Assembly (NCBI RefSeq): GCF_016595435.1
Contig: NZ_JAENIJ010000001.1
Coordinates: forward strand, 1-64,000
Reading direction: 5' to 3'
Source: Luteolibacter pohnpeiensis
GTDB lineage: Bacteria; Verrucomicrobiota; Verrucomicrobiia; Verrucomicrobiales; Akkermansiaceae
DNA: 64,000 bases
Positions within the stretch are counted from its first letter, which is position 1. Each line of letters starts with the position of its first letter. Shown here piece after piece: positions 1 through 64,000 of this stretch. Both the position numbers and the translations under genes were made by a program. The notes under the pieces are model-generated. The model was not told the origin of the DNA. It searched no databases and saw nothing but the letters and a program-made list of their open reading frames with translations.

Positions 1-42
1 CGGATCGAACACTTCGTTATCGAATTCAACCCCAACAGATAA
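1..42 (+). CDS. Possible 3' end of an upstream gene (partial)
   Basis: The first 13 codons of frame 1 read without a stop up to TAA at 40-42, giving a short tail ending in EFNPNR. It could be the C-terminus of a gene that begins outside the window. The stretch is too short to identify or to prove that it is coding. Confidence 0.25.
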   Translation, partial: RIEHFVIEFNPNR

Positions 43-550
43 ATCTCACCCCGCCCTGCTGCCACCGGTTTGAATGATCTGAGGTAAATCCTCAATGCTC
101 GGAGCACTGGAATTCCGCTAATAACTCCGCAACGCAACGGCAGGTGTTGGAGCTTTGAATAGGAGGCGTTTTCAGAATTTAGCAAATAGAGCCGTGGATG
201 CGCTATACGCAATCTATTTGCTCTGATGTAATGTCATTATATATGTCTTGGTCCCAAGATGGCATGGTGGCAAATGAAGTCATTGGCGAAGCATGATTGT
301 GAAATATTGATATTGTTAGATAATATTTCTATATGGGGTTGTGCTGACTTGTGAGTGATTGATTCTGCTGCTCTCATGTTTTGGTGCATATGATATTCAG
401 CTCATGCATGGGCTATTCTATGATTCTGGCTGCAACTGGCTCTTTTGAGATCGAATTAGCTATTTGCGAGTTTATTTTGGACGAGCGATTTGGTCGTATC
501 GAGGCGTGACATGACTTGAAAAAGTCTGCAAGGTGTGCACTCGGAGAATC
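43..550. other. Non-coding stretch upstream of the hybrid kinase
   Basis: About 500 bases without a convincing gene on either strand. From about 220 onward it becomes AT-rich, as expected of a promoter region for the kinase gene that starts at 551. I see no clear sigma-70 hexamer pair. The only structured element is the inverted repeat at 181-222, listed separately. Confidence 0.5.
181..222. repeat. Perfect 10-bp inverted repeat
   Basis: AGCAAATAGA at 181-190 is exactly complementary to TCTATTTGCT at 213-222, with a 22-nt spacer. No T-tract follows on either side, so it does not look like an intrinsic terminator. It could be an operator or an RNA hairpin about 330 bp upstream of the hybrid kinase gene. 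Confidence 0.5.
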
Positions 551-3500
551 ATGCGAGGACCAATCAATACGCTGCGACTGTTTGTTGAGATTCTGATCAC
601 CATCGGTGTGGCGGAGGCGCTGGTCATGTTTCTGCTGCCCGTGCTCGCCCCGGGGACTTCAGAAGTCTTTGAGGCCCTGTTAGACGCAATCTTGCTGGTT
701 TTGATCGCAGGCCCGATTATTTTCTTCCGTTGTACTGCAGCGATCAAGAATGCGAAAAGTGGGGTTGAGCAAACTCCGATGGATACGCCGAGTCGATCGA
801 TTTGGTTGATGGCTGGAGTTTTGGTCGCAGTCGGACTGATGATTTCCTTTTGGAGTTCTCGGTTGGTTCAGAAGATTTACTTGAATGAAGCTCATGAGAG
901 GTTCGACCGCTTGTCGGAGAGGTTGGAGCGGGAAATAGAGAGGCGAACAAATCAAATTGTCTACGGGCTGAACGGTGCCCGTGGGGTATATGCTGCGAGC
1001 GAGGAAGTTGATCGCGATGAATTCCGCCGCTACGTAGCCTCCCGAAATTTACCTAAAGAATTTCCCGGAACGCTGGGGATGGGATTTATCGAGCGGATCG
1101 AGCGCAGTGATCTTGATGCTTTTGTCCAAAAAGAGAGGGCTGACAATGCTCCTGGGTTTGCAGTGAAAACGAGCGGTGCTGCCCATGACCTTTATGTGAT
1201 CAAATACATTGAGCCTCTTGAGCAGAATCGTGAAGCATGGGGATACGACATTGGAAGTGAGCGAGTACGACGGGAAGCCGTTGAAAAGGCCATCCAGACT
1301 GGGAATGCGACGATAACAGGAGGTATCTCCTTGCTGCAGGATCACCAGAAGCGGGTGGGTTTTTTGTATGTGGTCCCGGTGTTCAAAAAAGGAATGCCGA
1401 CTTCCACGGCAGCGGAGCGTGAGGCCAATCTGCTGGGTTTCGTCTATGCTCCGATGGTGATTAATGATGTTTTCTCAGGGGTTACCGGGTTTACTGAGAA
1501 TTTCATTGATTTTGAATTGTTCGACGGAGAGGAACCGAAAAAATCCAATCTTCTGTTAGACGCAGACGGCCATCTAATGGCGCTGGAGGATGCGATCGGG
1601 ACGCCGCATTATGATGGTCGCAGATTTCGGCATACCTCATCGGTTTTGGTTGGAGGTCATGTTTGGACATTAGTCACTACTACGACCGAAAAGTTCGAGC
1701 GCTATACTCAACGGGATATTCCGGTGGCGGTTGGTCTAACAGGTATTGTCATTACGCTGTTAGCTGCCGGTATATTTGTATCATTGGCGATGAGCCGTAG
1801 CCGTGCGTTGAAATTGGCACGGGAAATGACATCGAGTCTGCGTGCTACGGAAGCAGAGGCCAGACGTCTGGCCATGGTGGCGGATCGGACGAGTAACGCC
1901 GTGGTGATCTGCGATACCAAGGGAAGAATCGAGTGGGTAAACAAAGGGTTCACTCGCATCAGTGGCTATACCCTAGATGAGGTGATTGGAAAAACACCGG
2001 GCTCCATTCTCCAAGGTGAACTTACTGATCCTGAAACCGTGAAAATCATGCGGGACGGGATTGCCACTCACGCGGGATTTGACGTGGAGGTGATCAATTA
2101 CCATAAGAACGGTGAGTGGTATTGGCTGCAGGTTGAAGTACGTGCACTCTACGACAAGAGTGGTGAGTTCGCCGGATTTATGGCGATTGAAAGTGACATC
2201 ACCGATCGAAAAGCATCCGAGCAGAAGCTCGAAGCGAATGAGCGAAGATTAGTGGCTCTAACAACGCATGCCCCGGGTGTGTTTTTCCAATTCGAAGTTG
2301 CACCAGATGGAAGTCGCTCTTTCGCGTTCATCAGTGCGGGCTTTTATGAATTGTTCGGACTAAATCCTGCAGGCTTAGTGAATCATCCGGAATTGCTTTT
2401 CGAAGCGATCGAACAAGGACAACGGGATCAAGTTTTCGAGAATTTCGAGAAAGCGATCCAGGAAACACGTTCATGGTCCGATACCTTTTCCACCAAGTCA
2501 TCGATATCCGAAATTCACTGGGTTGATGCCCGGTCGACGGTGTCGGTCCTGGATGACGGCACGAAGGTTTGGTTCGGCGTATTTATCGATGTGACTGCCT
2601 TGCAGGAAGCGCGTAACACAGCAGAGCATTTGAACGAGCGCCTGGTTGAGGCAGTGGATCACGCGAAAGAGGCGGCTGCGCATGCGGAGCAGGCCAATCG
2701 GGCGAAGAGTCAATTCCTTGCGATGATGAGTCACGAAATCCGGACGCCGATGAATGGCGTGATTGGAATGACTTCATTGCTTCGTGATACGCCATTGAAC
2801 CGGGAGCAGCAGGAATATGCGGAAATCATCCGGGTGAGCGGTGAAAACTTGCTGTCTCTGATTAATGACATTTTGGATTTCTCGAAGATCGAGTCCGGTC
2901 ATATGGACTTGGAATGCGAGCCATTCAACATTCACGAATGCATCGAGAGTGCGTTAGATTTGTTTGCTCCAAAAGCATCCCAGAAGGGGATCGAGTTGTA
3001 TTACGAAATTGCTGATGGAGTGCCGGTGGGGCTGCGCGGAGATGTTACCCGTGTTAGACAAATCCTGGTGAACCTTGTGGGCAATGCCCTCAAGTTTACC
3101 GAGCAAGGCGAGATCGATATTGCAGTTCAAGTCAGCGAGTCCGATACCGGGAAAAAGGAAATTCAATTCAGCGTCAGTGATACGGGAATTGGCATACCTC
3201 CCGAGGCAAAAGATCGGATTTTCAGTGCATTCTCACAAGTCGACTCTTCCACCACCCGCAAGTATGGCGGCACGGGGCTTGGGCTAACCATCAGCAAGCG
3301 GCTCTGTGAAATCATGGGCGGGCGGATGTGGTTCGAAAGTCCGGAAGGGAAGGGCGCGACCTTTTATTTCACGGTTGGTGCCGAATGGATCTCTACAGGT
3401 CGGAGAAGCTTTGTTTCCGAACACACCCGGATTCAGGGCAAGCGACTGTTAGTCGTGGATGATAATGAACACGGTCGAAGGATTCTTTCCACGCTGGCGA

Positions 3501-4243
3501 TGAAGTGGGGGATGGAGTGCATAGCAGTCGCATCAGGTCCGGAAGGATTGGAGGCACTTCGCACAGGTGGCCATTTTGATTTGATCATTTCGGACATGCA
3601 GATGCCGGATATGGATGGAGTCATGTTCACCCAGGCTTTGCGTGAAATCCCGGGTTGCGCGGAAATCCCAGTGATCCTGTTGTCGTCGATCGGTCGTCAC
3701 CCGGGTCCGGAAGTGGCCCATTTGTTTGCTGCTTCGATGACCAAACCCGCAAAGCCGTCGCTGCTGTTCAATGAAATCGGCAGGGTGTTGGGCTATGGTG
3801 AATATAAAGAGCCAACGTCGATGACGCGTCCATCTAAAGGGGCGGTGGAAACGCGATCAGAGCGGATCTTATTGGCAGAAGATAATTCGGTGAACCAAAA
3901 GGTGGCACTTCATATGTTAGGCCGTCTGGGCTACCGGGCAGACGTGGCTGGAAATGGCCTGGAGGTTCTCGAGGCGATGGAGCGCATTCCTTACGATATC
4001 ATTCTCATGGATGTCCAGATGCCGGAAATGAGTGGAATCGAGGCCACTGAACAAATCCGGGCCAAACTCGGCGATAAGACGAAGCCGTGGATCATCGCTC
4101 TAACAGCTAACGCGATGGAAGAAGATTCCAAGCTCTGCAGTGAAGCTGGAATGAACGATTTCCTCGGGAAGCCGATCAAAATACAGGATCTGTCGAGTGC
4201 TTTGGATCGTGCTCGCGACGAAATGGACAACGCTAGCGAGTAA
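551..4243 (+). CDS. Hybrid sensor histidine kinase with CHASE, PAS and two receiver domains
   Basis: A membrane sensor that should autophosphorylate a histidine and pass phosphate to its own receivers. In order it shows three N-terminal membrane segments (about residues 5-25, 38-56 and 82-102), a periplasmic CHASE-like sensor (about 125-325), a further membrane segment near 395-415, one clear PAS domain (about 445-565) and a weaker one (about 610-690). Then come HisKA with SHEIRTP (His near 728), an ATPase domain with GNALKF, DTGIGIP and GGTGLGL, and two receivers with candidate phosphoacceptor Asp in SDMQMPDMDG (near 1014) and MDVQMPEMSG (near 1152). A GTG at 533 would add six residues. ATG at 551 is preferred because GGAG lies just before it. 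There is no adjacent regulator and no HPt domain, so the downstream partner must be encoded elsewhere. The ligand is unknown. Confidence 0.93.
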   Translation: MRGPINTLRLFVEILITIGVAEALVMFLLPVLAPGTSEVFEALLDAILLVLIAGPIIFFRCTAAIKNAKSGVEQTPMDTPSRSIWLMAGVLVAVGLMISFWSSRLVQKIYLNEAHERFDRLSERLEREIERRTNQIVYGLNGARGVYAASEEVDRDEFRRYVASRNLPKEFPGTLGMGFIERIERSDLDAFVQKERADNAPGFAVKTSGAAHDLYVIKYIEPLEQNREAWGYDIGSERVRREAVEKAIQTGNATITGGISLLQDHQKRVGFLYVVPVFKKGMPTSTAAEREANLLGFVYAPMVINDVFSGVTGFTENFIDFELFDGEEPKKSNLLLDADGHLMALEDAIGTPHYDGRRFRHTSSVLVGGHVWTLVTTTTEKFERYTQRDIPVAVGLTGIVITLLAAGIFVSLAMSRSRALKLAREMTSSLRATEAEARRLAMVADRTSNAVVICDTKGRIEWVNKGFTRISGYTLDEVIGKTPGSILQGELTDPETVKIMRDGIATHAGFDVEVINYHKNGEWYWLQVEVRALYDKSGEFAGFMAIESDITDRKASEQKLEANERRLVALTTHAPGVFFQFEVAPDGSRSFAFISAGFYELFGLNPAGLVNHPELLFEAIEQGQRDQVFENFEKAIQETRSWSDTFSTKSSISEIHWVDARSTVSVLDDGTKVWFGVFIDVTALQEARNTAEHLNERLVEAVDHAKEAAAHAEQANRAKSQFLAMMSHEIRTPMNGVIGMTSLLRDTPLNREQQEYAEIIRVSGENLLSLINDILDFSKIESGHMDLECEPFNIHECIESALDLFAPKASQKGIELYYEIADGVPVGLRGDVTRVRQILVNLVGNALKFTEQGEIDIAVQVSESDTGKKEIQFSVSDTGIGIPPEAKDRIFSAFSQVDSSTTRKYGGTGLGLTISKRLCEIMGGRMWFESPEGKGATFYFTVGAEWISTGRRSFVSEHTRIQGKRLLVVDDNEHGRRILSTLAMKWGMECIAVASGPEGLEALRTGGHFDLIISDMQMPDMDGVMFTQALREIPGCAEIPVILLSSIGRHPGPEVAHLFAASMTKPAKPSLLFNEIGRVLGYGEYKEPTSMTRPSKGAVETRSERILLAEDNSVNQKVALHMLGRLGYRADVAGNGLEVLEAMERIPYDIILMDVQMPEMSGIEATEQIRAKLGDKTKPWIIALTANAMEEDSKLCSEAGMNDFLGKPIKIQDLSSALDRARDEMDNASE

Positions 4244-4262
4244 TCGATCGACCGAATTTGTA

Positions 4263-4943
4263 TCAGACGCTGCGGCGCTTGCGGACTCCAGTGGTCAGTA
4301 TTGCTCCGAGCGCTCCAAGAATGAGGACAGATGGCTCGGGTACAAACTTGGTATTTTCCAGAGTGTAAACGAGGCGAAAATTCGTTGGATGATAGGTGTC
4401 GGTGATGCCACCTTCGGTGTAAGCCGCGACATCGGATCGATCATTATAGCTCCAGAAAAATGAAGCGTCTTCATAGGTTGAGGTATCGATCAGAGCGATC
4501 CAATAAGTCCCGGGTTCAAGATCAACTGCTGTGCTGAGATCCAGTTCGAAGTGAAAGATCGCTCCTTCGCTCGTGCTGAGGCCGGTGTAGGTCCGAGTTA
4601 GTGAGGATGCTCCGAGGATTTCACCGATTTGCTCGCCGGGAATGCCATTACCATTTTCGAAAAAAGCGATTTGAAATACATCTTTGGAAGGAGGAACGCC
4701 GTAGGGGTAATAAAATCCTTCGAAGGAAATGGCCTGGATCGAGTCGGCGGTATCCAGAACGAATAATGAAGCTGCGGTCTGAGCGGGGCTGGAGCCATTG
4801 GTTGCCGAGGCGGGTTTGGAGTCGCTCTTCAATCCATCATAAGGCAGGACATCGGCGGCAAATTCACCACTTTGGTAAATGGTCGCGGCAAACCCGGAAG
4901 TGCTCAGGCAAGCAAGCAGCGAAATGATAATCGGCAATTTCAT
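4263..4943 (-). CDS. PEP-CTERM sorting-domain protein
   Basis: A secreted protein of 226 residues with an N-terminal signal peptide (MKLPIIISLLACLSTSGFA). The C-terminus has the three parts of a PEP-CTERM signal: PEP in KFVPEPS, a hydrophobic helix, and a basic end (RKRRSV). Proteins of this kind are exported and processed by an exosortase, often for display with exopolysaccharide. No exosortase gene is in the window. The middle has no motif I recognise; it is rich in Thr, Ser and acidic residues and probably beta-stranded. It is the last gene of the long minus-strand train, 54 bp after the serine hydrolase gene, and converges on the hybrid kinase with only 19 bp between. Confidence 0.85.
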   Translation of the reverse strand: MKLPIIISLLACLSTSGFAATIYQSGEFAADVLPYDGLKSDSKPASATNGSSPAQTAASLFVLDTADSIQAISFEGFYYPYGVPPSKDVFQIAFFENGNGIPGEQIGEILGASSLTRTYTGLSTSEGAIFHFELDLSTAVDLEPGTYWIALIDTSTYEDASFFWSYNDRSDVAAYTEGGITDTYHPTNFRLVYTLENTKFVPEPSVLILGALGAILTTGVRKRRSV

Positions 4944-4997
4944 CGTGGTGCAGACCAGCAGGCCAGGGTCGAGTTGTCGACTGTTGAAATCGCCGAA

Positions 4998-6041
4998 TTA
5001 AAGCGGCGCCAGAAATTCAAGATCGCTCCACGAGTTGGATGAGCCAAGCCGAGCGATGGATTTTCCCGCTTGTGGCCAAAGGAAGAGTCTTCTCCCGCCT
5101 GATCCGATGAGTGCGGTGAAATCAGCTGGCTGATGTGTCGAAAGACAGGCGCGATTCCAAAACGCGGCAGAGTGCGGTTGATTGATCGCGGATTCGACTT
5201 CGACTGCAAAAGCTCCGGAACTGCGGTTGGAATTTCGCCAAAGTCCGCCGCCGAACATCGAGTTGGCGGAGGATGGCCGAGTCACCTGAGAAAAATCCTC
5301 AGCTTTGAATCCAGAGGCGTTTTCTCCGTTGAGTAAGCGAATCAAAGTTTGCCCGAGGCGACCGAGATCATCGATGCTGAATTCCGCGCCGGTGGATAGA
5401 TAGGCGATGTCATTTTGGTCAGCTCGCCACTTCGGACTGCTCATGCCGATGGGGAGCAGGACGCTGCGATTCAGATAAGAGGCGAAACTTTCCTTTCGCG
5501 CCGTGAGCTTGCGGCGGATGAGTTCGGCCAGCACTTCCCAGTGTGACGGTCCATAGCGAAAGACAAGCCCGGGTTCATCGATGGCCTGCAGTGAAACCGC
5601 CGCCTTTCCCTTGTTGGCGGGATTCGATCGATACAGCGGAATCACTCCGCTCTCTAATCCGGAGGTTTGTTGCAAAAGCATTTGCACCGTGATTTTTGAC
5701 TTTCGAGCGCTGCCTTGCCATTCGGGAAAAGTCGCAGAGACCCGTTCGTCACAACTCATCCAGCCTTCTCGGATCGCTCGAGTTATCGCGAGTCCGGCAA
5801 TCGTTTTGGTGATGCTCAACGCCGGACCCCGCTCGTTTTCATGCCAGCCGATGATTTTCTTCCGCCCCTGCCATACGGCCCAACCGAGTGGATCATGACG
5901 GTTTGCCCCACGGCGGATGGCATCCAATTGGGATTTGCTCCAAGAGGCGCCTCCCGCTGGCCCGCTGAGCTCTGCACAGCTTGCAAAAAGGGATGCGCCC
6001 GAGGCGCTGGCTATTCGCAGGAAGTTCCGACGAGATATCAT
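4998..6041 (-). CDS. Beta-lactamase-fold serine hydrolase, Tat or lipoprotein signal
   Basis: A 347-residue member of the class C beta-lactamase/penicillin-binding protein-like family. These enzymes act as esterases, D-aminopeptidases or peptidases on cell-wall or small substrates. The start MISRRNFLRIA fits a twin-arginine signal, and LFASC around residues 19-22 could also be a lipobox. The nucleophile motif is S76-I-T-K79, and the second motif is probably the Tyr of RYGPSH near 163. The start codon is one base after the stop of the upstream lipoprotein gene, so translation is probably coupled. Context (permease, lipoprotein) suggests uptake or recycling of a peptide or amino-acid derivative, but this is inference. 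Substrate unknown. Confidence 0.82.
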   Translation of the reverse strand: MISRRNFLRIASASGASLFASCAELSGPAGGASWSKSQLDAIRRGANRHDPLGWAVWQGRKKIIGWHENERGPALSITKTIAGLAITRAIREGWMSCDERVSATFPEWQGSARKSKITVQMLLQQTSGLESGVIPLYRSNPANKGKAAVSLQAIDEPGLVFRYGPSHWEVLAELIRRKLTARKESFASYLNRSVLLPIGMSSPKWRADQNDIAYLSTGAEFSIDDLGRLGQTLIRLLNGENASGFKAEDFSQVTRPSSANSMFGGGLWRNSNRSSGAFAVEVESAINQPHSAAFWNRACLSTHQPADFTALIGSGGRRLFLWPQAGKSIARLGSSNSWSDLEFLAPL

Positions 6042-6042
6042 A

Positions 6043-7134
6043 TCACCGACGAACTGCGACGGTCAGATTGGAATCGACCGGGCGGAGTTGATAGCCGGAG
6101 CCAAATGGAAGTGGTGGCACCGCGCCAGCAGCGGCGTAGGCGTTGCGAAGATCAGGCTGGGTAAATTTGCTGAAAAACTCAATCGGCGCTTGATAGTTGC
6201 CGAACAAGTGGATGTCCCATTTGCCAGCTTCGAATGATTGATAGGGAATGCCCGAGTCATCCTGAACCACAGCTCGGCAATTGTTGAGCACCCATGCTTT
6301 GATCGAGGAAAAATCGCTGTCCTGCATGAGATAAGAGGCGGCTTTGAAGTAAGCGACGGACCCGGAATACGAATTGAGCCAGGAGCGGTAGCTGGTGCCG
6401 AAGCCGCTGTTAGAGACATCGCCCGAGATATAGGTGACAGTTTTTCGTCCATATCCAGGGAGTGAAAAATCGATACGAATTCCTTGATTCCCAGCGACCG
6501 AAATCGGTTGCACGTTGGAAACTTCGGCATCCATCAGCGCAAGCGATGAGAGCAAAATCGGAGTGACGCCTTGCAATGGACCATTGGACAGATCGTTTTT
6601 CATGTCCTTGGTGATGAAGTATCCATGCTTTAGCTGGGTTTCCATGGATTTGGAGTGGCCGGGCAGTGAACCGAGGATGTCACCCGGAGAAGCGTTTTCC
6701 AGATCGGGAAGATTTCCTGCAGGTTCAAGACCGAGCAGCACATAATTCGAGGCTTCGGGGAACAAGGCCAGAGCGTGCATCAAATCAGGCCCGCCAAATG
6801 GATAGAACAAGGTTCTCGGAGAACCGATGAGAGGGCGAAGGTTTGCGGCTTCCCATCCACGTTGATCGGCGATGCGTGCGGAAGCCCGGTATTTCCATTT
6901 GCTCAGCGTGTCCTTGGAAAACGCCTGATAGGCGGAGTCCATTTGCAGGCGTGAAAGGATGGCTCCGTGATGCACCGGACGGCCTGCCAGAAAACGGGCA
7001 ATATCGTTTTGAGACGGGCGGCCGCTCACTTCTTCGAATGGCTCGGGAAGATCGGCACCGGAACTGTCTTTCTTGATCGAACTGGACGAGCAGGCAGTGA
7101 TCAAGAGAGGTAGAAGCAGGAAGAGGTATTTCAT
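6043..7134 (-). CDS. Conserved lipoprotein of unknown function
   Basis: A 363-residue protein that begins MKYLFLLLPLLITACSSSS, a textbook lipoprotein signal with the lipidated Cys in ITAC. A longer reading frame continues upstream, but the ATG at 7134 overlaps the permease stop codon by 4 bases (ATGA) and places the signal correctly. The body mentions no known catalytic motif. It carries ASYLMQDSDFSSIKAW and a final DLTVAV-type tail, and it has several aromatic and Gly-Pro rich stretches. It lies between an amino-acid permease and a serine hydrolase and may assist their substrate handling in the envelope. I do not recognise the family. Confidence 0.8.
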   Translation of the reverse strand: MKYLFLLLPLLITACSSSSIKKDSSGADLPEPFEEVSGRPSQNDIARFLAGRPVHHGAILSRLQMDSAYQAFSKDTLSKWKYRASARIADQRGWEAANLRPLIGSPRTLFYPFGGPDLMHALALFPEASNYVLLGLEPAGNLPDLENASPGDILGSLPGHSKSMETQLKHGYFITKDMKNDLSNGPLQGVTPILLSSLALMDAEVSNVQPISVAGNQGIRIDFSLPGYGRKTVTYISGDVSNSGFGTSYRSWLNSYSGSVAYFKAASYLMQDSDFSSIKAWVLNNCRAVVQDDSGIPYQSFEAGKWDIHLFGNYQAPIEFFSKFTQPDLRNAYAAAGAVPPLPFGSGYQLRPVDSNLTVAVRR

Positions 7135-8414
7135 TTGGAGAGGCTTTTGATCGGAAACCAGAGGAGGACGCAGCCGAGTCCCGTCACGAGCCCACAAGCT
7201 GCTGGCATGGGTTCGGCGAAAAACAGGCGCACCATCACAAATCCCGTAAATAACAGAAAAATCAAGGCGGGAGCGATCGTGCTCGGCGGAATGTCTTTTC
7301 CCCGCAGCTTGAGCAGAATCAGTCCAAACGCGCTCAGCATGGTGCAGAGCGTCAGGCCGGTTTGCGTGTATTTGATGAGAAATTCAAAATCCCCAAGGAG
7401 GACCAGGGCGATGGCGAGAACCGACTGAAAAGCGAGAGGCACCAGCGGAACCTCACCTTTTGTGGCGAACAACCTCATGGCGGAAACATCGCGTCCCATC
7501 GCAGCCAGTACCCGAGGCCCGGCCCACAGCAGAGCACTCACGGAGGCAAACAAGCCGACCGCGAACAGCCCGGAAACAATGCGGCCTGTTTGTTCACCAA
7601 AAAGGGCTGCGGCTGCCACGTGGGCGATCTCTTTCTCGCCGCGAAGTCCTGCGATGGGAGCTGCGACGAGAAATGAAATGTTGAGAGCTAGATACAACAT
7701 CATGACCAAGGTCGTGCCACCTAACAACGCGCGCTTCACGGTCCGGCTCGGTTCGCGCCACTCTTCCAGTCCATAAACCGCAGCATTCCATCCGCTGTAG
7801 GAGTAGAAAACGTAGAATACCGCGGTGGCGAATGCCGGTTTGGCGATTTGGGCGAAATCATCGGAGGCATGGAAGGCCCAGCGGATATCGCCTTTTCCCG
7901 GAAGAATGGCGGCGGATGCAATAAACAGAAGGATGAGGGTCAGTTTCAGCAGGGTGGAAAACAGCTGAACCCGTCCACTGGTCCGGTTGCTGACGCCGTG
8001 GGCGCAGGCGCTCAACAAAATAACGACCAATGCGGCAGGTCGCTCCGGAATTTCAGCTGACGCTTGGTGGAGGTAGCCACCTACGGCGATCGCCGTAATT
8101 GCAGTAGGCACGCTGAAACCAAAGATGGCAGACATGAGTCCAGCCATGAAACCCAGCGCCGGGTGATAGATGGTGCCGAGGAAATGATATTCACCGCCGG
8201 ATCGGGGCATGCATTTCACCAAGCCAGCGTAGGTGAGCGCGCCACATAGGGCAACAACCCCGCCAATCACCCAGAGCAACAGAATCGGCGGGGCGGAGTG
8301 GAAGTCGAGCAACTGGAACCCCAGAGAAACGAAAACTCCGGTGCCGACCATGTTGGCAACCACCAGTGAGGTGGCAGCACTTGTGCCGGGACCGGAGTTT
8401 CGCACCGGGTTCAC
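7131..8414 (-). CDS. APC-superfamily amino-acid permease
   Basis: A 427-residue inner-membrane transporter with about 12 hydrophobic segments. The first helix holds the APC signature region GTGVFVSLG, and the segment SGWNAAVYGLEEWREPSRTVKRALLGG resembles the helix 6 to loop region of amino-acid/polyamine permeases (only the region is cited, near residues 205-230). The start is GTG at 8414, overlapping the stop of the preceding pseudoprotease gene by 4 bases (GTGA). Its own stop overlaps the next start by 4 bases. The tight coupling suggests that all four products are made together. Substrate cannot be told from sequence. Confidence 0.88.
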   Translation of the reverse strand: MNPVRNSGPGTSAATSLVVANMVGTGVFVSLGFQLLDFHSAPPILLLWVIGGVVALCGALTYAGLVKCMPRSGGEYHFLGTIYHPALGFMAGLMSAIFGFSVPTAITAIAVGGYLHQASAEIPERPAALVVILLSACAHGVSNRTSGRVQLFSTLLKLTLILLFIASAAILPGKGDIRWAFHASDDFAQIAKPAFATAVFYVFYSYSGWNAAVYGLEEWREPSRTVKRALLGGTTLVMMLYLALNISFLVAAPIAGLRGEKEIAHVAAAALFGEQTGRIVSGLFAVGLFASVSALLWAGPRVLAAMGRDVSAMRLFATKGEVPLVPLAFQSVLAIALVLLGDFEFLIKYTQTGLTLCTMLSAFGLILLKLRGKDIPPSTIAPALIFLLFTGFVMVRLFFAEPMPAACGLVTGLGCVLLWFPIKSLSK

Positions 8415-9955
8415 TCGGTGCGGGATAGTTGAGTGATGCCGCGCTGAAGCAGCTGTTTGTCGACAAAATCAGAAACAGTGCCGTCCAGATAGACGGTGAA
8501 ATTTTCATCGTCGAACTCGATCGAATGAAGATCGCCTGTGTTGCTATCGAATGCTTCCTTCAAGGATTTCATGTCGCGCACTTCCTTGCCGTTGACTCGG
8601 CGGACGATGAGATTGCGCAATCTTTCATAGCCGACGGTGGCAGGGGTCGCAATGGCACCACTGAGGAATACGACGCGGTCAACTTTGCCTTCGTATTTTT
8701 CAGGGTTTTCGAATGCGTCCAGGAGATTGAGCGGCGCACGCGCAGTCCAATCCTTGCCGAATGCTTCGAGGAGCGAACGTGAAAGTTCCTGGAATACAAA
8801 ACCGCCTTTAACCAAATAGTTCGGAGCTTTTCCGAAGGAGTAATTCGGAACCAGGCGGTTCTCTTCCTCGTCGCGGGTCAAGGTGGCTTTCAGTTCCAGC
8901 GGTTCGCCATCACGAAGCAGGGACAACGAGATTTCCTGACCGACTGAATTTTCTCCGCGAACCAGGTGTCCCCAGAACAAGCTGCCGTAATTCGGATGTT
9001 CATAGTAGCCACGGCGGTTGATTTCCTGGCCATCGATGGCAAGCAGGACATCGCCTTTTTTGACACCGGCTGCGTCTGCTGCGCCACCTTTACGAACGGT
9101 GTTGATGTAGAGTCCGCCTTTGTCGTCCGGGATTTTCAGCCATTCGCGGAAGGAGGTATCTTCAGTTTTGGCGACAGATACACCGAGGCTTGGGAAACCC
9201 TTGTAGCTGCCAGTTGCGGCCTCTTTGAGAAAACGGGTGACAATATCCGTCGAGGAAACATCACAAATTTGATCGTCCGAGTCGTAGGTGAAAAGCACGC
9301 CAGCTACTTTTCCGTCCTGAAGAACGGGCAGGGAATAGCTGCTTGCGGCCGTTTGCATGGAAGCTTTCACCCGGTAGGTGAGAAAGCTTTGATTCGGCAG
9401 GAAGTTGGATGTGACGTCGATGCTTTGAAGCAGACCTGGTGTGAGAAGGGCAACGCCGTTATCCTCGACCTGAAGCACTTCCATCGTGTCGCCAAGAGTG
9501 GATGGCTTTGCGATTTCCAATGGCTTGGTATTGAGGAAAAGCTTCTTTCCTTCTTCCTCGGAGGCGGGGCCTAGCAGGGCAAGGTTGGCTTCGTAATCCA
9601 CGGCGATGACTTTCGCTTCGGCAAAGCGGGTGCCATCTGGTGACTCAAATTCAAGATAGGTGGCATCAGCGACCATCTCGGCCGTTGTCAGGACTTTCTG
9701 GTCTCCGACAATCGCGGCGAGTCCTCTGCGGGTGTAAGGGTCTTCCTTTTCCCAAGGTTGACCAGCGCTCCAATCCTGCAGCGTCGAATTGATCCGAACC
9801 ACGGAGTCAACCAGATTGACTGGCGCAGGCCGTGTTTCACTGGTGGTGACGATTTCGATCGGTTGGGCGGGTTTGGCGGCGACTGGTGGCGCTTTTTTTT
9901 CGCAGGATGAAAGCCCGATGGCGAGAAGCGGGAGCAGCAGATGGTTCGGACGCAT
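8411..9955 (-). CDS. Deg9-like PDZ lipoprotein, apparent pseudoprotease
   Basis: A 514-residue protein with a lipoprotein signal (LLAIGLSSC). Residues about 45-245 follow the HtrA trypsin-like fold. The catalytic His of the usual TNxHV motif is Glu93 (VLTTAEMV), the Asp of the usual DLAVL motif is Asn124 (EANLALL), and the GxSGGP loop reads AASSYSLPV with Tyr207 where the serine is expected. A PDZ domain follows (about 255-350; GGAADAAGVKKGDVLLAIDG). A C-terminal domain (about 400-510) matches the second PDZ-like domain of Deg9-type proteins (VGYERLRNLIVRRVNG). It probably binds rather than cuts peptides. It is downstream of dapB and its stop overlaps the start of the amino-acid permease gene. 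An active HtrA is encoded separately at 54501-55700. Confidence 0.82.
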   Translation of the reverse strand: MRPNHLLLPLLAIGLSSCEKKAPPVAAKPAQPIEIVTTSETRPAPVNLVDSVVRINSTLQDWSAGQPWEKEDPYTRRGLAAIVGDQKVLTTAEMVADATYLEFESPDGTRFAEAKVIAVDYEANLALLGPASEEEGKKLFLNTKPLEIAKPSTLGDTMEVLQVEDNGVALLTPGLLQSIDVTSNFLPNQSFLTYRVKASMQTAASSYSLPVLQDGKVAGVLFTYDSDDQICDVSSTDIVTRFLKEAATGSYKGFPSLGVSVAKTEDTSFREWLKIPDDKGGLYINTVRKGGAADAAGVKKGDVLLAIDGQEINRRGYYEHPNYGSLFWGHLVRGENSVGQEISLSLLRDGEPLELKATLTRDEEENRLVPNYSFGKAPNYLVKGGFVFQELSRSLLEAFGKDWTARAPLNLLDAFENPEKYEGKVDRVVFLSGAIATPATVGYERLRNLIVRRVNGKEVRDMKSLKEAFDSNTGDLHSIEFDDENFTVYLDGTVSDFVDKQLLQRGITQLSRTE

Positions 9956-9992
9956 GTGTCGTTAGGTGGGATTTTGATGCCTTCCAGGGCGG

Positions 9993-10730
9993 TTATTTGA
10001 GGCCCAGCACATCCTGCATGTCGTAGAGGCCGGGTGGTTGATTTTGAAGCCAGAGGGCGGCTTTCACCGCGCCGGAAGCGAAGGTGAGCCGCGATGACGC
10101 TTTGTGCGAAAGTTCGATGCGTTCGCCATCGGCGGCGAAGATCACCGTGTGATCGCCGACCACATCCCCGCCGCGCAGGGTGTGCATGCCGATTTCGGAT
10201 TTTTTGCGCGGGCCGATGTTGCCGAATCGTCCGTGGGCGATGTCATCCTGATAGGACGTTCCGGTTTCTTCGTTGAGAATCTCAAGCAATCTCCGGGCTG
10301 TCCCGGATGGAGAGTCGATTTTGTGGCGGTGGTGCATTTCCACCACTTCGATGTCGAATCGATCCTGGGTGAGGATGGCTGCTGCCTTGCGTGTCAGCCA
10401 GAAGAGGGTGTTGACGCCGATTGAAAAGTTCGGCGCATAAACGATCGGGATTTGCTTGGCGGCGGCTTCAATTTCCGCGCGCTGCTCATCGCTGTGCCCC
10501 GTCGTTCCGATCACCAGATGGGTGCCGGATTTCAATGCGGACTCAATCAACTGGGAGGTGAAGCCGTGCACGGTGAAATCGATGGCGCACGTAGCCTGTG
10601 CCATCGCCGCATCAATGTCTTCGCCGGTATGGTGTGTGGAAGTCACCTTCACTTCAGGTTCGGCGGCGGCGGCGGTGAGGACGGCTTGGCCCATGCGGCC
10701 GTTGGTTCCAGTGACGAGAAGAGAAAGCAT
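9993..10730 (-). CDS. dapB: 4-hydroxy-tetrahydrodipicolinate reductase
   Basis: A cytoplasmic enzyme of the diaminopimelate/lysine pathway. It reduces 4-hydroxy-tetrahydrodipicolinate with NAD(P)H and supplies meso-DAP for peptidoglycan. At 245 residues it is of normal length. The N-terminal nucleotide-binding turn reads VTGTNGRMG, and the family hallmark EMHHRHKIDSPSGTA carries the catalytic His and Lys and the substrate-binding Ser-Gly-Thr. The DFTVH segment marks the usual DFT position near the cofactor. It is 98 bp downstream of the TPR gene and 37 bp upstream of the pseudoprotease gene. No other lysine-pathway gene is nearby. Confidence 0.96.
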   Translation of the reverse strand: MLSLLVTGTNGRMGQAVLTAAAAEPEVKVTSTHHTGEDIDAAMAQATCAIDFTVHGFTSQLIESALKSGTHLVIGTTGHSDEQRAEIEAAAKQIPIVYAPNFSIGVNTLFWLTRKAAAILTQDRFDIEVVEMHHRHKIDSPSGTARRLLEILNEETGTSYQDDIAHGRFGNIGPRKKSEIGMHTLRGGDVVGDHTVIFAADGERIELSHKASSRLTFASGAVKAALWLQNQPPGLYDMQDVLGLK

Positions 10731-10828
10731 TGGGGATCGAATCAGATGGGTGACTTGCGCGGATGTTGCAGAGAACCGGGGGATTTGGGAATTTCAGATT
10801 TGGATTTCTTGAAGCCAGGAGCGGGGGG

Positions 10829-13417
10829 CTAGTCTTCCCAGATAAAGTGTTTCAGGCGGATTTGACGGGCGCGGGCGGCGGCTTCTTTGGCACCAGGCCC
10901 TTTGAAAGACGCGATTTTCTCGGCGACAGCAATGGCTGCGGGCCAGCGTTCGTTTTTTTCCAACATGCCAAGTGCGCGGAATCCGGCGAGTTCGAAGAAA
11001 TGCCACTCCGCCGGGGGCTTGCTTCCTGCAGCTTCCAGCACCGAGTAATAGGCCGCCAACGCTTCGTCGTCTCGTTTTCTGGAAGGGTCGTTGGCCCTTG
11101 GCAATTGCTCCAAAGTCATGCCGCGCAGGTATTGCAGCCGGTTGAACAATGCTGGTTCGGATTTGGCATGCTCTAACAGCTGGTCATAGACCGAAAGGGC
11201 TTCCTGATAGGATTCCGGCTTGCCGGTTCCTTCGGAATAGATGGCCTCACCAAGCAATAATCCTGCGGGCAGGCGGAGCGGGTCATCTTTTGAACTCGAT
11301 TGAAACCAATCGCGCAGCAGGGCGATGGCTCCGGCGGTGTGGTTCAGCTCAATCATCAGATTGGCCTTCTCCATTTTGGCGACAGCGGTAACCGAACCGT
11401 CGATTTGGATGGCATGATCAAACAAGCCCAAGGCTTCTTCCCGGGATTGCGGGGTTGCTCCGAGCGATGCTGAGCGTGCCGCTAACAGCCAGGCGACCTG
11501 AGCCCGGTTTGGATTCAGTCCTTCGCCCTCCCCCAGTTTGACAAAGGCGATGCGTGCTTCATTGAAATTGCCGATTTCGAATAAATTCCGGCCCCGCATA
11601 AAAGCCGCTTCATCGGCATGTGGGGTATTTGGAAATGCTTCGAGAAAGGAGGTCGCCAGTTGGATGGTCTGCGCGGTGTCTCCTTTCAAATCAGAATAGC
11701 GCAATCCCATGAATGCCAATTGGGCATTGGAGACTTGATCCGGATGCTCGTGAAACCAGTCGAGCTGGTTCTTGGCAAAGTCGAGGTTAGGCGGCGATAG
11801 CTCAAGAGCGGCCTCAATGCCCGCCATCCGCGCTTCCGGCGCTTTTCGGTGATCTGGGTTGGCCGTCAGAAATTGTTCTATCGCTTCCAACTTGGCCGTT
11901 GCGGGAGTCGTCGAGAGTGCCTGCTCGAACTCAATGTCCGACTGGAGTTTTTGAGTTTCTGGAGTGATTTCAGACTCCTTTAACGAGACGAGAATCGGTG
12001 CTTTGCCTTCACGGATGCGTGCGAGATCGGCATTGATTCTGGCTGCATCAGGATCGGTCGATTTCAAAAAGCCAGCGGCTTGTTCAAATCGGGTTTCCGA
12101 TTGAGCAAAATCTCCTGATTGGTAGGCGGCGCGGCCTCTCAGGAATGCTGCTTCCCCACGGATGATTGGCGATTGGGTGATTTCAGAAGCGGATTTGAGG
12201 ACCGCATCGGCTTGGTCGATTTTTCCTTCCTCAATCAACCAACGTCCGGTTTCCACCAGTGATTTGGCGGTCAGGTAATGGCCGGGATGTTCGAAGAGCA
12301 AACGCTGAAACAATGCCTGGGACTGGTGGCGTGACGCAGCAGTGCCCACCCGGTGAAGCGCGATGGCGGTGGTGTAGAGTGAAAATGCCGAGAGTTCTTC
12401 GCTTTCCTGGGAATGTTCCGATGAGGCCTCCACCATTGGGAAAATGCCTACGGCTCCAGCATTTGCCGTGTTGAGAATCACCGGCGGTGCTGGAGGAAGG
12501 GGCGGAATCCATTGCGCGAGGCGGACAATGATCGGGTCCGAGGGACTCGGGTTTTGCGGCAGCCATTTGAGCAATCGCTCGAAGGCCTGCTGGAGCAATG
12601 TGGAATCCTTGTGCTGTTGAATGAAATCCAGCAAGGTGGTGGTCGCTGCCTCCTGATCATTCCTCATCGCTTGCGCATCCGCCAATCCCAGTGCTGCCGC
12701 TTGGTGACGCAACAAGGTTTGGCCTTCAGTTCTGGCAAGCAGGGCGGAAAATTTGGCAGCAGCCGAATCCGCGTCTTTTTCTGCCAACGACAGTGAGGCA
12801 TCGAGAAAACGGGCGTGCTCGCGCTCTGCTGTTACGATGTTTTCTTCGGCTGGCATCCATTTGCGAGCCTCCCGGACATTGCCCTGGTCGAGCAGGATTT
12901 CGACAGAGCGCAGGCGGGCCTGAGCCGAGGCCAGCGGATCTGACGCATCAAAAAATGGCCGCAGAATCTCAAGTGCTTGCTGCGATTGATTCAGCGACAG
13001 CAGTAGGTTGGCCGCACTGAATGCAGCCTCCACCCGGTAGGGGGAAGCTTCGTCGAGTGCGACTTCCGAAAGCAGGTTGGCTGCCTTGGAAAATTCACCT
13101 TGGCCGGCAAAGGCTTCGCCGAGCCAGTAGTTCGCGCCGGGAACGCCGGAGTTCGCGAGCGGTTCCAGCAAAGTTTCAGCTTCTTTCGGGCGATCGCTAC
13201 GAATCAAAGATTCTGCCAGGTGAAGCGTGATCTTTGACTTTTGAGATTCATTCAGTCCGTCGGCTTCGCGGGCGTCACGGAAGTGCGAAGCGGCGATTTC
13301 CCACAGTCCGGACGCGAGGGCTTGCTCGCCGAGTTTCAACGCGGACTGGCCCGGAACCGCGCCGATCGCTGCCACAGTGAGTGGAAGGGAGGCGATCAAC
13401 GGCGGGAGAAATTTCAT
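10829..13417 (-). CDS. Exported TPR-repeat protein
   Basis: An 862-residue protein starting MKFLPPLIASLPLTVAA, a signal peptide. The frame is open 60 bases further upstream, but the ATG at 13417 gives the signal. Nearly the whole length is helical tetratricopeptide-type repeats, seen in recurring segments such as ALKLGEQALASGLWEIA, EAETLLEPLANSGVPGANYW and AEAFMRGRNLFEIGNFNEA. Such proteins act as scaffolds for envelope complexes, and there is no enzymatic motif. It is 56 bp downstream of upp and 98 bp upstream of dapB on the same strand. A role in outer-membrane or secretion assembly is possible but not shown. Confidence 0.85.
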   Translation of the reverse strand: MKFLPPLIASLPLTVAAIGAVPGQSALKLGEQALASGLWEIAASHFRDAREADGLNESQKSKITLHLAESLIRSDRPKEAETLLEPLANSGVPGANYWLGEAFAGQGEFSKAANLLSEVALDEASPYRVEAAFSAANLLLSLNQSQQALEILRPFFDASDPLASAQARLRSVEILLDQGNVREARKWMPAEENIVTAEREHARFLDASLSLAEKDADSAAAKFSALLARTEGQTLLRHQAAALGLADAQAMRNDQEAATTTLLDFIQQHKDSTLLQQAFERLLKWLPQNPSPSDPIIVRLAQWIPPLPPAPPVILNTANAGAVGIFPMVEASSEHSQESEELSAFSLYTTAIALHRVGTAASRHQSQALFQRLLFEHPGHYLTAKSLVETGRWLIEEGKIDQADAVLKSASEITQSPIIRGEAAFLRGRAAYQSGDFAQSETRFEQAAGFLKSTDPDAARINADLARIREGKAPILVSLKESEITPETQKLQSDIEFEQALSTTPATAKLEAIEQFLTANPDHRKAPEARMAGIEAALELSPPNLDFAKNQLDWFHEHPDQVSNAQLAFMGLRYSDLKGDTAQTIQLATSFLEAFPNTPHADEAAFMRGRNLFEIGNFNEARIAFVKLGEGEGLNPNRAQVAWLLAARSASLGATPQSREEALGLFDHAIQIDGSVTAVAKMEKANLMIELNHTAGAIALLRDWFQSSSKDDPLRLPAGLLLGEAIYSEGTGKPESYQEALSVYDQLLEHAKSEPALFNRLQYLRGMTLEQLPRANDPSRKRDDEALAAYYSVLEAAGSKPPAEWHFFELAGFRALGMLEKNERWPAAIAVAEKIASFKGPGAKEAAARARQIRLKHFIWED

Positions 13418-13473
13418 GGTTCGGCAAGCGTAACTTTTGCACCGTGCGATGGCCAGAGCAGAAGGTCTGGATC

Positions 13474-14103
13474 TCAACAGGTGCCGGCAGTGCCAAACAG
13501 GCGATCTCCTGCGTCTCCCAATCCGGGTAAAATGTAGCCGCGTGAATCAAGGCATCGATCCAATGATGCCGCAAATATCGGCACATCGGGACATTCCGAT
13601 TCAAAAGTCGCCACACCTTCCGGAGCTGCGACCAGGCATGCAAAGCGGATCCGAGTTGCTCCAGCTGCTTGCAAGCGCCGGACGCCTTCAACGGCGGAAC
13701 CACCGGTCGCGAGCATTGGATCGAGAACGATGATCTCGCTATCGGCAAGGCTGGGAGGATGCTTGATGTAATAAGGCTCGGGTTTGAGGGTTTCCTCGTT
13801 GCGCGCCAACCCAATGTGCGCCACCGCCGCGTTCGGGATCAAATCCAGAAACCCGTCGAGGAATCCAAGCCCGGCACGAAGGATGGGAACGAGAACCACG
13901 GAGTGGGTAAGGGTCTTGCCGGAGGTGATCTCTAGCGGGGTTGTGCAGGGCACCACGGTGCTTTGCAGATTTGCGGTGACGGCTGGAACCATCAATGACG
14001 CAATGCGCCGGACCCGTTGGCGAAATTCAGGAGTGGGACAGATCGGGTCTCGTAACCGGGTCAACTCGTCAGTGATCAGCGGGTGGTCGAGAACGTGGAT
14101 CAT
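13474..14103 (-). CDS. upp: Uracil phosphoribosyltransferase
   Basis: A pyrimidine-salvage enzyme that converts uracil and PRPP to UMP. At 209 residues it is of typical length. The PRPP-binding loop reads DPMLATGGSA, and the uracil-binding C-terminal region contains YILPGLGDAGDRLFGT, close to the family consensus. VPILRAGLGFLDG is another conserved block. The start codon lies one base after the stop of the sigma-54 activator gene, so the two are probably co-translated. No reason for pairing upp with that regulator is visible. Confidence 0.96.
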   Translation of the reverse strand: MIHVLDHPLITDELTRLRDPICPTPEFRQRVRRIASLMVPAVTANLQSTVVPCTTPLEITSGKTLTHSVVLVPILRAGLGFLDGFLDLIPNAAVAHIGLARNEETLKPEPYYIKHPPSLADSEIIVLDPMLATGGSAVEGVRRLQAAGATRIRFACLVAAPEGVATFESECPDVPIFAASLDRCLDSRGYILPGLGDAGDRLFGTAGTC

Positions 14104-14104
14104 G

Positions 14105-15490
14105 TCAGTTTTTGGGTGCGAGCATTTCCTTCAGGTGCGAAGACGGGATTCCAAGAAGAATGGATGCCTCCTTGAGATCGCCATCAGAGCGTTCCAAGGC
14201 ACGGCGGGCGATTTCGCGGCCGGACCAATCGAGAACATCTTCGCCCGTGGGAGCGGCGTTGATGATTTGATCCAGCGAATCTTTGATGCGTGTTCCAGCT
14301 TTGGCCGGTGCAGAGGCGAGGGGAATGTCTGCGGGCAGTAAAATGTTCGATGAGGCCAGTGCGCAGGCGCGGGCGATCGTGTTTTCCAATTCCCGGACAT
14401 TGCCCGGCCAATGGTGGGATTGCAGCGCAGAGATTGCCTCCGCGGAAATCCGGATGCGCGCCATGCCGTTCTTTTTGGTGATGCGCTGAAGGAAGTATTC
14501 CGCCAACAACGGAATATCCTCCGGGCGCTCGCGCAGGGCGGGGATCCTCAATTCGACAACGTTCAGTCGATAGTAAAGGTCTTCGCGGAAACGACCGGAT
14601 GCCACTTCCGACGCGAGATTTTTGTGGGTGGCGGCTACAATGCGAACGTCCGTGGTCAACGTGTCATTGGCTCCGACACGTGAAAATGAACCGTCCTGGA
14701 GCACGCGGAGCAGTTTGACTTGAATGGAAAGTGGCATGTCGCCGATTTCATCCAGGAATAAAGTGCCACCATCTGCTTGCTCGAAGCGACCGGCACGTCT
14801 GGCGATCGCGCCGGTGAACGAACCTTTCTCGTGGCCGAACAATTCGCTTTCCAACAGATTTTCCGGGATCGCACCGCAGTTGATGGTGATCAGCTCTTTC
14901 TGGCGGCGCGGGCTGTATTCGTGCACGGCCTTGGCGACCAATTCCTTGCCGGTGCCACTTTCGCCGGCGATCAGAACCGGTGCATCGGAGCGGGCGACAC
15001 GACCGACGAGTTTGAAAACTTCCTGCAGCGAGCGTGAAACGCCGATGATTTTGACCCGACCGTCCAGGGTGGGTAACTCCGGTTCTGGCTGGGCGGCGCT
15101 TCGACGATCTTCCTGAGTTTGTAAGGCGGACTCGATGACGGGGCGCAGTTCGAAGGCGAGCGATTCTTTTCTCAGCACATCGTGGGCACCCTTTTGGGTC
15201 GCCTCAATGATCTGGCTGGTACTGGGGAATCCAGCTGTGAGAATCACCAGTGTCTGCGGGCTTTGCTGCAGGATGCGCCCCATGAGTTCCACCCCATCGA
15301 AGGGCTGGATCGAGATGGATGCGATCACCACACTGACGGGCGTTTTCTCTACAACCTTGAGAGCGTTGGCGGCATTGTCGCAGCGCAAAATTCGGAGATC
15401 TTTCGCAGCGAGATGCTTTGACGCCCAATCTAGAAAATCATGGTCAGGATCAACGAGAAGCAGAGTCTCTTCTGATAAACTATCGGGCAT
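14105..15490 (-). CDS. Sigma-54 activator with a degenerate receiver domain
   Basis: An NtrC-class regulator of 461 residues: receiver-like domain (about 8-125), AAA+ domain (about 145-390) and a Fis-type helix-turn-helix at the C-terminus. The AAA+ domain is complete, with Walker A GESGTGKE, the sigma-54 contact loop GSFTGA and Walker B LFLDEIGD. In the receiver, the phosphoacceptor position is Ser58 ([12 protein letters not shown]), while Asp14 of the acidic pocket remains. Phosphorylation in the usual way is therefore unlikely, and control may be by binding or by level. ATG at 15490 is chosen because the fold begins there; a GTG at 15532 is possible. Targets unknown. Confidence 0.88.
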
Positions 15491-15573
15491 CGCGGGTTCG
15501 AGAAATTCAAGCACGCAGGAGTGCGAAGGCACGAAAAAAATCGTGCAGAGGTCAACTTGAATACAAGATCATT

Positions 15574-16959
15574 CTATTCGAAGAATTTTTTCAGGGTTCG
15601 TTGCTCGTCGGGGTCGAGGCTGTCCTGCCAAACGCGATCACCTCCGCTACCGGTTGCGGTGGTGTTTCCGCCACTGCTGATTTTGGACGGAGTGGTATCG
15701 ACATCATGTTCACCGTTCTGAAGTTGCAACAGATCGCCGGGGATGGCGTTGGACAAATCTTTTGCCTGCAAGCCGGTGAGATCGCCGGTTTCCACGGCAT
15801 CTTTTTCTTTGCCAAGCACGCCTGGCGAATGGCCTGGACCGCGAGCGACGCCACCTTTGCCATTTTCTCCTCCTGGCTTGCCATCACCATCGCCATCGCC
15901 TTGACCTTCTCCATTTTGACCATCTTCTCCATCAAGCAATTCGTCCTGCCACTCCTGGCTTTCTCCTGACTGGGCATCTTTCATCGCCTGCTGATGCTTG
16001 CGCATATTTTCACGCAATTGCTGGAGCTGTTCCTGACTCAGCTGTCCAAGATTGCTTGGATCCAGCTGCTTCATTTGTTCCAGCAACTTCGGATTCGGCT
16101 TCATGCTGCCGTTTTCCAGGCTTTGAAGCGCTTGCTGGTAATCATTCAGCAGCTGCGACTTTTGCTCTTCGGTCATGGTCTGGGCATTTTTATCCAGCGA
16201 ACTGAGCGCGTTTTCCGCAGACTCCAGATCGCGTTGCATGCGCTTCATCTCGGACTCGTGCGATTTTTCCAAGGTATCCGTGGCCTCCAAGGATGAATGG
16301 CTGAACCATTCTTCCTCTTTTTGCGCGCGCAGCTGCTCAAGACGCTCCTTCATCTCATCGAGGTAAGAATCGTTGACGACGTCTTTCTCTTCGAGCTGAT
16401 CAAGTTGGGACTCGAGCTTTAACCAAGCCTGGGGCTCTTCCGGTTTCGGGTAGGCGGCGGACTTGCTCGATACTGGAATGAGTAAGCCGGCACTCAAAAG
16501 AGCGATCGCTGCAAGCGGAGGAATGATCAGGCGTGGCCAATGCCACCGCAGGCCGGCGCGAGCTTCGACAGTTGGGCTTGGCCAAGGGCCGATGCCGACG
16601 TTGGCGGCGGAGAGGGAATTGTGCAGTCCCATTTCAGCCTCAATTCGCACTAGGGATGTCTCCGGTTTTTCAAAGCGACGGCTTGCGAAAAACCAGGAAC
16701 CGAAAGCAATCAGGGAAATCAGTCCGCCCAAGCTGGACCACAGAACGGCAGGGCTGAGGTCGGGTAAAAAATTACGGGTTAGGAGTATGGCGGCAGCTCC
16801 GATCAGAGATGCGATCAGAAGAGGGCCGGTGGCGAACTCCAGCCACCAGGCGGCATTTACCTGAAAAGCAGTTTTCCTAGCCTCTTTGAGCCAGAAATCA
16901 CGACTGGATGACCCGGATTTTACCTGAATCGGGTCGTTTTGAGAGCTGGGCGCTGTCAT
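15574..16959 (-). CDS. Membrane protein with coiled coil and Gly/Asp/Glu-rich tail
   Basis: A 461-residue protein I do not recognise at family level. It has three likely membrane segments (about 37-60, 72-92 and 143-163), then a long Glu/Gln/Lys-rich helical region (about 180-330) with coiled-coil character. After that comes a low-complexity Gly-Asp-Glu-Asn region (about 350-395) and a short C-terminal tail ending LDPDEQRTLKKFFE. ATG at 16959 precedes MTAPSSQND; the upstream extension has no signal. Similar architectures occur in large membrane proteins next to BatA/MoxR-type genes, but no such partner is present here. It is 83 bp upstream of the sigma-54 activator gene. Confidence 0.75.
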   Translation of the reverse strand: MTAPSSQNDPIQVKSGSSSRDFWLKEARKTAFQVNAAWWLEFATGPLLIASLIGAAAILLTRNFLPDLSPAVLWSSLGGLISLIAFGSWFFASRRFEKPETSLVRIEAEMGLHNSLSAANVGIGPWPSPTVEARAGLRWHWPRLIIPPLAAIALLSAGLLIPVSSKSAAYPKPEEPQAWLKLESQLDQLEEKDVVNDSYLDEMKERLEQLRAQKEEEWFSHSSLEATDTLEKSHESEMKRMQRDLESAENALSSLDKNAQTMTEEQKSQLLNDYQQALQSLENGSMKPNPKLLEQMKQLDPSNLGQLSQEQLQQLRENMRKHQQAMKDAQSGESQEWQDELLDGEDGQNGEGQGDGDGDGKPGGENGKGGVARGPGHSPGVLGKEKDAVETGDLTGLQAKDLSNAIPGDLLQLQNGEHDVDTTPSKISSGGNTTATGSGGDRVWQDSLDPDEQRTLKKFFE

Positions 16960-17040
16960 ACTTTGACAAAAGATAGCGTCCCGACTGCAGAAAGCGATCT
17001 CTTCCCGCAAACCTCATCGATTTTTCACAGATGCCCGAAA

Positions 17041-17700
17041 TTAGAGCCATTCCATCGCGTCGTACAAAGAATCGACGACCTTGTCTGGATGATGGACCCG
17101 AAGTTCGTTCGCTGTGAATCTGCCAGTTGCGACAGCGAGGGATTTCGCCCCGATTGCTTTGGCGCAGGCGATGTCTTTCGGAGTATCGCCGATGACCCAG
17201 ATTTCTTCGCCCGAATAGCGGCGCCCGGAATGCAAAGCTGCGCGCTCAATCGCGATGGGACCCAGTAAATTCCGGTCTGCATGATCGCTACCGTAGGCGC
17301 CAAATGGAAAGAAATCGTGCAACCCGAAGTGCCTCATTTTCGAAGCGGCACCGGCCTCGATATTGCCGGTCAATAGCCCCATGGCGATATCAGGACGGCC
17401 AGCCAGCGCGGTCAACGTCTCGACTGCCCCACCCAACACCCGGGCATGGTGATCTGCGTGTTTTAGATTCCAATCCAGGCGCTGGAGGTAAGCCGCGAAG
17501 AAAAGCTCGATGTTTTGCGGCGTGGATTCGATTTTGAAATGCGCGTGGATTTCCGCGACAATACCCAGATCGGTGCTGCCAGCGAGATCGAGCTCTGGAC
17601 CTTCCTGGCCGAAAATTTCGAAACTGGCTTCCTGCAATGCCTTCATCCCTGCACCGCCGGTGTCCACGAGCGTGCCGTCGATATCAAACAGGTAGAGCAT
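17041..17700 (-). CDS. HAD-superfamily phosphatase (phosphoglycolate phosphatase-like)
   Basis: A 219-residue cytoplasmic hydrolase. Motif I is FDIDGTLVDTGG, with the nucleophile and acid/base Asp pair. Motif II is probably the Thr of GLLTGN, and motif IV is VIGDTPKDI. A helical cap lies between motifs I and II, as in beta-phosphoglucomutase/phosphoglycolate-phosphatase relatives. ATG at 17700 gives the conserved start MLYLFDIDG, and the longer upstream frame overlaps infC and is rejected. It follows infC by 61 bp on the same strand, with a strong hairpin between them. The usual ribosomal-protein genes rpmI and rplT are not here. Physiological substrate unknown. Confidence 0.9.
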   Translation of the reverse strand: MLYLFDIDGTLVDTGGAGMKALQEASFEIFGQEGPELDLAGSTDLGIVAEIHAHFKIESTPQNIELFFAAYLQRLDWNLKHADHHARVLGGAVETLTALAGRPDIAMGLLTGNIEAGAASKMRHFGLHDFFPFGAYGSDHADRNLLGPIAIERAALHSGRRYSGEEIWVIGDTPKDIACAKAIGAKSLAVATGRFTANELRVHHPDKVVDSLYDAMEWL

Positions 17701-17722
17701 GAACTGAATGGGGGGATACGCG

Positions 17723-17750
17723 CAGCGCGCCGAATCACTCCGGCGCGCTG
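17723..17750 (-). repeat. Intercistronic 10-bp hairpin between infC and the HAD gene
   Basis: CAGCGCGCCG at 17723-17732 and CGGCGCGCTG at 17741-17750 are perfect complements around an 8-nt loop. No T-tract follows in either direction, so a simple terminator is unlikely. It may protect the infC message end or tune expression of the downstream gene. Confidence 0.6.
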
Positions 17751-17761
17751 AGGGGCAAAGC

Positions 17762-18460
17762 TTAATTTTCCTCTTCTGCAGCGACTTCATCGCCGTCGTC
17801 TGCAGACTCTTCATCCGAATCGTCGATCGAATCATCGTCGAACTCTTCGGAATCATCATCGAAATCGTCTTCTTCCATCAGTTCACCGTGGAACAGCTGG
17901 AATTTGCGTTTGCGCTGATGGGCAGGGAGTGGGGAAAGAATCATGGCAACGGCGCGGCCGTTCAAGCGTGGTGCTTGGTCGACTTGGGCCATGGTTTTCA
18001 AATCTTCGACAATGCGGTTGAGAACCACGAAACCGAGATCCTTGTGGGCATTTTCACGGCCGCGGAACTGGAGCACGAAGCGGACCTTGTGGTTGCTGTC
18101 GAGGAAGCCCTCGGCGCGACCGAGCTTGATGTTGTAGTCGTGCTGGCCGGTTCCGACGCGGAATTTGACTTCCTTCATCTTGGTTGCAGCCTTCGACTTT
18201 TGCTTCTTTAGCTTGGCCTGTTCGTATTTATATTTCCCGTAGTCAATGATCTTACAAACGGGAGGATCCGCCTGGCCGGCGATTTCCACGAGGTCCAGTC
18301 CGATCGACTGGGCTTTCATCAAGGCGTCCCGGGTGCTGAGCACTCCGAGCTGTTCGCCGTTGGCGAGGACGACGCGCACTCTTGGGGCGCGGATGCGGTC
18401 GTTGATCCGCGTCATGTCGCGGAAACGGCCCCTGTTTTGGTCTCTTTTTGGCTTAGCTAT
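17762..18460 (-). CDS. infC: Translation initiation factor IF-3, apparent AUA start
   Basis: IF-3 binds the 30S subunit and checks start codons. The frame from 18460 gives 232 residues: a basic N-terminal tail, the N-domain with TRINDRIRAPRVRVV and KIIDYGKYKYEQAKLKKQ, and the C-domain with EVKFRVGTGQHDYNIKLG, KVRFVLQFRGRE and AVAMILSPL. About 40 Asp/Glu-rich residues follow. ATG at 18415 would remove 15 basic residues (AKPKRDQNRGRFRD). ATA at 18460-18458 is the only plausible upstream start, since an in-frame TAG sits at 18472-18470, and AGGA lies 7 nt ahead of it. Rare start codons on infC are known to allow self-control by IF-3. The acidic tail is longer than in E. coli IF-3. Confidence 0.93.
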   Translation of the reverse strand: MAKPKRDQNRGRFRDMTRINDRIRAPRVRVVLANGEQLGVLSTRDALMKAQSIGLDLVEIAGQADPPVCKIIDYGKYKYEQAKLKKQKSKAATKMKEVKFRVGTGQHDYNIKLGRAEGFLDSNHKVRFVLQFRGRENAHKDLGFVVLNRIVEDLKTMAQVDQAPRLNGRAVAMILSPLPAHQRKRKFQLFHGELMEEDDFDDDSEEFDDDSIDDSDEESADDGDEVAAEEEN

Positions 18461-18471
18461 GGCTTTGTCCT
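18458..18471 (-). promoter_or_regulatory. Shine-Dalgarno and AUA start of infC
   Basis: On the minus strand AGGA occupies 18471-18468, followed by 7 nt and then ATA at 18460-18458, in frame with IF-3. An in-frame TAG overlaps the Shine-Dalgarno sequence, so initiation cannot be further upstream. No comparable ribosome site precedes the ATG at 18415, where the preceding bases read GTTTCCGCGAC. The arrangement is what IF-3 autoregulation would require. Confidence 0.65.
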
Positions 18472-19082
18472 ATTTTGGTTGAATGCGACCCACCATGGCA
18501 CGTTCGGACAAGCCGCCGCAAAATGGTGCGAAGAAAAAATAAAAACGATCATCCGGGCACCAGATCATAAATCGGAGACAAATAAGCCCGACCGAACCAG
18601 GAGTCCGGTTTGAAAATTCATTACTGATCGTTCTTGGAAAGTCATCGGGCGGCTGGTGCCGGGGAGACGCGACGGGGGAAGTCAAAATGGGAATCAAGCT
18701 TCAGACCGCGCGTCTGAGGCCAAGTGTGTAAGGGCTGGCGAGCGAATCGGCAAGTCTCTTTTTACAGGGTGTTGAGAAGTGAAAGCTGAGACCGCGCGCG
18801 GTGGAAATCTGGATCGGGCAGTCACCGCGATGGCGTTCGTTGGCTTGGGAAGCGTTGCGCATGCCGAGAGCTGAATCGGAAGATGCTGCTTGGTACCTGT
18901 TTCAGCGAAGGTTCCTATTGAGGACGGTGAGGTGCAGACCCAACCAGCTTCAAGAAAGACGGTTCTGGAGGATCATGGGGGAACTTCTTGGCTTCTGAAA
19001 GTTCTGACTGAAAAGGGCAGGCGTGGAAATTTGACAAACTTTTGACACTTCTCCGACGCGACTTGGCTAGGTTTGAAGCCCT
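18461..19082. other. Divergent intergenic region between infC and the secretin-domain operon
   Basis: About 620 bases without a convincing gene. It must hold the infC promoter on one side and the promoter of the 19083 operon on the other. Visible elements are a 6-bp hairpin TCAGAC-CGCGC-GTCTGA at 18701-18717 and a perfect 12-bp palindrome ACCGCGCGCGGT at 18791-18802. Two TTGACA hexamers lie at 19031-19036 and 19042-19047, ahead of the start at 19083. No well-spaced -10 hexamer accompanies the TTGACA boxes. Short frames here have no protein-like features. I looked for tmRNA, RNase P and SRP RNA cores and saw none. Confidence 0.5.
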
Positions 19083-19820
19083 ATGAAAACTCAAACTTTG
19101 CTGCTTTTGGCCGTCGTATTGCCGATTTCATCGCTTTTCGCCCAGGAAATGCCGATGGACGACCCTTATGTCCAAAATGCCAACCGTCAGGAGACGCGAG
19201 ACACGATCAATATTTCGATTTGCTATGAAGATTTCTCGATGCCGCTCGCCCTGGCAGCGAAGCTTCAGCGTGAAAACTTAACGGATGCGGAACTTTACCA
19301 ACGAATTGTCGAGTCGCTGGGTAAAGAGGTGAAGCAGGAATCGCTGTGCGTGATCCGGTCGCGGCCCACTCTCAAGGCGACGTCTGGAAGTATCACCGAG
19401 ACCATCTATCCAACCGAATATGAGCCGGGGACCATGCCGGTTAGCTTGACGATAGACGGGGCAGTGACACCCGAATCGGCAAGATTTTGCCGAATTCCTG
19501 CAACACCGACTTCATTCGAAACGCGCAATGTCGGATTTTCTCTGGAGGTGGACCCAACCTTTGGAGAAGATTTGAAAACCCTGCGCCTGTTGCTATGCCC
19601 AGAGCACGTCGTGCTTGTCGGTAAGACCGAAGCAGGCATCGAAAACAGTAAAACGACTATGCCGACGTTTGAAACTCAGCGGCTCTCGACTTCGGTTATG
19701 GTCAACGTAGGAATTCCGGCCTTTATCGGAACGATGAATCGCTCACCTGAATCTGTTCAGGATCCGGACTCGGCAAATAAGGTGTGGTTTGCTTTTGTAA
19801 CCGCAACTTTGGCAAAATGA
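19083..19820 (+). CDS. Secreted protein with a secretin C-terminal-like domain
   Basis: A 245-residue protein with a clear signal peptide ending SSLFAQ. The C-terminal half resembles the end of the secretin beta-barrel domain of type II/IV secretion channels: VGFSLEVDPTFGED, then MPTFETQRLSTSVMVNVG, which match the usual GxxLxVxP and Px-x-TRxxxTsVxvxxG blocks. The full-length secretin N-domains are absent, so it is not a channel by itself; it may be a relative common in this phylum. It is 7 bp upstream of a histidine kinase gene and in the same operon, so it could form an envelope part of that signalling path. The likeness to secretins is inference from two motifs. Confidence 0.75.
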   Translation: MKTQTLLLLAVVLPISSLFAQEMPMDDPYVQNANRQETRDTINISICYEDFSMPLALAAKLQRENLTDAELYQRIVESLGKEVKQESLCVIRSRPTLKATSGSITETIYPTEYEPGTMPVSLTIDGAVTPESARFCRIPATPTSFETRNVGFSLEVDPTFGEDLKTLRLLLCPEHVVLVGKTEAGIENSKTTMPTFETQRLSTSVMVNVGIPAFIGTMNRSPESVQDPDSANKVWFAFVTATLAK

Positions 19821-19827
19821 TACGATC

Positions 19828-21396
19828 ATGCGTCCCGCTCTGATTTGCCTCGTTCCCATGCTTGCCGCCGCTGTCTTGGTGATGGTCGGCGGCGAACGTC
19901 TGGCCCGGCGCCAGGTGGAATCCCGCACTCCAGCAGACCGGGAACGGGTGTTGGATCTGGATGCTGCGTTTCGTGAGGAACTCCGGAGGCTCGAACGAAT
20001 CTACCTCGCGCATTTGAATGAATTGGCGGCGCAGGCGGCCGACCGCGAGTCACGGAATCTGGACCAGGACGCGGAATCCCTTTACGGGTTGGTTCAGATT
20101 CACATTTTACCCAAAAACGGTAAAGATCTGACCATTCTCTCCGGTCCGCGGACCGCTGGACTCCCAGAAATCGAGTTGAATCCCGGCAAGCGCCCGCTTG
20201 ATCCTGGAAAGGCAGTGCGGATTGACGCCTCATGGCTGGAATCCGGGAGGAAGGTGCAGCCTGTTTGGCTTACAGCCCCGGATCCGCGTTATCGCGTCTA
20301 TTGTTGCAGGCCAGATGGTGGCAGGATTCGGCTTGTCGCCTTCCTCATCGATTGGGAAATGGTGAAAAATCGAACTGCGGTACATCTCAAGGCATGGCTT
20401 GGAACGCCACTCACTCCGCTTCGTGAGGCGGGAGAGCGTTTGTCGATCGAACAGCCGGACGGTAAGCCCCTGCTGGTCATCGGGCCCACTCAGCATGGTC
20501 CGGCGGCATCCATTATCCCGATTCGATCGCTTTTCGGGGATTGGCAGATTCGTTCGTGGGATGGGCTGGTGATTTCACATGAGTATGAACCAGCGAGCTT
20601 GATGATTGCGGCGACTTTGGCGATCTTGCTGGTTGCATCCGGCGTTTTTCTCATGGTTCAGCAAAAACGGGCGCTCAAAGCCGCTGCGGAACGGGTTTCA
20701 TTCGTCAACCGGGTCTCGCACGAATTTGGCGCGCCACTCACCAATCTTTCCCTCAATTTGGACCTGGCCTTGGACTTTCTGGAGCATCGGCCAGCCGAGG
20801 CCAAGCATCGCATGACCTTGATTGGCGAGGAGATTCAACGGTTGTCCCGACTAGCGGGCAATGTCCTGACCTTTTCCCGTCAAGAGCGGGACATGCTGGA
20901 ACTCAATCCGGTTCGTTGCTTCCCAGCCGAAGTGGTTCAAAAGGTGCTCGATAGCTTTCGCCCTTCTTTCGAGCGTCGTGGCGTCCGAATCGAGACTGAT
21001 ATTCCAGCGGGTGAAACCGTGGTGATGGATCAGGATGCGGTTAGCCAGATTCTAGGCAATCTATTGTCCAACGTGGAAAAGTATGCCGCTTCAGGCGGCT
21101 GGATGGGATTGATTGGAGAGATCGGCACCCATGAATTCATCATCGAGGTTCGAGACCGGGGAGAGGGAATTCCCGCTGCCGATCGCGAACGGATTTTTGC
21201 GCCATTTGAACGGGTTCGAGATCAAGTCAACGAAGGCTCCAGCGGAACCGGGCTGGGGTTGGCGATCGGTCGGGATCTCGCCCGTCGCATGGGTGGCGAT
21301 CTTGAGCTGCTGCAGAGCGAAACCGGGGCTCGGTTCCGGCTTCGGATTCCCATTTCCACGACATTCACCGTATTGCCTCATCCCAATGTCGCATGA
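19828..21396 (+). CDS. Sensor histidine kinase
   Basis: A 522-residue membrane kinase. An N-terminal helix (about 4-22) and a second helix (about 252-276) bracket a periplasmic sensor of some 225 residues with no named family. The H-box is RVSHEFGAPLTNL, with Gly in place of the usual Arg-Thr region. The ATPase domain has an N-box (GNLLSNVEKYA), a G1 box (DRGEGIP) and a G2 box (GSSGTGLGLAIG). Its TGA overlaps the ATG of the next gene by four bases (ATGA), so the response regulator is the cognate partner. Signal unknown. Confidence 0.93.
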   Translation: MRPALICLVPMLAAAVLVMVGGERLARRQVESRTPADRERVLDLDAAFREELRRLERIYLAHLNELAAQAADRESRNLDQDAESLYGLVQIHILPKNGKDLTILSGPRTAGLPEIELNPGKRPLDPGKAVRIDASWLESGRKVQPVWLTAPDPRYRVYCCRPDGGRIRLVAFLIDWEMVKNRTAVHLKAWLGTPLTPLREAGERLSIEQPDGKPLLVIGPTQHGPAASIIPIRSLFGDWQIRSWDGLVISHEYEPASLMIAATLAILLVASGVFLMVQQKRALKAAAERVSFVNRVSHEFGAPLTNLSLNLDLALDFLEHRPAEAKHRMTLIGEEIQRLSRLAGNVLTFSRQERDMLELNPVRCFPAEVVQKVLDSFRPSFERRGVRIETDIPAGETVVMDQDAVSQILGNLLSNVEKYAASGGWMGLIGEIGTHEFIIEVRDRGEGIPAADRERIFAPFERVRDQVNEGSSGTGLGLAIGRDLARRMGGDLELLQSETGARFRLRIPISTTFTVLPHPNVA

Positions 21397-22079
21397 CCAT
21401 TCTTGTAGCTGAAGACGACCCGTTGACTCTTGATGCGCTTTCAACCTGCATCGAGAGCGATGGGTTCCAGGTGCTCAGGGCAAAGGACGGGCGGGAGGCG
21501 ATTGATCTCTGGCGCAATGCAAAACCGGATTTGCTTTGTTTGGATGTGATGATGCCGATGGTGGACGGCTACGAAGTTTGCCGTCGGGTCAGGGCAGGAG
21601 ATCGGACCATCCCGATTCTCTTTCTGTCCGCCAAAAATCAGGAAGTGGATGTGGTGGTGGGACTTGATCTCGGGGCGGATGATTTCATTCGTAAGCCCTT
21701 TACCCGAAACGAAGTGATGGCTCGCATTCGGGCCGCGCTGCGCCGATCTGCTCCGCGGGAAACGGGAGATAACTTTCGTTTGTCAGGAGTTACGATTCGG
21801 CCACGGGCGCTGTTGGCAGAGCGTGGAAATGATATCGTGGAACTGACCCCGCGTGAGATTTCGATGCTGCGCTTGCTTCACACGAATGCGGGTGAAGCGG
21901 TTACGCGAGATGCCTTTCTGGATGCATGCTGGGGGATGGATTATTATCCGGATTCCCGCACTCTGGATCAGCACATTTCGCAACTGAGAAAAAAGATCGA
22001 GATTGATCCGAGTTGCCCGCAAATCATCCAGACCGTGCGAGGCGTCGGCTATCGGACCGACTCAAATCAGCTTGGTTGA
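21393..22079 (+). CDS. OmpR/PhoB-family response regulator
   Basis: A 228-residue DNA-binding regulator. The receiver (about 1-118) has the acidic pair EDD at residues 6-8, the phosphoacceptor Asp in CLDVMMPMVDGYE, a conserved Ser/Thr (FLSAKN) and the Lys of RKPFTRNE. The winged-helix domain (about 130-225) shows ELTPREISMLRLL, and SRTLDQHISQLRKKIE as recognition region, ending in VRGVGYRT. It overlaps the kinase stop by 4 bp and closes the three-gene operon. Tandem RNA hairpins follow. Targets unknown; autoregulation is likely for this class but no site was identified. Confidence 0.95.
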   Translation: MTILVAEDDPLTLDALSTCIESDGFQVLRAKDGREAIDLWRNAKPDLLCLDVMMPMVDGYEVCRRVRAGDRTIPILFLSAKNQEVDVVVGLDLGADDFIRKPFTRNEVMARIRAALRRSAPRETGDNFRLSGVTIRPRALLAERGNDIVELTPREISMLRLLHTNAGEAVTRDAFLDACWGMDYYPDSRTLDQHISQLRKKIEIDPSCPQIIQTVRGVGYRTDSNQLG

Positions 22080-22241
22080 AAGGCACATTCTCTGGCTGAG
22101 GAATTCAGTTTTTTGGGCTGAATGAAATTTTTCCAAAGTGCCGAGTGGCTGGTTTAGAAGCAGATACTCCTGAAGCTGGAGAAACCATCGTTTTTTCTGA
22201 GGATCTAGGCACGCCTGCTGCAATGTTGTGGATGTCACGAC
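22080..22241. other. Gap between the response regulator and the tandem RNA elements
   Basis: No gene. T-rich pieces near 22111-22116 and 22190-22196 follow weak hairpins such as ATTCAG/CTGAAT around 22104-22123, which could end the operon transcript. Nothing else is recognised. Confidence 0.35.
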
Positions 22242-22320
22242 AAGACAAGGCGGTCCGCCTGAAATGCTCCTCTGGTTAATGGGTTTTCCTTTGTGAGATG
22301 ATCAGGCGGGTCGCCTTTTT
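22242..22320 (+). ncRNA. Tandem structured RNA element, copy 1
   Basis: The arm AAGGCGGTCCGCCTGA at 22247-22262 pairs completely, with two G-U pairs, with TCAGGCGGGTCGCCTT at 22302-22317. This makes a 16-bp stem around a 39-nt loop, followed by a T-tract ending at 22320. The two wobble pairs show the structure is kept on the + strand RNA. A sequence-related copy begins 161 bp later. It is larger-looped than a normal terminator. It may be a small RNA or a leader/terminator family; no known RNA class was recognised. Confidence 0.55.
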
Positions 22321-22401
22321 GTATGGTGACAATGCGGGTGGAAATTTGAGTAATTTTTCCCATGGCGAAGGTGAATTTGCCGGTGCATGGTTTCGTGGTC
22401 G

Positions 22402-22480
22402 AAAGACAAAGCGGCCCGCGTGACATATCTCTTGGTTTTTGCGTGTTTTCCATGGGGTAAATCAGGCGGGACGCTTTTTT
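22402..22480 (+). ncRNA. Tandem structured RNA element, copy 2
   Basis: The arm AAAGCGGCCCGCGTGA at 22408-22423 pairs at 14 of 16 positions with TCAGGCGGGACGCTTT at 22462-22477 around a 38-nt loop, followed by six T (22475-22480). It matches copy 1 in both arms, in the preceding AGACAA and in the loop (TTGGTT and GTTTTCC). The stem of copy 2 has two mismatches that copy 1 lacks. It ends about 65 bp before the minus-strand terminator of the next gene. Confidence 0.55.
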
Positions 22481-22544
22481 GTTTTTGCCCGGGCCCTGTA
22501 TCGAGTCAGAGGACTACGAAGTGCGAGAGATCACCGTCCCAATA

Positions 22545-22573
22545 CAAAAAAGCACCTGCCTTCGGCAGGTGCT
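22545..22573 (-). terminator. Intrinsic terminator of the PEP-CTERM gene
   Basis: Minus-strand AGCACCTGCC-GAA-GGCAGGTGCT (22573-22551) forms a perfect 10-bp stem with a 3-nt loop and is followed by TTTTT (complement of 22546-22550). It sits 43 bp past the stop codon of the gene at 22616. Confidence 0.9.
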
Positions 22574-22615
22574 AAGAATCGTGACAAAATCACGAGTGGA
22601 TGAAATGACCCGGGT

Positions 22616-23302
22616 TTAGCGGCGGCGACGGCGCATGCCGAATCCAAGTCCAACTAAGCTCAGAAGTGCGACAGCAGATGGCTCAGGAATCGCAACGTTA
22701 TTGTAAGCCAGACCATCGTAGACGGCGCGATCGTTGGCTCCGTCTCCGATATTGATCCAGACGTAGAATGTTCCGGTCTCGTCGGTAGTCACATCGGGCA
22801 GAGAGACCCAGTAGCGAGTATCGGCTGAAAGTGTCGATCCATCGTCTGCTGTCCCTAGGGCATCAGTATTACTATCTATCAGAGCGGTTCCTGAACCGTC
22901 TTCGTAATTGGTGAAGCCAGTGGATTCACTCACGACACTTGCTTGCAAGGTCCAGTTGCGAGTGGAGGTCGTCAGGATATTGCCTAGGTAATAAAGGCGA
23001 ATGTCGGTGTAAGTGGAATTCGGGAGGAGGCCGGTAACAGCTGTCCGGATTACAATACTGGTTTCGGCGGAGTTGATTTGGAATGCAGTTCCGCCGTAAA
23101 CGAAAGAGTTACCAGTGCGTTGGTCCCATAGATTATTCGTAGGGGATCCTGTATTGACTTCATACCAGTCGGTTTCGCTCTCAGTGAGAGCATTCACCGT
23201 GTTGCCGCCAACGCCGCCAGTGGCATCAACATAGACCAACGCAGCATGCGCTGAGGATAGGTACAATAAGGGTAGGGCGAGTGTTAATAAACGTGTTCGC
23301 AT
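22616..23302 (-). CDS. PEP-CTERM sorting-domain protein, paralogue A
   Basis: A 228-residue secreted protein with signal peptide MRTRLLTLALPLLYLSSAHA and a C-terminal PEP-CTERM signal (AIPEPSAVALLSLVGLGFG then MRRRRR). The mature part starts with LVYVDATGGVGGNTVNA. It shares this and most of its length with the protein at 24002, including SETSIVIRTAVTGLLPNSTYT, RYWVSLPDVTTDETGTFYVW and DRAVYDGLAYNN (cited as short blocks). The two genes are equally long, so they are a recent duplication. ATG at 23302 is chosen for the signal peptide; the longer open frame has none. It is probably an exosortase substrate on the cell surface. The fold of the core is unknown. Confidence 0.88.
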   Translation of the reverse strand: MRTRLLTLALPLLYLSSAHAALVYVDATGGVGGNTVNALTESETDWYEVNTGSPTNNLWDQRTGNSFVYGGTAFQINSAETSIVIRTAVTGLLPNSTYTDIRLYYLGNILTTSTRNWTLQASVVSESTGFTNYEDGSGTALIDSNTDALGTADDGSTLSADTRYWVSLPDVTTDETGTFYVWINIGDGANDRAVYDGLAYNNVAIPEPSAVALLSLVGLGFGMRRRRR

Positions 23303-23320
23303 AATTTTCGGTTTCCTGAT

Positions 23321-23335
23321 GTAGAACAATGCCAA
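23321..23335 (-). promoter_or_regulatory. 15-bp box shared with the second PEP-CTERM gene
   Basis: The minus strand reads TTGGCATTGTTCTAC, 18 nt before the start codon. The same 15 bases occur 16 nt before the start of paralogue B (24705-24719). The flanking bases differ, so the box is better conserved than its surroundings. It may be a promoter or activator site. It has a GG but not the GC spacing of a sigma-54 promoter. Confidence 0.5.
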
Positions 23336-23455
23336 ACTAGAGAAATCTGAGGAAAAGGGAAGGAAAATAGTGGAAAACCTGGCATTCAAGTAGTGAACGA
23401 AATTACAGTTTTCCGTAATCATTGGATTCGCTAAACTTGTGCTTCGGCAAAGGTG

Positions 23456-23980
23456 ATGAAGGACGTTGAGATTCGAAAGTGTGTAGCGGGTGACGAAGAG
23501 TTATTGGCGTTAGTTGGCAAGGCGACCTTTCTGGAATCCTTTGCCGGGATGATTTTTGGACAGGATGTGGTGGAGCACTGCATCGTACAGCATTCCTTGG
23601 AAAAATATCGCGAATGGCTCGCCTCGACCCATTACGAAATCTGGCTGGCAGAGATTGGCCCTGGGCAAGCCCCGATTGGTTACGTCGTATTGACGAAACC
23701 TGATCTTCCGTTGGAGGGGCTCGATCCGAAAGATGTGGAAGTCAAACGCATCTACGTATTGAGCCGATTCCAAGGAGCTGGGATCGGCAAGAGATTGATG
23801 GAAACAGCCAGGAACTTCGCTCTAGCACGTGGATACCAACGCCTATTGTTGGGAGTTTATGGCGGAAATGAATCCGCCATTCAATTTTATCGCCACATGG
23901 GTTATCGCGAAGTGGGGACCAGGACTTTTCAGGTTGGTGAACACACCTACCAAGACCTCATTATGGGGTGGGATCTTTGA
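23456..23980 (+). CDS. GNAT-family N-acetyltransferase
   Basis: A 174-residue cytoplasmic acetyl-CoA-dependent acetyltransferase. The acetyl-CoA loop appears as RFQGAGIGKRLME, matching the Q/RxxGxG/A motif. Downstream blocks RLLLGVYGGNESAIQFYRHMGY and the C-terminal GxRTFQVGEHTYQDLIM fit the PaiA-like polyamine acetyltransferase group (first block is near residues 130-150). A GTG at 23453 is immediately before the ATG at 23456 and either may be used; AAAGG lies just upstream. It is on the + strand between two minus-strand PEP-CTERM genes. Substrate not determined. Confidence 0.9.
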   Translation: MKDVEIRKCVAGDEELLALVGKATFLESFAGMIFGQDVVEHCIVQHSLEKYREWLASTHYEIWLAEIGPGQAPIGYVVLTKPDLPLEGLDPKDVEVKRIYVLSRFQGAGIGKRLMETARNFALARGYQRLLLGVYGGNESAIQFYRHMGYREVGTRTFQVGEHTYQDLIMGWDL

Positions 23981-24001
23981 TTTTTCCGGTGACCAAGCCA
24001 C

Positions 24002-24688
24002 TTAACGGCGTCGGCTGAATCCAAGAGAAAAACCAGCCAACCCTAAAAGTAACATGGATGCCGGCTCAGGAATCGCGACGTTGTCATAAGCAAGGCCATC
24101 GTAAACACCCCGGTTGTTCGCGGCGTCGTCGATATTCACCCAGATATAAAAAGTTCCGGAGGAATCCGTGGTAACATCAGGAAGTGAAACCCAATAGCGT
24201 GTGTCTGTGGCTGCGGTGCCGGTTTCAAGTGTGCCTAGAGCATCCGTGGTGCTGTCGACTAATGCATTCCCGCTATTATCTGGATATGAAATGAAACCTG
24301 TCGAATCACCAATTACACTAACTTTAAGTGCCCAATCATTACCCCCTCCTGTACCGGCATTGCCAATGTAATAAAGTCGGACTCCGGTATAGGTGCTATT
24401 GGGTAATAGTCCCGTGACAGCAGTGCGCAATAGGATACTGGTTTCGGTAGAATTAAGTTGATAGGCTGTGGCACCATAGGCAACACCTGCGGCTCCTGTA
24501 TTCGTTCGGAGATCCCACAATTCGTTGTTTGCTCCGGTACCCGGTGTATACCAATCAGTTGTGCTTTCAGTGGCCGCATTAACCGTATTTCCTCCCACAT
24601 CTCCAACCGCATCTACGTAGATGAGGGCGGCATCAGAAGCTGAAATAGAAAGCAATGGCAGTGCTAGTGAAAGTAATACTCGGTTCAT
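24002..24688 (-). CDS. PEP-CTERM sorting-domain protein, paralogue B
   Basis: A 228-residue secreted protein with signal peptide MNRVLLSLALPLLSISASDA and the sorting signal AIPEPASMLLLGLAGFSLGF followed by SRRR. It is a paralogue of the protein at 22616 and of equal length, with the same opening (LIYVDAVGDVGGNTVNA) and the same blocks in the same order. Its stop is 21 bp from the stop of the GNAT gene on the other strand. Probable surface protein; role unknown. Confidence 0.88.
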   Translation of the reverse strand: MNRVLLSLALPLLSISASDAALIYVDAVGDVGGNTVNAATESTTDWYTPGTGANNELWDLRTNTGAAGVAYGATAYQLNSTETSILLRTAVTGLLPNSTYTGVRLYYIGNAGTGGGNDWALKVSVIGDSTGFISYPDNSGNALVDSTTDALGTLETGTAATDTRYWVSLPDVTTDSSGTFYIWVNIDDAANNRGVYDGLAYDNVAIPEPASMLLLGLAGFSLGFSRRR

Positions 24689-24704
24689 TAGATTACGGGT
24701 TTTT

Positions 24705-24719
24705 GTAGAACAATGCCAA
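24705..24719 (-). promoter_or_regulatory. 15-bp box shared with PEP-CTERM paralogue A
   Basis: The identical TTGGCATTGTTCTAC as at 23321-23335, here 16 nt upstream of the start codon. The region further upstream to about 24860 is AT-rich and has no gene. Confidence 0.5.
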
Positions 24720-24924
24720 CATATCTAAATTCTCACAGTGAGCGCAAGACAAAATAAATGACGATTCTTTCATTCTTTTCGTCTGGTGTTAGAAGTTGAA
24801 CAATGATTTAAAAAACACGTCTCAATCTATAGTTTGTTGCCATATATCAAGATAAGTGGCCCAGCGAATCAATAGGGCGACAAGTGGAGGGCAGAGTTTA
24901 GGCTACAGTCTCTCCCTTGGAACG
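24720..24924. other. AT-rich intergenic stretch
   Basis: No gene is visible. It contains the upstream part of the paralogue B promoter region and leads into the terminator of the 3D-domain lipoprotein gene. I see no further structured element. Confidence 0.4.
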
Positions 24925-24947
24925 AAAAAGCCCGGCAGATGCCGGGC
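24925..24947 (-). terminator. Intrinsic terminator of the 3D-domain gene
   Basis: Minus strand GCCCGGC-ATCT-GCCGGGC (24947-24930) followed by TTTTT (24929-24925). It lies about 40 bp past the stop of the gene at 24987. Confidence 0.88.
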
Positions 24948-24986
24948 AATTTGCGGAGTAAAAATGTTAGCGTCTTATGCCTTTGC

Positions 24987-25655
24987 TTAGCGCGCAGCCA
25001 CACGGCCGAGATCCGGGCGCTGGCGGACGATGTTGGCAAGCATTTGGCTGCAGTGACGGTATTTGGTCCGTTGCGAAAGGATTTCAGCACTGCGGGTGAA
25101 GGAACCCCATTGGACAATCGTCAGTTCCACATTGCGGCGGCCCCAGAGATTCATGAGATTTCTGGTGGGTTGGTAAATATCGATGGTGCCGGTTCCAGTC
25201 AGTGCGGAGCCGTAATCGTCGACCACGTAAAGCTGCGACATGCCTTTGATGCGGAAAACCGTTCCGACAGGATAGATGGACCAGTCTGCGGCGGCACTGC
25301 GCACGCGATCGGTGTAGCGAAGCTGGGTGCCGGTTGCATTCTTGGCACCGTAAATGAGGTGATCGGATTCGGTGGAAGTGTAGGCAGTGGTGCGAACGAC
25401 GCGTGTCCGGTCAGTAAATGAATAAACCGGCATTTGGTGCCGGTCTTTCGGTTTCGAAGCTGCTTGAGCGATAACTTGCGGGGACGGAGCCGCGATTGGA
25501 AACGCGTTGTTTTGAGTTGAACGTGACGCGAGGCCGCCAGTTGCGTTGCCGTGAATTGCGGTTTTTGAAACGACGGTGACGCCGGAATCAGCACAATTCG
25601 AGAGGAGGGCCGCAGAAAAAGTTAGGGCGGTGAATGAAAGGATTCTGTGGATCAT
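24987..25655 (-). CDS. 3D-domain lipoprotein
   Basis: A 222-residue lipoprotein with signal and lipobox LLSNC. The C-terminal 90 residues form a 3D domain, the double-psi barrel named for three aspartates: AADWSIYPVGTVFRI, YVVDDYGSALTGTGTIDIY, and WGRRNVELTIV. Catalytic-site aspartates are present in VVDDYG and TIDIY. In MltA and relatives this domain cleaves glycan strands, so a cell-wall role is plausible. The N-terminal 110 residues are Ser/Ala/Gln-rich and look like a linker. The upstream frame extension to 25763 has no signal. It stands alone between its terminator and an AAA ATPase gene. Confidence 0.82.
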   Translation of the reverse strand: MIHRILSFTALTFSAALLSNCADSGVTVVSKTAIHGNATGGLASRSTQNNAFPIAAPSPQVIAQAASKPKDRHQMPVYSFTDRTRVVRTTAYTSTESDHLIYGAKNATGTQLRYTDRVRSAAADWSIYPVGTVFRIKGMSQLYVVDDYGSALTGTGTIDIYQPTRNLMNLWGRRNVELTIVQWGSFTRSAEILSQRTKYRHCSQMLANIVRQRPDLGRVAAR

Positions 25656-25835
25656 GCAGTATTGGTGAAAAGGTCTCACAAGGTCACTGAATGCTGAGGC
25701 GCACAAACAACGATGCAGGTTCTCTAGAGATTTCTGGAATTGGTGGCAATCGAAAAAGATCAATCGAGCGAATCAACTCGCTTCGATGTGGCAAATTACT
25801 GCAATTTAATGCCTTAAATCGCTGCTTAACATGTC

Positions 25836-27497
25836 TTAAATGCCGCTGAGAAACTGGTGGACGGCTTCTGGAACGAACGAAGCGTCGGTTGCTTCGGCGG
25901 CAGCCAGCTGCATTTGCTGGCGAATAATCGCAGGATCAACAGGGGGGCGATAGCCATTCAAACACTGCCGCAAAGCTTGGATTGGAGAAATTTTTTCCGT
26001 GCGGGTCAGTCGATAAGTTTTGACCGCGATGGCTTCTGCTGCGCCTGGAGTGAGCCATGGTGGAACCAAGGTCAGGAGGTCTGGCAATTCGGATTCGTTA
26101 AGAGGCGCGCCATGCCGCTTGCAAAGTCCGGCGAGCAAGGAAAGGCCTTCCGAAGCGGAGCCAGCAGGGAAAATCGGGATTTTGACGTCGATCCGCCCGG
26201 GGCGCTTGAGATCGACCTCAATCAGGTCCGGTCTTGAGGAGGCGAGGACCCACAGAATGCGACCGCGATTTTCCTGCGATGACATTTCGGCGGCGATCAT
26301 GGAGTAAACCCGTGAAGAAACTCCGGAATCACCGTTGTCTGCTTGTCTCCGGCCCAAAGCCTGATCTGCTTCGTCGACAAAAACGATGCAGCGCCCCAAC
26401 GCATGAAGGAGTGCGAATATTTTCTCCAAATTCGCCTCGGTCGCGCCAACCCAGCGATCCCGAAAATTCTTCAGCACCACGACTGGAACTCCGGCTTCAC
26501 CCGCCAAGCATTCGGCGAGGTAGGTTTTCCCTGTCCCGACCGGGCCGCAGAAAAGGTAACCCATCGGCAACGCGGCAAGGTCGTCTTGCTGCCACAGCTG
26601 CAGGTCTTGCCGGAGCCACGACTTGACTCCATCCAGACCGAGAACTTGTTCGAGCGATTTTTTGGGCTCGATGAATTCGATCAGTCCCTCCGAATCGCGT
26701 TCCACCAGCGATTTACGGAGCTCGCCCAGGTCCGACTGAAGTAGTGGTTGCTTTGCGTGCTCGCGCAATCGCAGGAAGGTTTCCAGTGCAGCCACGGAAG
26801 TTCCTGCCAGGCGCGATGCGGGTTGAGTGAAATTTTCTTTCCAGAGAGCAAGTGTGTTCGGGAATGTGGGGGAGAAATGGGAGAAAACGTCGGCAAGTTC
26901 CGCGGGTTTCGGCAGCGGGATCTCGATCGCGCAAGCTCGCGGATTTTGTGCAACCAGTGCATGGAGGGCGTGAAGTCGGTCGCACATGAGAAAGACCGCC
27001 TGTCCATGTTGATGGGTGCTGTTTTCGGTGGCGAGAGATCGGACGACTGAAGCGAGTGCCGCCAAGTCGGCATTCAGGACTTGGGGAAGATTCGGTAGAT
27101 AGAGAGAGGCATCACGGAGCAGAATGGCGACCGCTGGAGCTGGCGCCCCCATGGAGCGCAGGTTGCGGACGTATTGAAGATACCTCGAAAGCAGGCGTGC
27201 GGTCGCAAGCGCTTGCGTTGGCAGATCAGGGGCATCCTTGATGGCTGGCCAGGAATGGAAAATTTCCCTGCCGCGTTCGACCCGCAGCCCGTGTCCAGGG
27301 TCGTAGGTGAGTATCACCTGGAATCGCGGCAGCAGAATTTCCATCAGGAAATCCGATAGCGTTCCAAGTCGTGGTTTTTCCTGCAGTGGAAGCAGGAAAT
27401 GGTCATCGATATTTCCATGAAGCAGGAACTGCCCGGCGGCTCCGCTTTCGTAGTGGGCAATGATGGTTTTGGTCCAGTCCGGCAATTCGATGGGCAT
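25836..27497 (-). CDS. AAA+ ATPase, Ycf46-like
   Basis: A 553-residue cytoplasmic ATPase. Walker A CGPVGTGKT is near residue 320, Walker B CIVFVDEADQALG near 373, and SRPDLIEVDLKRPGRID is the arginine-containing sensor region of the classical AAA clade. The N-terminal 270 residues are divergent but start with LPDWTKTIIAHYESGAAGQF and a P-loop-less AAA-like region, as in Ycf46 relatives. Its role in bacteria is not well defined. The gene is 38 bp downstream of the TIGR01777 gene on the same strand and may belong to the same transcript. Confidence 0.87.
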   Translation of the reverse strand: MPIELPDWTKTIIAHYESGAAGQFLLHGNIDDHFLLPLQEKPRLGTLSDFLMEILLPRFQVILTYDPGHGLRVERGREIFHSWPAIKDAPDLPTQALATARLLSRYLQYVRNLRSMGAPAPAVAILLRDASLYLPNLPQVLNADLAALASVVRSLATENSTHQHGQAVFLMCDRLHALHALVAQNPRACAIEIPLPKPAELADVFSHFSPTFPNTLALWKENFTQPASRLAGTSVAALETFLRLREHAKQPLLQSDLGELRKSLVERDSEGLIEFIEPKKSLEQVLGLDGVKSWLRQDLQLWQQDDLAALPMGYLFCGPVGTGKTYLAECLAGEAGVPVVVLKNFRDRWVGATEANLEKIFALLHALGRCIVFVDEADQALGRRQADNGDSGVSSRVYSMIAAEMSSQENRGRILWVLASSRPDLIEVDLKRPGRIDVKIPIFPAGSASEGLSLLAGLCKRHGAPLNESELPDLLTLVPPWLTPGAAEAIAVKTYRLTRTEKISPIQALRQCLNGYRPPVDPAIIRQQMQLAAAEATDASFVPEAVHQFLSGI

Positions 27498-27535
27498 CTC
27501 CTACTTTTATTAGAGGATGCAAACCGATCGGTAAA

Positions 27536-28534
27536 TCACCTTGTGGCGGGCACCCATCCTCGCGCGCCCACACTGCGGCAGGATGTGTCCTTGAAAAATC
27601 CCTCCAGCCCCGGTCGGGCAAGCAAGTCTTTCAGCGCTGAGCGCATTTCCGGGTAATGCCAGCGGAAGCCGGCATCGCGGAGTCGCAACGGATCGACCCA
27701 GCGGCTTTTAAGAACCAGCTCGGTTTCGGTCCGCAGCAATCGGGCTCCGATTTCGAGCAGCGGCCTGGGCGATGGAATTCCGATGGGCATCCGGCAAAGC
27801 TGGCGGAAATTCGCCATCATTTCTCGATTGGTCGGAAATTCAGGCACCGTCACGTTCACCACCCCATCCAGGAATGGTTCGTCGACCACGAAATCAACGG
27901 CGCGGAGGAAATCCTCCATATGAATCCAGCTGACACGTTGTCCACCATCACCCATCGTCCCTCCCAAACCGCGAGCGGTGAGTTTTTTCAAAACGGAGAA
28001 AACGGTCCCGGTTTCGTTCGCCAGCACCATGCCGGTCCGGAGTGCCACCTTGCGGGTGACAGCCGGGCTTTGGCTTGAGAAAAACGCTTCTTCCCATGCG
28101 CGGGCGACATCGAAGGAAAAACCGTTCTCGTGTTCACCGAGCCATTCGTTCTGGGCTTGATCGCGCGCATCCCGATACCAGGTTGCAGTGGAGGCGTTGA
28201 TCCAGGTTTTGGGCGGTGCTTCGCACGCGGCAATGGCGGTTCCGATGCTGCGCGTGGAGTCAACGCGGGAGTCGAGTATCCGTTTGCGGTTCGCCGGATG
28301 ATAGCGGCAATTGACGGAGGCTCCGGCGAGATTGATCACAGCCTCGGCCCCTTCCAGAGCAAAGGTCCATGGTCCGTGGCTTTTACCATCCCACTCAAGG
28401 AACATCCCATCGCCGCTCCAGCCGGATCGGCTGCGGGCGATGGCCACGACTTGTTTTCCCTGACGGGTGAGGTGTCGGCACAGATACCGACCAAGGAATC
28501 CATTTGCACCGAAGATGACGATAGTAGGGCTCAT
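27536..28534 (-). CDS. TIGR01777-family NAD(P)-dependent epimerase
   Basis: A 332-residue extended short-chain dehydrogenase of the COG1090/YfcH group. The nucleotide-binding motif is GANGFLGRYLC. NLAGASVNCRY and INASTATWY are family blocks; the second ends in the position of the usual S/T-T-x-YY. The C-terminal half holds VSWIHMEDFLRAV and the DUF1731-like end RWHYPEMRSALKDLL. Substrate is unknown for this family. It is the last gene of the operon that starts with the GbsR-type regulator. In other bacteria, TIGR01777 and DCC genes occur together in light or oxidative-stress regulons, so a stress role is likely but inferred. Confidence 0.9.
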   Translation of the reverse strand: MSPTIVIFGANGFLGRYLCRHLTRQGKQVVAIARSRSGWSGDGMFLEWDGKSHGPWTFALEGAEAVINLAGASVNCRYHPANRKRILDSRVDSTRSIGTAIAACEAPPKTWINASTATWYRDARDQAQNEWLGEHENGFSFDVARAWEEAFFSSQSPAVTRKVALRTGMVLANETGTVFSVLKKLTARGLGGTMGDGGQRVSWIHMEDFLRAVDFVVDEPFLDGVVNVTVPEFPTNREMMANFRQLCRMPIGIPSPRPLLEIGARLLRTETELVLKSRWVDPLRLRDAGFRWHYPEMRSALKDLLARPGLEGFFKDTSCRSVGARGWVPATR

Positions 28535-28546
28535 GATAGGAATGGG

Positions 28547-28984
28547 TTAAAGGTTCTGGCAAATTCCGGAGGAACATTCGGGCGCTGGCTGGCTTTGCAG
28601 CTCGTCGCGCAGATCTTTCTCGCTGTGGAGTCGCAGCAGGCGCGAGAGCTGGAGGCGGTTTTCGGAAAGGAGATGAACGCATTTCCGGACCAGCGGTAGG
28701 AGAGATGGCTTCGCCAGGCGGTAGGACCAGTCACGATAGTTGCGGGTGATCCAGAGGCAGGTCAGCCACGCCGCCGGTCCTTGCCACCAGCGACCGTCAT
28801 CGGCTAAAATCACAACATCCTGAGCGGCGTTGAGGCGGGAGATTTTGGGGAATCGCTTGATCGCTTCAGCTGAGTTGAAGGCGCGGAACTCAACTTCACA
28901 AAACCTCGGTTGCCCTTCCAGCCACAGGCGGAACTGGCGGCATAATCCGCATTGCGGGTCGTGAAAAATCGTAAGCGTTTTCAT
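28547..28984 (-). CDS. DCC (DUF393) thiol-disulfide oxidoreductase-like protein
   Basis: A 145-residue protein with the DCC motif as FHDPQCGLCRQF near the N-terminus, a CxxC pair in a thioredoxin-like setting. The central SPRLWWQGPAAWL-type region (DDGRWWQGPAAWL) also fits this family. A second Cys pair lies near the C-terminus (PECSSGIC), which is less usual and may bind metal or exchange disulfides. It is 8 bp downstream of the small membrane protein gene and 12 bp upstream of the epimerase gene. Function of the family is not established. Confidence 0.88.
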   Translation of the reverse strand: MKTLTIFHDPQCGLCRQFRLWLEGQPRFCEVEFRAFNSAEAIKRFPKISRLNAAQDVVILADDGRWWQGPAAWLTCLWITRNYRDWSYRLAKPSLLPLVRKCVHLLSENRLQLSRLLRLHSEKDLRDELQSQPAPECSSGICQNL

Positions 28985-28992
28985 GACTGTTC

Positions 28993-29376
28993 TTAGATCG
29001 TGCCGCTAGGAGGAAGGGGAGGGGCTTGGTTCCAGCTGGCTCTCTTCCGCATCCGGGTGAAGACCACCAGGTTGAAAAAATGCATCCCGCCAAGGACAAG
29101 GAGGACGATACCTATCTTGGCACTAAGTGCTTCGAAAACGCCGCGGGTATTCGTTACTTCGCTTGCCAGTTTCAGATAAAGGGCAACGAAACCGAAATTG
29201 ATGAGATAAAATCCCATCACCAATAACTGGTTCACACTATCGGCAAGGGATTCATTGCCGTGAAAGCAATCCACCAGGAAAATCCGGCCATTGCGGAATA
29301 AGTTTCGCGCCACCCACATCGTGAGCGGCAGGGCGATGACGAGGTAAATGGCATAGGTAATGACGGTAGCGTTCAT
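28993..29376 (-). CDS. Small membrane protein of a stress-type operon
   Basis: A 127-residue protein with about three membrane helices (about 5-24, 48-70 and 84-106) and a soluble, Pro-rich C-terminus. The second helix contains MGFYLINFGFVALYLKL. I do not recognise a named family, although small integral proteins like this accompany DCC and epimerase genes. It is 55 bp downstream of the GbsR-type regulator gene and 8 bp upstream of the DCC gene. Likely inner membrane. Confidence 0.78.
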   Translation of the reverse strand: MNATVITYAIYLVIALPLTMWVARNLFRNGRIFLVDCFHGNESLADSVNQLLVMGFYLINFGFVALYLKLASEVTNTRGVFEALSAKIGIVLLVLGGMHFFNLVVFTRMRKRASWNQAPPLPPSGTI

Positions 29377-29431
29377 ATTTCTTTTATTTTTGTGTTTTCA
29401 GGAAAAAATGAAAATTTGAATCAAAAAAAGA

Positions 29432-29941
29432 TCAACCCAGGAGTTTGGCCGCCATTTGGATCGCGAATCCATGTTTCATGGTGGAAACCCGATCCGCCAT
29501 TTTGGAGGCGAACGAAACGAATTCTTCCAATTCGCGCATCTGGTCGTGGAATGCACGCCCTTCCGGGCTTTCGATGGCACTGCTATCTTCGGCGCACTTT
29601 TGTAGGACCGACAGGGCTGGTTCGATCTCACGACGCTTCCGCTCGCGGGCGATGATGGTGAAAATTTGCCACACATCTTTCTCTGCCTCAAAGTATTCGC
29701 GACGTTCTCCTTTGATCACCGTGCTGCGGATCAGACCCCAAGCGACGAGTTCCTTCAAATTTGTGTGCGCATTTCCCCGGCTGACCTGCAGCTGTTCCAT
29801 CACGTCATCGGTCGACAATGGAGTAGGGGAAGTCATCAGCAGGGCGTGGATCTGAGCCATGGTTCGATTGATACCCCATTGATTGCCAAGGGCTCCCCAC
29901 TGAGAGACGAACTCGTTTCTGGCTTTTTCCAAGGCTTCCAT
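29432..29941 (-). CDS. GbsR/MarR-family transcriptional regulator
   Basis: A 169-residue winged-helix regulator. The DNA-binding part is INRTMAQIHALLM then DDVMEQLQVSRGNAHTNL, with SRGNAHTNLKELVAWGL as recognition helix and wing. KGERREYFEAEKDVWQIF is the conserved GbsR block. The C-terminal half is helical and probably dimerises. It is the first gene of its operon, and a near-palindromic operator spans 18-39 nt upstream of its start codon, so it probably represses itself and the three genes downstream. The inducing ligand is unknown. Confidence 0.9.
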   Translation of the reverse strand: MEALEKARNEFVSQWGALGNQWGINRTMAQIHALLMTSPTPLSTDDVMEQLQVSRGNAHTNLKELVAWGLIRSTVIKGERREYFEAEKDVWQIFTIIARERKRREIEPALSVLQKCAEDSSAIESPEGRAFHDQMRELEEFVSFASKMADRVSTMKHGFAIQMAAKLLG

Positions 29942-29958
29942 GATCTAATCCGCTGAGG

Positions 29959-29980
29959 ACTTTCAATAGATACTGAAAGT
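29959..29980. promoter_or_regulatory. Palindromic operator of the GbsR-type operon
   Basis: ACTTTCA at 29959-29965 and TGAAAGT at 29974-29980 are perfect complements around 8 nt, and TA/TA inside the spacer extends the symmetry. It lies upstream of the regulator's start codon and covers the -10 region of the probable promoter at 29967-29995, the expected position for repression. Confidence 0.7.
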
Positions 29981-29995
29981 TCAAAAAGAGTGCAA
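29967..29995 (-). promoter_or_regulatory. Probable promoter of the GbsR-type operon
   Basis: On the minus strand TTGCAC (29995-29990) is followed by 17 nt and then TATCTA (29972-29967). The -10 element lies in the centre of the palindrome at 29959-29980. The -10 match is weak (3 of 6), so the promoter is only plausible. Confidence 0.45.
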
Positions 29996-30103
29996 GCGGA
30001 AATTTAGGCCCGGAAGTTGCTAATTGAAACGCTTCGTGTCGAAAACGCCACGAGACTTTTGCTAAAAACCCGATATAAACTCCAACCCGATCTATCGGTG
30101 ATT

Positions 30104-30119
30104 AGACGCTGCGGCGTCT
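30104..30119 (+). other. Leader hairpin upstream of the large secreted protein
   Basis: AGACGC-TGCG-GCGTCT forms a perfect 6-bp stem with a UGCG tetraloop, about 36 bp before the start of the gene at 30156. A short T-run follows (TTTAAAG), weaker than a normal terminator. It could attenuate or protect the leader. Confidence 0.4.
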
Positions 30120-30155
30120 TTAAAGCCGAAAAGCTCCTAACATTCCACTAACTAT

Positions 30156-33100
30156 ATGAAGGCAATTGATCAACTATTGCGAAGTAAGTTGCTGCGAGCG
30201 ACTGGCATATCGCTGCTATTGGCGACTGCAGCGTCTGCTACGCCTTATACTGCGGACTTTGAAGACGGCACGAAGTCCAGCTATGCTACCGCCTCTGACA
30301 CCTTCAACGGAGTTTCGTGGACGTTGACGAACGCATTGGTGGGGGATTTGGAGAACGATTGGAAAAACGGGGCTCTTTCGATTCGTTTGCGCGGTTATCA
30401 AGATAGCGCGATGACCATGGAATCGGATAAGTCCGATGGAGTGGGATCGGTGACATTTAGCTATCGTTCTTACGGAACAGATTCCCAAGTGCCCTTTGCA
30501 GTTGAATACAGCACTGATTCAGGCGGGACTTGGACTCAGCTGGGTGACGAATTCACTGCAACCAGCGAAGTGGCGACTTTTGATGGTTTGATCAATCTCG
30601 CCGGCAATATCCGGATCCAGATTGTTTGCCGTAGCACCAGCACGGGAACCAACCACCGGATGAATGTTGACGATCTGACGTTGAGTGATCCTGACGGCAC
30701 GGTTAATCTTCCTCCGGCACTGGCGGGGACCGATCCGCTTTCCCCTGCGAATGGAGCGACTGAGGTCCCCTTCGACAGCGAATTTTCGATGACATTCTCC
30801 AAGCCGGTATCGGCAGATACTGGAAGCATCAAAGTCTACACCAGCTCAGGAACGTTGGTCGAATCAGTTGCAGCTTCCTCGACCTCAATTGCGAGTAACG
30901 TGGTGACTTTTTCTCTGACCAATTTGTTGGAGGAGTCGACCAGTTATTACATTCAGGTGGATGCTACCGCTTTTAAAGATGCCGACGGTGGGTATTTCGC
31001 CGGTATCTCCGATACCACTACCTGGACTTTCACTGCGATGGGACCTGACGAGACGGGGCCTGTTTTGGTCAGTTCCATGCCGGCTGATGGAGCAACTGGC
31101 GTTTCGCTGGATTACTTGATTACGAGTGCGGAGATGACATTCGATGAGTTTGTCAGCCGTGGTTCCGGGTCCATCAACTTGGTGGATACCAGTGACGAAT
31201 CCACCGTCGAATCGCTGGACGTTACCGACGATTTCGAAGTCGGTTTGTTCGACTCAGGCGATGACAATCCATTGCTGTATTTTACCAGCACGCTGGAATA
31301 TGGCACGACGTACCGGATCGATATTCCAGCAGGTGCCTTTACCGATGAACTGGGTAATCCAAACACCGCCTTCTCCTGGACTTTCACCACTGCAGCAGAA
31401 CCTGTTTCGGTCTCGCTTACCACTGCTGCAGCTTACACACAGGATTTTTCGACGCTTCAGCCTGATGGAGAAACGACCACTCCGCTTTTACCGGATGGAT
31501 GGAGTCTTGAAGGAGCAGTGACCACTTACAACTCTGGCACCGATCAACGTGCCTGGGGAGAGGGCTACAGCAGCGGTCTTCGCGGTAATTTGGGTGAAAA
31601 TGTCCTCGGCTACCAGCACACGGGCAGCACCGGTGTTCTGCAGGAAATCCTCACTTTGCGAAATGCAACCGGCAGCACCATTACCGACCTTACGGTTTCT
31701 TATACCGGTAAAGTGGAGCGAGCAGACCAAGGTCGTTCACCGATCTACACGGTAACTGTCGATGGAATTGAAGTAACCGGTTTGCAGTTTAGCACCGAAA
31801 GTGGATCGGATAGCGACCTCACTGCCTCCGTGACAGGATTAAGCATCGCTGATGGAGCGATTTTTCAGATCATCTGGACTTCGGATCGCGGCCTGCCCAG
31901 TGGCTCTTCCAAGCAAATCGGCCTGACGAATGTTTCCGTTGAAGTCGGAAGCGCAGCACTTCCTCCGGCTATTGCGGGGCTTTCGGTCAATCTTGCAGAC
32001 CTCACTGACACCTCGACTTCGGTGACTGCAACGGTCAATTCAGACAACGGGAGTTCAGTCACTCAACGGGGAATCGTTTTTGCCGCAACTTCGGTAAACG
32101 ATACCCCGGCTCTCGGAGGAACTGGCGTTACCAGTGTGATCGATGGAAGTCCGGGCACTGGCTCATTCACCGCTGCACTTACCGGATTGACTGCTTCCAC
32201 GAGTTACTCCGTTCGTGCTTTTGCGACGAACTCAGTCGGGACCAGCTATACCAGTGTCGTGACGTTCTCAGCGCTTCCGACACCTCCGCAGTTTACTGGA
32301 ACTTACACTCAGCCTTTCGATAATTATGACGGCTCATGGCCGGTTGGTTGGACCGCAGTATCGAGCGGTGGCGTTCAAACCTTCAATGATTTGGATTGGA
32401 CATCCTCCACTACTAACGGGGGATTCTACGGTGGCTTGAGCGATCCGGGGCTTTTGGGCTATTTGCACACCTCCTCGACCGGGACCCTCACGGTGACTCT
32501 GACTCTGATCAACAATACTGGTGCAACGATCGATCAGCTCTACGTTGGTTATCTTGGGCAGGTTTCCAATACAACCGCCACCCGGGTGCCGGAATGGACG
32601 GTTAGCATTGATGGTGTCCCTGTAAGTGAACTCTTCTACTCCACTGAAGATGGGGTCGATAAACAAGTGTCCACGACCTTAACCGGCTTGAATATTCCAG
32701 CTGGTTCCAGATTCACTCTGAGCTGGGTTTCAGATCGGGGACTGTCCGCTGGTTCGTCCAAAAAGATCGGTCTTGGCGAAGTCGTCGTTGCCTTGGAAGC
32801 CCCGGAGCCAGGTGCTGGCTTTGCTGAATGGGCTACAACCAATGCAGGTGGTGGAGCTTTTGACGCTGATTACGATGGCGACGGAGTGGCAAACGGCCTG
32901 GAATACTTCTTTGGTGAAACCGGGTCTTCATTCACGACCACTCCTAGCCTGGTCGATGGAACCATCACATGGCCGATGGATGTGAACGCAACGGACGTCA
33001 GCTACGCGGTGCAAACTTCGACCGATCTCGTAACCTGGACGGATGTGGCGGCATCAAGCCTCGATTTGACCACTTCCGGATTCATTTCCTACACACCGCC

Positions 33101-33161
33101 GACAGCGACCACGGCTCAGCCGAAGTTGTTCGTGCGGATCATGGTCAGTCAGGCTGACTGA
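30156..33161 (+). CDS. Large secreted Ig-like repeat protein
   Basis: A 1001-residue secreted protein with a signal peptide (LLRATGISLLLATAASA). An N-terminal beta-sandwich is followed by two Big_5-type Ig-like repeats, recognised by SPANGATEVPFDSEFSMTFS with WTFTA and PADGATGVSLDYL with WTFTT. Two related 100-residue modules then appear, one beginning LTLRNATGSTITDLTVSYTG and the other LTLINNTGATIDQLYVGYLG, each ending in SDRGL-SGSSK-IGL; a third Ig/FN3-like stretch lies between. The end carries a calcium-binding-type DYDGDGVANGLEYFFG and a beta domain (YAVQTSTDLVTWTD) seen in many secreted proteins of this phylum. There is no PEP-CTERM signal. It is probably an adhesin or a surface protein, possibly a carbohydrate-binding one. 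Confidence 0.88.
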   Translation: MKAIDQLLRSKLLRATGISLLLATAASATPYTADFEDGTKSSYATASDTFNGVSWTLTNALVGDLENDWKNGALSIRLRGYQDSAMTMESDKSDGVGSVTFSYRSYGTDSQVPFAVEYSTDSGGTWTQLGDEFTATSEVATFDGLINLAGNIRIQIVCRSTSTGTNHRMNVDDLTLSDPDGTVNLPPALAGTDPLSPANGATEVPFDSEFSMTFSKPVSADTGSIKVYTSSGTLVESVAASSTSIASNVVTFSLTNLLEESTSYYIQVDATAFKDADGGYFAGISDTTTWTFTAMGPDETGPVLVSSMPADGATGVSLDYLITSAEMTFDEFVSRGSGSINLVDTSDESTVESLDVTDDFEVGLFDSGDDNPLLYFTSTLEYGTTYRIDIPAGAFTDELGNPNTAFSWTFTTAAEPVSVSLTTAAAYTQDFSTLQPDGETTTPLLPDGWSLEGAVTTYNSGTDQRAWGEGYSSGLRGNLGENVLGYQHTGSTGVLQEILTLRNATGSTITDLTVSYTGKVERADQGRSPIYTVTVDGIEVTGLQFSTESGSDSDLTASVTGLSIADGAIFQIIWTSDRGLPSGSSKQIGLTNVSVEVGSAALPPAIAGLSVNLADLTDTSTSVTATVNSDNGSSVTQRGIVFAATSVNDTPALGGTGVTSVIDGSPGTGSFTAALTGLTASTSYSVRAFATNSVGTSYTSVVTFSALPTPPQFTGTYTQPFDNYDGSWPVGWTAVSSGGVQTFNDLDWTSSTTNGGFYGGLSDPGLLGYLHTSSTGTLTVTLTLINNTGATIDQLYVGYLGQVSNTTATRVPEWTVSIDGVPVSELFYSTEDGVDKQVSTTLTGLNIPAGSRFTLSWVSDRGLSAGSSKKIGLGEVVVALEAPEPGAGFAEWATTNAGGGAFDADYDGDGVANGLEYFFGETGSSFTTTPSLVDGTITWPMDVNATDVSYAVQTSTDLVTWTDVAASSLDLTTSGFISYTPPTATTAQPKLFVRIMVSQAD

Positions 33162-33179
33162 TTCATCGCACCTCAATCA

Positions 33180-33213
33180 GGCGGCCCTGTCAGTGTGACG
33201 GGGCCGCCTTTTT
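33180..33213 (+). terminator. Intrinsic terminator of the large secreted protein gene
   Basis: GGCGGCCC (33180-33187) pairs with GGGCCGCC (33201-33208) around a 13-nt loop, followed by TTTTT (33209-33213). It lies 19 bp past the stop codon and 5 bp before the converging GlcD gene. Confidence 0.88.
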
Positions 33214-33217
33214 CATT

Positions 33218-34621
33218 TCAAAGATCGAGGAATTTCCCCGGGTTCAGCAAACGCTGAGGATCGAGCGCCTGTTTGAGCGCTTGATGAACAAACAGGGAGG
33301 TTTCTCCGAGCGCCTGCCGGATCCATGGTTTTTTTGCCAGGCCGACGCCGTGTTCTCCAGTGATCGCGCCGCCGTTTTCGAGAATCCAGGTGAACAACAG
33401 ATCTAGCGCTTCATCGGCGTGGGCGCGAACCTTGGGATCGTCGTAATTCTCGACCATCAGATTCGTGTGAATGTTGCCATCGCCGGCGTGGCCGAAACAG
33501 GCCACCGGAATGCCGGTTTTTTGCTCCAGGCTGCGGGCGAACTCGACCAATTCGACCAATTTCGAACGTGGCACCACAATGTCCTCGTTCAGCTTGGTCA
33601 AACCGGTATCGCGCAGTGAGTAAGAAAACTCGCGACGAAGTTTCCAGATGTGTTCGCAGGCCGCTTCATCGACGGCGCGCTGGATGTGACTGGCTCCCAG
33701 TGACAGCAATCGCTGATAGAGTTCCTCCAATTCCGACTCCACGGCTGCATGGCGACCGTCGATTTCCACGATCAAATGAGCGTTGCCCTCCGGGAAAACA
33801 TCGGCTCCGAGCCGACGGCGTGCGGCTGCGAGCGTGAATGTGTCGGTGATTTCAAGAGCCGATGGCAAATGCCCGGAATTCAGAATGTTCTGCACGGCCG
33901 CTGCTGCCAGATTGAATTCCGGGAACACGGCGGCAAGCATGGCACGGGCTGCTGGTTTGGGAATCAGGCGCAGCGTGGCTTCGGTGATCACGCCCATCAT
34001 GCCTTCCGATCCGGTGAAAATACCGATAAGATCAAACCCGGTTTTGTTTTTGTGGAGCCGACCACCGGTGCGAAGAACCTGGCCATCTGGTAAAACGACC
34101 TCAAGTCCCAGAACGTAACTACGAGTCACACCGTACTTCAGGCAGCGCGGGCCACCGGCGTTGGTGGCGATGTTGCCGCCAATCGAGCATTCCTTCAGCG
34201 ATGCCGGATCAGGCGGATAATCCCAGCCAACCTGGTTGGCGGCTGCCTGGAGATCGCCGGTGATGACGCCTGGCTGAACGATCGCGACGCCGTCTTCTGG
34301 GTAAATCCCCAGGATTTGATTCATCCGTGCAGTTGAAAGCACGATTCCGCCCTGGATGGGAACGCAGCCACCGACATAGCCAACACCGGCGCCGCGTGTG
34401 GTGACAGGGATCTGGTTTTGCGAGGCGAACGTAAGAACGGCGGAAACGTCAGCCGTGCTTTCGGCAAACACCACCACATCCGGCGGGTGGCTGGCATACC
34501 ACTTATCGGTCGAATGAGTGGCCAGAATCTCAGCAGCGGTAGAGATCTGGCTCTTGCTGACGATGCTTTCCAGGCGGGATGCCAAAGTGGCTGGGTCGAA
34601 AGGTGGTGGAGTTGATTCCAT
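33218..34621 (-). CDS. FAD-linked oxidase, glycolate oxidase GlcD-like
   Basis: A 467-residue FAD-dependent 2-hydroxyacid dehydrogenase/oxidase. The FAD-binding PCMH part contains PVTTRGAGVGYVGGCVP and SIGGNIATNAGGPRCLKYG, and the C-terminal cap has CFGHAGDGNIHTNL with the conserved His and GEHGVGLAKK. These blocks match GlcD of glycolate oxidase and D-lactate dehydrogenase. The usual GlcE and GlcF partners are not adjacent, so the enzyme may act alone or with distant subunits. The start ATG at 34621 leaves a short N-terminal extension. It lies 107 bp past the glucan phosphorylase-like gene. Confidence 0.92.
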   Translation of the reverse strand: MESTPPPFDPATLASRLESIVSKSQISTAAEILATHSTDKWYASHPPDVVVFAESTADVSAVLTFASQNQIPVTTRGAGVGYVGGCVPIQGGIVLSTARMNQILGIYPEDGVAIVQPGVITGDLQAAANQVGWDYPPDPASLKECSIGGNIATNAGGPRCLKYGVTRSYVLGLEVVLPDGQVLRTGGRLHKNKTGFDLIGIFTGSEGMMGVITEATLRLIPKPAARAMLAAVFPEFNLAAAAVQNILNSGHLPSALEITDTFTLAAARRRLGADVFPEGNAHLIVEIDGRHAAVESELEELYQRLLSLGASHIQRAVDEAACEHIWKLRREFSYSLRDTGLTKLNEDIVVPRSKLVELVEFARSLEQKTGIPVACFGHAGDGNIHTNLMVENYDDPKVRAHADEALDLLFTWILENGGAITGEHGVGLAKKPWIRQALGETSLFVHQALKQALDPQRLLNPGKFLDL

Positions 34622-34728
34622 AGGCAGAATTTGGGGTTCTGCTCCCGCATTTCAAGCCTTCGTCTTGGAATACGTCCTGGAATGCCAGTTGGAATCCCGA
34701 TAAGCCGAACCACTCCACAGACTAGGGA

Positions 34729-36390
34729 TCAGTCGTAGATCTTCTTGTAATACTCGTCCGCCAAACGATCGGCATCGAAGTAAGGCACGACATCGTTCAT
34801 CGATTGGAAAACGAGTTTCGACCAATCGTCCGGGGCGTCGTAGTAGAGAGGAAGAATTTCCTCGTTCATCTTCGAATAAAACCCGAGCAGATCCTGCAAA
34901 TCCCGCTCTTCTGGGGCGAGATTTGGATCCGCCGGTGGGATGATGAACGAGTTTTCGCCATCGCGCGCGAATTCACAAATCCAGCCATCGTAGGTGGAGA
35001 GGTTCAGCGAACCATTCATGGCCGCGGTCATGCCGGATGTGCCCGAGGCTTCGCGCGTCACGATCGGGTTGTTCAGCCAGACGTCCGAGCCGCATTTTAA
35101 CAAACGGGAAAGCTCCAGCTCATAGCCGACAAGCACGGTCGCATTCGGATAAGGTTTGGTGGTATGGATCAGGTGGTTGAAAGTCCCGATCGCACCGTAA
35201 TCGAAAGGGAATGGTTTTCCGGCCCAGATCATTTGCACCGGTCGCTCGTGATTGCTGAGCAGTTTTTGGAAAAGCTTGATGTCGCGGCTGATCAGATCAG
35301 GGCGCTTGTAGCCGGCGAAGCGGCGTGCCCACACGATGGTAAGGATATCCGGGTTGAAAAGCTTGCCGGTCTGGTCGGCGACGGTTTGAAAAAGTCGGAT
35401 TTTTAGCTCACGTTTGCGGCCGCGGAGCTGTTCCGCATCGTTGCGGATGCGGGCGCTCTCGATGCCTTTGTCCACCCAGTATTTTTTGTTTTGGGCGTTG
35501 GTCACATGGGTGATTCCGCAGATGTTTTCCGCGTGGTCCCACATTTTCCGGGAAACCTCGCCATGAAGCTTGGAGACGCCATTGGCCTTGTGACTGAGTC
35601 TGAGTGCCGCGAGCGAATGATTGAAAACTTCGCCATAAATCCCCGTGATGGAGCGGACTTCTTCCTCCGGGATGCTTCCGAAAAATGAAAACTCCTTGAG
35701 AAGCTGGAAGCTGTGCTTCTCGTTTCCTGCTTCCTCTGGAGTATGGGTGGTGAAGACCAGGCGTTTCTTCACTTCTTCCAGATTCCGGTGATTTTGATAG
35801 AGATGGAAAGCTGCAGACAGTCCGTGCGCCTCGTTTAGGTGCCAGATGTCTGGCTCGACATCGAGTTGATCTAACAAGGTGGCGCCACCGACACCGAGGA
35901 CGATGTATTGGGCGATACGGCGCAGCTCATCATTGTCGTAAAGGCGATGCGTGATCGCACGCGAAAGATCGTCGTTCTCTTCCAGATCGGTTGTTAGAAA
36001 GAACATCGGCACGGTGCCGAAAGTCGACCCATCCAGGAACATCGCTTTCACCCAAACGGCGTGACCGTGAATCGGAATGGTGAAACGGATTCCGGTGTCC
36101 TGCAGGAATGAATACTCGTTCTTGTTGAACTGCACGGATAGTTCGCGATTTTCACCCCGTGCCTGGTGGTAGTAGCCGTAGGTCCAGAGGATGCCGATGC
36201 CACAGAGGTTTTGGCCAAGCGCCGCCGCCGCGCGCATGTGCGATCCGGCGAGGAATCCAAGCCCGCCCGAATAAATTTTGAACGCTTGGTCGATGGCGAA
36301 CTCGGAGCAGAAATAGACCGCACTTTTCGCATACTCCGGCGCGATTTCGTAAGGGTGAGCGAACGGCTTGGGCAAAAACGATTCAGGCAT
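34729..36390 (-). CDS. Alpha-glucan phosphorylase-like protein lacking the PLP lysine
   Basis: A 553-residue relative of the TIGR02094-type glycogen/starch phosphorylases (GT35), which normally split alpha-1,4-glucan with phosphate and PLP. The N-terminal half has FCSEFAID and FKIYSGGLGFLAGSH, the middle contains VWARRFAGYKRPDLI, and the C-terminal half has EASGTSGM and NGSLNLSTYDGW. In known members the lysine that binds PLP follows GM (GMKAA); here the codon is ACC, giving Thr455 (GMTAA). Other substrate-loop motifs are kept. Either this is an inactive or altered subfamily, or the PLP is held differently. No frameshift is apparent. Confidence 0.82.
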   Translation of the reverse strand: MPESFLPKPFAHPYEIAPEYAKSAVYFCSEFAIDQAFKIYSGGLGFLAGSHMRAAAALGQNLCGIGILWTYGYYHQARGENRELSVQFNKNEYSFLQDTGIRFTIPIHGHAVWVKAMFLDGSTFGTVPMFFLTTDLEENDDLSRAITHRLYDNDELRRIAQYIVLGVGGATLLDQLDVEPDIWHLNEAHGLSAAFHLYQNHRNLEEVKKRLVFTTHTPEEAGNEKHSFQLLKEFSFFGSIPEEEVRSITGIYGEVFNHSLAALRLSHKANGVSKLHGEVSRKMWDHAENICGITHVTNAQNKKYWVDKGIESARIRNDAEQLRGRKRELKIRLFQTVADQTGKLFNPDILTIVWARRFAGYKRPDLISRDIKLFQKLLSNHERPVQMIWAGKPFPFDYGAIGTFNHLIHTTKPYPNATVLVGYELELSRLLKCGSDVWLNNPIVTREASGTSGMTAAMNGSLNLSTYDGWICEFARDGENSFIIPPADPNLAPEERDLQDLLGFYSKMNEEILPLYYDAPDDWSKLVFQSMNDVVPYFDADRLADEYYKKIYD

Positions 36391-36462
36391 GGTGGGTTTG
36401 GAACAATTCCGGGGTTGTCAGTCCTGAAACTATGGCCTGAATGGACGCAAAATTCAAAGAAT

Positions 36463-37554
36463 TTAAGATTTGCGTATTTGTTTGGCGTCCAATGGGTTGA
36501 ATCGATTTCGAACGGATTGGAGTGGCAGCTCGATCCAGCGCCACGATGCGAGGGTCATGATCCAGGTAATCGCAGAGAATACCGCGATACGGATCAGAGC
36601 CGTGAATCCGGTATCAAAATGGCCGTTCCACAGAAACGGCATGATTTTACCCGCCGCGAGCGGGGCGAGATTATGGAACAGATAAACCCCATAAGATAGT
36701 GTGCCGATGCGCTGCAGGATCGGGTTTTCCAATAGGATCTGAATGGGCCCTTTGAAGCCCACTGACGTTGCCGCAATGAGACCGCAGAGTCCCACGGAGA
36801 GGAACGATTGCTGGAGGAATCCGAGCCCGAACGATGGCCAGTGATGTTCATAGCCTACGAATAACCAGATGAAGACCATCCAGCTCGCCACCGAGATCCA
36901 CCGCAGGCCCGGGCTTTCCAGTGACATGCCACGGTGGATGGCCCAAGCCATCAGGCCGCCGATGCCAAAGTAATCAAAGGCGTTCCATGTCAGCTTGTCC
37001 GGCCAGGCGACCCAGGTGCCGATCTCTGCGACGAACAAGCGCGAAATCGGAGCGATAGCCGCGAATGCAAAAATAGCAAAGGGGAGCGTTCGCTTCGGCA
37101 AAAACCAGATGATGAATGGCCAAATGAGGTAGAACTGCTGCTGCATCGATAGCGACCAGTAGTGGGACGTGCCCGGTGGCCAGAATCCAATCTTTGCAAT
37201 GTGGATGTTCGCCACATGAAATACATACCAACCGAGCGACCGCCACATGTCTGATGCGCCGACCAAAAGCGCGAAGGCGAGCGACGCATAATAAGGCGCC
37301 AGGATGCGCAAACCACGGCGGATCTGATAGGTTTTCAGCGATTGCATCCGCCAGGGGCCGCCGCGTTCTTCCGCACGATCCCGTTCACGCAGCAGGGAGC
37401 CGGTAATCAGGTATCCGGTTAGAACGAGAAACAGATAGAGGCAAATCTCAAACGGGAAAACCCTCGGCCAACCTCTTGGGCACCAATGGTCCCATGCAAT
37501 CGCCATCATGGCGATCGCACGCAATCCATCGAGTTGTACGGCCCGTTTACTCAC
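36463..37554 (-). CDS. Acyltransferase-3 family membrane protein
   Basis: A 363-residue integral membrane protein with about ten helices. The N-terminal block VQLDGLRAIAMMAIAWDHW matches the RxxGLRaiA...H core of OafA-type O-acyltransferases, with the conserved His in the first helix. It probably O-acetylates a surface polysaccharide or another glycan. The start ATG at 37554 is supported by the conserved LDGLRA. It is monocistronic or distantly linked to the phosphorylase-like gene (72 bp). Confidence 0.88.
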   Translation of the reverse strand: MSKRAVQLDGLRAIAMMAIAWDHWCPRGWPRVFPFEICLYLFLVLTGYLITGSLLRERDRAEERGGPWRMQSLKTYQIRRGLRILAPYYASLAFALLVGASDMWRSLGWYVFHVANIHIAKIGFWPPGTSHYWSLSMQQQFYLIWPFIIWFLPKRTLPFAIFAFAAIAPISRLFVAEIGTWVAWPDKLTWNAFDYFGIGGLMAWAIHRGMSLESPGLRWISVASWMVFIWLFVGYEHHWPSFGLGFLQQSFLSVGLCGLIAATSVGFKGPIQILLENPILQRIGTLSYGVYLFHNLAPLAAGKIMPFLWNGHFDTGFTALIRIAVFSAITWIMTLASWRWIELPLQSVRNRFNPLDAKQIRKS

Positions 37555-37727
37555 TTGCCCGGTGAAAAATCATGTTCCGTAAGACGATGCACGCGTTTTC
37601 GGGTGAATCGGTGAAATCAATTTTCAGATCATCTTGTTTGAATCGGGATCGGTTTGATTTTGATCGATTTGAGTCGGTTTTTCTTTCACCGGTTGCGGAA
37701 AGCTGATTATGCACGAATACTCGGTGC

Positions 37728-39656
37728 ATGAACTTCCCAGCGGCTCGGTCGTCGGCTTCCCAGGTGTTAGATTTAACGCCGACAGCCAAGCGTATTTCCT
37801 GGTGTGCGCTTTTTGCGACACTTTCAGCCTGCGCCCCCACTGCGACGGATCATTCGGGGGCAGATTCCTCCATTGCGAAATTGGAACCAGGGGTCCGGCA
37901 TATTGAGAATTTTCCGGAATTTCTTCCAGATCCAGCAGAGCCGTTGAACCGAGCGATCTGGGGGATCAACAAAGGTTTGGTGACCGGTATCGTGAATCCA
38001 ACTGCGCGCGGCTACCGGAAAGTTGTCCCGGCGAGGGCTCGTGAGTCGGTTGCTGATTTCTCGCGGAATATCACTTACCCAGGGAGGTTGGCGAACAATC
38101 TTTTGCAGGGCCGATGGAAAGGAGCAGGGGAGGAGTCACTTCGTTTTCTCACCAATACAACCGTCGGTATCGGTGGACTGTTTGATCCGGCAACCAAATG
38201 GGGAATCCCGGAATCCGATGCGAGTTTCGGCCAAACATTCAGCCGTTGGGGTTGGGAGCCGAATCTTTTTGTGATGGTGCCTTTGTTAGGACCTAGCGAC
38301 GATAGCCATGCGACGGGTGCGGTGGGAGATGAACTGGCGAATCCATTGAACTACACGGATTATCGCTATCTTACCTACGGGACATACTATAACGAGTTGA
38401 GCGGGAAGTCAGAGTCCGCTGCTCAGTTTATTCAGACGGAATCTGATTCCTATAGCGGCACGAAATACCTTTGGACTTATGGTGCAAAAGAAAGCCAGCC
38501 GGATTGGAGTGCCTCACCAGAGCGTGACCTACCGACTTTGCAGACTCTGAATGCGGCAACAATCCGCCCGAAAGACCCTGATTTCCTTGAGCACGGACGC
38601 CAAATGAGCGTCCGGTTGACCTCCACCGGCAAGAACTTCAAATTCAATTGCTGGCTTCAACCCACCAACGCGCCACTGGTTTATGTGTCCCCCGGGCTAG
38701 GTTCGCATCGCATATCTAACATGACGCTGGCCTTGGCTGAGTGCATCTATCAACAGGGCTACTCGGTGGTCACTTTGACCGGTGTTTATCATCCAGAATT
38801 TATGGAACAGGCATCCACCGTGGCGATGCCTGCGTATCCACCGATCGATGAGCACGATTTGATGGTGGCCATCACCGACATCGATCAAAAACTTACCCGC
38901 AAATACCCGGACCGGTTTGGCAAACGGGTCCTTGTTGGATTTTCCATGGGCGCTTTCCAGGCCTTGCACATTGCGGCTCGCGAATCCTCGGAAGAGCCAA
39001 GGCTTTTGCGGTTTGATCGCTATGTGGCGCTGAACCCACCAGTCAATCTGCAACATGGAGCGGCGGTGATCGCAAGTTACCAGGAGGCGCCGCTGGAATG
39101 GCCTGCGGCAGAACGCCAGGAGCGTATCAATAATGCCGCGCACAAAGCGGTGAAGGTGATCGGCTTGCCACCTGAGAAGCTTGCCAATCCTCCGTTTGAC
39201 GCGACCGAATCCAAGTTCCTGATCGGAATGTCATTCAGTCTAACTTTGCGGGATACGATTTATACCAGCCAGATGCGTCATAACATGCATGTGCTTCAGT
39301 CGCCCCTTTCGCGTTGGCGGCGTGATGCGGTTTATAGTGAAATTCTCAACTATTCCTTCCACGATTATTACGAGCGCTTTGTCATTCCCTACTATCAGGA
39401 GCTTGGAATTGGCAGGAAGGATTTTGATCGAGAGGTCGATCTCCGAACCTATGAATCCCGTCTTCACAGACTGAAAAATGTGCGAGTCATCACCAATCGC
39501 AACGACTTCCTGTTGAACGCTGACGATATTTCCTGGCTGCGATCGACCTTTGATCCATCACGTCTCACTCTGTTTGCGAATGGCGGACATTTGGGCAGCT
39601 TGGGAACACCTGAAGTTCAAAACGAGTTGATCAAGGCGCTGCAAGGGCTGAAGTGA
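37728..39656 (+). CDS. MlaA-type lipoprotein fused to an alpha/beta hydrolase
   Basis: A 642-residue lipoprotein joining two families. The lipobox is LSAC with Cys35. Residues about 60-265 follow MlaA (VacJ), the outer-membrane phospholipid-removing protein: DPAEPLNRAIWGINKGL, FLTNTTVGIGGLFDP, and FGQTFSRWGWEPNLFVMVP. Residues about 300-642 form an alpha/beta hydrolase with nucleophile loop GFSMG (Ser406), a probable acid Asp593 (NRNDF) and His621 (GGHLGS). There is no stop or frame change between the halves. The joined enzyme may cleave or remodel phospholipid in the outer membrane. The rest of the Mla system is not in the window. Confidence 0.9.
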   Translation: MNFPAARSSASQVLDLTPTAKRISWCALFATLSACAPTATDHSGADSSIAKLEPGVRHIENFPEFLPDPAEPLNRAIWGINKGLVTGIVNPTARGYRKVVPARARESVADFSRNITYPGRLANNLLQGRWKGAGEESLRFLTNTTVGIGGLFDPATKWGIPESDASFGQTFSRWGWEPNLFVMVPLLGPSDDSHATGAVGDELANPLNYTDYRYLTYGTYYNELSGKSESAAQFIQTESDSYSGTKYLWTYGAKESQPDWSASPERDLPTLQTLNAATIRPKDPDFLEHGRQMSVRLTSTGKNFKFNCWLQPTNAPLVYVSPGLGSHRISNMTLALAECIYQQGYSVVTLTGVYHPEFMEQASTVAMPAYPPIDEHDLMVAITDIDQKLTRKYPDRFGKRVLVGFSMGAFQALHIAARESSEEPRLLRFDRYVALNPPVNLQHGAAVIASYQEAPLEWPAAERQERINNAAHKAVKVIGLPPEKLANPPFDATESKFLIGMSFSLTLRDTIYTSQMRHNMHVLQSPLSRWRRDAVYSEILNYSFHDYYERFVIPYYQELGIGRKDFDREVDLRTYESRLHRLKNVRVITNRNDFLLNADDISWLRSTFDPSRLTLFANGGHLGSLGTPEVQNELIKALQGLK

Positions 39657-39666
39657 TTGATCCAAT

Positions 39667-39700
39667 AAAAAACGCTCCGTGAAATCGTTTCACGGAGCGT
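39667..39700 (-). terminator. Intrinsic terminator of the glutathione peroxidase gene
   Basis: The minus strand reads a near-perfect 13-bp stem from ACGCTCCGTGAAA and TTTCACGGAGCGT (39672-39700) with a 3-nt loop, then TTTTTT (39672-39667). It lies between two converging genes and ends the gene at 39738. On the + strand no T-tract follows. Confidence 0.85.
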
Positions 39701-39737
39701 GGGAATTTGAGCGGGAATCTACAGGAACTGAAAATTC

Positions 39738-40283
39738 TCAGGACTTTTTCTCGGCAAGTGCCTTTTCGACTGCCTCGGTGACGGCCGGGCTTTCTGGAAC
39801 TTGCTTTGGTTCGAAACGAGCAATCGGTTTGCCATCGCGGCTGATCAGGAATTTGCCGAAATTCCAGGCGACATCGCCGGGGAATGCGCCTTTTTCACCG
39901 GTGAGGGCCTTGTAGAGCGGGTGCTGCTCTTCGCCTTTGACGCTGATTTTGTTCATGATCGGAAAGGTCACATCATACTCGCCGGTGCAGAATTGTTGGA
40001 TTTCTTCAATCGTTCCGGGTTCCTGACCTCCGAAGTCGTTGCAGGGAAATCCGAGGATGACGAGGCCGTCGTCCTTGTGTTTTTTATACATGGCTTCGAG
40101 GCCTTCGTATTGCGGGGTGTTGCCGCATTTTGAGGCCACATTGACGATCAGAACCACTTTGCCGGCGTATTCCTTGAGCGTGTGATCTTTGCCTTTGGCG
40201 TCTTTAAATGGGATCGATGTGAGGTCCGCAGCGAAGGCGGTGGACGCCATCATGACAACAGGAGCGATGATTTTGAAAAACAT
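39738..40283 (-). CDS. Glutathione peroxidase family protein, exported
   Basis: A 181-residue thiol peroxidase. A signal peptide (VVMMASTAFAA) is followed by the peroxidase core VNVASKCGNTPQYEGLE, with the peroxidatic Cys53 in place of selenocysteine, then FPCNDFGGQEPG with the catalytic Gln, and WNFGKFLI with the catalytic Trp and Asn. In most members CGNTP reads CGFTP. It probably reduces peroxides in the periplasm using thioredoxin-like donors. It is 47 bp past the stop of the sugar transporter gene on the same strand. Confidence 0.92.
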   Translation of the reverse strand: MFFKIIAPVVMMASTAFAADLTSIPFKDAKGKDHTLKEYAGKVVLIVNVASKCGNTPQYEGLEAMYKKHKDDGLVILGFPCNDFGGQEPGTIEEIQQFCTGEYDVTFPIMNKISVKGEEQHPLYKALTGEKGAFPGDVAWNFGKFLISRDGKPIARFEPKQVPESPAVTEAVEKALAEKKS

Positions 40284-40330
40284 ATGGGGTCAAGTTTAGC
40301 ACGTGATTCTCAGAATGCAGCAGTCGATTT

Positions 40331-41680
40331 TTAGCTGCGCATTCCGAGTTTTTCTTCGATTTCCTCCAGCGGGATTCCCTTGGTTTCCGGGACGAATTTG
40401 AAAACCCAGAGAAGCTGCAAGACCATCATTCCAGTGAAGAACAGGAAAATGGTGGCGGGATGGAAGGTGCTCACCATTTTTGGGAAAACACTCGTGAGCA
40501 AGGCGGCGAAGATCCAGTGGGTCGAGCTGCCGAGGGATTGTCCGGCAGCGCGATGCTCGTTTGGAAATATCTCCGAGATCAGCACCCAGATCACGGCGCC
40601 TTGACCCACGGCGTGTGCGGCGATGAAGGCAAAAATGCAGGTGGGGACGATGGCATAATTTTTGGAGTAGAATGCCCAGGAGACGAGACCCAATGAGATG
40701 ATGTATCCAAATGAACCGATATAAAGCAGGGTTTTTCGGCCGACTCGATCGATCAACCAAAGCCCGAGCAGGGTGAAAACGAGATTGGTGACCCCGATGC
40801 CGATGGATTGAAGCAATGCGGTATTCTGGGCGAGGCCCGTCATTTCGAAAATTCGCGGGGCGAAGTAGAGAATCGCGTTGATGCCCGAGAGCTGATTGAA
40901 GAACGCAACCATGATCGCGAGGAAAATGGGAATCGTCAGCCGCTTTGACCAGAATGGGTTAGACGCCCGGCTGCCACCGGATTGGGCACGGCCATAATGA
41001 TTCGCGATTTCGTCTGCCAAGGCGGAGGCTTCTGCTTCTGTGGCATCTGGATTGGTAAGGCGGAGCACTTCCAGTCCCTTGGCGCGATCTTGCTTTTCGC
41101 CGATCAGCCAACGCGGGCTTTCAGGAATGATGAAACAAAGCAGGGTGTAGATTGCGGCGGGAATGGCCTCCACACCGAGCATCCATCGCCAGGCGTGTTC
41201 ACCGATCCCAGCCAGCAGCATGTTCGAGAAATAGGCGACGAGAATTCCGAAAACGATGTTGAACTGAAACATGCCAGCCATTCGTCCACGCTTCGCCGGA
41301 GGCGAGATTTCAGAAATGTAAAGCGGAGCGGCCACCGTTGAGATTCCAATACCCACACCGCCGAGAAATCGCGCGATGATGAATGAATAAACATCCGTGG
41401 CGAGGCCGGACCACATCGCCGAAATGAAATAAAGCGAGCCGATGCAGAGCAGGGTTTTCTTACGGCCGAAGTGCTCGGTAGGCCAGCTGCCAAAGAACGC
41501 TCCGAGCACCGTGCCGTAGAGTGCGGAGCCAATGGCCATGCCGTGGAGCAGGTCGCTGAGCTTCCATAATTTCTGGATCGATTGCTCCGCCCCGGAAACG
41601 ACAATGGTATCGAAACCGAAGATAAAACCGGCAAGCGCGGCGATGAGTGCGATGAAAAATAGACGGGATTGGGCTTTCAT
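40331..41680 (-). CDS. MFS sugar porter (XylE/AraE-like)
   Basis: A 449-residue, 12-helix major facilitator with the sugar-porter motifs: GFIFGFDT in helix 1, RKK after helix 2 (EHFGRKKTLL), RFLGGVGIG, and PESPRWL in the middle loop. The second half repeats as IDRVGRKTLL, PNEHRAAGQSLG and PETKG at the end. It probably brings in a monosaccharide by proton symport. A position of 219 bp separates it from polA. Substrate unknown. Confidence 0.92.
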   Translation of the reverse strand: MKAQSRLFFIALIAALAGFIFGFDTIVVSGAEQSIQKLWKLSDLLHGMAIGSALYGTVLGAFFGSWPTEHFGRKKTLLCIGSLYFISAMWSGLATDVYSFIIARFLGGVGIGISTVAAPLYISEISPPAKRGRMAGMFQFNIVFGILVAYFSNMLLAGIGEHAWRWMLGVEAIPAAIYTLLCFIIPESPRWLIGEKQDRAKGLEVLRLTNPDATEAEASALADEIANHYGRAQSGGSRASNPFWSKRLTIPIFLAIMVAFFNQLSGINAILYFAPRIFEMTGLAQNTALLQSIGIGVTNLVFTLLGLWLIDRVGRKTLLYIGSFGYIISLGLVSWAFYSKNYAIVPTCIFAFIAAHAVGQGAVIWVLISEIFPNEHRAAGQSLGSSTHWIFAALLTSVFPKMVSTFHPATIFLFFTGMMVLQLLWVFKFVPETKGIPLEEIEEKLGMRS

Positions 41681-41899
41681 GGGTTGGTGACAGAATTTCG
41701 GATTTCCCCGAATGAATTCTGCTTTTGGGTTTCCTGAGAATTAGCTTTCGCAACCTCCCGCCGTCGATGGTAAACGGCGATCAGTTCCGGAAAACTGTCA
41801 TGTCAGGTTGTTGCCTGTCCAAGCTGCACACCGTCGTGCGATTGGTTCGACTCAGCGCCTACGATGAACCCGCTGCTCTTCTATCTAAAGATTTCACCA
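41681..41899. other. Gap between polA and the sugar porter gene
   Basis: About 220 bases with no credible gene. The promoter of the sugar porter gene should be here on the minus strand. Nothing specific was recognised. Confidence 0.35.
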
Positions 41900-44695
41900 T
41901 CAATGAGCGGCCAGCCAGTTCGATCCCGTGCCATATTCCACTTCGATCGGGACTTCGTGCGGCAGTGGGAGAGAGGTTTTCATCGCCTCGAGAATTCTCG
42001 GAACGAGTTCATCCTTCTCATCGATTGCCAGATCGAAAATCAATTCGTCATGCACCTGCAGCAGCATTTTCGACTGATACGGTTTTTCCCGTAGCAGGGC
42101 ATCGATGCGGATCATCGCCAGCTTGATCATGTCCGCCGAGGTTCCCTGGATCGGGGAGTTGATCGCTGCGCGCTCGGCATTTCCACGTAGATTCTGGTTG
42201 CCGGATCGGAGGTCCGGGAAGTAGCGGCGGCGACCTGTTAGAGTCTCGACGTAGCCGCTTTCGCGGGATTCTTCGATGGTCCGGTCCATGAATTCTTCGA
42301 TCGCTGGATACTCACGGAAATAAGCTTCGATGATGGATGCTGCTTCGGTCCTCGGAATCGAAAGCCGCTGGCTCAGGCCGAATGCCGAGATGCCGTAAAT
42401 GATGCCGAAGTTCACCATCTTGGCAGTACGACGCATATCCGAGGTGACTTCTTCAGGCGCCACGCCGAACACGCGAGAGGAGGTGATGGTGTGAATGTCC
42501 GCGTTGCTGCGGAATGCGGCGATCATGCCTGAGTCGTTTGCCAGCGCGGCCATGACACGAAGCTCGATCTGCGAGTAGTCGCACGAAAGCAGGGTGAATT
42601 GCTCGCCATCGGTCTTGCGTGGAACGAATGCCTTGCGAATTTTTCGTCCGGCCTCGGTGCGCACCGGAATGTTCTGCAAATTCGGATCGGACGAGGCGAG
42701 TCGACCCGTTGCCGCGAGCAACTGATGATAATGGGTGTGAATGCGGCCGGTTTGCTCGACGATGTGATTTGGTAGCGCGTCGAGATAAGTCGACTTGAGT
42801 TTGGTGGCTTCGCGCCATGCCAGAATTTCGCCGATGATTGGGTGTTTCCCCTCGAGGCTCGCCAGCGTTTGCTCATCCGTTTTGTATTGGCCGGTTTTGG
42901 TTTTCTTCGGCTTCTCGATCAGTTGCAACTGGTCGAACAGGATTTCTCCCAATTGCTTGGGCGATGCGATGTTGAAGGAACGGTCGGCATGGTGGTGGAT
43001 CGATTTGGCGAGTTCTTCGATCTGTTCTAACAACTCATCTCCGATTGACGAAAGGGATGCTTTGTCGACTTCGATTCCTTCCATTTCCATGCGGACCAAA
43101 ACCGGCAGGAGTGGGGATTCGATATGGGTTAGAATTTCTTGCTGGCCGGAAGCTTCCAGCAGTGGGCGAAGTTTTTCTGCGATCTGGAAAGTCACATCCG
43201 CATCCTCCGCCGCATATTCGGCGAGCGCGGAAAGGGGAATCGATTCAATGTCGAGGTCCTTGGAGGCCTTCGATTTTTCCGCGTGGGCGAAGAGATCCAT
43301 ACCAGACGACTCTTCGGAGTCAGTGCGTGCTTTCGCCAGGTCCGCGAGTTTGACCGGAGTATAGCCGAGCAAAATCTCCGAAAGGTAATCCATCGAGTGC
43401 TTGCGGTCCGGCGCGATCAAGGTGTCCGCCAGCATGGTGTCGAACAGAGGGCCGGCGACTTGGATGCCGTGATTTAACAACACACAAAGATCGTATTTGA
43501 GATTGTGGCCGATCTTTTCCACTCGGGATCCGAGTAACTTTGTTAGATCGGCTTTCTGGCTTTCGTCGTATGGCAGATACCACGCTTCGTGGGCTTTCCA
43601 ACTGAAGGCGATGCCTAACAGACGGGCTTCGAATCGATGCAATGAGGTGCTCTCGATGTCGAAACATAACGACTTTTGTTGGGCAAGGCTGGCGAAGAGC
43701 TCGGCTTGCTTTTCCGGTGTGTCGGCAAGGTGATAGGTATGCTCGACATCCCGGATCGTTTTGAAAGTTTCGAATAACGTCGGCTCCGCGACTTTGTCTG
43801 GAGAGTCATGGTTGGTTTCAGCTGATACGTCACCGAACAAGCGCTTGGTCAGTGTTCTGAATTCGAATTCGGTGAACAATGATTTGACCGCTTCGTCATT
43901 GCGGGCGGAGAGCTCCAAGTCTCCCCAGGTGACATCGATCGGGACATCGCGGATGATGGTGGCGAGTTCCTTTGATAGCAGTGCCTGATCGGAATTTGCG
44001 ACGACGTTTTCCTTCTGCTTGCCCTTCAATTGCGAAGTGTTCGCGAGCAGGTTTTCCACGGAGCCGAATTGGGCGATCAGCTTCTGAGCGGTTTTCGGGC
44101 CGATGCCCGGAACGCCGGGGATGTTGTCCACGGCGTCACCCATCAGTCCTAACAGATCGATGATTTGCTCAGGCTTGCTGACGCCCCAGATGCCTTCCAA
44201 TTCGCCGAGGCCGATGACTTCATGATCCGAGCCTTTGCGGCCGGGTTTCCAGATGCAGGTGGTCGGCGAAATCAGCTGGGCAAAATCCTTGTCCGGCGTG
44301 ACCATGAAGGACTCGAACCCATCATCATCCGCACGCTTCACCAAAGTTCCGATGATGTCGTCGGCCTCAAAACCATCAAGCACCAGGACCGGGATGTGAA
44401 ACGCCTCACAGAGTGCTTTGACATGGGGAATGGACGCCGCGAGCTCCTCCGGCATCTCATCGCGCTGCGCTTTGTAGGCCGGATAACGCACGTGGCGAGG
44501 TGTTGGTGCAGAGGTATCGAAGGCGACGCCGATGTGGGTGGGTTTCTCCTTTTCCAGAATGGCCAACAGGGTGTTGATAAAGCCATACAATGCGGACGTG
44601 TTGACTCCTTTGGAATTCCGGATGGGATTCTGGATCAGCGCGAAGTGGGCGCGGTAGATCAGGGCCATGCCGTCGAGCAGGAAAAGGCGATTCAT
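41900..44695 (-). CDS. polA: DNA polymerase I
   Basis: A 931-residue repair and Okazaki-fragment polymerase. The N-terminal 5'-nuclease starts MNRLFLLDGMALIYRAHF and has GLMGDAVDNIPGVPGIG. The central 3'-5' exonuclease looks active: FDIES (DxE), GHNLKYDLCVL, and YAAEDADVTF. The polymerase domain has SCDYSQIELRVMA, RRTAKMVNFGIIYGISAFG and QVHDELIFD with the catalytic Asp. ATG at 44695 is preferred over an upstream in-frame ATG at 44719 because it begins the conserved nuclease motif. It is the next gene after the kinase-fold protein on the same strand, separated by 55 bp. Confidence 0.97.
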   Translation of the reverse strand: MNRLFLLDGMALIYRAHFALIQNPIRNSKGVNTSALYGFINTLLAILEKEKPTHIGVAFDTSAPTPRHVRYPAYKAQRDEMPEELAASIPHVKALCEAFHIPVLVLDGFEADDIIGTLVKRADDDGFESFMVTPDKDFAQLISPTTCIWKPGRKGSDHEVIGLGELEGIWGVSKPEQIIDLLGLMGDAVDNIPGVPGIGPKTAQKLIAQFGSVENLLANTSQLKGKQKENVVANSDQALLSKELATIIRDVPIDVTWGDLELSARNDEAVKSLFTEFEFRTLTKRLFGDVSAETNHDSPDKVAEPTLFETFKTIRDVEHTYHLADTPEKQAELFASLAQQKSLCFDIESTSLHRFEARLLGIAFSWKAHEAWYLPYDESQKADLTKLLGSRVEKIGHNLKYDLCVLLNHGIQVAGPLFDTMLADTLIAPDRKHSMDYLSEILLGYTPVKLADLAKARTDSEESSGMDLFAHAEKSKASKDLDIESIPLSALAEYAAEDADVTFQIAEKLRPLLEASGQQEILTHIESPLLPVLVRMEMEGIEVDKASLSSIGDELLEQIEELAKSIHHHADRSFNIASPKQLGEILFDQLQLIEKPKKTKTGQYKTDEQTLASLEGKHPIIGEILAWREATKLKSTYLDALPNHIVEQTGRIHTHYHQLLAATGRLASSDPNLQNIPVRTEAGRKIRKAFVPRKTDGEQFTLLSCDYSQIELRVMAALANDSGMIAAFRSNADIHTITSSRVFGVAPEEVTSDMRRTAKMVNFGIIYGISAFGLSQRLSIPRTEAASIIEAYFREYPAIEEFMDRTIEESRESGYVETLTGRRRYFPDLRSGNQNLRGNAERAAINSPIQGTSADMIKLAMIRIDALLREKPYQSKMLLQVHDELIFDLAIDEKDELVPRILEAMKTSLPLPHEVPIEVEYGTGSNWLAAH

Positions 44696-44750
44696 GGCGC
44701 ATCGTTGAACATCGAACATCGAACGTCCAACCTTGAACGTCGAAGTTTTT

Positions 44751-45767
44751 TCAAATGCCGAGCATCAGGGAAACATGCATCGCGGTGAGTTCGCCCATCG
44801 ATTCACAATCGCCGAATCCGGAGGTCCGGTGCATGCGATCCAGCTCCTTGGCCAGGGTGATGACGTGTTCGCGCGGCGCGATCGGCTCGCGTCGCATGAT
44901 CCCGAGCAAGGCCCGTAGGCGACCGCTTTCGACCTTTGCCCGGCGTGCCATCTGCGCGTGTTCTTCGGCAACGTATTGGTCGATCGATTTCCGGTTCAGG
45001 ACGTCGAACGCCAAACGCGTTACGGCGCGGTTCGATTTGAAGCGGAATGCCAAATAGATGTTGCCGCTGCCTTCGTAGGATTGCTGGTCGAAGTCGATCG
45101 GGCGGACGCGATATTGGATTTCTTCGAAGTCGGGGGTGATGTCGACCACGTAGTTGACCGAGCGCATGTCCCCGAGCAAGCGGATGAAGCAGCGCTCGGT
45201 GAATTTGGTGAACTCTTTGGCGATCCGGACTTTGTTGAGTGCCGGATTCTCAAGGTGGTGGCGCAGAAACACGTCGCCCGGAACACCGGCGATGTGTTCT
45301 TCGATCAAGGTGTTGCCCTTGACCAGATAGTTGATCCGGTTTGGCGACAGAATGTGCTCCAGTTCGAGGCCGTAGATCCGTGAAGCATCGGCCTGTTTGA
45401 CGTAGAAATAGTCCGAGTTGTCGTTGAACAGGTTGGTGATGCGGATGCGGAACGGCTTGGAGTTGCCGAAGTTTCCGAAATCGATTCGGTCGACCAGCAA
45501 GTGCTCGTGCTGATCGCCTTCGCGGCCGATTTTCAGCTCGGTGTAAATCTTGGTCAGTCGGCAGCGCAAATCATCCTGCACTTCCGGCGGATACATCACC
45601 GTCAGCCACAAGGTTTCATGGCCTTGTGGATCTTCGTAGGGAACGGCTCCGGTGAAGCGGCGCAGCTCGTCATAAACCTGGGGGATTTCCCGCAGCCGAT
45701 CGTAATGATAAAGATACTGCCGCAGTGGCTGCGAGACCGGGTATTGTTGTTTGCGGCGGGCGATCAC
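44751..45767 (-). CDS. Protein of unknown family with a kinase-like (APH-type) signature
   Basis: A 338-residue soluble protein I cannot assign to a named family. From about residue 115 it shows a set of residues expected of an aminoglycoside-phosphotransferase-like kinase fold. These are Lys124 in YFYVKQADAS, Glu137 in LELEH, a hinge-like LIEEHIAGVPGD (154-165), GDMRSVNYVVD with Asp200 and Asn205 at the standard five-residue distance, and PIDFD with Asp225. The N-terminal 110 residues and the C-terminal 90 are unlike known kinases. It is close to polA and argF on the same strand, with no other hint of function. Confidence 0.65.
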   Translation of the reverse strand: MIARRKQQYPVSQPLRQYLYHYDRLREIPQVYDELRRFTGAVPYEDPQGHETLWLTVMYPPEVQDDLRCRLTKIYTELKIGREGDQHEHLLVDRIDFGNFGNSKPFRIRITNLFNDNSDYFYVKQADASRIYGLELEHILSPNRINYLVKGNTLIEEHIAGVPGDVFLRHHLENPALNKVRIAKEFTKFTERCFIRLLGDMRSVNYVVDITPDFEEIQYRVRPIDFDQQSYEGSGNIYLAFRFKSNRAVTRLAFDVLNRKSIDQYVAEEHAQMARRAKVESGRLRALLGIMRREPIAPREHVITLAKELDRMHRTSGFGDCESMGELTAMHVSLMLGI

Positions 45768-45828
45768 CGGTCCAGCGTGACGATTTTTTCAGAAAAGGCT
45801 AGAACCGGTGACCGGGAATCGCAGGTAG

Positions 45829-46728
45829 TTATTTGGACAACGCGACCAGGATCGCTTTCTGCGCGTGCAGGCGGTTTTCGGCTTCCTGGAAAATCGTGTC
45901 GGCGTGCAGCTCCAGAGTTTCCTCGCTGATTTCCTTACCGCGATAAGCTGGCAGGCAGTGCAGGACGATGTGGCCATCCGCCGCTCCGCGGAGCAGCTCT
46001 TGGTTCACTTGGAAACCGGTAAACTCGTTTTCCTTCTCCTTTTGATTTTCCTGTCCCATGGAAAGCCACACATCGGTGTTGATCACGTGAGCGCCGGCGA
46101 CCGCAGCTACGGGATCTGTCGTAATGGTGACATTTGGCGCATCCAGCGCGGCCAGGAAATCGGCAGGTGGCTGGCAAGCGACCGGGGAAGCAACCACGAG
46201 CTCGAAACCGAGTCGCTTCGCAGCCCACATCCAGGAAATGGTCATGTTGGAAAATCCGTCACCGATGAAGGCGACCTTCTTGCCTTCCCAACCGCCGAGT
46301 TTTTCCTGAATCGTCAACAAATCGGCCAGGATCTGGCATGGATGCTCGTCGTCGGTCAGCGCGTTGATCGTTGGGATTTTCGAGAATTCAGAGAAATCGA
46401 CCACGTCTTGCTGCGCGAAGGTCCGGATGATGGCTCCATGAACCATGCGGCCCAAAACGCGGGCGGTGTCCTTGATTGGCTCGCCGCGACCGAGCTGAAT
46501 GTCGTTGCTGGAAAGGAACATCGGGAAGCCGCCAAGTTCGCGGATGCCGACTTCGAAAGAAACGCGGGTACGGGTGGACGATTTGGTGAAAATGAGCGCC
46601 CAGGTCTGACCTGCAAGCGGTTTTGGCGCATTCGCCTCACCACGTCCGGCCTTCAGTTGAGCCGCTTCGGCCAACAAGCTCTGGATTTCATCCGCGGTGA
46701 GTTGTTCGATGGATAGGAGGTGTTTCAT
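45829..46728 (-). CDS. argF: Ornithine carbamoyltransferase
   Basis: A 299-residue cytoplasmic enzyme that forms citrulline from ornithine and carbamoyl phosphate in arginine synthesis. Carbamoyl-phosphate binding appears as KSSTRTRVSFE and HPCQILADL, the ornithine part as DVWLSMGQE, and the active-site Cys as HCLPAYRG. It has the normal length. ATG at 46728 gives MKHLLSIEQL; the frame upstream to 46770 lacks family sequence. No other arg gene is near. Confidence 0.96.
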   Translation of the reverse strand: MKHLLSIEQLTADEIQSLLAEAAQLKAGRGEANAPKPLAGQTWALIFTKSSTRTRVSFEVGIRELGGFPMFLSSNDIQLGRGEPIKDTARVLGRMVHGAIIRTFAQQDVVDFSEFSKIPTINALTDDEHPCQILADLLTIQEKLGGWEGKKVAFIGDGFSNMTISWMWAAKRLGFELVVASPVACQPPADFLAALDAPNVTITTDPVAAVAGAHVINTDVWLSMGQENQKEKENEFTGFQVNQELLRGAADGHIVLHCLPAYRGKEISEETLELHADTIFQEAENRLHAQKAILVALSK

Positions 46729-46851
46729 AATAGCGCCCGATCTCGGGAAAGGGGCGGAGGCTAGCGGCACTTACGAAAATTGCAAACCGTGAATGTTCAC
46801 GAAACGGTAGCAATTGCGGATTGCCCGGGCCTTGGGCGATCGGCCGGTCAT

Positions 46852-47706
46852 TTATTTGCCAGATTCCGGCTGTCGACTTGCTCCGTCTTTGCCACGTTTT
46901 CTCAATTCGGCAGGCGGAAATCCGAAGTGGCGCTTGAAGGATTTCGACAAATGAAATGCGTCACAGAAATCGAGCGCATCCGCCACCAGATCGAGCGTGA
47001 ATTCGCTCTGGATCATCCGTGCGGCCTGGACCAGTCGCAATCTGCGGCGGCAGTTGCCGGGGGATTCGCCAGTGGCGGCTTTGTATTTTTTGCGGAAGGT
47101 TTCATAGCCCATTCCGAGTTGTCGGGCGATTTGTTCCAGGCTTGGCGCGCCACGGCCCATGCCGAGCATTTGCGTTGCGGAATCCACCCAGTGCCCGGCG
47201 TGGCCGGATTGCGGGTGCTGCGCCAGAGCTTCGGCAACCAAGGTGTGAATCGTGCCCACCGCCAGGCATGCCTCGGCAAGAGTCGTGATGCGCATGTCGA
47301 GCAACTGGCGAAACCGTTGCTGCCAGGATTCCGGCGATGGCAGTTGCCAAATGGGTTGGCTCGGATTCAACCCGCGGTTCCGCCATTCATCGAATGCGGC
47401 GCCGTCAAAGGTGAGAAAGATTTCTTCCCAAAAATCACCTGCTTCCGGTCCATATTGGTGGGGGATTTCTGGAAAAATGAGCAGTAAATCTCCGGCGGTG
47501 ATTCTGCGATCCGTGCCGAGCTGGTCCCGGAATCGCCCCGAACCTCTGCCGGTGACCAGAACCAGCGCGTAATTGCCATAAGTGCGGAAATGTTGGAACC
47601 CGGTTCCGCCGACGTTGGATAAATGACCTCCAAAATGAAAACTGCCCAGTGGTGTCGAAATTTCCGGAAACGATACCACTCCGGGAAAATCTCGATCAGC
47701 ATCCAT
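46852..47706 (-). CDS. AraC-family transcriptional regulator
   Basis: A 284-residue regulator. The N-terminal cupin (about 1-150) has GDLLLIFPEIPHQYGPEAG, typical of ligand-binding AraC regulators of sugar genes. The C-terminal two helix-turn-helix units are LEQIARQLGMGYETFRKKYK and FTLDLVADALDFCDAFHLSKSFKRHFG (region near residues 240-265). It is divergent from the large secreted glycosidase gene across 123 bp, so it probably controls that gene in response to a sugar product. No operator was pinned down. Confidence 0.93.
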   Translation of the reverse strand: MDADRDFPGVVSFPEISTPLGSFHFGGHLSNVGGTGFQHFRTYGNYALVLVTGRGSGRFRDQLGTDRRITAGDLLLIFPEIPHQYGPEAGDFWEEIFLTFDGAAFDEWRNRGLNPSQPIWQLPSPESWQQRFRQLLDMRITTLAEACLAVGTIHTLVAEALAQHPQSGHAGHWVDSATQMLGMGRGAPSLEQIARQLGMGYETFRKKYKAATGESPGNCRRRLRLVQAARMIQSEFTLDLVADALDFCDAFHLSKSFKRHFGFPPAELRKRGKDGASRQPESGK

Positions 47707-47829
47707 TGACCAAAATGTACATGCAATATGCCAGTGAGTCCATTCTCAAAAGGAGACTTAACCACTAGCTTCCAGAAACTGGCTGCCGATTTTTTTCACG
47801 GTGGCCCGAATTCACCCAGCTCCCGCACG

Positions 47830-50800
47830 ATGAAGTTCCGAACGATTTCCGCCCTATTGAGTTTGTTCCTGCCGCCCGGATTGGCCTGTGCGGACGTTCT
47901 GCTCAAAGACGACTTCAGCGCCTACGGAGTGAATTCGACGGATTTGAATTTAAATCTGCCTGCTGCCGATGGAAGTGACTATCCAACGACACTGGTTCGC
48001 CAAAGTGGCTCGATCGGCACCTATGGCTACCAAAAGCAAGGCGGCACCTCGAACAGCCAGTTGGGCAATGGCGCGACTTACGCAGGGCAGGCCGATGCGC
48101 CGGGAAATGCGGATTATTTGCTGATGGCGTATTCCAGCACGGTCTCGTCCCGATTGCCGGTGGACGATGCCTTGGTTGATGGCAAACCGCTGACGATCAG
48201 CTTTGATTTCGGAACGGAATTGCCGCCGAATTACACGGATGATTCATGGTGGGCTGCGTTCCGGCTCGGTGACCTGGGCAATAGTTATCCGGTTCTGGGA
48301 GGCGATGCCGGGTTTGCGTTTCTGTATCGAATCAACAAAGGCGTGCAGGTTTTCACAACCGGTTCCGGTGGCGTTGAATTTCCTGCAGTGACCAGCAATC
48401 ACTTCACGATGGTCTTCACGGACGACCTCGGCACCGGTTCTGCGTTTTCCGGAAATGGATCGAAGGTCGCACTGTATTGCGGGACGACATTGTTGGGTCG
48501 ATTCAATACCGGCCAATTGAGCCGCGAGTTCCTCAACTTCGGCGTGCAGAACGCTTTTGCATCGGTGGACAATCTAACGATCGAAACCGGAGTTCCTTCT
48601 TTCGTGTCCGATGGATTCCGCATCACGGATACCTCGTTCGATTTTGCGACAGGAAAACTGGACCTGCGTTGGACCTCGGAGGCGGGCAAAATTTACAAGG
48701 TGTTCCATTCGGTTGGATTGGGTGACGAGTGGGAGCCGGTTTCAGGAGAAATCCCGGCACAAGGCACCAGCACCGCTACCACCATCGACTTCCAAAAAAC
48801 CGACAAGGATTTCTTCCGGGCGGAGGAAGTCGAGCCTGCGCCGTTGGAGTTCGATGGGAATCAGGTCGTCCAGGATGAGGTGGGGAAAACCGTGACGATG
48901 GCGGATGCAAACGGCGATTTGCAGATCCGCCTTAGCTACGCGGGGCGCAGCATGCTGGATCGCGTGCAGGTGAATGGTCGGCAGGTCATCGCGCCGACCA
49001 CCGGGGTTTGCACTGGAATTCTAGCAGACGGAGTTTGGGCGACATCTCGGGATCAGGCAGGAGATCAGACGGTGACGGTGGATGGAAATGACGTCCGGAT
49101 CGATCACATCGAGTTTGCCAGTGGCGGTGTATCCGTCCGCGAATCGTGGCAATTCCATGTCGGCGAAAGCGGGATTGATTGGGAAATCAGTCGTGAATAC
49201 CTGACAGGTGGAACCTTGCAGGATACTTATTTTCCCGGTTGGGACTTCACCAGCACCTCCGCGTGGACGGGCGGGATTCTAGATACCGGCGGCGTCGCCT
49301 GGATGCGCTATCTCGGTTCTGGAGCGTCTTATGGTGCTCACTCGGCATCGACGGTTTTCTGGAAAGGAGATGATTGCCTGAAAGTCAGCACCACGCCATT
49401 GAGCGGAACCTACCAGGCATCCCGGTTTTCCAATCAACCAGCAGGCGGGGCTTTCACCTATGCCCAATCGGTCTCGTCCTCACCGATCGCCACCAATCAC
49501 AACTTGCGGCGCAGCATTCAAGGCATGGATTTGTGGGCTCCTTTCGAGGTTTCTCCCGGAACTGTGGCGGTGAAAATTCATCTGGAAGCCCCGAGTGGCG
49601 CCGCTGAGCGATATCGCGGAAATTTCCAAGGGATCGATGGAGAAGCCGTCGGCGAGTTGATGGACACGATTGGCCGCTACGGCGTGATCGATCGTCAAAT
49701 CATGGGGGGCAATGGTTGGCTGACTGGATTTGTCTGCGTGCATGAGCCTTTCCACGCGGAAATGGGCATCGCGGTTGCGGATGAAAATTACACGGCAAAC
49801 ATGGCGACGACGCTTGATGCCCGGAGAGACCAGGCATTGCAGGCCAGCGGCCGTATGTTGCCTCGGTTTTGTCATGACACTGGCGATTACATGGTCCCCG
49901 GAACCTACAATCCACAGACTGGATTTTACGAAGTCGGCTGGGGTTATCTGTTGGATTCGCAGCCGGATTACCCGATCAATGTTGCGGAGGAGTTCGATCT
50001 AACAGGGGACATCGAGTGGCTGCGCAGCCACAAGGAATCCTGTGAGCTTAGCTTGAAGTGGATCATGGACCGCGATCAAGATGGCGACGGTTTGGTCGAG
50101 ATGATGACGGATTCCCAGGAAGAGGGAAAATCCAGTGACTGGATCGACATCGTTTACGCATCCGGTGAAAATGCCTTGGTCAACGCTGCCGTTTACGAGG
50201 CGTTGGTGTTGTGGACGGAGCGGGAAGAAATTCTGGGCGATGCCGAACAAGCAGCTGCTTACCGCGCGGCTGCGGAAAAGCTCAAGGCCGCCTACATCAA
50301 GCCAACCAGCGAAGGTGGATTTTGGGATCCGGACAATGGCTGGTTTGTTTACTGGAGAAATACCGATGGCAGCATCCACGGCAACAATTTGGTGACTCCG
50401 GTGAATTTCTGCGCGGTCGCTTACGGACTGTGCACCGATGAGCAACGCAGCCAACTGCTCGATACGATCGAAACAAAGACCCGTGCGGAAAACCTGTTCC
50501 ATTGGCCACTTTGTTTTCTTCCTTATGAGCAGGGCGAGGGGCGCGATAACGTTTTCCCAACCTATGAAAATGGCGACATTTTCCTGTCCTGGGGAGGCAT
50601 GGCCATGCGCGCCTATGCGTCCTACGATCCGCAGATCGCGGTTGCTTATGTCAACCGGGTTTTGGCCAGATATCAGGAGGATGGCTTGTCGTATCAACGC
50701 TACCTTCGGAACAGCCAGGCCGGAGCAGGGGATGATATTCTTGCCGGCAATTGCATGACCATTGTCGGGCTGTATCGAAACATTTACGGGGTGCGGCCGC

Positions 50801-51300
50801 AGTGGGATCGCATGATGCTGGACCCACACCTCACACCGGAATTGGCAGGGACCAACTTGAGCTATCCATTGAGGGGGCAGACTTATGAACTGACCCTCGG
50901 TGAGCAGATTTCAACGATCGCAGTGGACGGATTCGCCGCGACCGGAGCCACCCCATTTGCCGTCAATGCCAAGGCGGATCAGGTCGCGTGGTATCATGGA
51001 AACCAGGACGTTGCAGCTCTGGTGATCGATCGCGATGGATCGGATTCAGTGGAACTCGAAATCCAACAATGGCCAACTGGCGAAGCTGGCCTGAGGAGTT
51101 GGACCGAGCGTCATTCCGCAGCGGAATCGACAGCAACGCAGCACACCTTGCGAGGGTTGATGCCAAACACCGCTTATCTGCTGAAAATCGACGGCGGCGA
51201 AAGCACCACGCTGCAATCGAGCGAAGACGGGGAATTGGAATTCGAGCTTTCCCCGAACTCCGCAGCCGCTCGCCAGATTGAACTGCAGGAAGCTCCCTGA
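47830..51300 (+). CDS. Large secreted six-hairpin glycosidase
   Basis: A 1156-residue secreted protein. It has a signal peptide (MKFRTISALLSLFLPPGLACA), then a jelly-roll-like N-terminal region (about 25-240) and a beta segment. The C-terminal two thirds looks like an (alpha/alpha)6 glycosidase. Recognisable parts are DRDQDGDGLVE, WIDIVYASGENALVNAAVYEAL and FWDPDNGWFVYW, with the acidic residues expected for an inverting hydrolase, and the barrel-closing FLSWGGMAMRAYASYDP. It is related in pattern to amylo-glucosidase, rhamnosidase and trehalase-type families, but I cannot fix the GH family. ATG at 47830 is chosen for the signal peptide; a longer frame from 47728 has none. It is divergent from the AraC regulator gene. 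Confidence 0.85.
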   Translation: MKFRTISALLSLFLPPGLACADVLLKDDFSAYGVNSTDLNLNLPAADGSDYPTTLVRQSGSIGTYGYQKQGGTSNSQLGNGATYAGQADAPGNADYLLMAYSSTVSSRLPVDDALVDGKPLTISFDFGTELPPNYTDDSWWAAFRLGDLGNSYPVLGGDAGFAFLYRINKGVQVFTTGSGGVEFPAVTSNHFTMVFTDDLGTGSAFSGNGSKVALYCGTTLLGRFNTGQLSREFLNFGVQNAFASVDNLTIETGVPSFVSDGFRITDTSFDFATGKLDLRWTSEAGKIYKVFHSVGLGDEWEPVSGEIPAQGTSTATTIDFQKTDKDFFRAEEVEPAPLEFDGNQVVQDEVGKTVTMADANGDLQIRLSYAGRSMLDRVQVNGRQVIAPTTGVCTGILADGVWATSRDQAGDQTVTVDGNDVRIDHIEFASGGVSVRESWQFHVGESGIDWEISREYLTGGTLQDTYFPGWDFTSTSAWTGGILDTGGVAWMRYLGSGASYGAHSASTVFWKGDDCLKVSTTPLSGTYQASRFSNQPAGGAFTYAQSVSSSPIATNHNLRRSIQGMDLWAPFEVSPGTVAVKIHLEAPSGAAERYRGNFQGIDGEAVGELMDTIGRYGVIDRQIMGGNGWLTGFVCVHEPFHAEMGIAVADENYTANMATTLDARRDQALQASGRMLPRFCHDTGDYMVPGTYNPQTGFYEVGWGYLLDSQPDYPINVAEEFDLTGDIEWLRSHKESCELSLKWIMDRDQDGDGLVEMMTDSQEEGKSSDWIDIVYASGENALVNAAVYEALVLWTEREEILGDAEQAAAYRAAAEKLKAAYIKPTSEGGFWDPDNGWFVYWRNTDGSIHGNNLVTPVNFCAVAYGLCTDEQRSQLLDTIETKTRAENLFHWPLCFLPYEQGEGRDNVFPTYENGDIFLSWGGMAMRAYASYDPQIAVAYVNRVLARYQEDGLSYQRYLRNSQAGAGDDILAGNCMTIVGLYRNIYGVRPQWDRMMLDPHLTPELAGTNLSYPLRGQTYELTLGEQISTIAVDGFAATGATPFAVNAKADQVAWYHGNQDVAALVIDRDGSDSVELEIQQWPTGEAGLRSWTERHSAAESTATQHTLRGLMPNTAYLLKIDGGESTTLQSSEDGELEFELSPNSAAARQIELQEAP

Positions 51301-51307
51301 GGAGCCA

Positions 51308-51664
51308 TCAGCCGGGATACCAGATATTCTCCAGTTTCCGCAAGACGTAGGTTTCGGTGGCGGAAAATCCATCGGAACCGAGCACCTTGGTCAGCCAAGT
51401 CAGTGCTTCACCCTGGCACCCTTCGGCCTTGATCGCTTGGGCGCGGCTGACGAAAAACTCCTGAGTTTTTGCCGTGTCCGGGTGCGTTTCGCGGACCAGC
51501 GCGAAGGTTTGGGATAAAAATTCCTCCCTTGGTTCCTCACTTTCCCAGTTCAGCGTTTCGATGGCCTGATTGAGAACGGCATCTTCCGCTAGCGAGAGAT
51601 GGTCGTCGGTGTAAATCGAAAGCAGAAGAAGCTCGATAATGGCCTGGCGCGATTCTTGGGTCAT
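51308..51664 (-). CDS. TerB-like small protein
   Basis: A 118-residue, probably cytoplasmic, all-helical protein. The opening ELLLLSIYTDDHLSLAEDAVLNQAIETL resembles TerB/DjlA-type helical domains with an acidic pair in the first helix (region near residues 11-38). The Trp-Tyr end IWYPG is distinct. It converges on the glycosidase gene with a 7-bp gap. Function unknown; metal or stress functions known for TerB relatives may not apply. Confidence 0.7.
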   Translation of the reverse strand: MTQESRQAIIELLLLSIYTDDHLSLAEDAVLNQAIETLNWESEEPREEFLSQTFALVRETHPDTAKTQEFFVSRAQAIKAEGCQGEALTWLTKVLGSDGFSATETYVLRKLENIWYPG

Positions 51665-51726
51665 GTTGCCGCATGCTAGCAGAGAAGTTTCAAATCACAA
51701 TCGGATTCCGATGGTGATGGTGCATG

Positions 51727-51759
51727 AAAAACCCGCGCCGGATCGGTATCTGGCGCGGG
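51727..51759 (-). terminator. Intrinsic terminator of accD
   Basis: CCCGCGCC at 51732-51739 pairs with GGCGCGGG at 51752-51759 around a 12-nt loop. On the minus strand it is followed by TTTTT (51731-51727), 31 bp past the accD stop. Confidence 0.88.
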
Positions 51760-51790
51760 CTGGATAAATTCAAGAATGTTTCGCTCGGTT

Positions 51791-52621
51791 TTAAAGCGGC
51801 ATCATGTAGCCGAGCAGGCGGGCCAGTTTTTCCCGGAGTTCCTTGCGGGGCACGATGGCATCAATCAGGCCGTGCTGCAGCATGAACTCAGCGGTTTGGA
51901 AGCCGGGTGGCAGCGTTTGGTGGGTCGTTTCCTTCACCACGCGTGGGCCGGCGAAGCCGATCATGCACTTTGGCTCAGCCAGGTTGATATCGCCGATGGT
52001 GGCGAATGAAGCGGTGACGCCCCCCGTGGTCGGGTGGGTGAGGACGGAAATATATGGCAAATGCGCTTCGGACAAACGGGCCAGGGCACCGCAGGTTTTC
52101 GCCATTTGCATCAGGGAAAGCATGCCTTCCTGCATCCGCGCGCCGGAGGAGGCGGAAATGATGATGACGCCGCGCTTTTCCTTGATCGCAGTTTCAACGG
52201 CGCGGGTGATTTTTTCGCCGACGACGGAGCCCATCGATCCTGCAAAGAATTTGAAATCCATGACGGCGATCATGGCTGGCTTGCCATCGATCGAGAGACG
52301 GCCGGTGACGACAGCGTCATCAAGGCCCGTTTTTTCGCGCATGGTGGCGGTCTTTTCGCCGTAGCCGGTAAACCCGAGCGGGTTGGCGGAAATCAGGCCG
52401 GTTTCAGTTTCTTCAAACGTGTCAGGATCGGCCAGGAGTTGAATGCGCTCGCGGGAATCGAGCAGGAAATGATGGGAGCACTGCGGGCAGACTTGGAGGT
52501 TCTGTTTGAGCTCGATGGTGTGGATCATCGCGCCGCAATCGGGGCATTTGATCCAGAGGCCTTCCGGCATGTCTTCGCGGCGGTCGTGACTGCGAAGGCG
52601 CGGTTTGTTGAAGATACCCAT
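51791..52621 (-). CDS. accD: Acetyl-CoA carboxylase carboxyltransferase subunit beta
   Basis: A 276-residue subunit of the carboxyltransferase, which makes malonyl-CoA for fatty-acid synthesis together with AccA. The N-terminal zinc ribbon has CPDC and CPQC (near residues 26-48). The carboxyltransferase domain has FAGSMGSVVGEKITRA, SSGARMQEGMLSLMQM and TGGVTASFA, the oxyanion-hole region. ATG at 52621 begins MGIFNKPRLR as in the family; the frame extends upstream without family sequence. accA is not in the window. It is monocistronic with its own terminator. Confidence 0.97.
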   Translation of the reverse strand: MGIFNKPRLRSHDRREDMPEGLWIKCPDCGAMIHTIELKQNLQVCPQCSHHFLLDSRERIQLLADPDTFEETETGLISANPLGFTGYGEKTATMREKTGLDDAVVTGRLSIDGKPAMIAVMDFKFFAGSMGSVVGEKITRAVETAIKEKRGVIIISASSGARMQEGMLSLMQMAKTCGALARLSEAHLPYISVLTHPTTGGVTASFATIGDINLAEPKCMIGFAGPRVVKETTHQTLPPGFQTAEFMLQHGLIDAIVPRKELREKLARLLGYMMPL

Positions 52622-52825
52622 GAAGATGATTTGTTGCAGTGTCTCGTGAAGCGTCCGGTCGTTTTTCCGCAAGAAGTGCTTCGGCGTTGAAGCTAGCGCC
52701 GGACGGCGGCAAGAACAATCCCTTTTCGGACTTTCATGCCAGCTGAAAAGGCCATTTTTGATTGCATTTTCAGCTAAATTCGCCAAAAAACCGCCCAGCG
52801 TAAAGAATCTGCCACCCTACTGATT

Positions 52826-53071
52826 TTGAAGAATATTCGCAACTTTGTTTGTCTCTCCTCACTCGTTTTAGCTGGCTGGTTGGGATTCACCTTCGTCAAC
52901 AAGGTTCCACCGCATCGTTACCCGACTTTGGGTGGCGGCGATTTCCCAGCATCTCAGACCGTTGGAACCAAAGTCGATCCGTCAAAAAAGACCGGCCAAG
53001 TCGATTCGGAGCATGAGAAGCTGACAGCTGTGGTCGTTTCACCGATCGGCACCAGCAGCTCTCACGAGTGA
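52826..53071 (+). CDS. Short hypothetical protein with an N-terminal membrane segment
   Basis: An 81-residue frame beginning at a TTG codon, so support is weak. Residues about 6-24 (NFVCLSSLVLAGWLGFTFV) form a membrane or signal segment, and the rest is Pro/Gly/Ser/Thr/Lys-rich. No clear Shine-Dalgarno sequence lies ahead. It fills the gap between accD and the OmpA gene on the opposite strand. It may be a genuine small envelope protein or chance. Confidence 0.35.
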   Translation: MKNIRNFVCLSSLVLAGWLGFTFVNKVPPHRYPTLGGGDFPASQTVGTKVDPSKKTGQVDSEHEKLTAVVVSPIGTSSSHE

Positions 53072-53101
53072 TCGACTTTGTGCTTCCTGGAGAAGCAGTG
53101 T

Positions 53102-54436
53102 TCAGAAATCGAGGTAGATTTCGGTCCGGCGATTGGCGCGTCTTCCTTCGGGATTGTCGGTGCCGGTTTCGGTCACGTTCGGCCTGCGTGGTTGGCTGGA
53201 ACCTTTGGCTAGAGTGATGATTTGCTCGGTGGCGACACCGGCTTTAACCAGAAAATCCCTTACGACATCGGCGCGACGCTCGGAGAGTTGATTGTTGTAA
53301 TTGTCCGTTCCCATCGCGTCCGTATGACCGGAGAGGGTGATTTTTTTGCCGGGATCGGATTTGAGAATCAGCGCGACGATTTCCAATTGGCGCCGGGTGC
53401 GCGGGTTGATTTCGTCCTGATCGAACTCGAAGTAGAGTGCTAGGGTGTCACCGCCTTGCGGATTTTTGACTAAAGGCGAGTAATAGATGTCACCGCCCGC
53501 CACGCGCCGGGTGTAATCGGCGATCAGTTGATCCAGATTGATCTCGGATACCCGCCACGCCAACGGATCCGCGTATTTTTCCAGGCCGATGGTGAATTGG
53601 GCGGTTTGTTTGGCTTCAGGCGTAACGACGTTGGCCAGATAGCCAGCGGCATCATCCCGGCGATACATCGCGCGCAACGGCTTGTTTGCCCGGAGGTGAT
53701 AGGTTCCTTCCTCAAAAAGAATGCAAAGTGCTGCGATTTTGGTGTCGGATACCGAGTCCGGATTGACGAAATTCCGGGCAAATTCGAAATCCTGCTGCAG
53801 CACGGATTGGAGAAACGCGTCGGTGATTCCCAGCGGATCGGCGACCTGGGCATCGGGCACCGGTTGATCTCCCTCCGGCGGCAAGGCGAGCCGCTCGACG
53901 GACCACCTGCCGTTTCGATTGCGCAGATCCAGCAAAATCCGATCGCGGCCAGCTTGCTTGCCTTCCAGCTGCAGTGACCAACGGGCCAGCGCGTTGAGTT
54001 CAATTTCGCCTACCTCCCGGACTCCTTCAGGCTGGCGCAGTTTCAACGAACCACCGGAAGAAAGCCCCTTGAGGCGCTCAAGCGTCGGTTGATCCAACGC
54101 GTCTTTGCCGATGAGCTGGGCGACATCCTGCAGATTGCCTTTTTCCAGCGCGTTCCCAATGCGGTTGACCAGCTCTCCGGGATCGACAGTGGCAACTCCG
54201 ATCCCGAGATCTTTGAGGATCACGGCAGGATCTTCTTCCGGCACCGGCTGGTCCAGCGAGGGAATCGAATCCGGTGGTGGCTGGATCGCGAGCTTGGCGG
54301 TCGGGCTGATATCTGGTTTCGCTTTTACCGTTTGGGCGGATTTTTCCGCGCGATGCAGGAGTAGATACAGAGCGGACGCGGCAATCACCGCCGAGAGGCA
54401 GAGGAAAAACCAGGCAGTGCGATTGGAGCGATGCAT
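53102..54436 (-). CDS. OmpA-family envelope protein
   Basis: A 444-residue protein. An N-terminal membrane anchor (about 9-26) is followed by a Pro-rich linker and a domain of about 250 residues without a named family. The C-terminal OmpA-like peptidoglycan-binding domain (about 320-440) contains YFEFDQDEINPRTRRQL, LSGHTDAMGTDNYNNQLSERRADVV and NRRTEIYL. The Asp and Arg that grip diaminopimelate are present in TDAMG and SERRA. It anchors the envelope to the cell wall. It is 64 bp downstream of the htrA-like gene on the same strand. Confidence 0.9.
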   Translation of the reverse strand: MHRSNRTAWFFLCLSAVIAASALYLLLHRAEKSAQTVKAKPDISPTAKLAIQPPPDSIPSLDQPVPEEDPAVILKDLGIGVATVDPGELVNRIGNALEKGNLQDVAQLIGKDALDQPTLERLKGLSSGGSLKLRQPEGVREVGEIELNALARWSLQLEGKQAGRDRILLDLRNRNGRWSVERLALPPEGDQPVPDAQVADPLGITDAFLQSVLQQDFEFARNFVNPDSVSDTKIAALCILFEEGTYHLRANKPLRAMYRRDDAAGYLANVVTPEAKQTAQFTIGLEKYADPLAWRVSEINLDQLIADYTRRVAGGDIYYSPLVKNPQGGDTLALYFEFDQDEINPRTRRQLEIVALILKSDPGKKITLSGHTDAMGTDNYNNQLSERRADVVRDFLVKAGVATEQIITLAKGSSQPRRPNVTETGTDNPEGRRANRRTEIYLDF

Positions 54437-54500
54437 GTGGATGACGTGGGTTTCGACTTAACAAAACGTCAGGCAGAACCCGGTATTTCAACGGAATTGG

Positions 54501-55700
54501 TTATTCTCCCGTTGGCTCGCTATTGGCGAGGTTGAACGTGTTCTCACTAATGGTTGCGCTGAGAGTGGTGATTTCACCTTTGCGCCACACATCGATGTTG
54601 ACGTTTTTTCCGATGCTGGTGCGTTGCACCAAGGAAATGAGTTGATTGGCGGTGTCGATGGTTTGCCCGTCGTAGCGGACAATGACGTCATCCTCCTGTA
54701 GCCCTGCTTTTTGAGCGGGGGAGTTATCGGTTACTCGACGAACGGCGATGCCGCCTTTGGCCGTGTAGTTGAGCAGCACATGACCATAAGGAGTGAGTTC
54801 GCCGACTTGAATGCCAAGGTAGCCGCGGATCGGTCTGCCGCGTTCCAGAATCTGGACGATGGCGTCTTTGATGTCATTCGACGGCAACGAAAATCCGAGA
54901 CCCGCTGATGCTGGGTTTTGTCGGTCTGCGGAAACGATGCGGACGTTGATGCCGATCACTTCCCCGCGTAAATTGACCAGCGGACCGCCGGAATTTCCCG
55001 GGTTGATGGCGGCGTCCGTTTGGAAAAGATTGCGCTGATCATCGGCAAATGAGCGTTCTTTGGCTGAAATGATGCCCTGGGTTACGGTTTCACTGAGACC
55101 GAATGGGTTTCCTACGGCAAAGACGATTTCCCCGACCTGGGTTTTAGATGAATCCCCGAGCTTCAGAGGCGTGAACTTTTCATCGCTGTCAATTTTGAGC
55201 ACCGCAATATCCAGCAGATTGTCCTCTCCAATCAGCTTGGCGCGATATTCTTTGCCGTTGTGGAGGGTGATGGTGATCCGATCCTGGCCTGCAATCACGT
55301 GATGGTTCGTAACCACATGGCCTTCTTCCGTGACAATGACTCCAGAGCCCTGGCCTTGCACCGGAACGGGGCGAATGGCGGTGCGGCCCCAGGCATCGCG
55401 CATGGCCTGATCGCGTTCACCGGAGGTGGTGATGGATACCACGGAGGGCACCACGGCCTGGGTCAAACGAGCGTATTCGTTGTTGAGTCGGGCCAGCAGC
55501 TGCACGTCGGAAAGATCAATCGGAGCAGAATCCGGCAGGGTGTATTTTTCCGGGCTGAACTTTTCCTCATGTTTCGACAACCCTGGAATGAGATCCCGGA
55601 AGCTACCACCGCGTCGCCAGACACGAAGAGAATACACGGCAACAAAGGCGACGAGGAAAACGGCGGCGAGCGACAACAGGCGGCGAAGTCCGGAATTCAT
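54501..55700 (-). CDS. HtrA/DegQ-type periplasmic serine protease
   Basis: A 399-residue protease. A membrane anchor or signal (about 6-25) precedes the trypsin-like domain with a complete triad: TNHHVI (His), LLDIAVLKI (Asp), GNSGGPL (Ser). One PDZ domain is at the C-terminus (about 300-385; GYLGIQVGEL, GGIAVRRVTDNSPAQKAGLQEDDVI). One PDZ instead of two suits the DegS/HhoA-like architecture. It would degrade misfolded envelope proteins. In contrast to the pseudoprotease at 8411-9955, it should be active. It is divergent from the 55830 gene. Confidence 0.95.
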   Translation of the reverse strand: MNSGLRRLLSLAAVFLVAFVAVYSLRVWRRGGSFRDLIPGLSKHEEKFSPEKYTLPDSAPIDLSDVQLLARLNNEYARLTQAVVPSVVSITTSGERDQAMRDAWGRTAIRPVPVQGQGSGVIVTEEGHVVTNHHVIAGQDRITITLHNGKEYRAKLIGEDNLLDIAVLKIDSDEKFTPLKLGDSSKTQVGEIVFAVGNPFGLSETVTQGIISAKERSFADDQRNLFQTDAAINPGNSGGPLVNLRGEVIGINVRIVSADRQNPASAGLGFSLPSNDIKDAIVQILERGRPIRGYLGIQVGELTPYGHVLLNYTAKGGIAVRRVTDNSPAQKAGLQEDDVIVRYDGQTIDTANQLISLVQRTSIGKNVNIDVWRKGEITTLSATISENTFNLANSEPTGE

Positions 55701-55829
55701 AGGTAAAATGGAGTGCAGGGTGGAGGGACCGGGTCATGATGATGTAAATACGGAAGATTCCAAGTGCGTAAAGATCAGCTCAATTCCACTTCTTCGCTCT
55801 TCCTGCTTGCACCCATAAGCCAATCTGCC

Positions 55830-56900
55830 ATGTCTGAAAGCATGAATCGATCGTTGTTTCTCGTTTGCGCCATTGGCCTTATCGCAAAGTCCGCGGCAAT
55901 CGGGGCTCCCCTCACAGATGCGGATCGTGAACAAGCCTTGGAACGCCTCGAAAAACTCAAGGATGAGGCGTCGAGCCGCTCGTATTCCCGGTTTCGCGCA
56001 GCGATCAGCGCGTTCAATACGGGCATGGCCAGCGACTCCGCGGCGATTGATCTGTATTTGGATTGCGTGAAAAAAGTGGAGTTCGAGGATCAGAAAAAGA
56101 AGGACTCGGATTTCCGCGATTGGAAGCGCCAAAAGAGCGACGAACTGTCCGATCCGGGCATGCGTCTGGCCCTGCGCTATCAATTGCGCTGGCTGGTTCT
56201 GACCTTGAAAGTCGCATCCAACAACGTCCCTCGGGAAGATATCCAAAACGAAGCCCAGCAAGTGGTCGACATGATCGTCGACGATGCCAAATCGTTGAAA
56301 AACCAGCAGGGGGTGATTTCACAATCGGTCATCGGGACCGTGTTTGCCAAAGCATATTCATTGCAGGACGTGCGTGCATCAAATTGGCCGATGGCCCCGA
56401 TCAAGGCGCTCAATTCCCGCCAGGATCGGCCATGGAGAACTTCGGGAGCTGACAAGGAATCCCAACGCCAGGCGGATCGTGCGGCAAAGGATCAGGCACC
56501 CAGCGGGAATTTCACTTTTGATCCGACGGGTCAGTTGGGCGAGGTCTACGAACAAGTGCTGCTGCCGCCCTACCGTTCCGAAAGCACGCTCGATAAACTC
56601 CGCGCGGGGTGGGCGAAACGCGTCCAGCAGGAAGATACGATTTACAAATACTGGGGCGGTGGCAGCGGGGATTCCGCCGTTTATGAAAAGTTTCAGGAGG
56701 AGGGGCTGCCTGCTTTGAAATGGCAAATGGAAGTGGATCTTTTCCGCAATGGGGATGAAGCCGGAGCTGCTGTCCGCATGCTGGCTCATCTCGAAAAATA
56801 CATGTATATGCCGGCTGCAGAAGGCTGGTCCAGACAGCTGCAAGGCCTGCTGTCCCAGAGCGGCTCTGCCAAAACGGCAGAAACCGCCAAGGGGCTTTGA
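55830..56900 (+). CDS. Exported helical protein of unknown function
   Basis: A protein of about 350 residues. ATG at 55842 starts a signal-like segment (MNRSLFLVCAIGLIAKSAAIG), and an in-frame ATG at 55830 adds four residues. The mature part is mostly charged helix, with long runs of Lys, Asp, Glu and Arg (EQALERLEKLKDEASSRSYS) and a Gly-rich YWGGGSGDSAVYEKF. No family was recognised. It lies upstream of alaS with a 210-bp gap and is divergent from the htrA-like gene. Probably periplasmic. Confidence 0.75.
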   Translation: MSESMNRSLFLVCAIGLIAKSAAIGAPLTDADREQALERLEKLKDEASSRSYSRFRAAISAFNTGMASDSAAIDLYLDCVKKVEFEDQKKKDSDFRDWKRQKSDELSDPGMRLALRYQLRWLVLTLKVASNNVPREDIQNEAQQVVDMIVDDAKSLKNQQGVISQSVIGTVFAKAYSLQDVRASNWPMAPIKALNSRQDRPWRTSGADKESQRQADRAAKDQAPSGNFTFDPTGQLGEVYEQVLLPPYRSESTLDKLRAGWAKRVQQEDTIYKYWGGGSGDSAVYEKFQEEGLPALKWQMEVDLFRNGDEAGAAVRMLAHLEKYMYMPAAEGWSRQLQGLLSQSGSAKTAETAKGL

Positions 56901-57110
56901 GCCTGGCTAAAACCGTATTTCGTCGAGAAACCGTGCACCAAGATGGATTGGTGTACGCTGCGTTCTTGGTCGCAAGCAGGTTGGGAATTTGCGGCTTAAG
57001 TTGGGATCATTGGCAGTGACTGGCGGATTTCCCGCGTGGACTGACGGCTGGGCTTTACTCCTGCCGCGGATTTTTCCAAGTTGCCCGCCCGCCCGATTAA
57101 CCAACCGCCC
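56901..57110. other. Leader region before alaS
   Basis: About 210 bp without a gene. A short inverted repeat CACCAA/TTGGTG is at 56936-56953. No T-box or other known leader was recognised. Confidence 0.35.
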
Positions 57111-59933
57111 ATGACTGCCGCAGAGATTCGCCAGAGCTTCCTCGACTTTTTCAAAGAGAAACAGCACACCATCGTGCCGTCCGCGTCTCTTCTGCCATCG
57201 GCCGAGGCGCAGAAGACGCTGATGTTCACGAACGCGGGGATGAACCCGTTCGTGCCCTATTTCCTGGGGGTTGAAACTCCGCCATACACACCGCCTCGCG
57301 CCACGGACACGCAGAAATGCATCCGCGCCGGTGGCAAGCACAACGACTTGGAGGATGTCGGCTACGATACCTACCACCACACGTTTTTCGAAATGCTCGG
57401 AAACTGGTCGTTTGGTGACTATTTCAAAAAAGAAGCCATCGAATGGGCCTGGGAGCTCGTCGTCGAGCGCTGGGGATTTCCCGCCAACCGGCTTTACGCC
57501 ACGGTCTATGCCCCGAAGGAAGGGGATCCGGGAGAATTCGACCAGGACGCCTGGGACATCTGGGCGGAGCTTTTTCGCAAAGCGGGCTGTGACCCGGCGG
57601 TCCAGATCGTCAACGGCAACGTAAAGGACAACTTCTGGATGATGGGCGAAACCGGCCCTTGCGGTCCTTGCTCCGAGCTGCACGTCGATCTCACACCGAA
57701 CGGCGACTCCGCAGGCAAGCTGGTGAACAATGACTCCGATCTCTGCATCGAAATCTGGAACCTCGTTTTCATCCAATACAATGCCGAGGCCGATGGCACA
57801 TTCCGCGATCTCCCCGCCAAACACATCGATACCGGCATGGGCTTCGAGCGCGCTTGCTCGATCATCAAGGGCACCAACGGTTTCACCGATTTCTCGAAAA
57901 AACCGAGCAACTACGCGACCGATGTTTTCACTCCGCTGTTCAGCAAACTCGAAGAGCTCAGTGGCAAGACCTATGTGAACATCTATCCGGAGCCGGGCGC
58001 GGACCGGACCGCGTTCAGCGAGGAAATGAAAACGGCGATCGCCTTCCGCGTGATCGCCGACCATTTGCGCACGCTCAGCTTTTCGATCGCCGATGGCATC
58101 ATGCCCGGCAACAGCGGTCGCAACTACGTCTTGCGTCGTATCTTGCGCCGTGCGGTTCGCTACGGTCGCCAGCTCGGCTTTTCCGGCGACAAGCCATTTT
58201 TCAGCGCCTTGGTCAGCACCTTGGTCGATCAAATGGGGGAAGTTTTCCCTGAATTGAAAGCCCGCCAAGAGGTCGTGAGACAGACCCTGGAAACCGAAGA
58301 GGCAAGCTTCAACCAGACGCTCGATCGGGGGCTGAAGCGGTTTGAAGATGCCGTCGTGGAAGTGAGCAACGGCACGCTATCCGGCGATATTGCTTTCGAA
58401 CTCTACGATACTTTTGGTTTCCCAATCGATCTAACCGAATTGGTTTGTGCCGAGCGCGGGTTGAAAGTGGATATGCCTCGGTTCGAGGAGCTGATGGAGC
58501 AACAGCGCGAGAGAGCCCGCGCCGCCCAGAAGTCGACCGTGGTTCGGGCACTGGATCTAACAACCGAAGCCGTGACAGAATTCGGTGGCTTTGAATCGGA
58601 TGAACTTGAGGCAACGGTTCTCGAAATCCATCCGCAGGATGACACGCTCTTCGTCATTACGGACCAAACTCCATTCTACGCAGAAATGGGCGGCCAGTCG
58701 GGTGATACTGGGAATCTGGTAGTTTCAGGAACCGAGTATCCAATCAGCGGCACCCAACAGATCGGTCGAGCACGCGCTCACATCGTTGACTCATCAGTCG
58801 AGATCAAAACTGGCGACAGGATCACCCTGAAAGTCGACACCACCCGCCGTCGGCCGATCGAGGCGCATCACTCGGCAACGCACTTGTTGCACTGGGCATT
58901 GCATGAAGTGGTCTCAAAGGACGCATCGCAGCAAGGTTCATCGGTCGATGAAAACCGCCTGCGCTTTGACTTCAATAGCGCGGCCGTTACTCCCGAGCAA
59001 CTCGCGGCAATGGAGGAAAAGGTGAACGCTTCCATCCTGGCAAACGATGCGGTCAGCTGGAAGGAAGTTGCGCACGAATCGATCAAAGGCCGTCCGGATA
59101 TCATGCAGTTCTTCGGTGACAAATACGGAGATACGGTGCGCGTCGTACAAATTGGCGGCGAACGCGAAGCGCTCAATGGCTACTCGATGGAACTTTGCGG
59201 CGGCACTCACGTCCGCAACACCGGCGAGATTGGACTTTTCAAAATCAAATCCGAAGGGGCGATCGCTTCCGGAGTTCGTCGAATCGAAGCCGTTTGCGGC
59301 AACAGCGCATTGGAATATCTCCGGGATCTGGTGGTGCAGCTCGCTCAGGAATCCGAAGCGATCCAAGCCAAGCTTGCACCGCTGAACGCGAAACTTGCTG
59401 GCATTGAAGAGCCGGTTTTGGTCATTGCACCTCCACCGGTTTTGAATGCCGATGCCTTGTTTGCCGTGGGTGATATCAAAGCGATCAATGCGGCGATTTC
59501 TGAAGTTCAGTCCGCGATTGAGTCGGCAAAGAACGAGCTGATCGAAGGCGAGAAACGTTTCAAGAAACTCCAGGCATCGGCCGCAGCGAAAATGGCGGAT
59601 GAAGCCTTGGCCGAGCTCATCGAAAAGGGTGAGCCGATCATCGTTTCGTTTGAGTCCGATGCATCACTGCTGCAGGAGCTGCAGAATGGTCTCAAGAAAA
59701 AGCAATTCGCCGGTCCAGCGTTTCTCATCGTGGATGATGGCGACAAGCTTCACTTGGCGACCTATTGTGGCGATGACGCCCTTGCCAAAGGTCTCAAAGC
59801 TGGCGATCTGCTGCGCGAACTCGCTGCCATCGCCGGTGGCAAAGGCGGCGGCAAGCCGGATCAGGCACGCGGAGCCGCCCCGGATCGATCCAAGTTGGAA
59901 GAACTGAAGGCCGCAGCTGCAGCGAAGTTCTAA
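57111..59933 (+). CDS. alaS: Alanyl-tRNA synthetase
   Basis: A 940-residue enzyme that charges tRNA-Ala and hydrolyses mischarged Ser/Gly. The class II aminoacylation domain (about 1-400) has the conserved start TAAEIRQSFLDFFKEKQH and MFTNAGMNPF. The editing domain has HHSATHLLHWAL and the metal-site CGGTHVRNTGEI. The C-terminal C-Ala part is normal in length. ATG at 57111 is chosen over GTG-like upstream options because the conserved start follows at once. A long antisense open frame across it is a shadow. The gene is single and ends 17 bp before the converging J-domain gene. Confidence 0.97.
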   Translation: MTAAEIRQSFLDFFKEKQHTIVPSASLLPSAEAQKTLMFTNAGMNPFVPYFLGVETPPYTPPRATDTQKCIRAGGKHNDLEDVGYDTYHHTFFEMLGNWSFGDYFKKEAIEWAWELVVERWGFPANRLYATVYAPKEGDPGEFDQDAWDIWAELFRKAGCDPAVQIVNGNVKDNFWMMGETGPCGPCSELHVDLTPNGDSAGKLVNNDSDLCIEIWNLVFIQYNAEADGTFRDLPAKHIDTGMGFERACSIIKGTNGFTDFSKKPSNYATDVFTPLFSKLEELSGKTYVNIYPEPGADRTAFSEEMKTAIAFRVIADHLRTLSFSIADGIMPGNSGRNYVLRRILRRAVRYGRQLGFSGDKPFFSALVSTLVDQMGEVFPELKARQEVVRQTLETEEASFNQTLDRGLKRFEDAVVEVSNGTLSGDIAFELYDTFGFPIDLTELVCAERGLKVDMPRFEELMEQQRERARAAQKSTVVRALDLTTEAVTEFGGFESDELEATVLEIHPQDDTLFVITDQTPFYAEMGGQSGDTGNLVVSGTEYPISGTQQIGRARAHIVDSSVEIKTGDRITLKVDTTRRRPIEAHHSATHLLHWALHEVVSKDASQQGSSVDENRLRFDFNSAAVTPEQLAAMEEKVNASILANDAVSWKEVAHESIKGRPDIMQFFGDKYGDTVRVVQIGGEREALNGYSMELCGGTHVRNTGEIGLFKIKSEGAIASGVRRIEAVCGNSALEYLRDLVVQLAQESEAIQAKLAPLNAKLAGIEEPVLVIAPPPVLNADALFAVGDIKAINAAISEVQSAIESAKNELIEGEKRFKKLQASAAAKMADEALAELIEKGEPIIVSFESDASLLQELQNGLKKKQFAGPAFLIVDDGDKLHLATYCGDDALAKGLKAGDLLRELAAIAGGKGGGKPDQARGAAPDRSKLEELKAAAAAKF

Positions 59934-59950
59934 CCACTGCGATCCCGGAT

Positions 59951-61138
59951 TCAGAATTGCGATGAGTTGCCCGAAATCCGGGCATACTCATCGGCCCATT
60001 CTTGCACCAGTCGACGGGCGACCGCATTGTTCTTGCTGAGTAGGCTCACCATCTTTTGCTGGTGCTCAAGTTCACGCTGCAGTTCCGATTTGATCAAATA
60101 CGAGCTGGCGATGTTTCCGGTCGCCGGATGCTGGAATCGTCGCAGCGGTCCATATTGCGGCTCCGCAAGCATGGTCAGGGTGCGCTTTTTTTGATCCGTG
60201 ATCTGCTCCTCCAACACCTGACAATACACGCCGAGCTGCGCATCTCCTGCGTTCATCAAATTGCTCGAAGTCTCACCTAACCACTCCATTTCAAGTTGCA
60301 GCATTTCCCGCAGATCATCAGCTTCGTAGGCGGCGTTGAGTCGTTGCATCCAGATTTCCTTCTGCCGTTTGAGCGAGGAATCGGATTCAAGATCCGGATG
60401 GAACGACTTCGCGAGCTGCTTGAATAGCGTCTTGAGGTCGCGCTTTTTGGCCGTTTCCATTTCCTGCCTCAGTCGTTCCTTTTCCAGTTCTGCGGCTGTT
60501 ACTTTTCGGGATTGTCGGGTTTTTTCGCGTGGTGGTTTGCGCGCTCGTGCGGCCTGCATTTGCTCCTGCACCATGCGCTGCAATTCTTCCAGCCCGGCAT
60601 GGGAATCGATGCTGCTGAGATCTAATTCAATGCCTTCTTCACGGGCGATTTTTTCGAGCATTTCCCGCCATTGCTCAAATCGGGTTGCTTCATCCGCATC
60701 GCTCTGGGGATGGCATGGGGGCGGTGCGAGCTCGGCTCGAAGTTGCTCCAAGCGATCCAAATCCGTAGTTGTTAGGCCGACGGGATCGCTGAGCATGCGA
60801 TCCAGTTTGAGCAGTAGAAAATTCCTCAACGCCAATTGGCGCTCGGGTGACAGCGGGAAGGCTTTCAATGCCTGGGCGCCAGCGAAAAGCAGATCGCGTT
60901 CAGCGCGTTTCACATCCTCCAACAAGGGCATCCATTCGCGAATCGATAGCTGTAAAATCTCATCAAGCTGCTTTTGAGTTCGGACATGGCTGCGCCTGGC
61001 GGTTTCCAGGGTTTTCATCAAGCGGTTGAACTTCTCCTGGGTCCGGCTCAATGGAGTGTTTTCCCGAGCACGGATCGTCACGTCGTCACTCGTGACTGAT
61101 TTTCTCCGTGCTCGTCTGCGCCTCATCGGGTGGATCAT
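59951..61138 (-). CDS. J-domain protein with long coiled-coil flanks
   Basis: A 395-residue protein. A J-domain core lies in the middle (about 230-290): LKTLFKQLAKSFHPDLESDS with the HPD signature at about 246-248, then KEIWMQRLNAAYEADDL. The N-terminal half is charged helix (RTQEKFNRLMKTLETARRSH) and probably coiled coil, and the C-terminal third is also helical. It should recruit DnaK/Hsp70 to an unknown client. It has no zinc or CTD domains of DnaJ. It converges on alaS. Confidence 0.82.
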   Translation of the reverse strand: MIHPMRRRRARRKSVTSDDVTIRARENTPLSRTQEKFNRLMKTLETARRSHVRTQKQLDEILQLSIREWMPLLEDVKRAERDLLFAGAQALKAFPLSPERQLALRNFLLLKLDRMLSDPVGLTTTDLDRLEQLRAELAPPPCHPQSDADEATRFEQWREMLEKIAREEGIELDLSSIDSHAGLEELQRMVQEQMQAARARKPPREKTRQSRKVTAAELEKERLRQEMETAKKRDLKTLFKQLAKSFHPDLESDSSLKRQKEIWMQRLNAAYEADDLREMLQLEMEWLGETSSNLMNAGDAQLGVYCQVLEEQITDQKKRTLTMLAEPQYGPLRRFQHPATGNIASSYLIKSELQRELEHQQKMVSLLSKNNAVARRLVQEWADEYARISGNSSQF

Positions 61139-61175
61139 CCCGCGAAGCGCTGACGAGTCAAACGAGTTTCACCGA

Positions 61176-61850
61176 TTAGTGGCGGATCGAAATTTCGTGC
61201 GCCTTGCCGCGTTCGCCGCTGGTGAGGATCGCCGAGGAAATATAGCCATTTGCCGGGTTCTGAATGTAGGCAAGGAACGACTCCATGCCATCATGATCCG
61301 TATTGTCACTGGCGATGACACTGCCGGATCGAAAACGCGGCTCTAACAGTTTCAACACTTCGATGTAGAGCTCCTTAGCGCCATCAAGGAATAACATGTC
61401 GATTTGATCCGGCGAATCGGTGAGCGATTCACGTGCGTCCCCGACGCGGAAGTCGACCCATTCCTCCAAGCCTGTTGCGGCAAGATTGCGCCGTGCCTGC
61501 TCGGATTTTTCCGCATCGTATTCGGTGGTGATCAACTTGCCACCGCCATTGTCCCGCAGCGCTGCAGCAAGGAAAATGGTGGAAACTCCAAACGAGGTGC
61601 CGAATTCCACGATGGTCTTCGCATGGGTGGTTCGTGCCAGACTGTAAAGGAGCTTACCAAATTCCCAACCCACAGCCATGTAGGCTTTGCGCATGGATTT
61701 GAAGAAAACAGGAATATCATCTCCGGTGGGTTTGATGCCGGAAGCGGAGGCTCGTGCCAGCGGATCCTTGATCGCGGCATCGGCATAAAGTTCTTTCAGC
61801 AACGACGTGACTCGGTCCGTTGCAATCCAGGGGATGATTGATTTTGACAC
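61176..61850 (-). CDS. SAM-dependent O-methyltransferase (family 3)
   Basis: A 224-residue methyltransferase. The SAM-binding motif is IVEFGTSFGVSTIFLA, followed by KLITTEYDAEKSEQARRNL and VDFRVGDARESL. The metal-binding Asp is expected in LFLDGAKELY, with Asp and Asn in VIASDNT. It resembles CCoAOMT-like and caffeoyl-type enzymes; the substrate may be a catechol-like compound. It is 37 bp downstream of the J-domain gene's start codon side on the same strand (not overlapping) and precedes the esterase gene. Confidence 0.88.
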   Translation of the reverse strand: MSKSIIPWIATDRVTSLLKELYADAAIKDPLARASASGIKPTGDDIPVFFKSMRKAYMAVGWEFGKLLYSLARTTHAKTIVEFGTSFGVSTIFLAAALRDNGGGKLITTEYDAEKSEQARRNLAATGLEEWVDFRVGDARESLTDSPDQIDMLFLDGAKELYIEVLKLLEPRFRSGSVIASDNTDHDGMESFLAYIQNPANGYISSAILTSGERGKAHEISIRH

Positions 61851-61948
61851 AGAAATATTAAAAGTTAGAAGTTGATATTGTCTACGAGATGAATGGTTTC
61901 GTAATTTGACGAAGTCAACTAAAAACTGGTGTCCTCAACAGCCAGGAG

Positions 61949-63472
61949 TCACTTCGAAATCCGAGCCATCCACGCGAACAGCTCATCCAAATCGTAGTCT
62001 CCGGCGTGTCCTTGGTTCCATGGCATGCTGAAGTCAGCTTCGTTGCCATTGTTGAGAAGTTTCGCCGCGAGCATCACGGGAATCGCAAGTGAAGTGTCAC
62101 GATCCATGGTTCCATGGCGGATTCTCCAGAAGTGGGCGGTTGCAGTTCCATCCGCGCCGATGTAGTTCATCGGGTTCATCATTTTGATCACCGCTGGCTC
62201 GGCCATGGCATGATTTTCTCCGGTATCTTTTGAAAATTCGGTGAAGTGCTGATGATCGACGGTCGCCGTGCCGAACAGGTCATTTTCCGGTGCGCTCAGA
62301 TCCAGTGCATCGAAAGCCGGAGGGGTCTTCATCCGGTTGGCGAAGGTGATGTATGCATTGAAGTCCAAGTCGGTGACTTTGCCGTCCTTCAGGGTGAGCC
62401 AAGGGTATTTGCTCAGATCCTCGCCATGACTGGCTGCTTTTTGAGCGGATGCTGCCACGTAAGCCTTCACAACATCCTTGAAATTGCCTTCGCCATTTTC
62501 ATCCAAGGTTAGTGCCGTTCCATCAGCTTTTGTTAGGCCAAGATTATTCAGATAAGCCGGAAACTGGGATTTCAGTTTCTCAGAAACCTCGATTTGTGGA
62601 GCCGTGAGCTCTCCGGATTTGCCGCGCTGATTGTAGCTGTTGATGCCGTGAAACAGCCACTCATAGGCTGCGTCCGCGTGATCCAGATTGGTGATCGGGC
62701 AGTAACAGGACGCTGCAAAAACTATATCGGATTCTTCAGCCGCACCGATTTCCTTGAGATACGGCTCGTAGTCCGAGTTATCGCCAGTGGCTCCGAGAAG
62801 TGCGGATAGCGCGCCTCCGGCGCTGGTGCCATTCGAAATGATCTTGGTCGCATCGCCCGGCATTTCGGCATCATTGTGGTGCAGATAACGGACTGCGGCT
62901 TTGAGATCGACGATGGCAGCAGGGGCTTTGCCGGTGAAGTTGCCATTTTGATCCTTCAAGGTGCGACCACGCGCCCCTGGGGCAGCGACGACATAGCCTT
63001 TGGAAAGGGCGACTGCGATTGGGTTGGGGCTTGCTGCATCACCGCTGGGGCCGGGCGGGCGTCCTGATTGATCTGGAGTGCCAGGTTTTCCGGGCATGTA
63101 GCCACCGACTTGATTAGGGAAAAAAATGGGGGCCGTGTCCTTGGTGAAATCGCCGATGGCTTGATCCTCGAAGTAAGCCTCCGGAACGTAGAAATTCAGT
63201 TGCTGATATGCAGGATCGACAGGTTTTGCAACGTAGACAATGCCTTCGACCGCGCGATAGGCGACTTCATCGTCGCCCAGTTTCAGGGATTTTTTGGTGA
63301 AGGCATTAGCATCAAATTTCAGCGGATCGGCATCCTTTGGCTCATCTGCCATCGCGGCGTTTGCCAGAGCTACCATGGCGATGAACGGCGAAGCTGCCTT
63401 AACGCACCGGCGGCTGAAGAAATTGAGGCGTTGAAGCGGGTTTGCGCAGCGATCGGTGATGGTAGCCTTCAT
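61949..63472 (-). CDS. Secreted alpha/beta hydrolase, tannase/feruloyl-esterase-like
   Basis: A 507-residue exported hydrolase. The N-terminal signal contains SPFIAMVALANAAMADE. The nucleophile lies in NGTSAGGALSALLG (Ser217), Asp in HGTMDRDTSL and His in WNQGHAGDYDL, which matches subtype B tannases and related esterases of plant phenolic esters. A conserved CYCP pair follows the nucleophile region. ATG at 63472 is used; a Met at 63505 has no role. It may release phenolic or sugar esters from plant matter, which fits the secreted glycosidase elsewhere. Confidence 0.85.
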   Translation of the reverse strand: MKATITDRCANPLQRLNFFSRRCVKAASPFIAMVALANAAMADEPKDADPLKFDANAFTKKSLKLGDDEVAYRAVEGIVYVAKPVDPAYQQLNFYVPEAYFEDQAIGDFTKDTAPIFFPNQVGGYMPGKPGTPDQSGRPPGPSGDAASPNPIAVALSKGYVVAAPGARGRTLKDQNGNFTGKAPAAIVDLKAAVRYLHHNDAEMPGDATKIISNGTSAGGALSALLGATGDNSDYEPYLKEIGAAEESDIVFAASCYCPITNLDHADAAYEWLFHGINSYNQRGKSGELTAPQIEVSEKLKSQFPAYLNNLGLTKADGTALTLDENGEGNFKDVVKAYVAASAQKAASHGEDLSKYPWLTLKDGKVTDLDFNAYITFANRMKTPPAFDALDLSAPENDLFGTATVDHQHFTEFSKDTGENHAMAEPAVIKMMNPMNYIGADGTATAHFWRIRHGTMDRDTSLAIPVMLAAKLLNNGNEADFSMPWNQGHAGDYDLDELFAWMARISK

Positions 63473-63573
63473 GAATAGATCCAGATTCGTGTGGAAAGAA
63501 TGCATTCTTGAGGCAGAAGTTGCAATCCAACTTGAATTTCATCTGCACGAGGCAGGAATTCGGGATCGAATTC

Positions 63574-64000
63574 TCAGCCAACGGCTGGCTCTAGGGGCTT
63601 TTTGGGTTTCACCCGGAACAGTCGCATGACCGTGACGAAGTAAAACGGCACGAAGAATAAACCAAGGAGTGTGGTGGTGATCGCACCGCCGACGATGCCG
63701 GTGCCGACGGCATTTTGAGCGCCCGCACCCGCGCCGGTGCTCAGCGCCAGAGGCAAGGTGCCGAGACCGAAAGCGATGGAGGTCATCATGATGGGGCGTA
63801 AGCGCTGTCTGACGGCGTGGACGGTGGCTTCGATCAAGGTGGCCCCTTCGTCGAAGGCTTCTTTGGCGAACTCGACCACCAGAATGGCGTTCTTTGCCGA
63901 AAGGCCGATGATGGTGATCAAGCCGATTTGGAAATAAACATCGTTCGGCATGTTGCGGATGAAGCAAGCGCTCAGCACGCCAAGTGCTCCCAGTGGCATG
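63574..64000 (-). CDS. RND efflux transporter, C-terminal part (cut by window end)
   Basis: The last 140 or so residues of an AcrB/MexB-type inner-membrane pump. The blocks are [59 protein letters not shown], and a short basic tail. The frame runs off the 3' (upper) end of the window, and the Met at 63999 is internal. Partner genes (membrane fusion protein, outer-membrane channel) would lie beyond the edge. Confidence 0.92.

Follow-up and report, generated by a model that had tools for sequence, protein, structure and literature searches.

The window analysed here, a 64,000-nucleotide stretch of the Luteolibacter pohnpeiensis genome, carries on its minus strand infC, the gene for initiation factor IF-3 (IF3). 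The features of the gene and its start region were read as follows.

17762-18460, minus strand: infC coding sequence taken from the proposed AUA start, 232 aa plus stop; Pfam and TIGR00168 equivalog matches, single copy
18458-18460, minus strand: putative AUA initiation codon, the sole candidate between the TAG and the ATG, with homologous codons in relatives
18470-18472, minus strand: in-frame TAG closing the infC frame upstream
18468-18471, minus strand: Shine-Dalgarno (SD) core AGGA, 7 nt before the AUA and overlapping the TAG
18416-18457, minus strand: basic N-terminal extension (AKPKRDQNRGRFRD), conserved; a gene caller choosing ATG 18415 would omit it
18413-18415, minus strand: first ATG, codon 16, read as an internal Met; without a well-spaced SD and replaced outside the genus

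The infC product is a full IF3, with the Pfam domains IF3_N (19-87) and IF3_C (94-177) and a score of 194 bits against the NCBIfam infC equivalog TIGR00168 (cut-off 60). No second infC was found in the genome (4.67 Mb, 98.8% complete). Past the IF3_C domain the protein has an acidic C-terminal tail of about 50 residues (EEDDFDDDSEEFDDDS..., encoded at 17762-17928). The downstream neighbour is a HAD hydrolase gene, and rpmI and rplT are not in the infC operon, with rplT located on contig C77 and infC on C111. The same genome has two full-length matches to thrS (C232:43505-45301 and C174:4038-5714), each scoring above the family cut-off and neither adjoining infC.

On its 5' side the infC frame reads TAG (18472-18470) GAC AAA GCC ATA (18460-18458), and the start region on the minus strand is ccaaaaTAGGACAAAGCC-ATA-GCT-AAG-CCA-AAA-AGA-GAC-CAA-AAC-AGG-GGC-CGT-TTC-CGC-GAC-ATG. 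No ATG, GTG, TTG or CTG occurs in frame between the TAG at 18472 and the ATG at 18415. The first-pass annotation had placed the TAG, the ATA, the ATG and an AGGA seven bases ahead of the ATA at these positions, and re-reading of the minus strand gave the same coordinates. The spacer between AGGA and ATA (18467-18461, 7 nt) is normal for an SD sequence, and since the 3' end of this genome's own 16S rRNA is as expected (GGCTGGATCACCTCCT, anti-SD CCTCCT), the AGGA is able to pair with it. With AGGA alone, this gene has a weaker SD than most relatives, which have GGAGGA. A crude count, made on uncurated start positions, found a 4-nt SD core at 1 of 31 longest-ORF starts in the window, which suggests that few genes of this genome use an SD and that the conserved one at infC stands out. 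A lone ATA with AGGA ahead of it would be unimpressive by itself; its conservation in relatives lifts it above chance.

The homologous codon was compared across 52 loci of the same genus, where it was ATC in 33, ATA in 19 and nothing else. It nearly always follows GGAGGA(C/T) or AAGGAT and is followed by GCT AAG CCA. The proposal that infC starts at ATA, made earlier for this genome alone, gained support from all 52 loci, with ATC as the other codon in use. Codons 2-15 showed mostly silent or conservative changes in a codon table of 34 distinct genus sequences, with A-K-P and R-G-R-[FY]-R-D almost fixed, so that the basic N-terminus and the ATA/ATC codon proved to be conserved together. Neither a start at the equivalent of the ATG nor loss of the extension as protein was found across the 52 loci.

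Initiation at ATG 18415, with the 15 codons ahead of it untranslated or rarely used, would make use of the first canonical start, which is conserved within the genus, and would give an N-terminus about as short as that of Thermus thermophilus IF3. The protein-level conservation of the 15-codon extension argues against it. Moreover, in sister lineages that retain a frame beginning at AUU, AUC or AUA (AUH), codon 16 is ACG, ACC, ATC, CAA or some other codon, and the only SD-like sequence upstream of the ATG is AGGGG, 13 nt away, whereas a well-spaced SD precedes the AUA. We regard initiation at the ATG as highly improbable. That the ATA or ATC encodes an Ile within a longer protein is hardly conceivable, even though in many genus members no stop interrupts the frame over some 30 codons or more upstream of it, since an in-frame stop lies within 8 codons in this genome and 30 other family loci, ATA is far too frequent at this position for an Ile codon, and the upstream stretch has no codon-position pattern in the frames tested. 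The stop-bounded loci make up 31 of the 99 Akkermansiaceae infC loci starting with ATA, ATC or ATT, and 30 of the 31 have no ATG, GTG, TTG or CTG between the stop and the AUH codon. ATA accounts for 22 of 890 Ile codons (2.5%) in the long ORFs of the window and for 2 of 510 inside infC of the genus, versus 19 of 52 at the start position (Fisher p ~1e-19, a value that ignores shared descent); the codon is thus not used here as an internal Ile codon would be. In this genome a longer protein from an upstream start is ruled out by the TAG at 18472, barring sequencing error. Taken together, the comparison indicates that the start codon of infC is almost certainly AUA.

We found the same codon class throughout most of the family. 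On a 107-row infC tree the starts were labelled ATA in 46 rows, ATC in 46, ATT in 1, GTG in 14 and ATG in none, so that ATA, ATC or ATT accounted for 93 of 107. Parsimony required at least 9 changes between ATA and ATC, of which the starred branches alone force about 4. GTG forms a single clade, Akkermansia, the only lineage on this tree to leave the AUH class; its start appears to be conserved as GTG (genus code g13; L066, L067, L163, L164, L167, L168, L170-L173, L175, L176, L179 and L182). AUU, a single transition away from AUC, is found in just one of the 107 rows, yet transversions between AUA and AUC recur; in the rest of the phylum, unlike in Akkermansiaceae, AUU is a common infC start. 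Among 63 loci outside the family (order, class and phylum), about 38 had ATT, ATC or ATA, 17 had ATG and 8 were ambiguous, a reading made by eye and reliable as a trend only. Acidobacteriota infC loci also appear to begin with ATC or ATA. Five loci of a sister genus in which thrS adjoins infC (L141, L142, L143, L145 and L148) have ATA or ATC starts without a recognisable SD sequence. The genomes of the relatives are mostly metagenome assemblies.

Aligned upstream regions of the relatives showed conserved blocks far upstream of the SD, in a region that the first-pass annotation did not mention. The following features were defined there.

18483-18646, minus strand: structured infC leader RNA of about 165 nt, delineated by covariance model R1 and by covariation on MAFFT alignments; no Rfam match
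18627-18634, minus strand: helix A, 5' arm (AGAACGAT; relatives GGAACGAT), pairing with 18542-18549
18542-18549, minus strand: helix A, 3' arm (ATCGTTTT; relatives ATCGTTCC), with a G-C to A-U double change in this genome
18591-18609, minus strand: helix B hairpin, arms 18603-18609 and 18591-18597, inside helix A and at the former thrS stop position
18489-18530, minus strand: helix C, arms 18524-18530 and 18489-18495, between helix A and the SD
18600-18662, minus strand: probable thrS 3'-end relic, reading HQPPDDFPRTISNEFSNRTPG where sister species have KPLDDFIGTIREEIENRSL followed by a stop
18726-18753, minus strand: putative promoter TTGCCG-16-TTACAC ahead of the leader, tentative; its cTTGc block is conserved in the genus

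The promoter scored below threshold in a consensus promoter scan, which returned no site above it. The leader matched covariance model R1, built from 43 sequences that include the query itself, at 123.7 bits. Helix A joins GGAACGAT with ATCGTTCC about 80 nt apart; its inner six pairs were formed in 43 of 43 sequences, with double changes at 3 of the six. Double changes were found at 8 of 8 pairs in helix B and at 5 of 7 in helix C, where one position is unpaired in this genome. Over the three helices, 89.8% of cells were paired in the 43 sequences of two genera and 18 of 23 pairs had double changes. Double-change cells numbered 91 versus 25.5 in shuffles, none of which reached as high, and sliding the partners by 1-3 columns dropped pairing to 25-50%. 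An earlier covariation count, in which the helix ends were drawn generously, agreed with this. Helix A was proposed by eye from the sequences themselves and then counted, and the alignment left out the nine most divergent genus members and L019, where this helix has shifted or is difficult to locate; because both choices favour the paired percentage, the double changes carry more weight. The long-range helix A was not recovered by RNAalifold alone, and the folding energy of the leader is only mildly unusual (z -2.2). By its covariation, which supports the structure well, the leader is a real structured RNA.

The covariance model found the leader in 72 of 215 family genomes at E <=0.1, with strong matches, beside infC, in two genera, that of the window and one sister genus (homologues L002-L055 and L129-L148). 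No convincing copies were found at other genes in the 215 genomes. Rfam searches of the 7 kb surrounding infC gave no match at E <=1, and those of the window and the loci of seven relatives gave none at gathering scores; a CsrC hit on L255 was sub-threshold and lay past the leader. No description of an infC leader in Verrucomicrobia was found in the literature searched, and the leader is apparently undescribed both there and in Rfam. Other candidate elements upstream of infC gained no support. A helix masking the SD (GGCTTGTCC with GGACAAAGCC) was good in this genome, but its covariation was not above shuffles. Two conserved-looking upstream ORFs, ATGATTT... and ATGATC..., were rejected as genes, since neither had a codon-position signal and ATGATC... 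changes frame in this genome.

In five sister-genus genomes, all outside the model-building set, the covariance model matched the end of thrS and the spacer to infC at 58-70 bits. The frame end, read directly in three of them, is ...RHRDKDDLGxxPLDDFIGTIxEEIxNRSL followed by the stop, and two frames that were checked match the anticodon-binding end of aminoacyl-tRNA synthetases, thrS being the best match. The thrS gene is intact beside infC in sister species and lies on other contigs, away from infC, in the genome of the window. In several species of the window's genus the thrS-derived stretch is out of frame or interrupted, as in HQPPDDFPRTISNEFSNRTPG here. From these comparisons the leader is best read as a relic of the thrS 3' end whose coding decayed and whose pairing outlived it. 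Its homology to the thrS 3' end plus spacer would equally be expected of a mere decaying thrS fragment without function of its own, but the base pairs were kept through double changes in about 40 species while the coding decayed, and helix A, one arm of which lies past the thrS stop codon, nonetheless forms in each of the 43 aligned sequences. We therefore consider a functionless fragment improbable.

The infC genes of E. coli and Streptomyces start with ATT and ATC respectively, and translational self-control by IF3 has been described (PMC5472188). In vitro, more IF3 gave less initiation on AUU read by a CAU anticodon (PMC10158994). We propose that infC of this genome is translated from the AUA at 18460 on an mRNA whose leader is the conserved structured RNA from the thrS-infC junction. 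The AUA would pair imperfectly with initiator tRNA, and IF3 would thereby destabilise the initiation complexes formed on infC mRNA, so that the AUA start would be rejected when free IF3 is abundant and used when it is scarce. By analogy, self-repression by IF3 is the likely purpose of the AUA start. The leader may in addition tune infC expression by affecting ribosome access or the stability of the mRNA, or by binding a protein, for instance IF3 or one of the ribosomal proteins, a role that we hold less firmly than self-repression. An effect on ribosome access is plausible because helix C stops some 17 nt short of the SD core, near the edge of the region that a 30S subunit would cover.

The AUH start might instead merely set a low, constant rate of IF3 synthesis, with no IF3 feedback in the phylum. 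Non-AUG starts cut yield to about one tenth in S. aureus reporters (PMC13009471), and infC starts with GUG or AUG in Akkermansia and Opitutales-like lineages; both observations would suit such a rate-setting role. However, the AUH class has been kept persistently, with repeated turnover between AUA and AUC and no drift to AUG, and this fits selection for codon discrimination at least as well, although as an argument against selection for low level alone it is not a strong one. We regard a constant low rate without feedback as unlikely. On balance, we think it probable that this infC starts at AUA, is subject to self-repression by IF3 and carries a conserved structured leader inherited from the thrS-infC junction. 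A further-reaching reading, held tentatively and with rather more doubt than belief, is that the leader is an undescribed cis-regulatory RNA that arose in the thrS 3' end and spacer, outlived the departure of thrS and works jointly with the AUA/AUC start in setting IF3 levels, perhaps as a binding site for IF3 or a ribosomal protein. AUH starts occur far beyond the range of the leader, so that the two need not be parts of one mechanism.

Gene callers limited to ATG, GTG and TTG shorten IF3 by 15 residues here, mis-start it in relatives, and would hide a control point at infC. Related species of the family, with AUA, AUC, AUU or GUG, form a natural series for assessing what start-codon discrimination is worth to the cell. 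The leader, for its part, appears to have persisted as an RNA element after the coding sequence that it overlapped had decayed.

The AUA start of infC adds to the known infC genes with AUH starts, and by its sequence the gene would belong with the E. coli type of infC that initiates at AUU, AUC or AUA. Compared to the autocontrolled infC of E. coli, it shares the IF3 gene itself, an AUH-class start behind an SD, and thrS as neighbour, the last still so in sister species; it differs in having AUA instead of AUU and in the location of thrS and rplT elsewhere, and feedback would apply here by analogy. The first-pass annotation had taken AUA as a fresh variant of IF3 control, but infC of S. aureus was already found to start at AUA by Ribo-Ret initiation profiling (PMC13009471). 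Gene and codon are the same in both, with the start assigned there by profiling and here by comparison; S. aureus belongs to another phylum and is reported to have extended SD motifs at its non-canonical starts, whereas this gene has just AGGA. Streptomyces infC (ATC), which is misannotated in most Streptomyces (PMC5472188), and Listeria infC (ATT; PMC13068326) likewise have AUH starts, with other codons and in other phyla. The L20 leader of infC-rpmI-rplT (Rfam L20_leader) is also a structured leader ahead of infC; unlike at that locus, the leader described here has no Rfam match, rplT lies on a different contig from infC, and the gene after infC encodes a HAD hydrolase.
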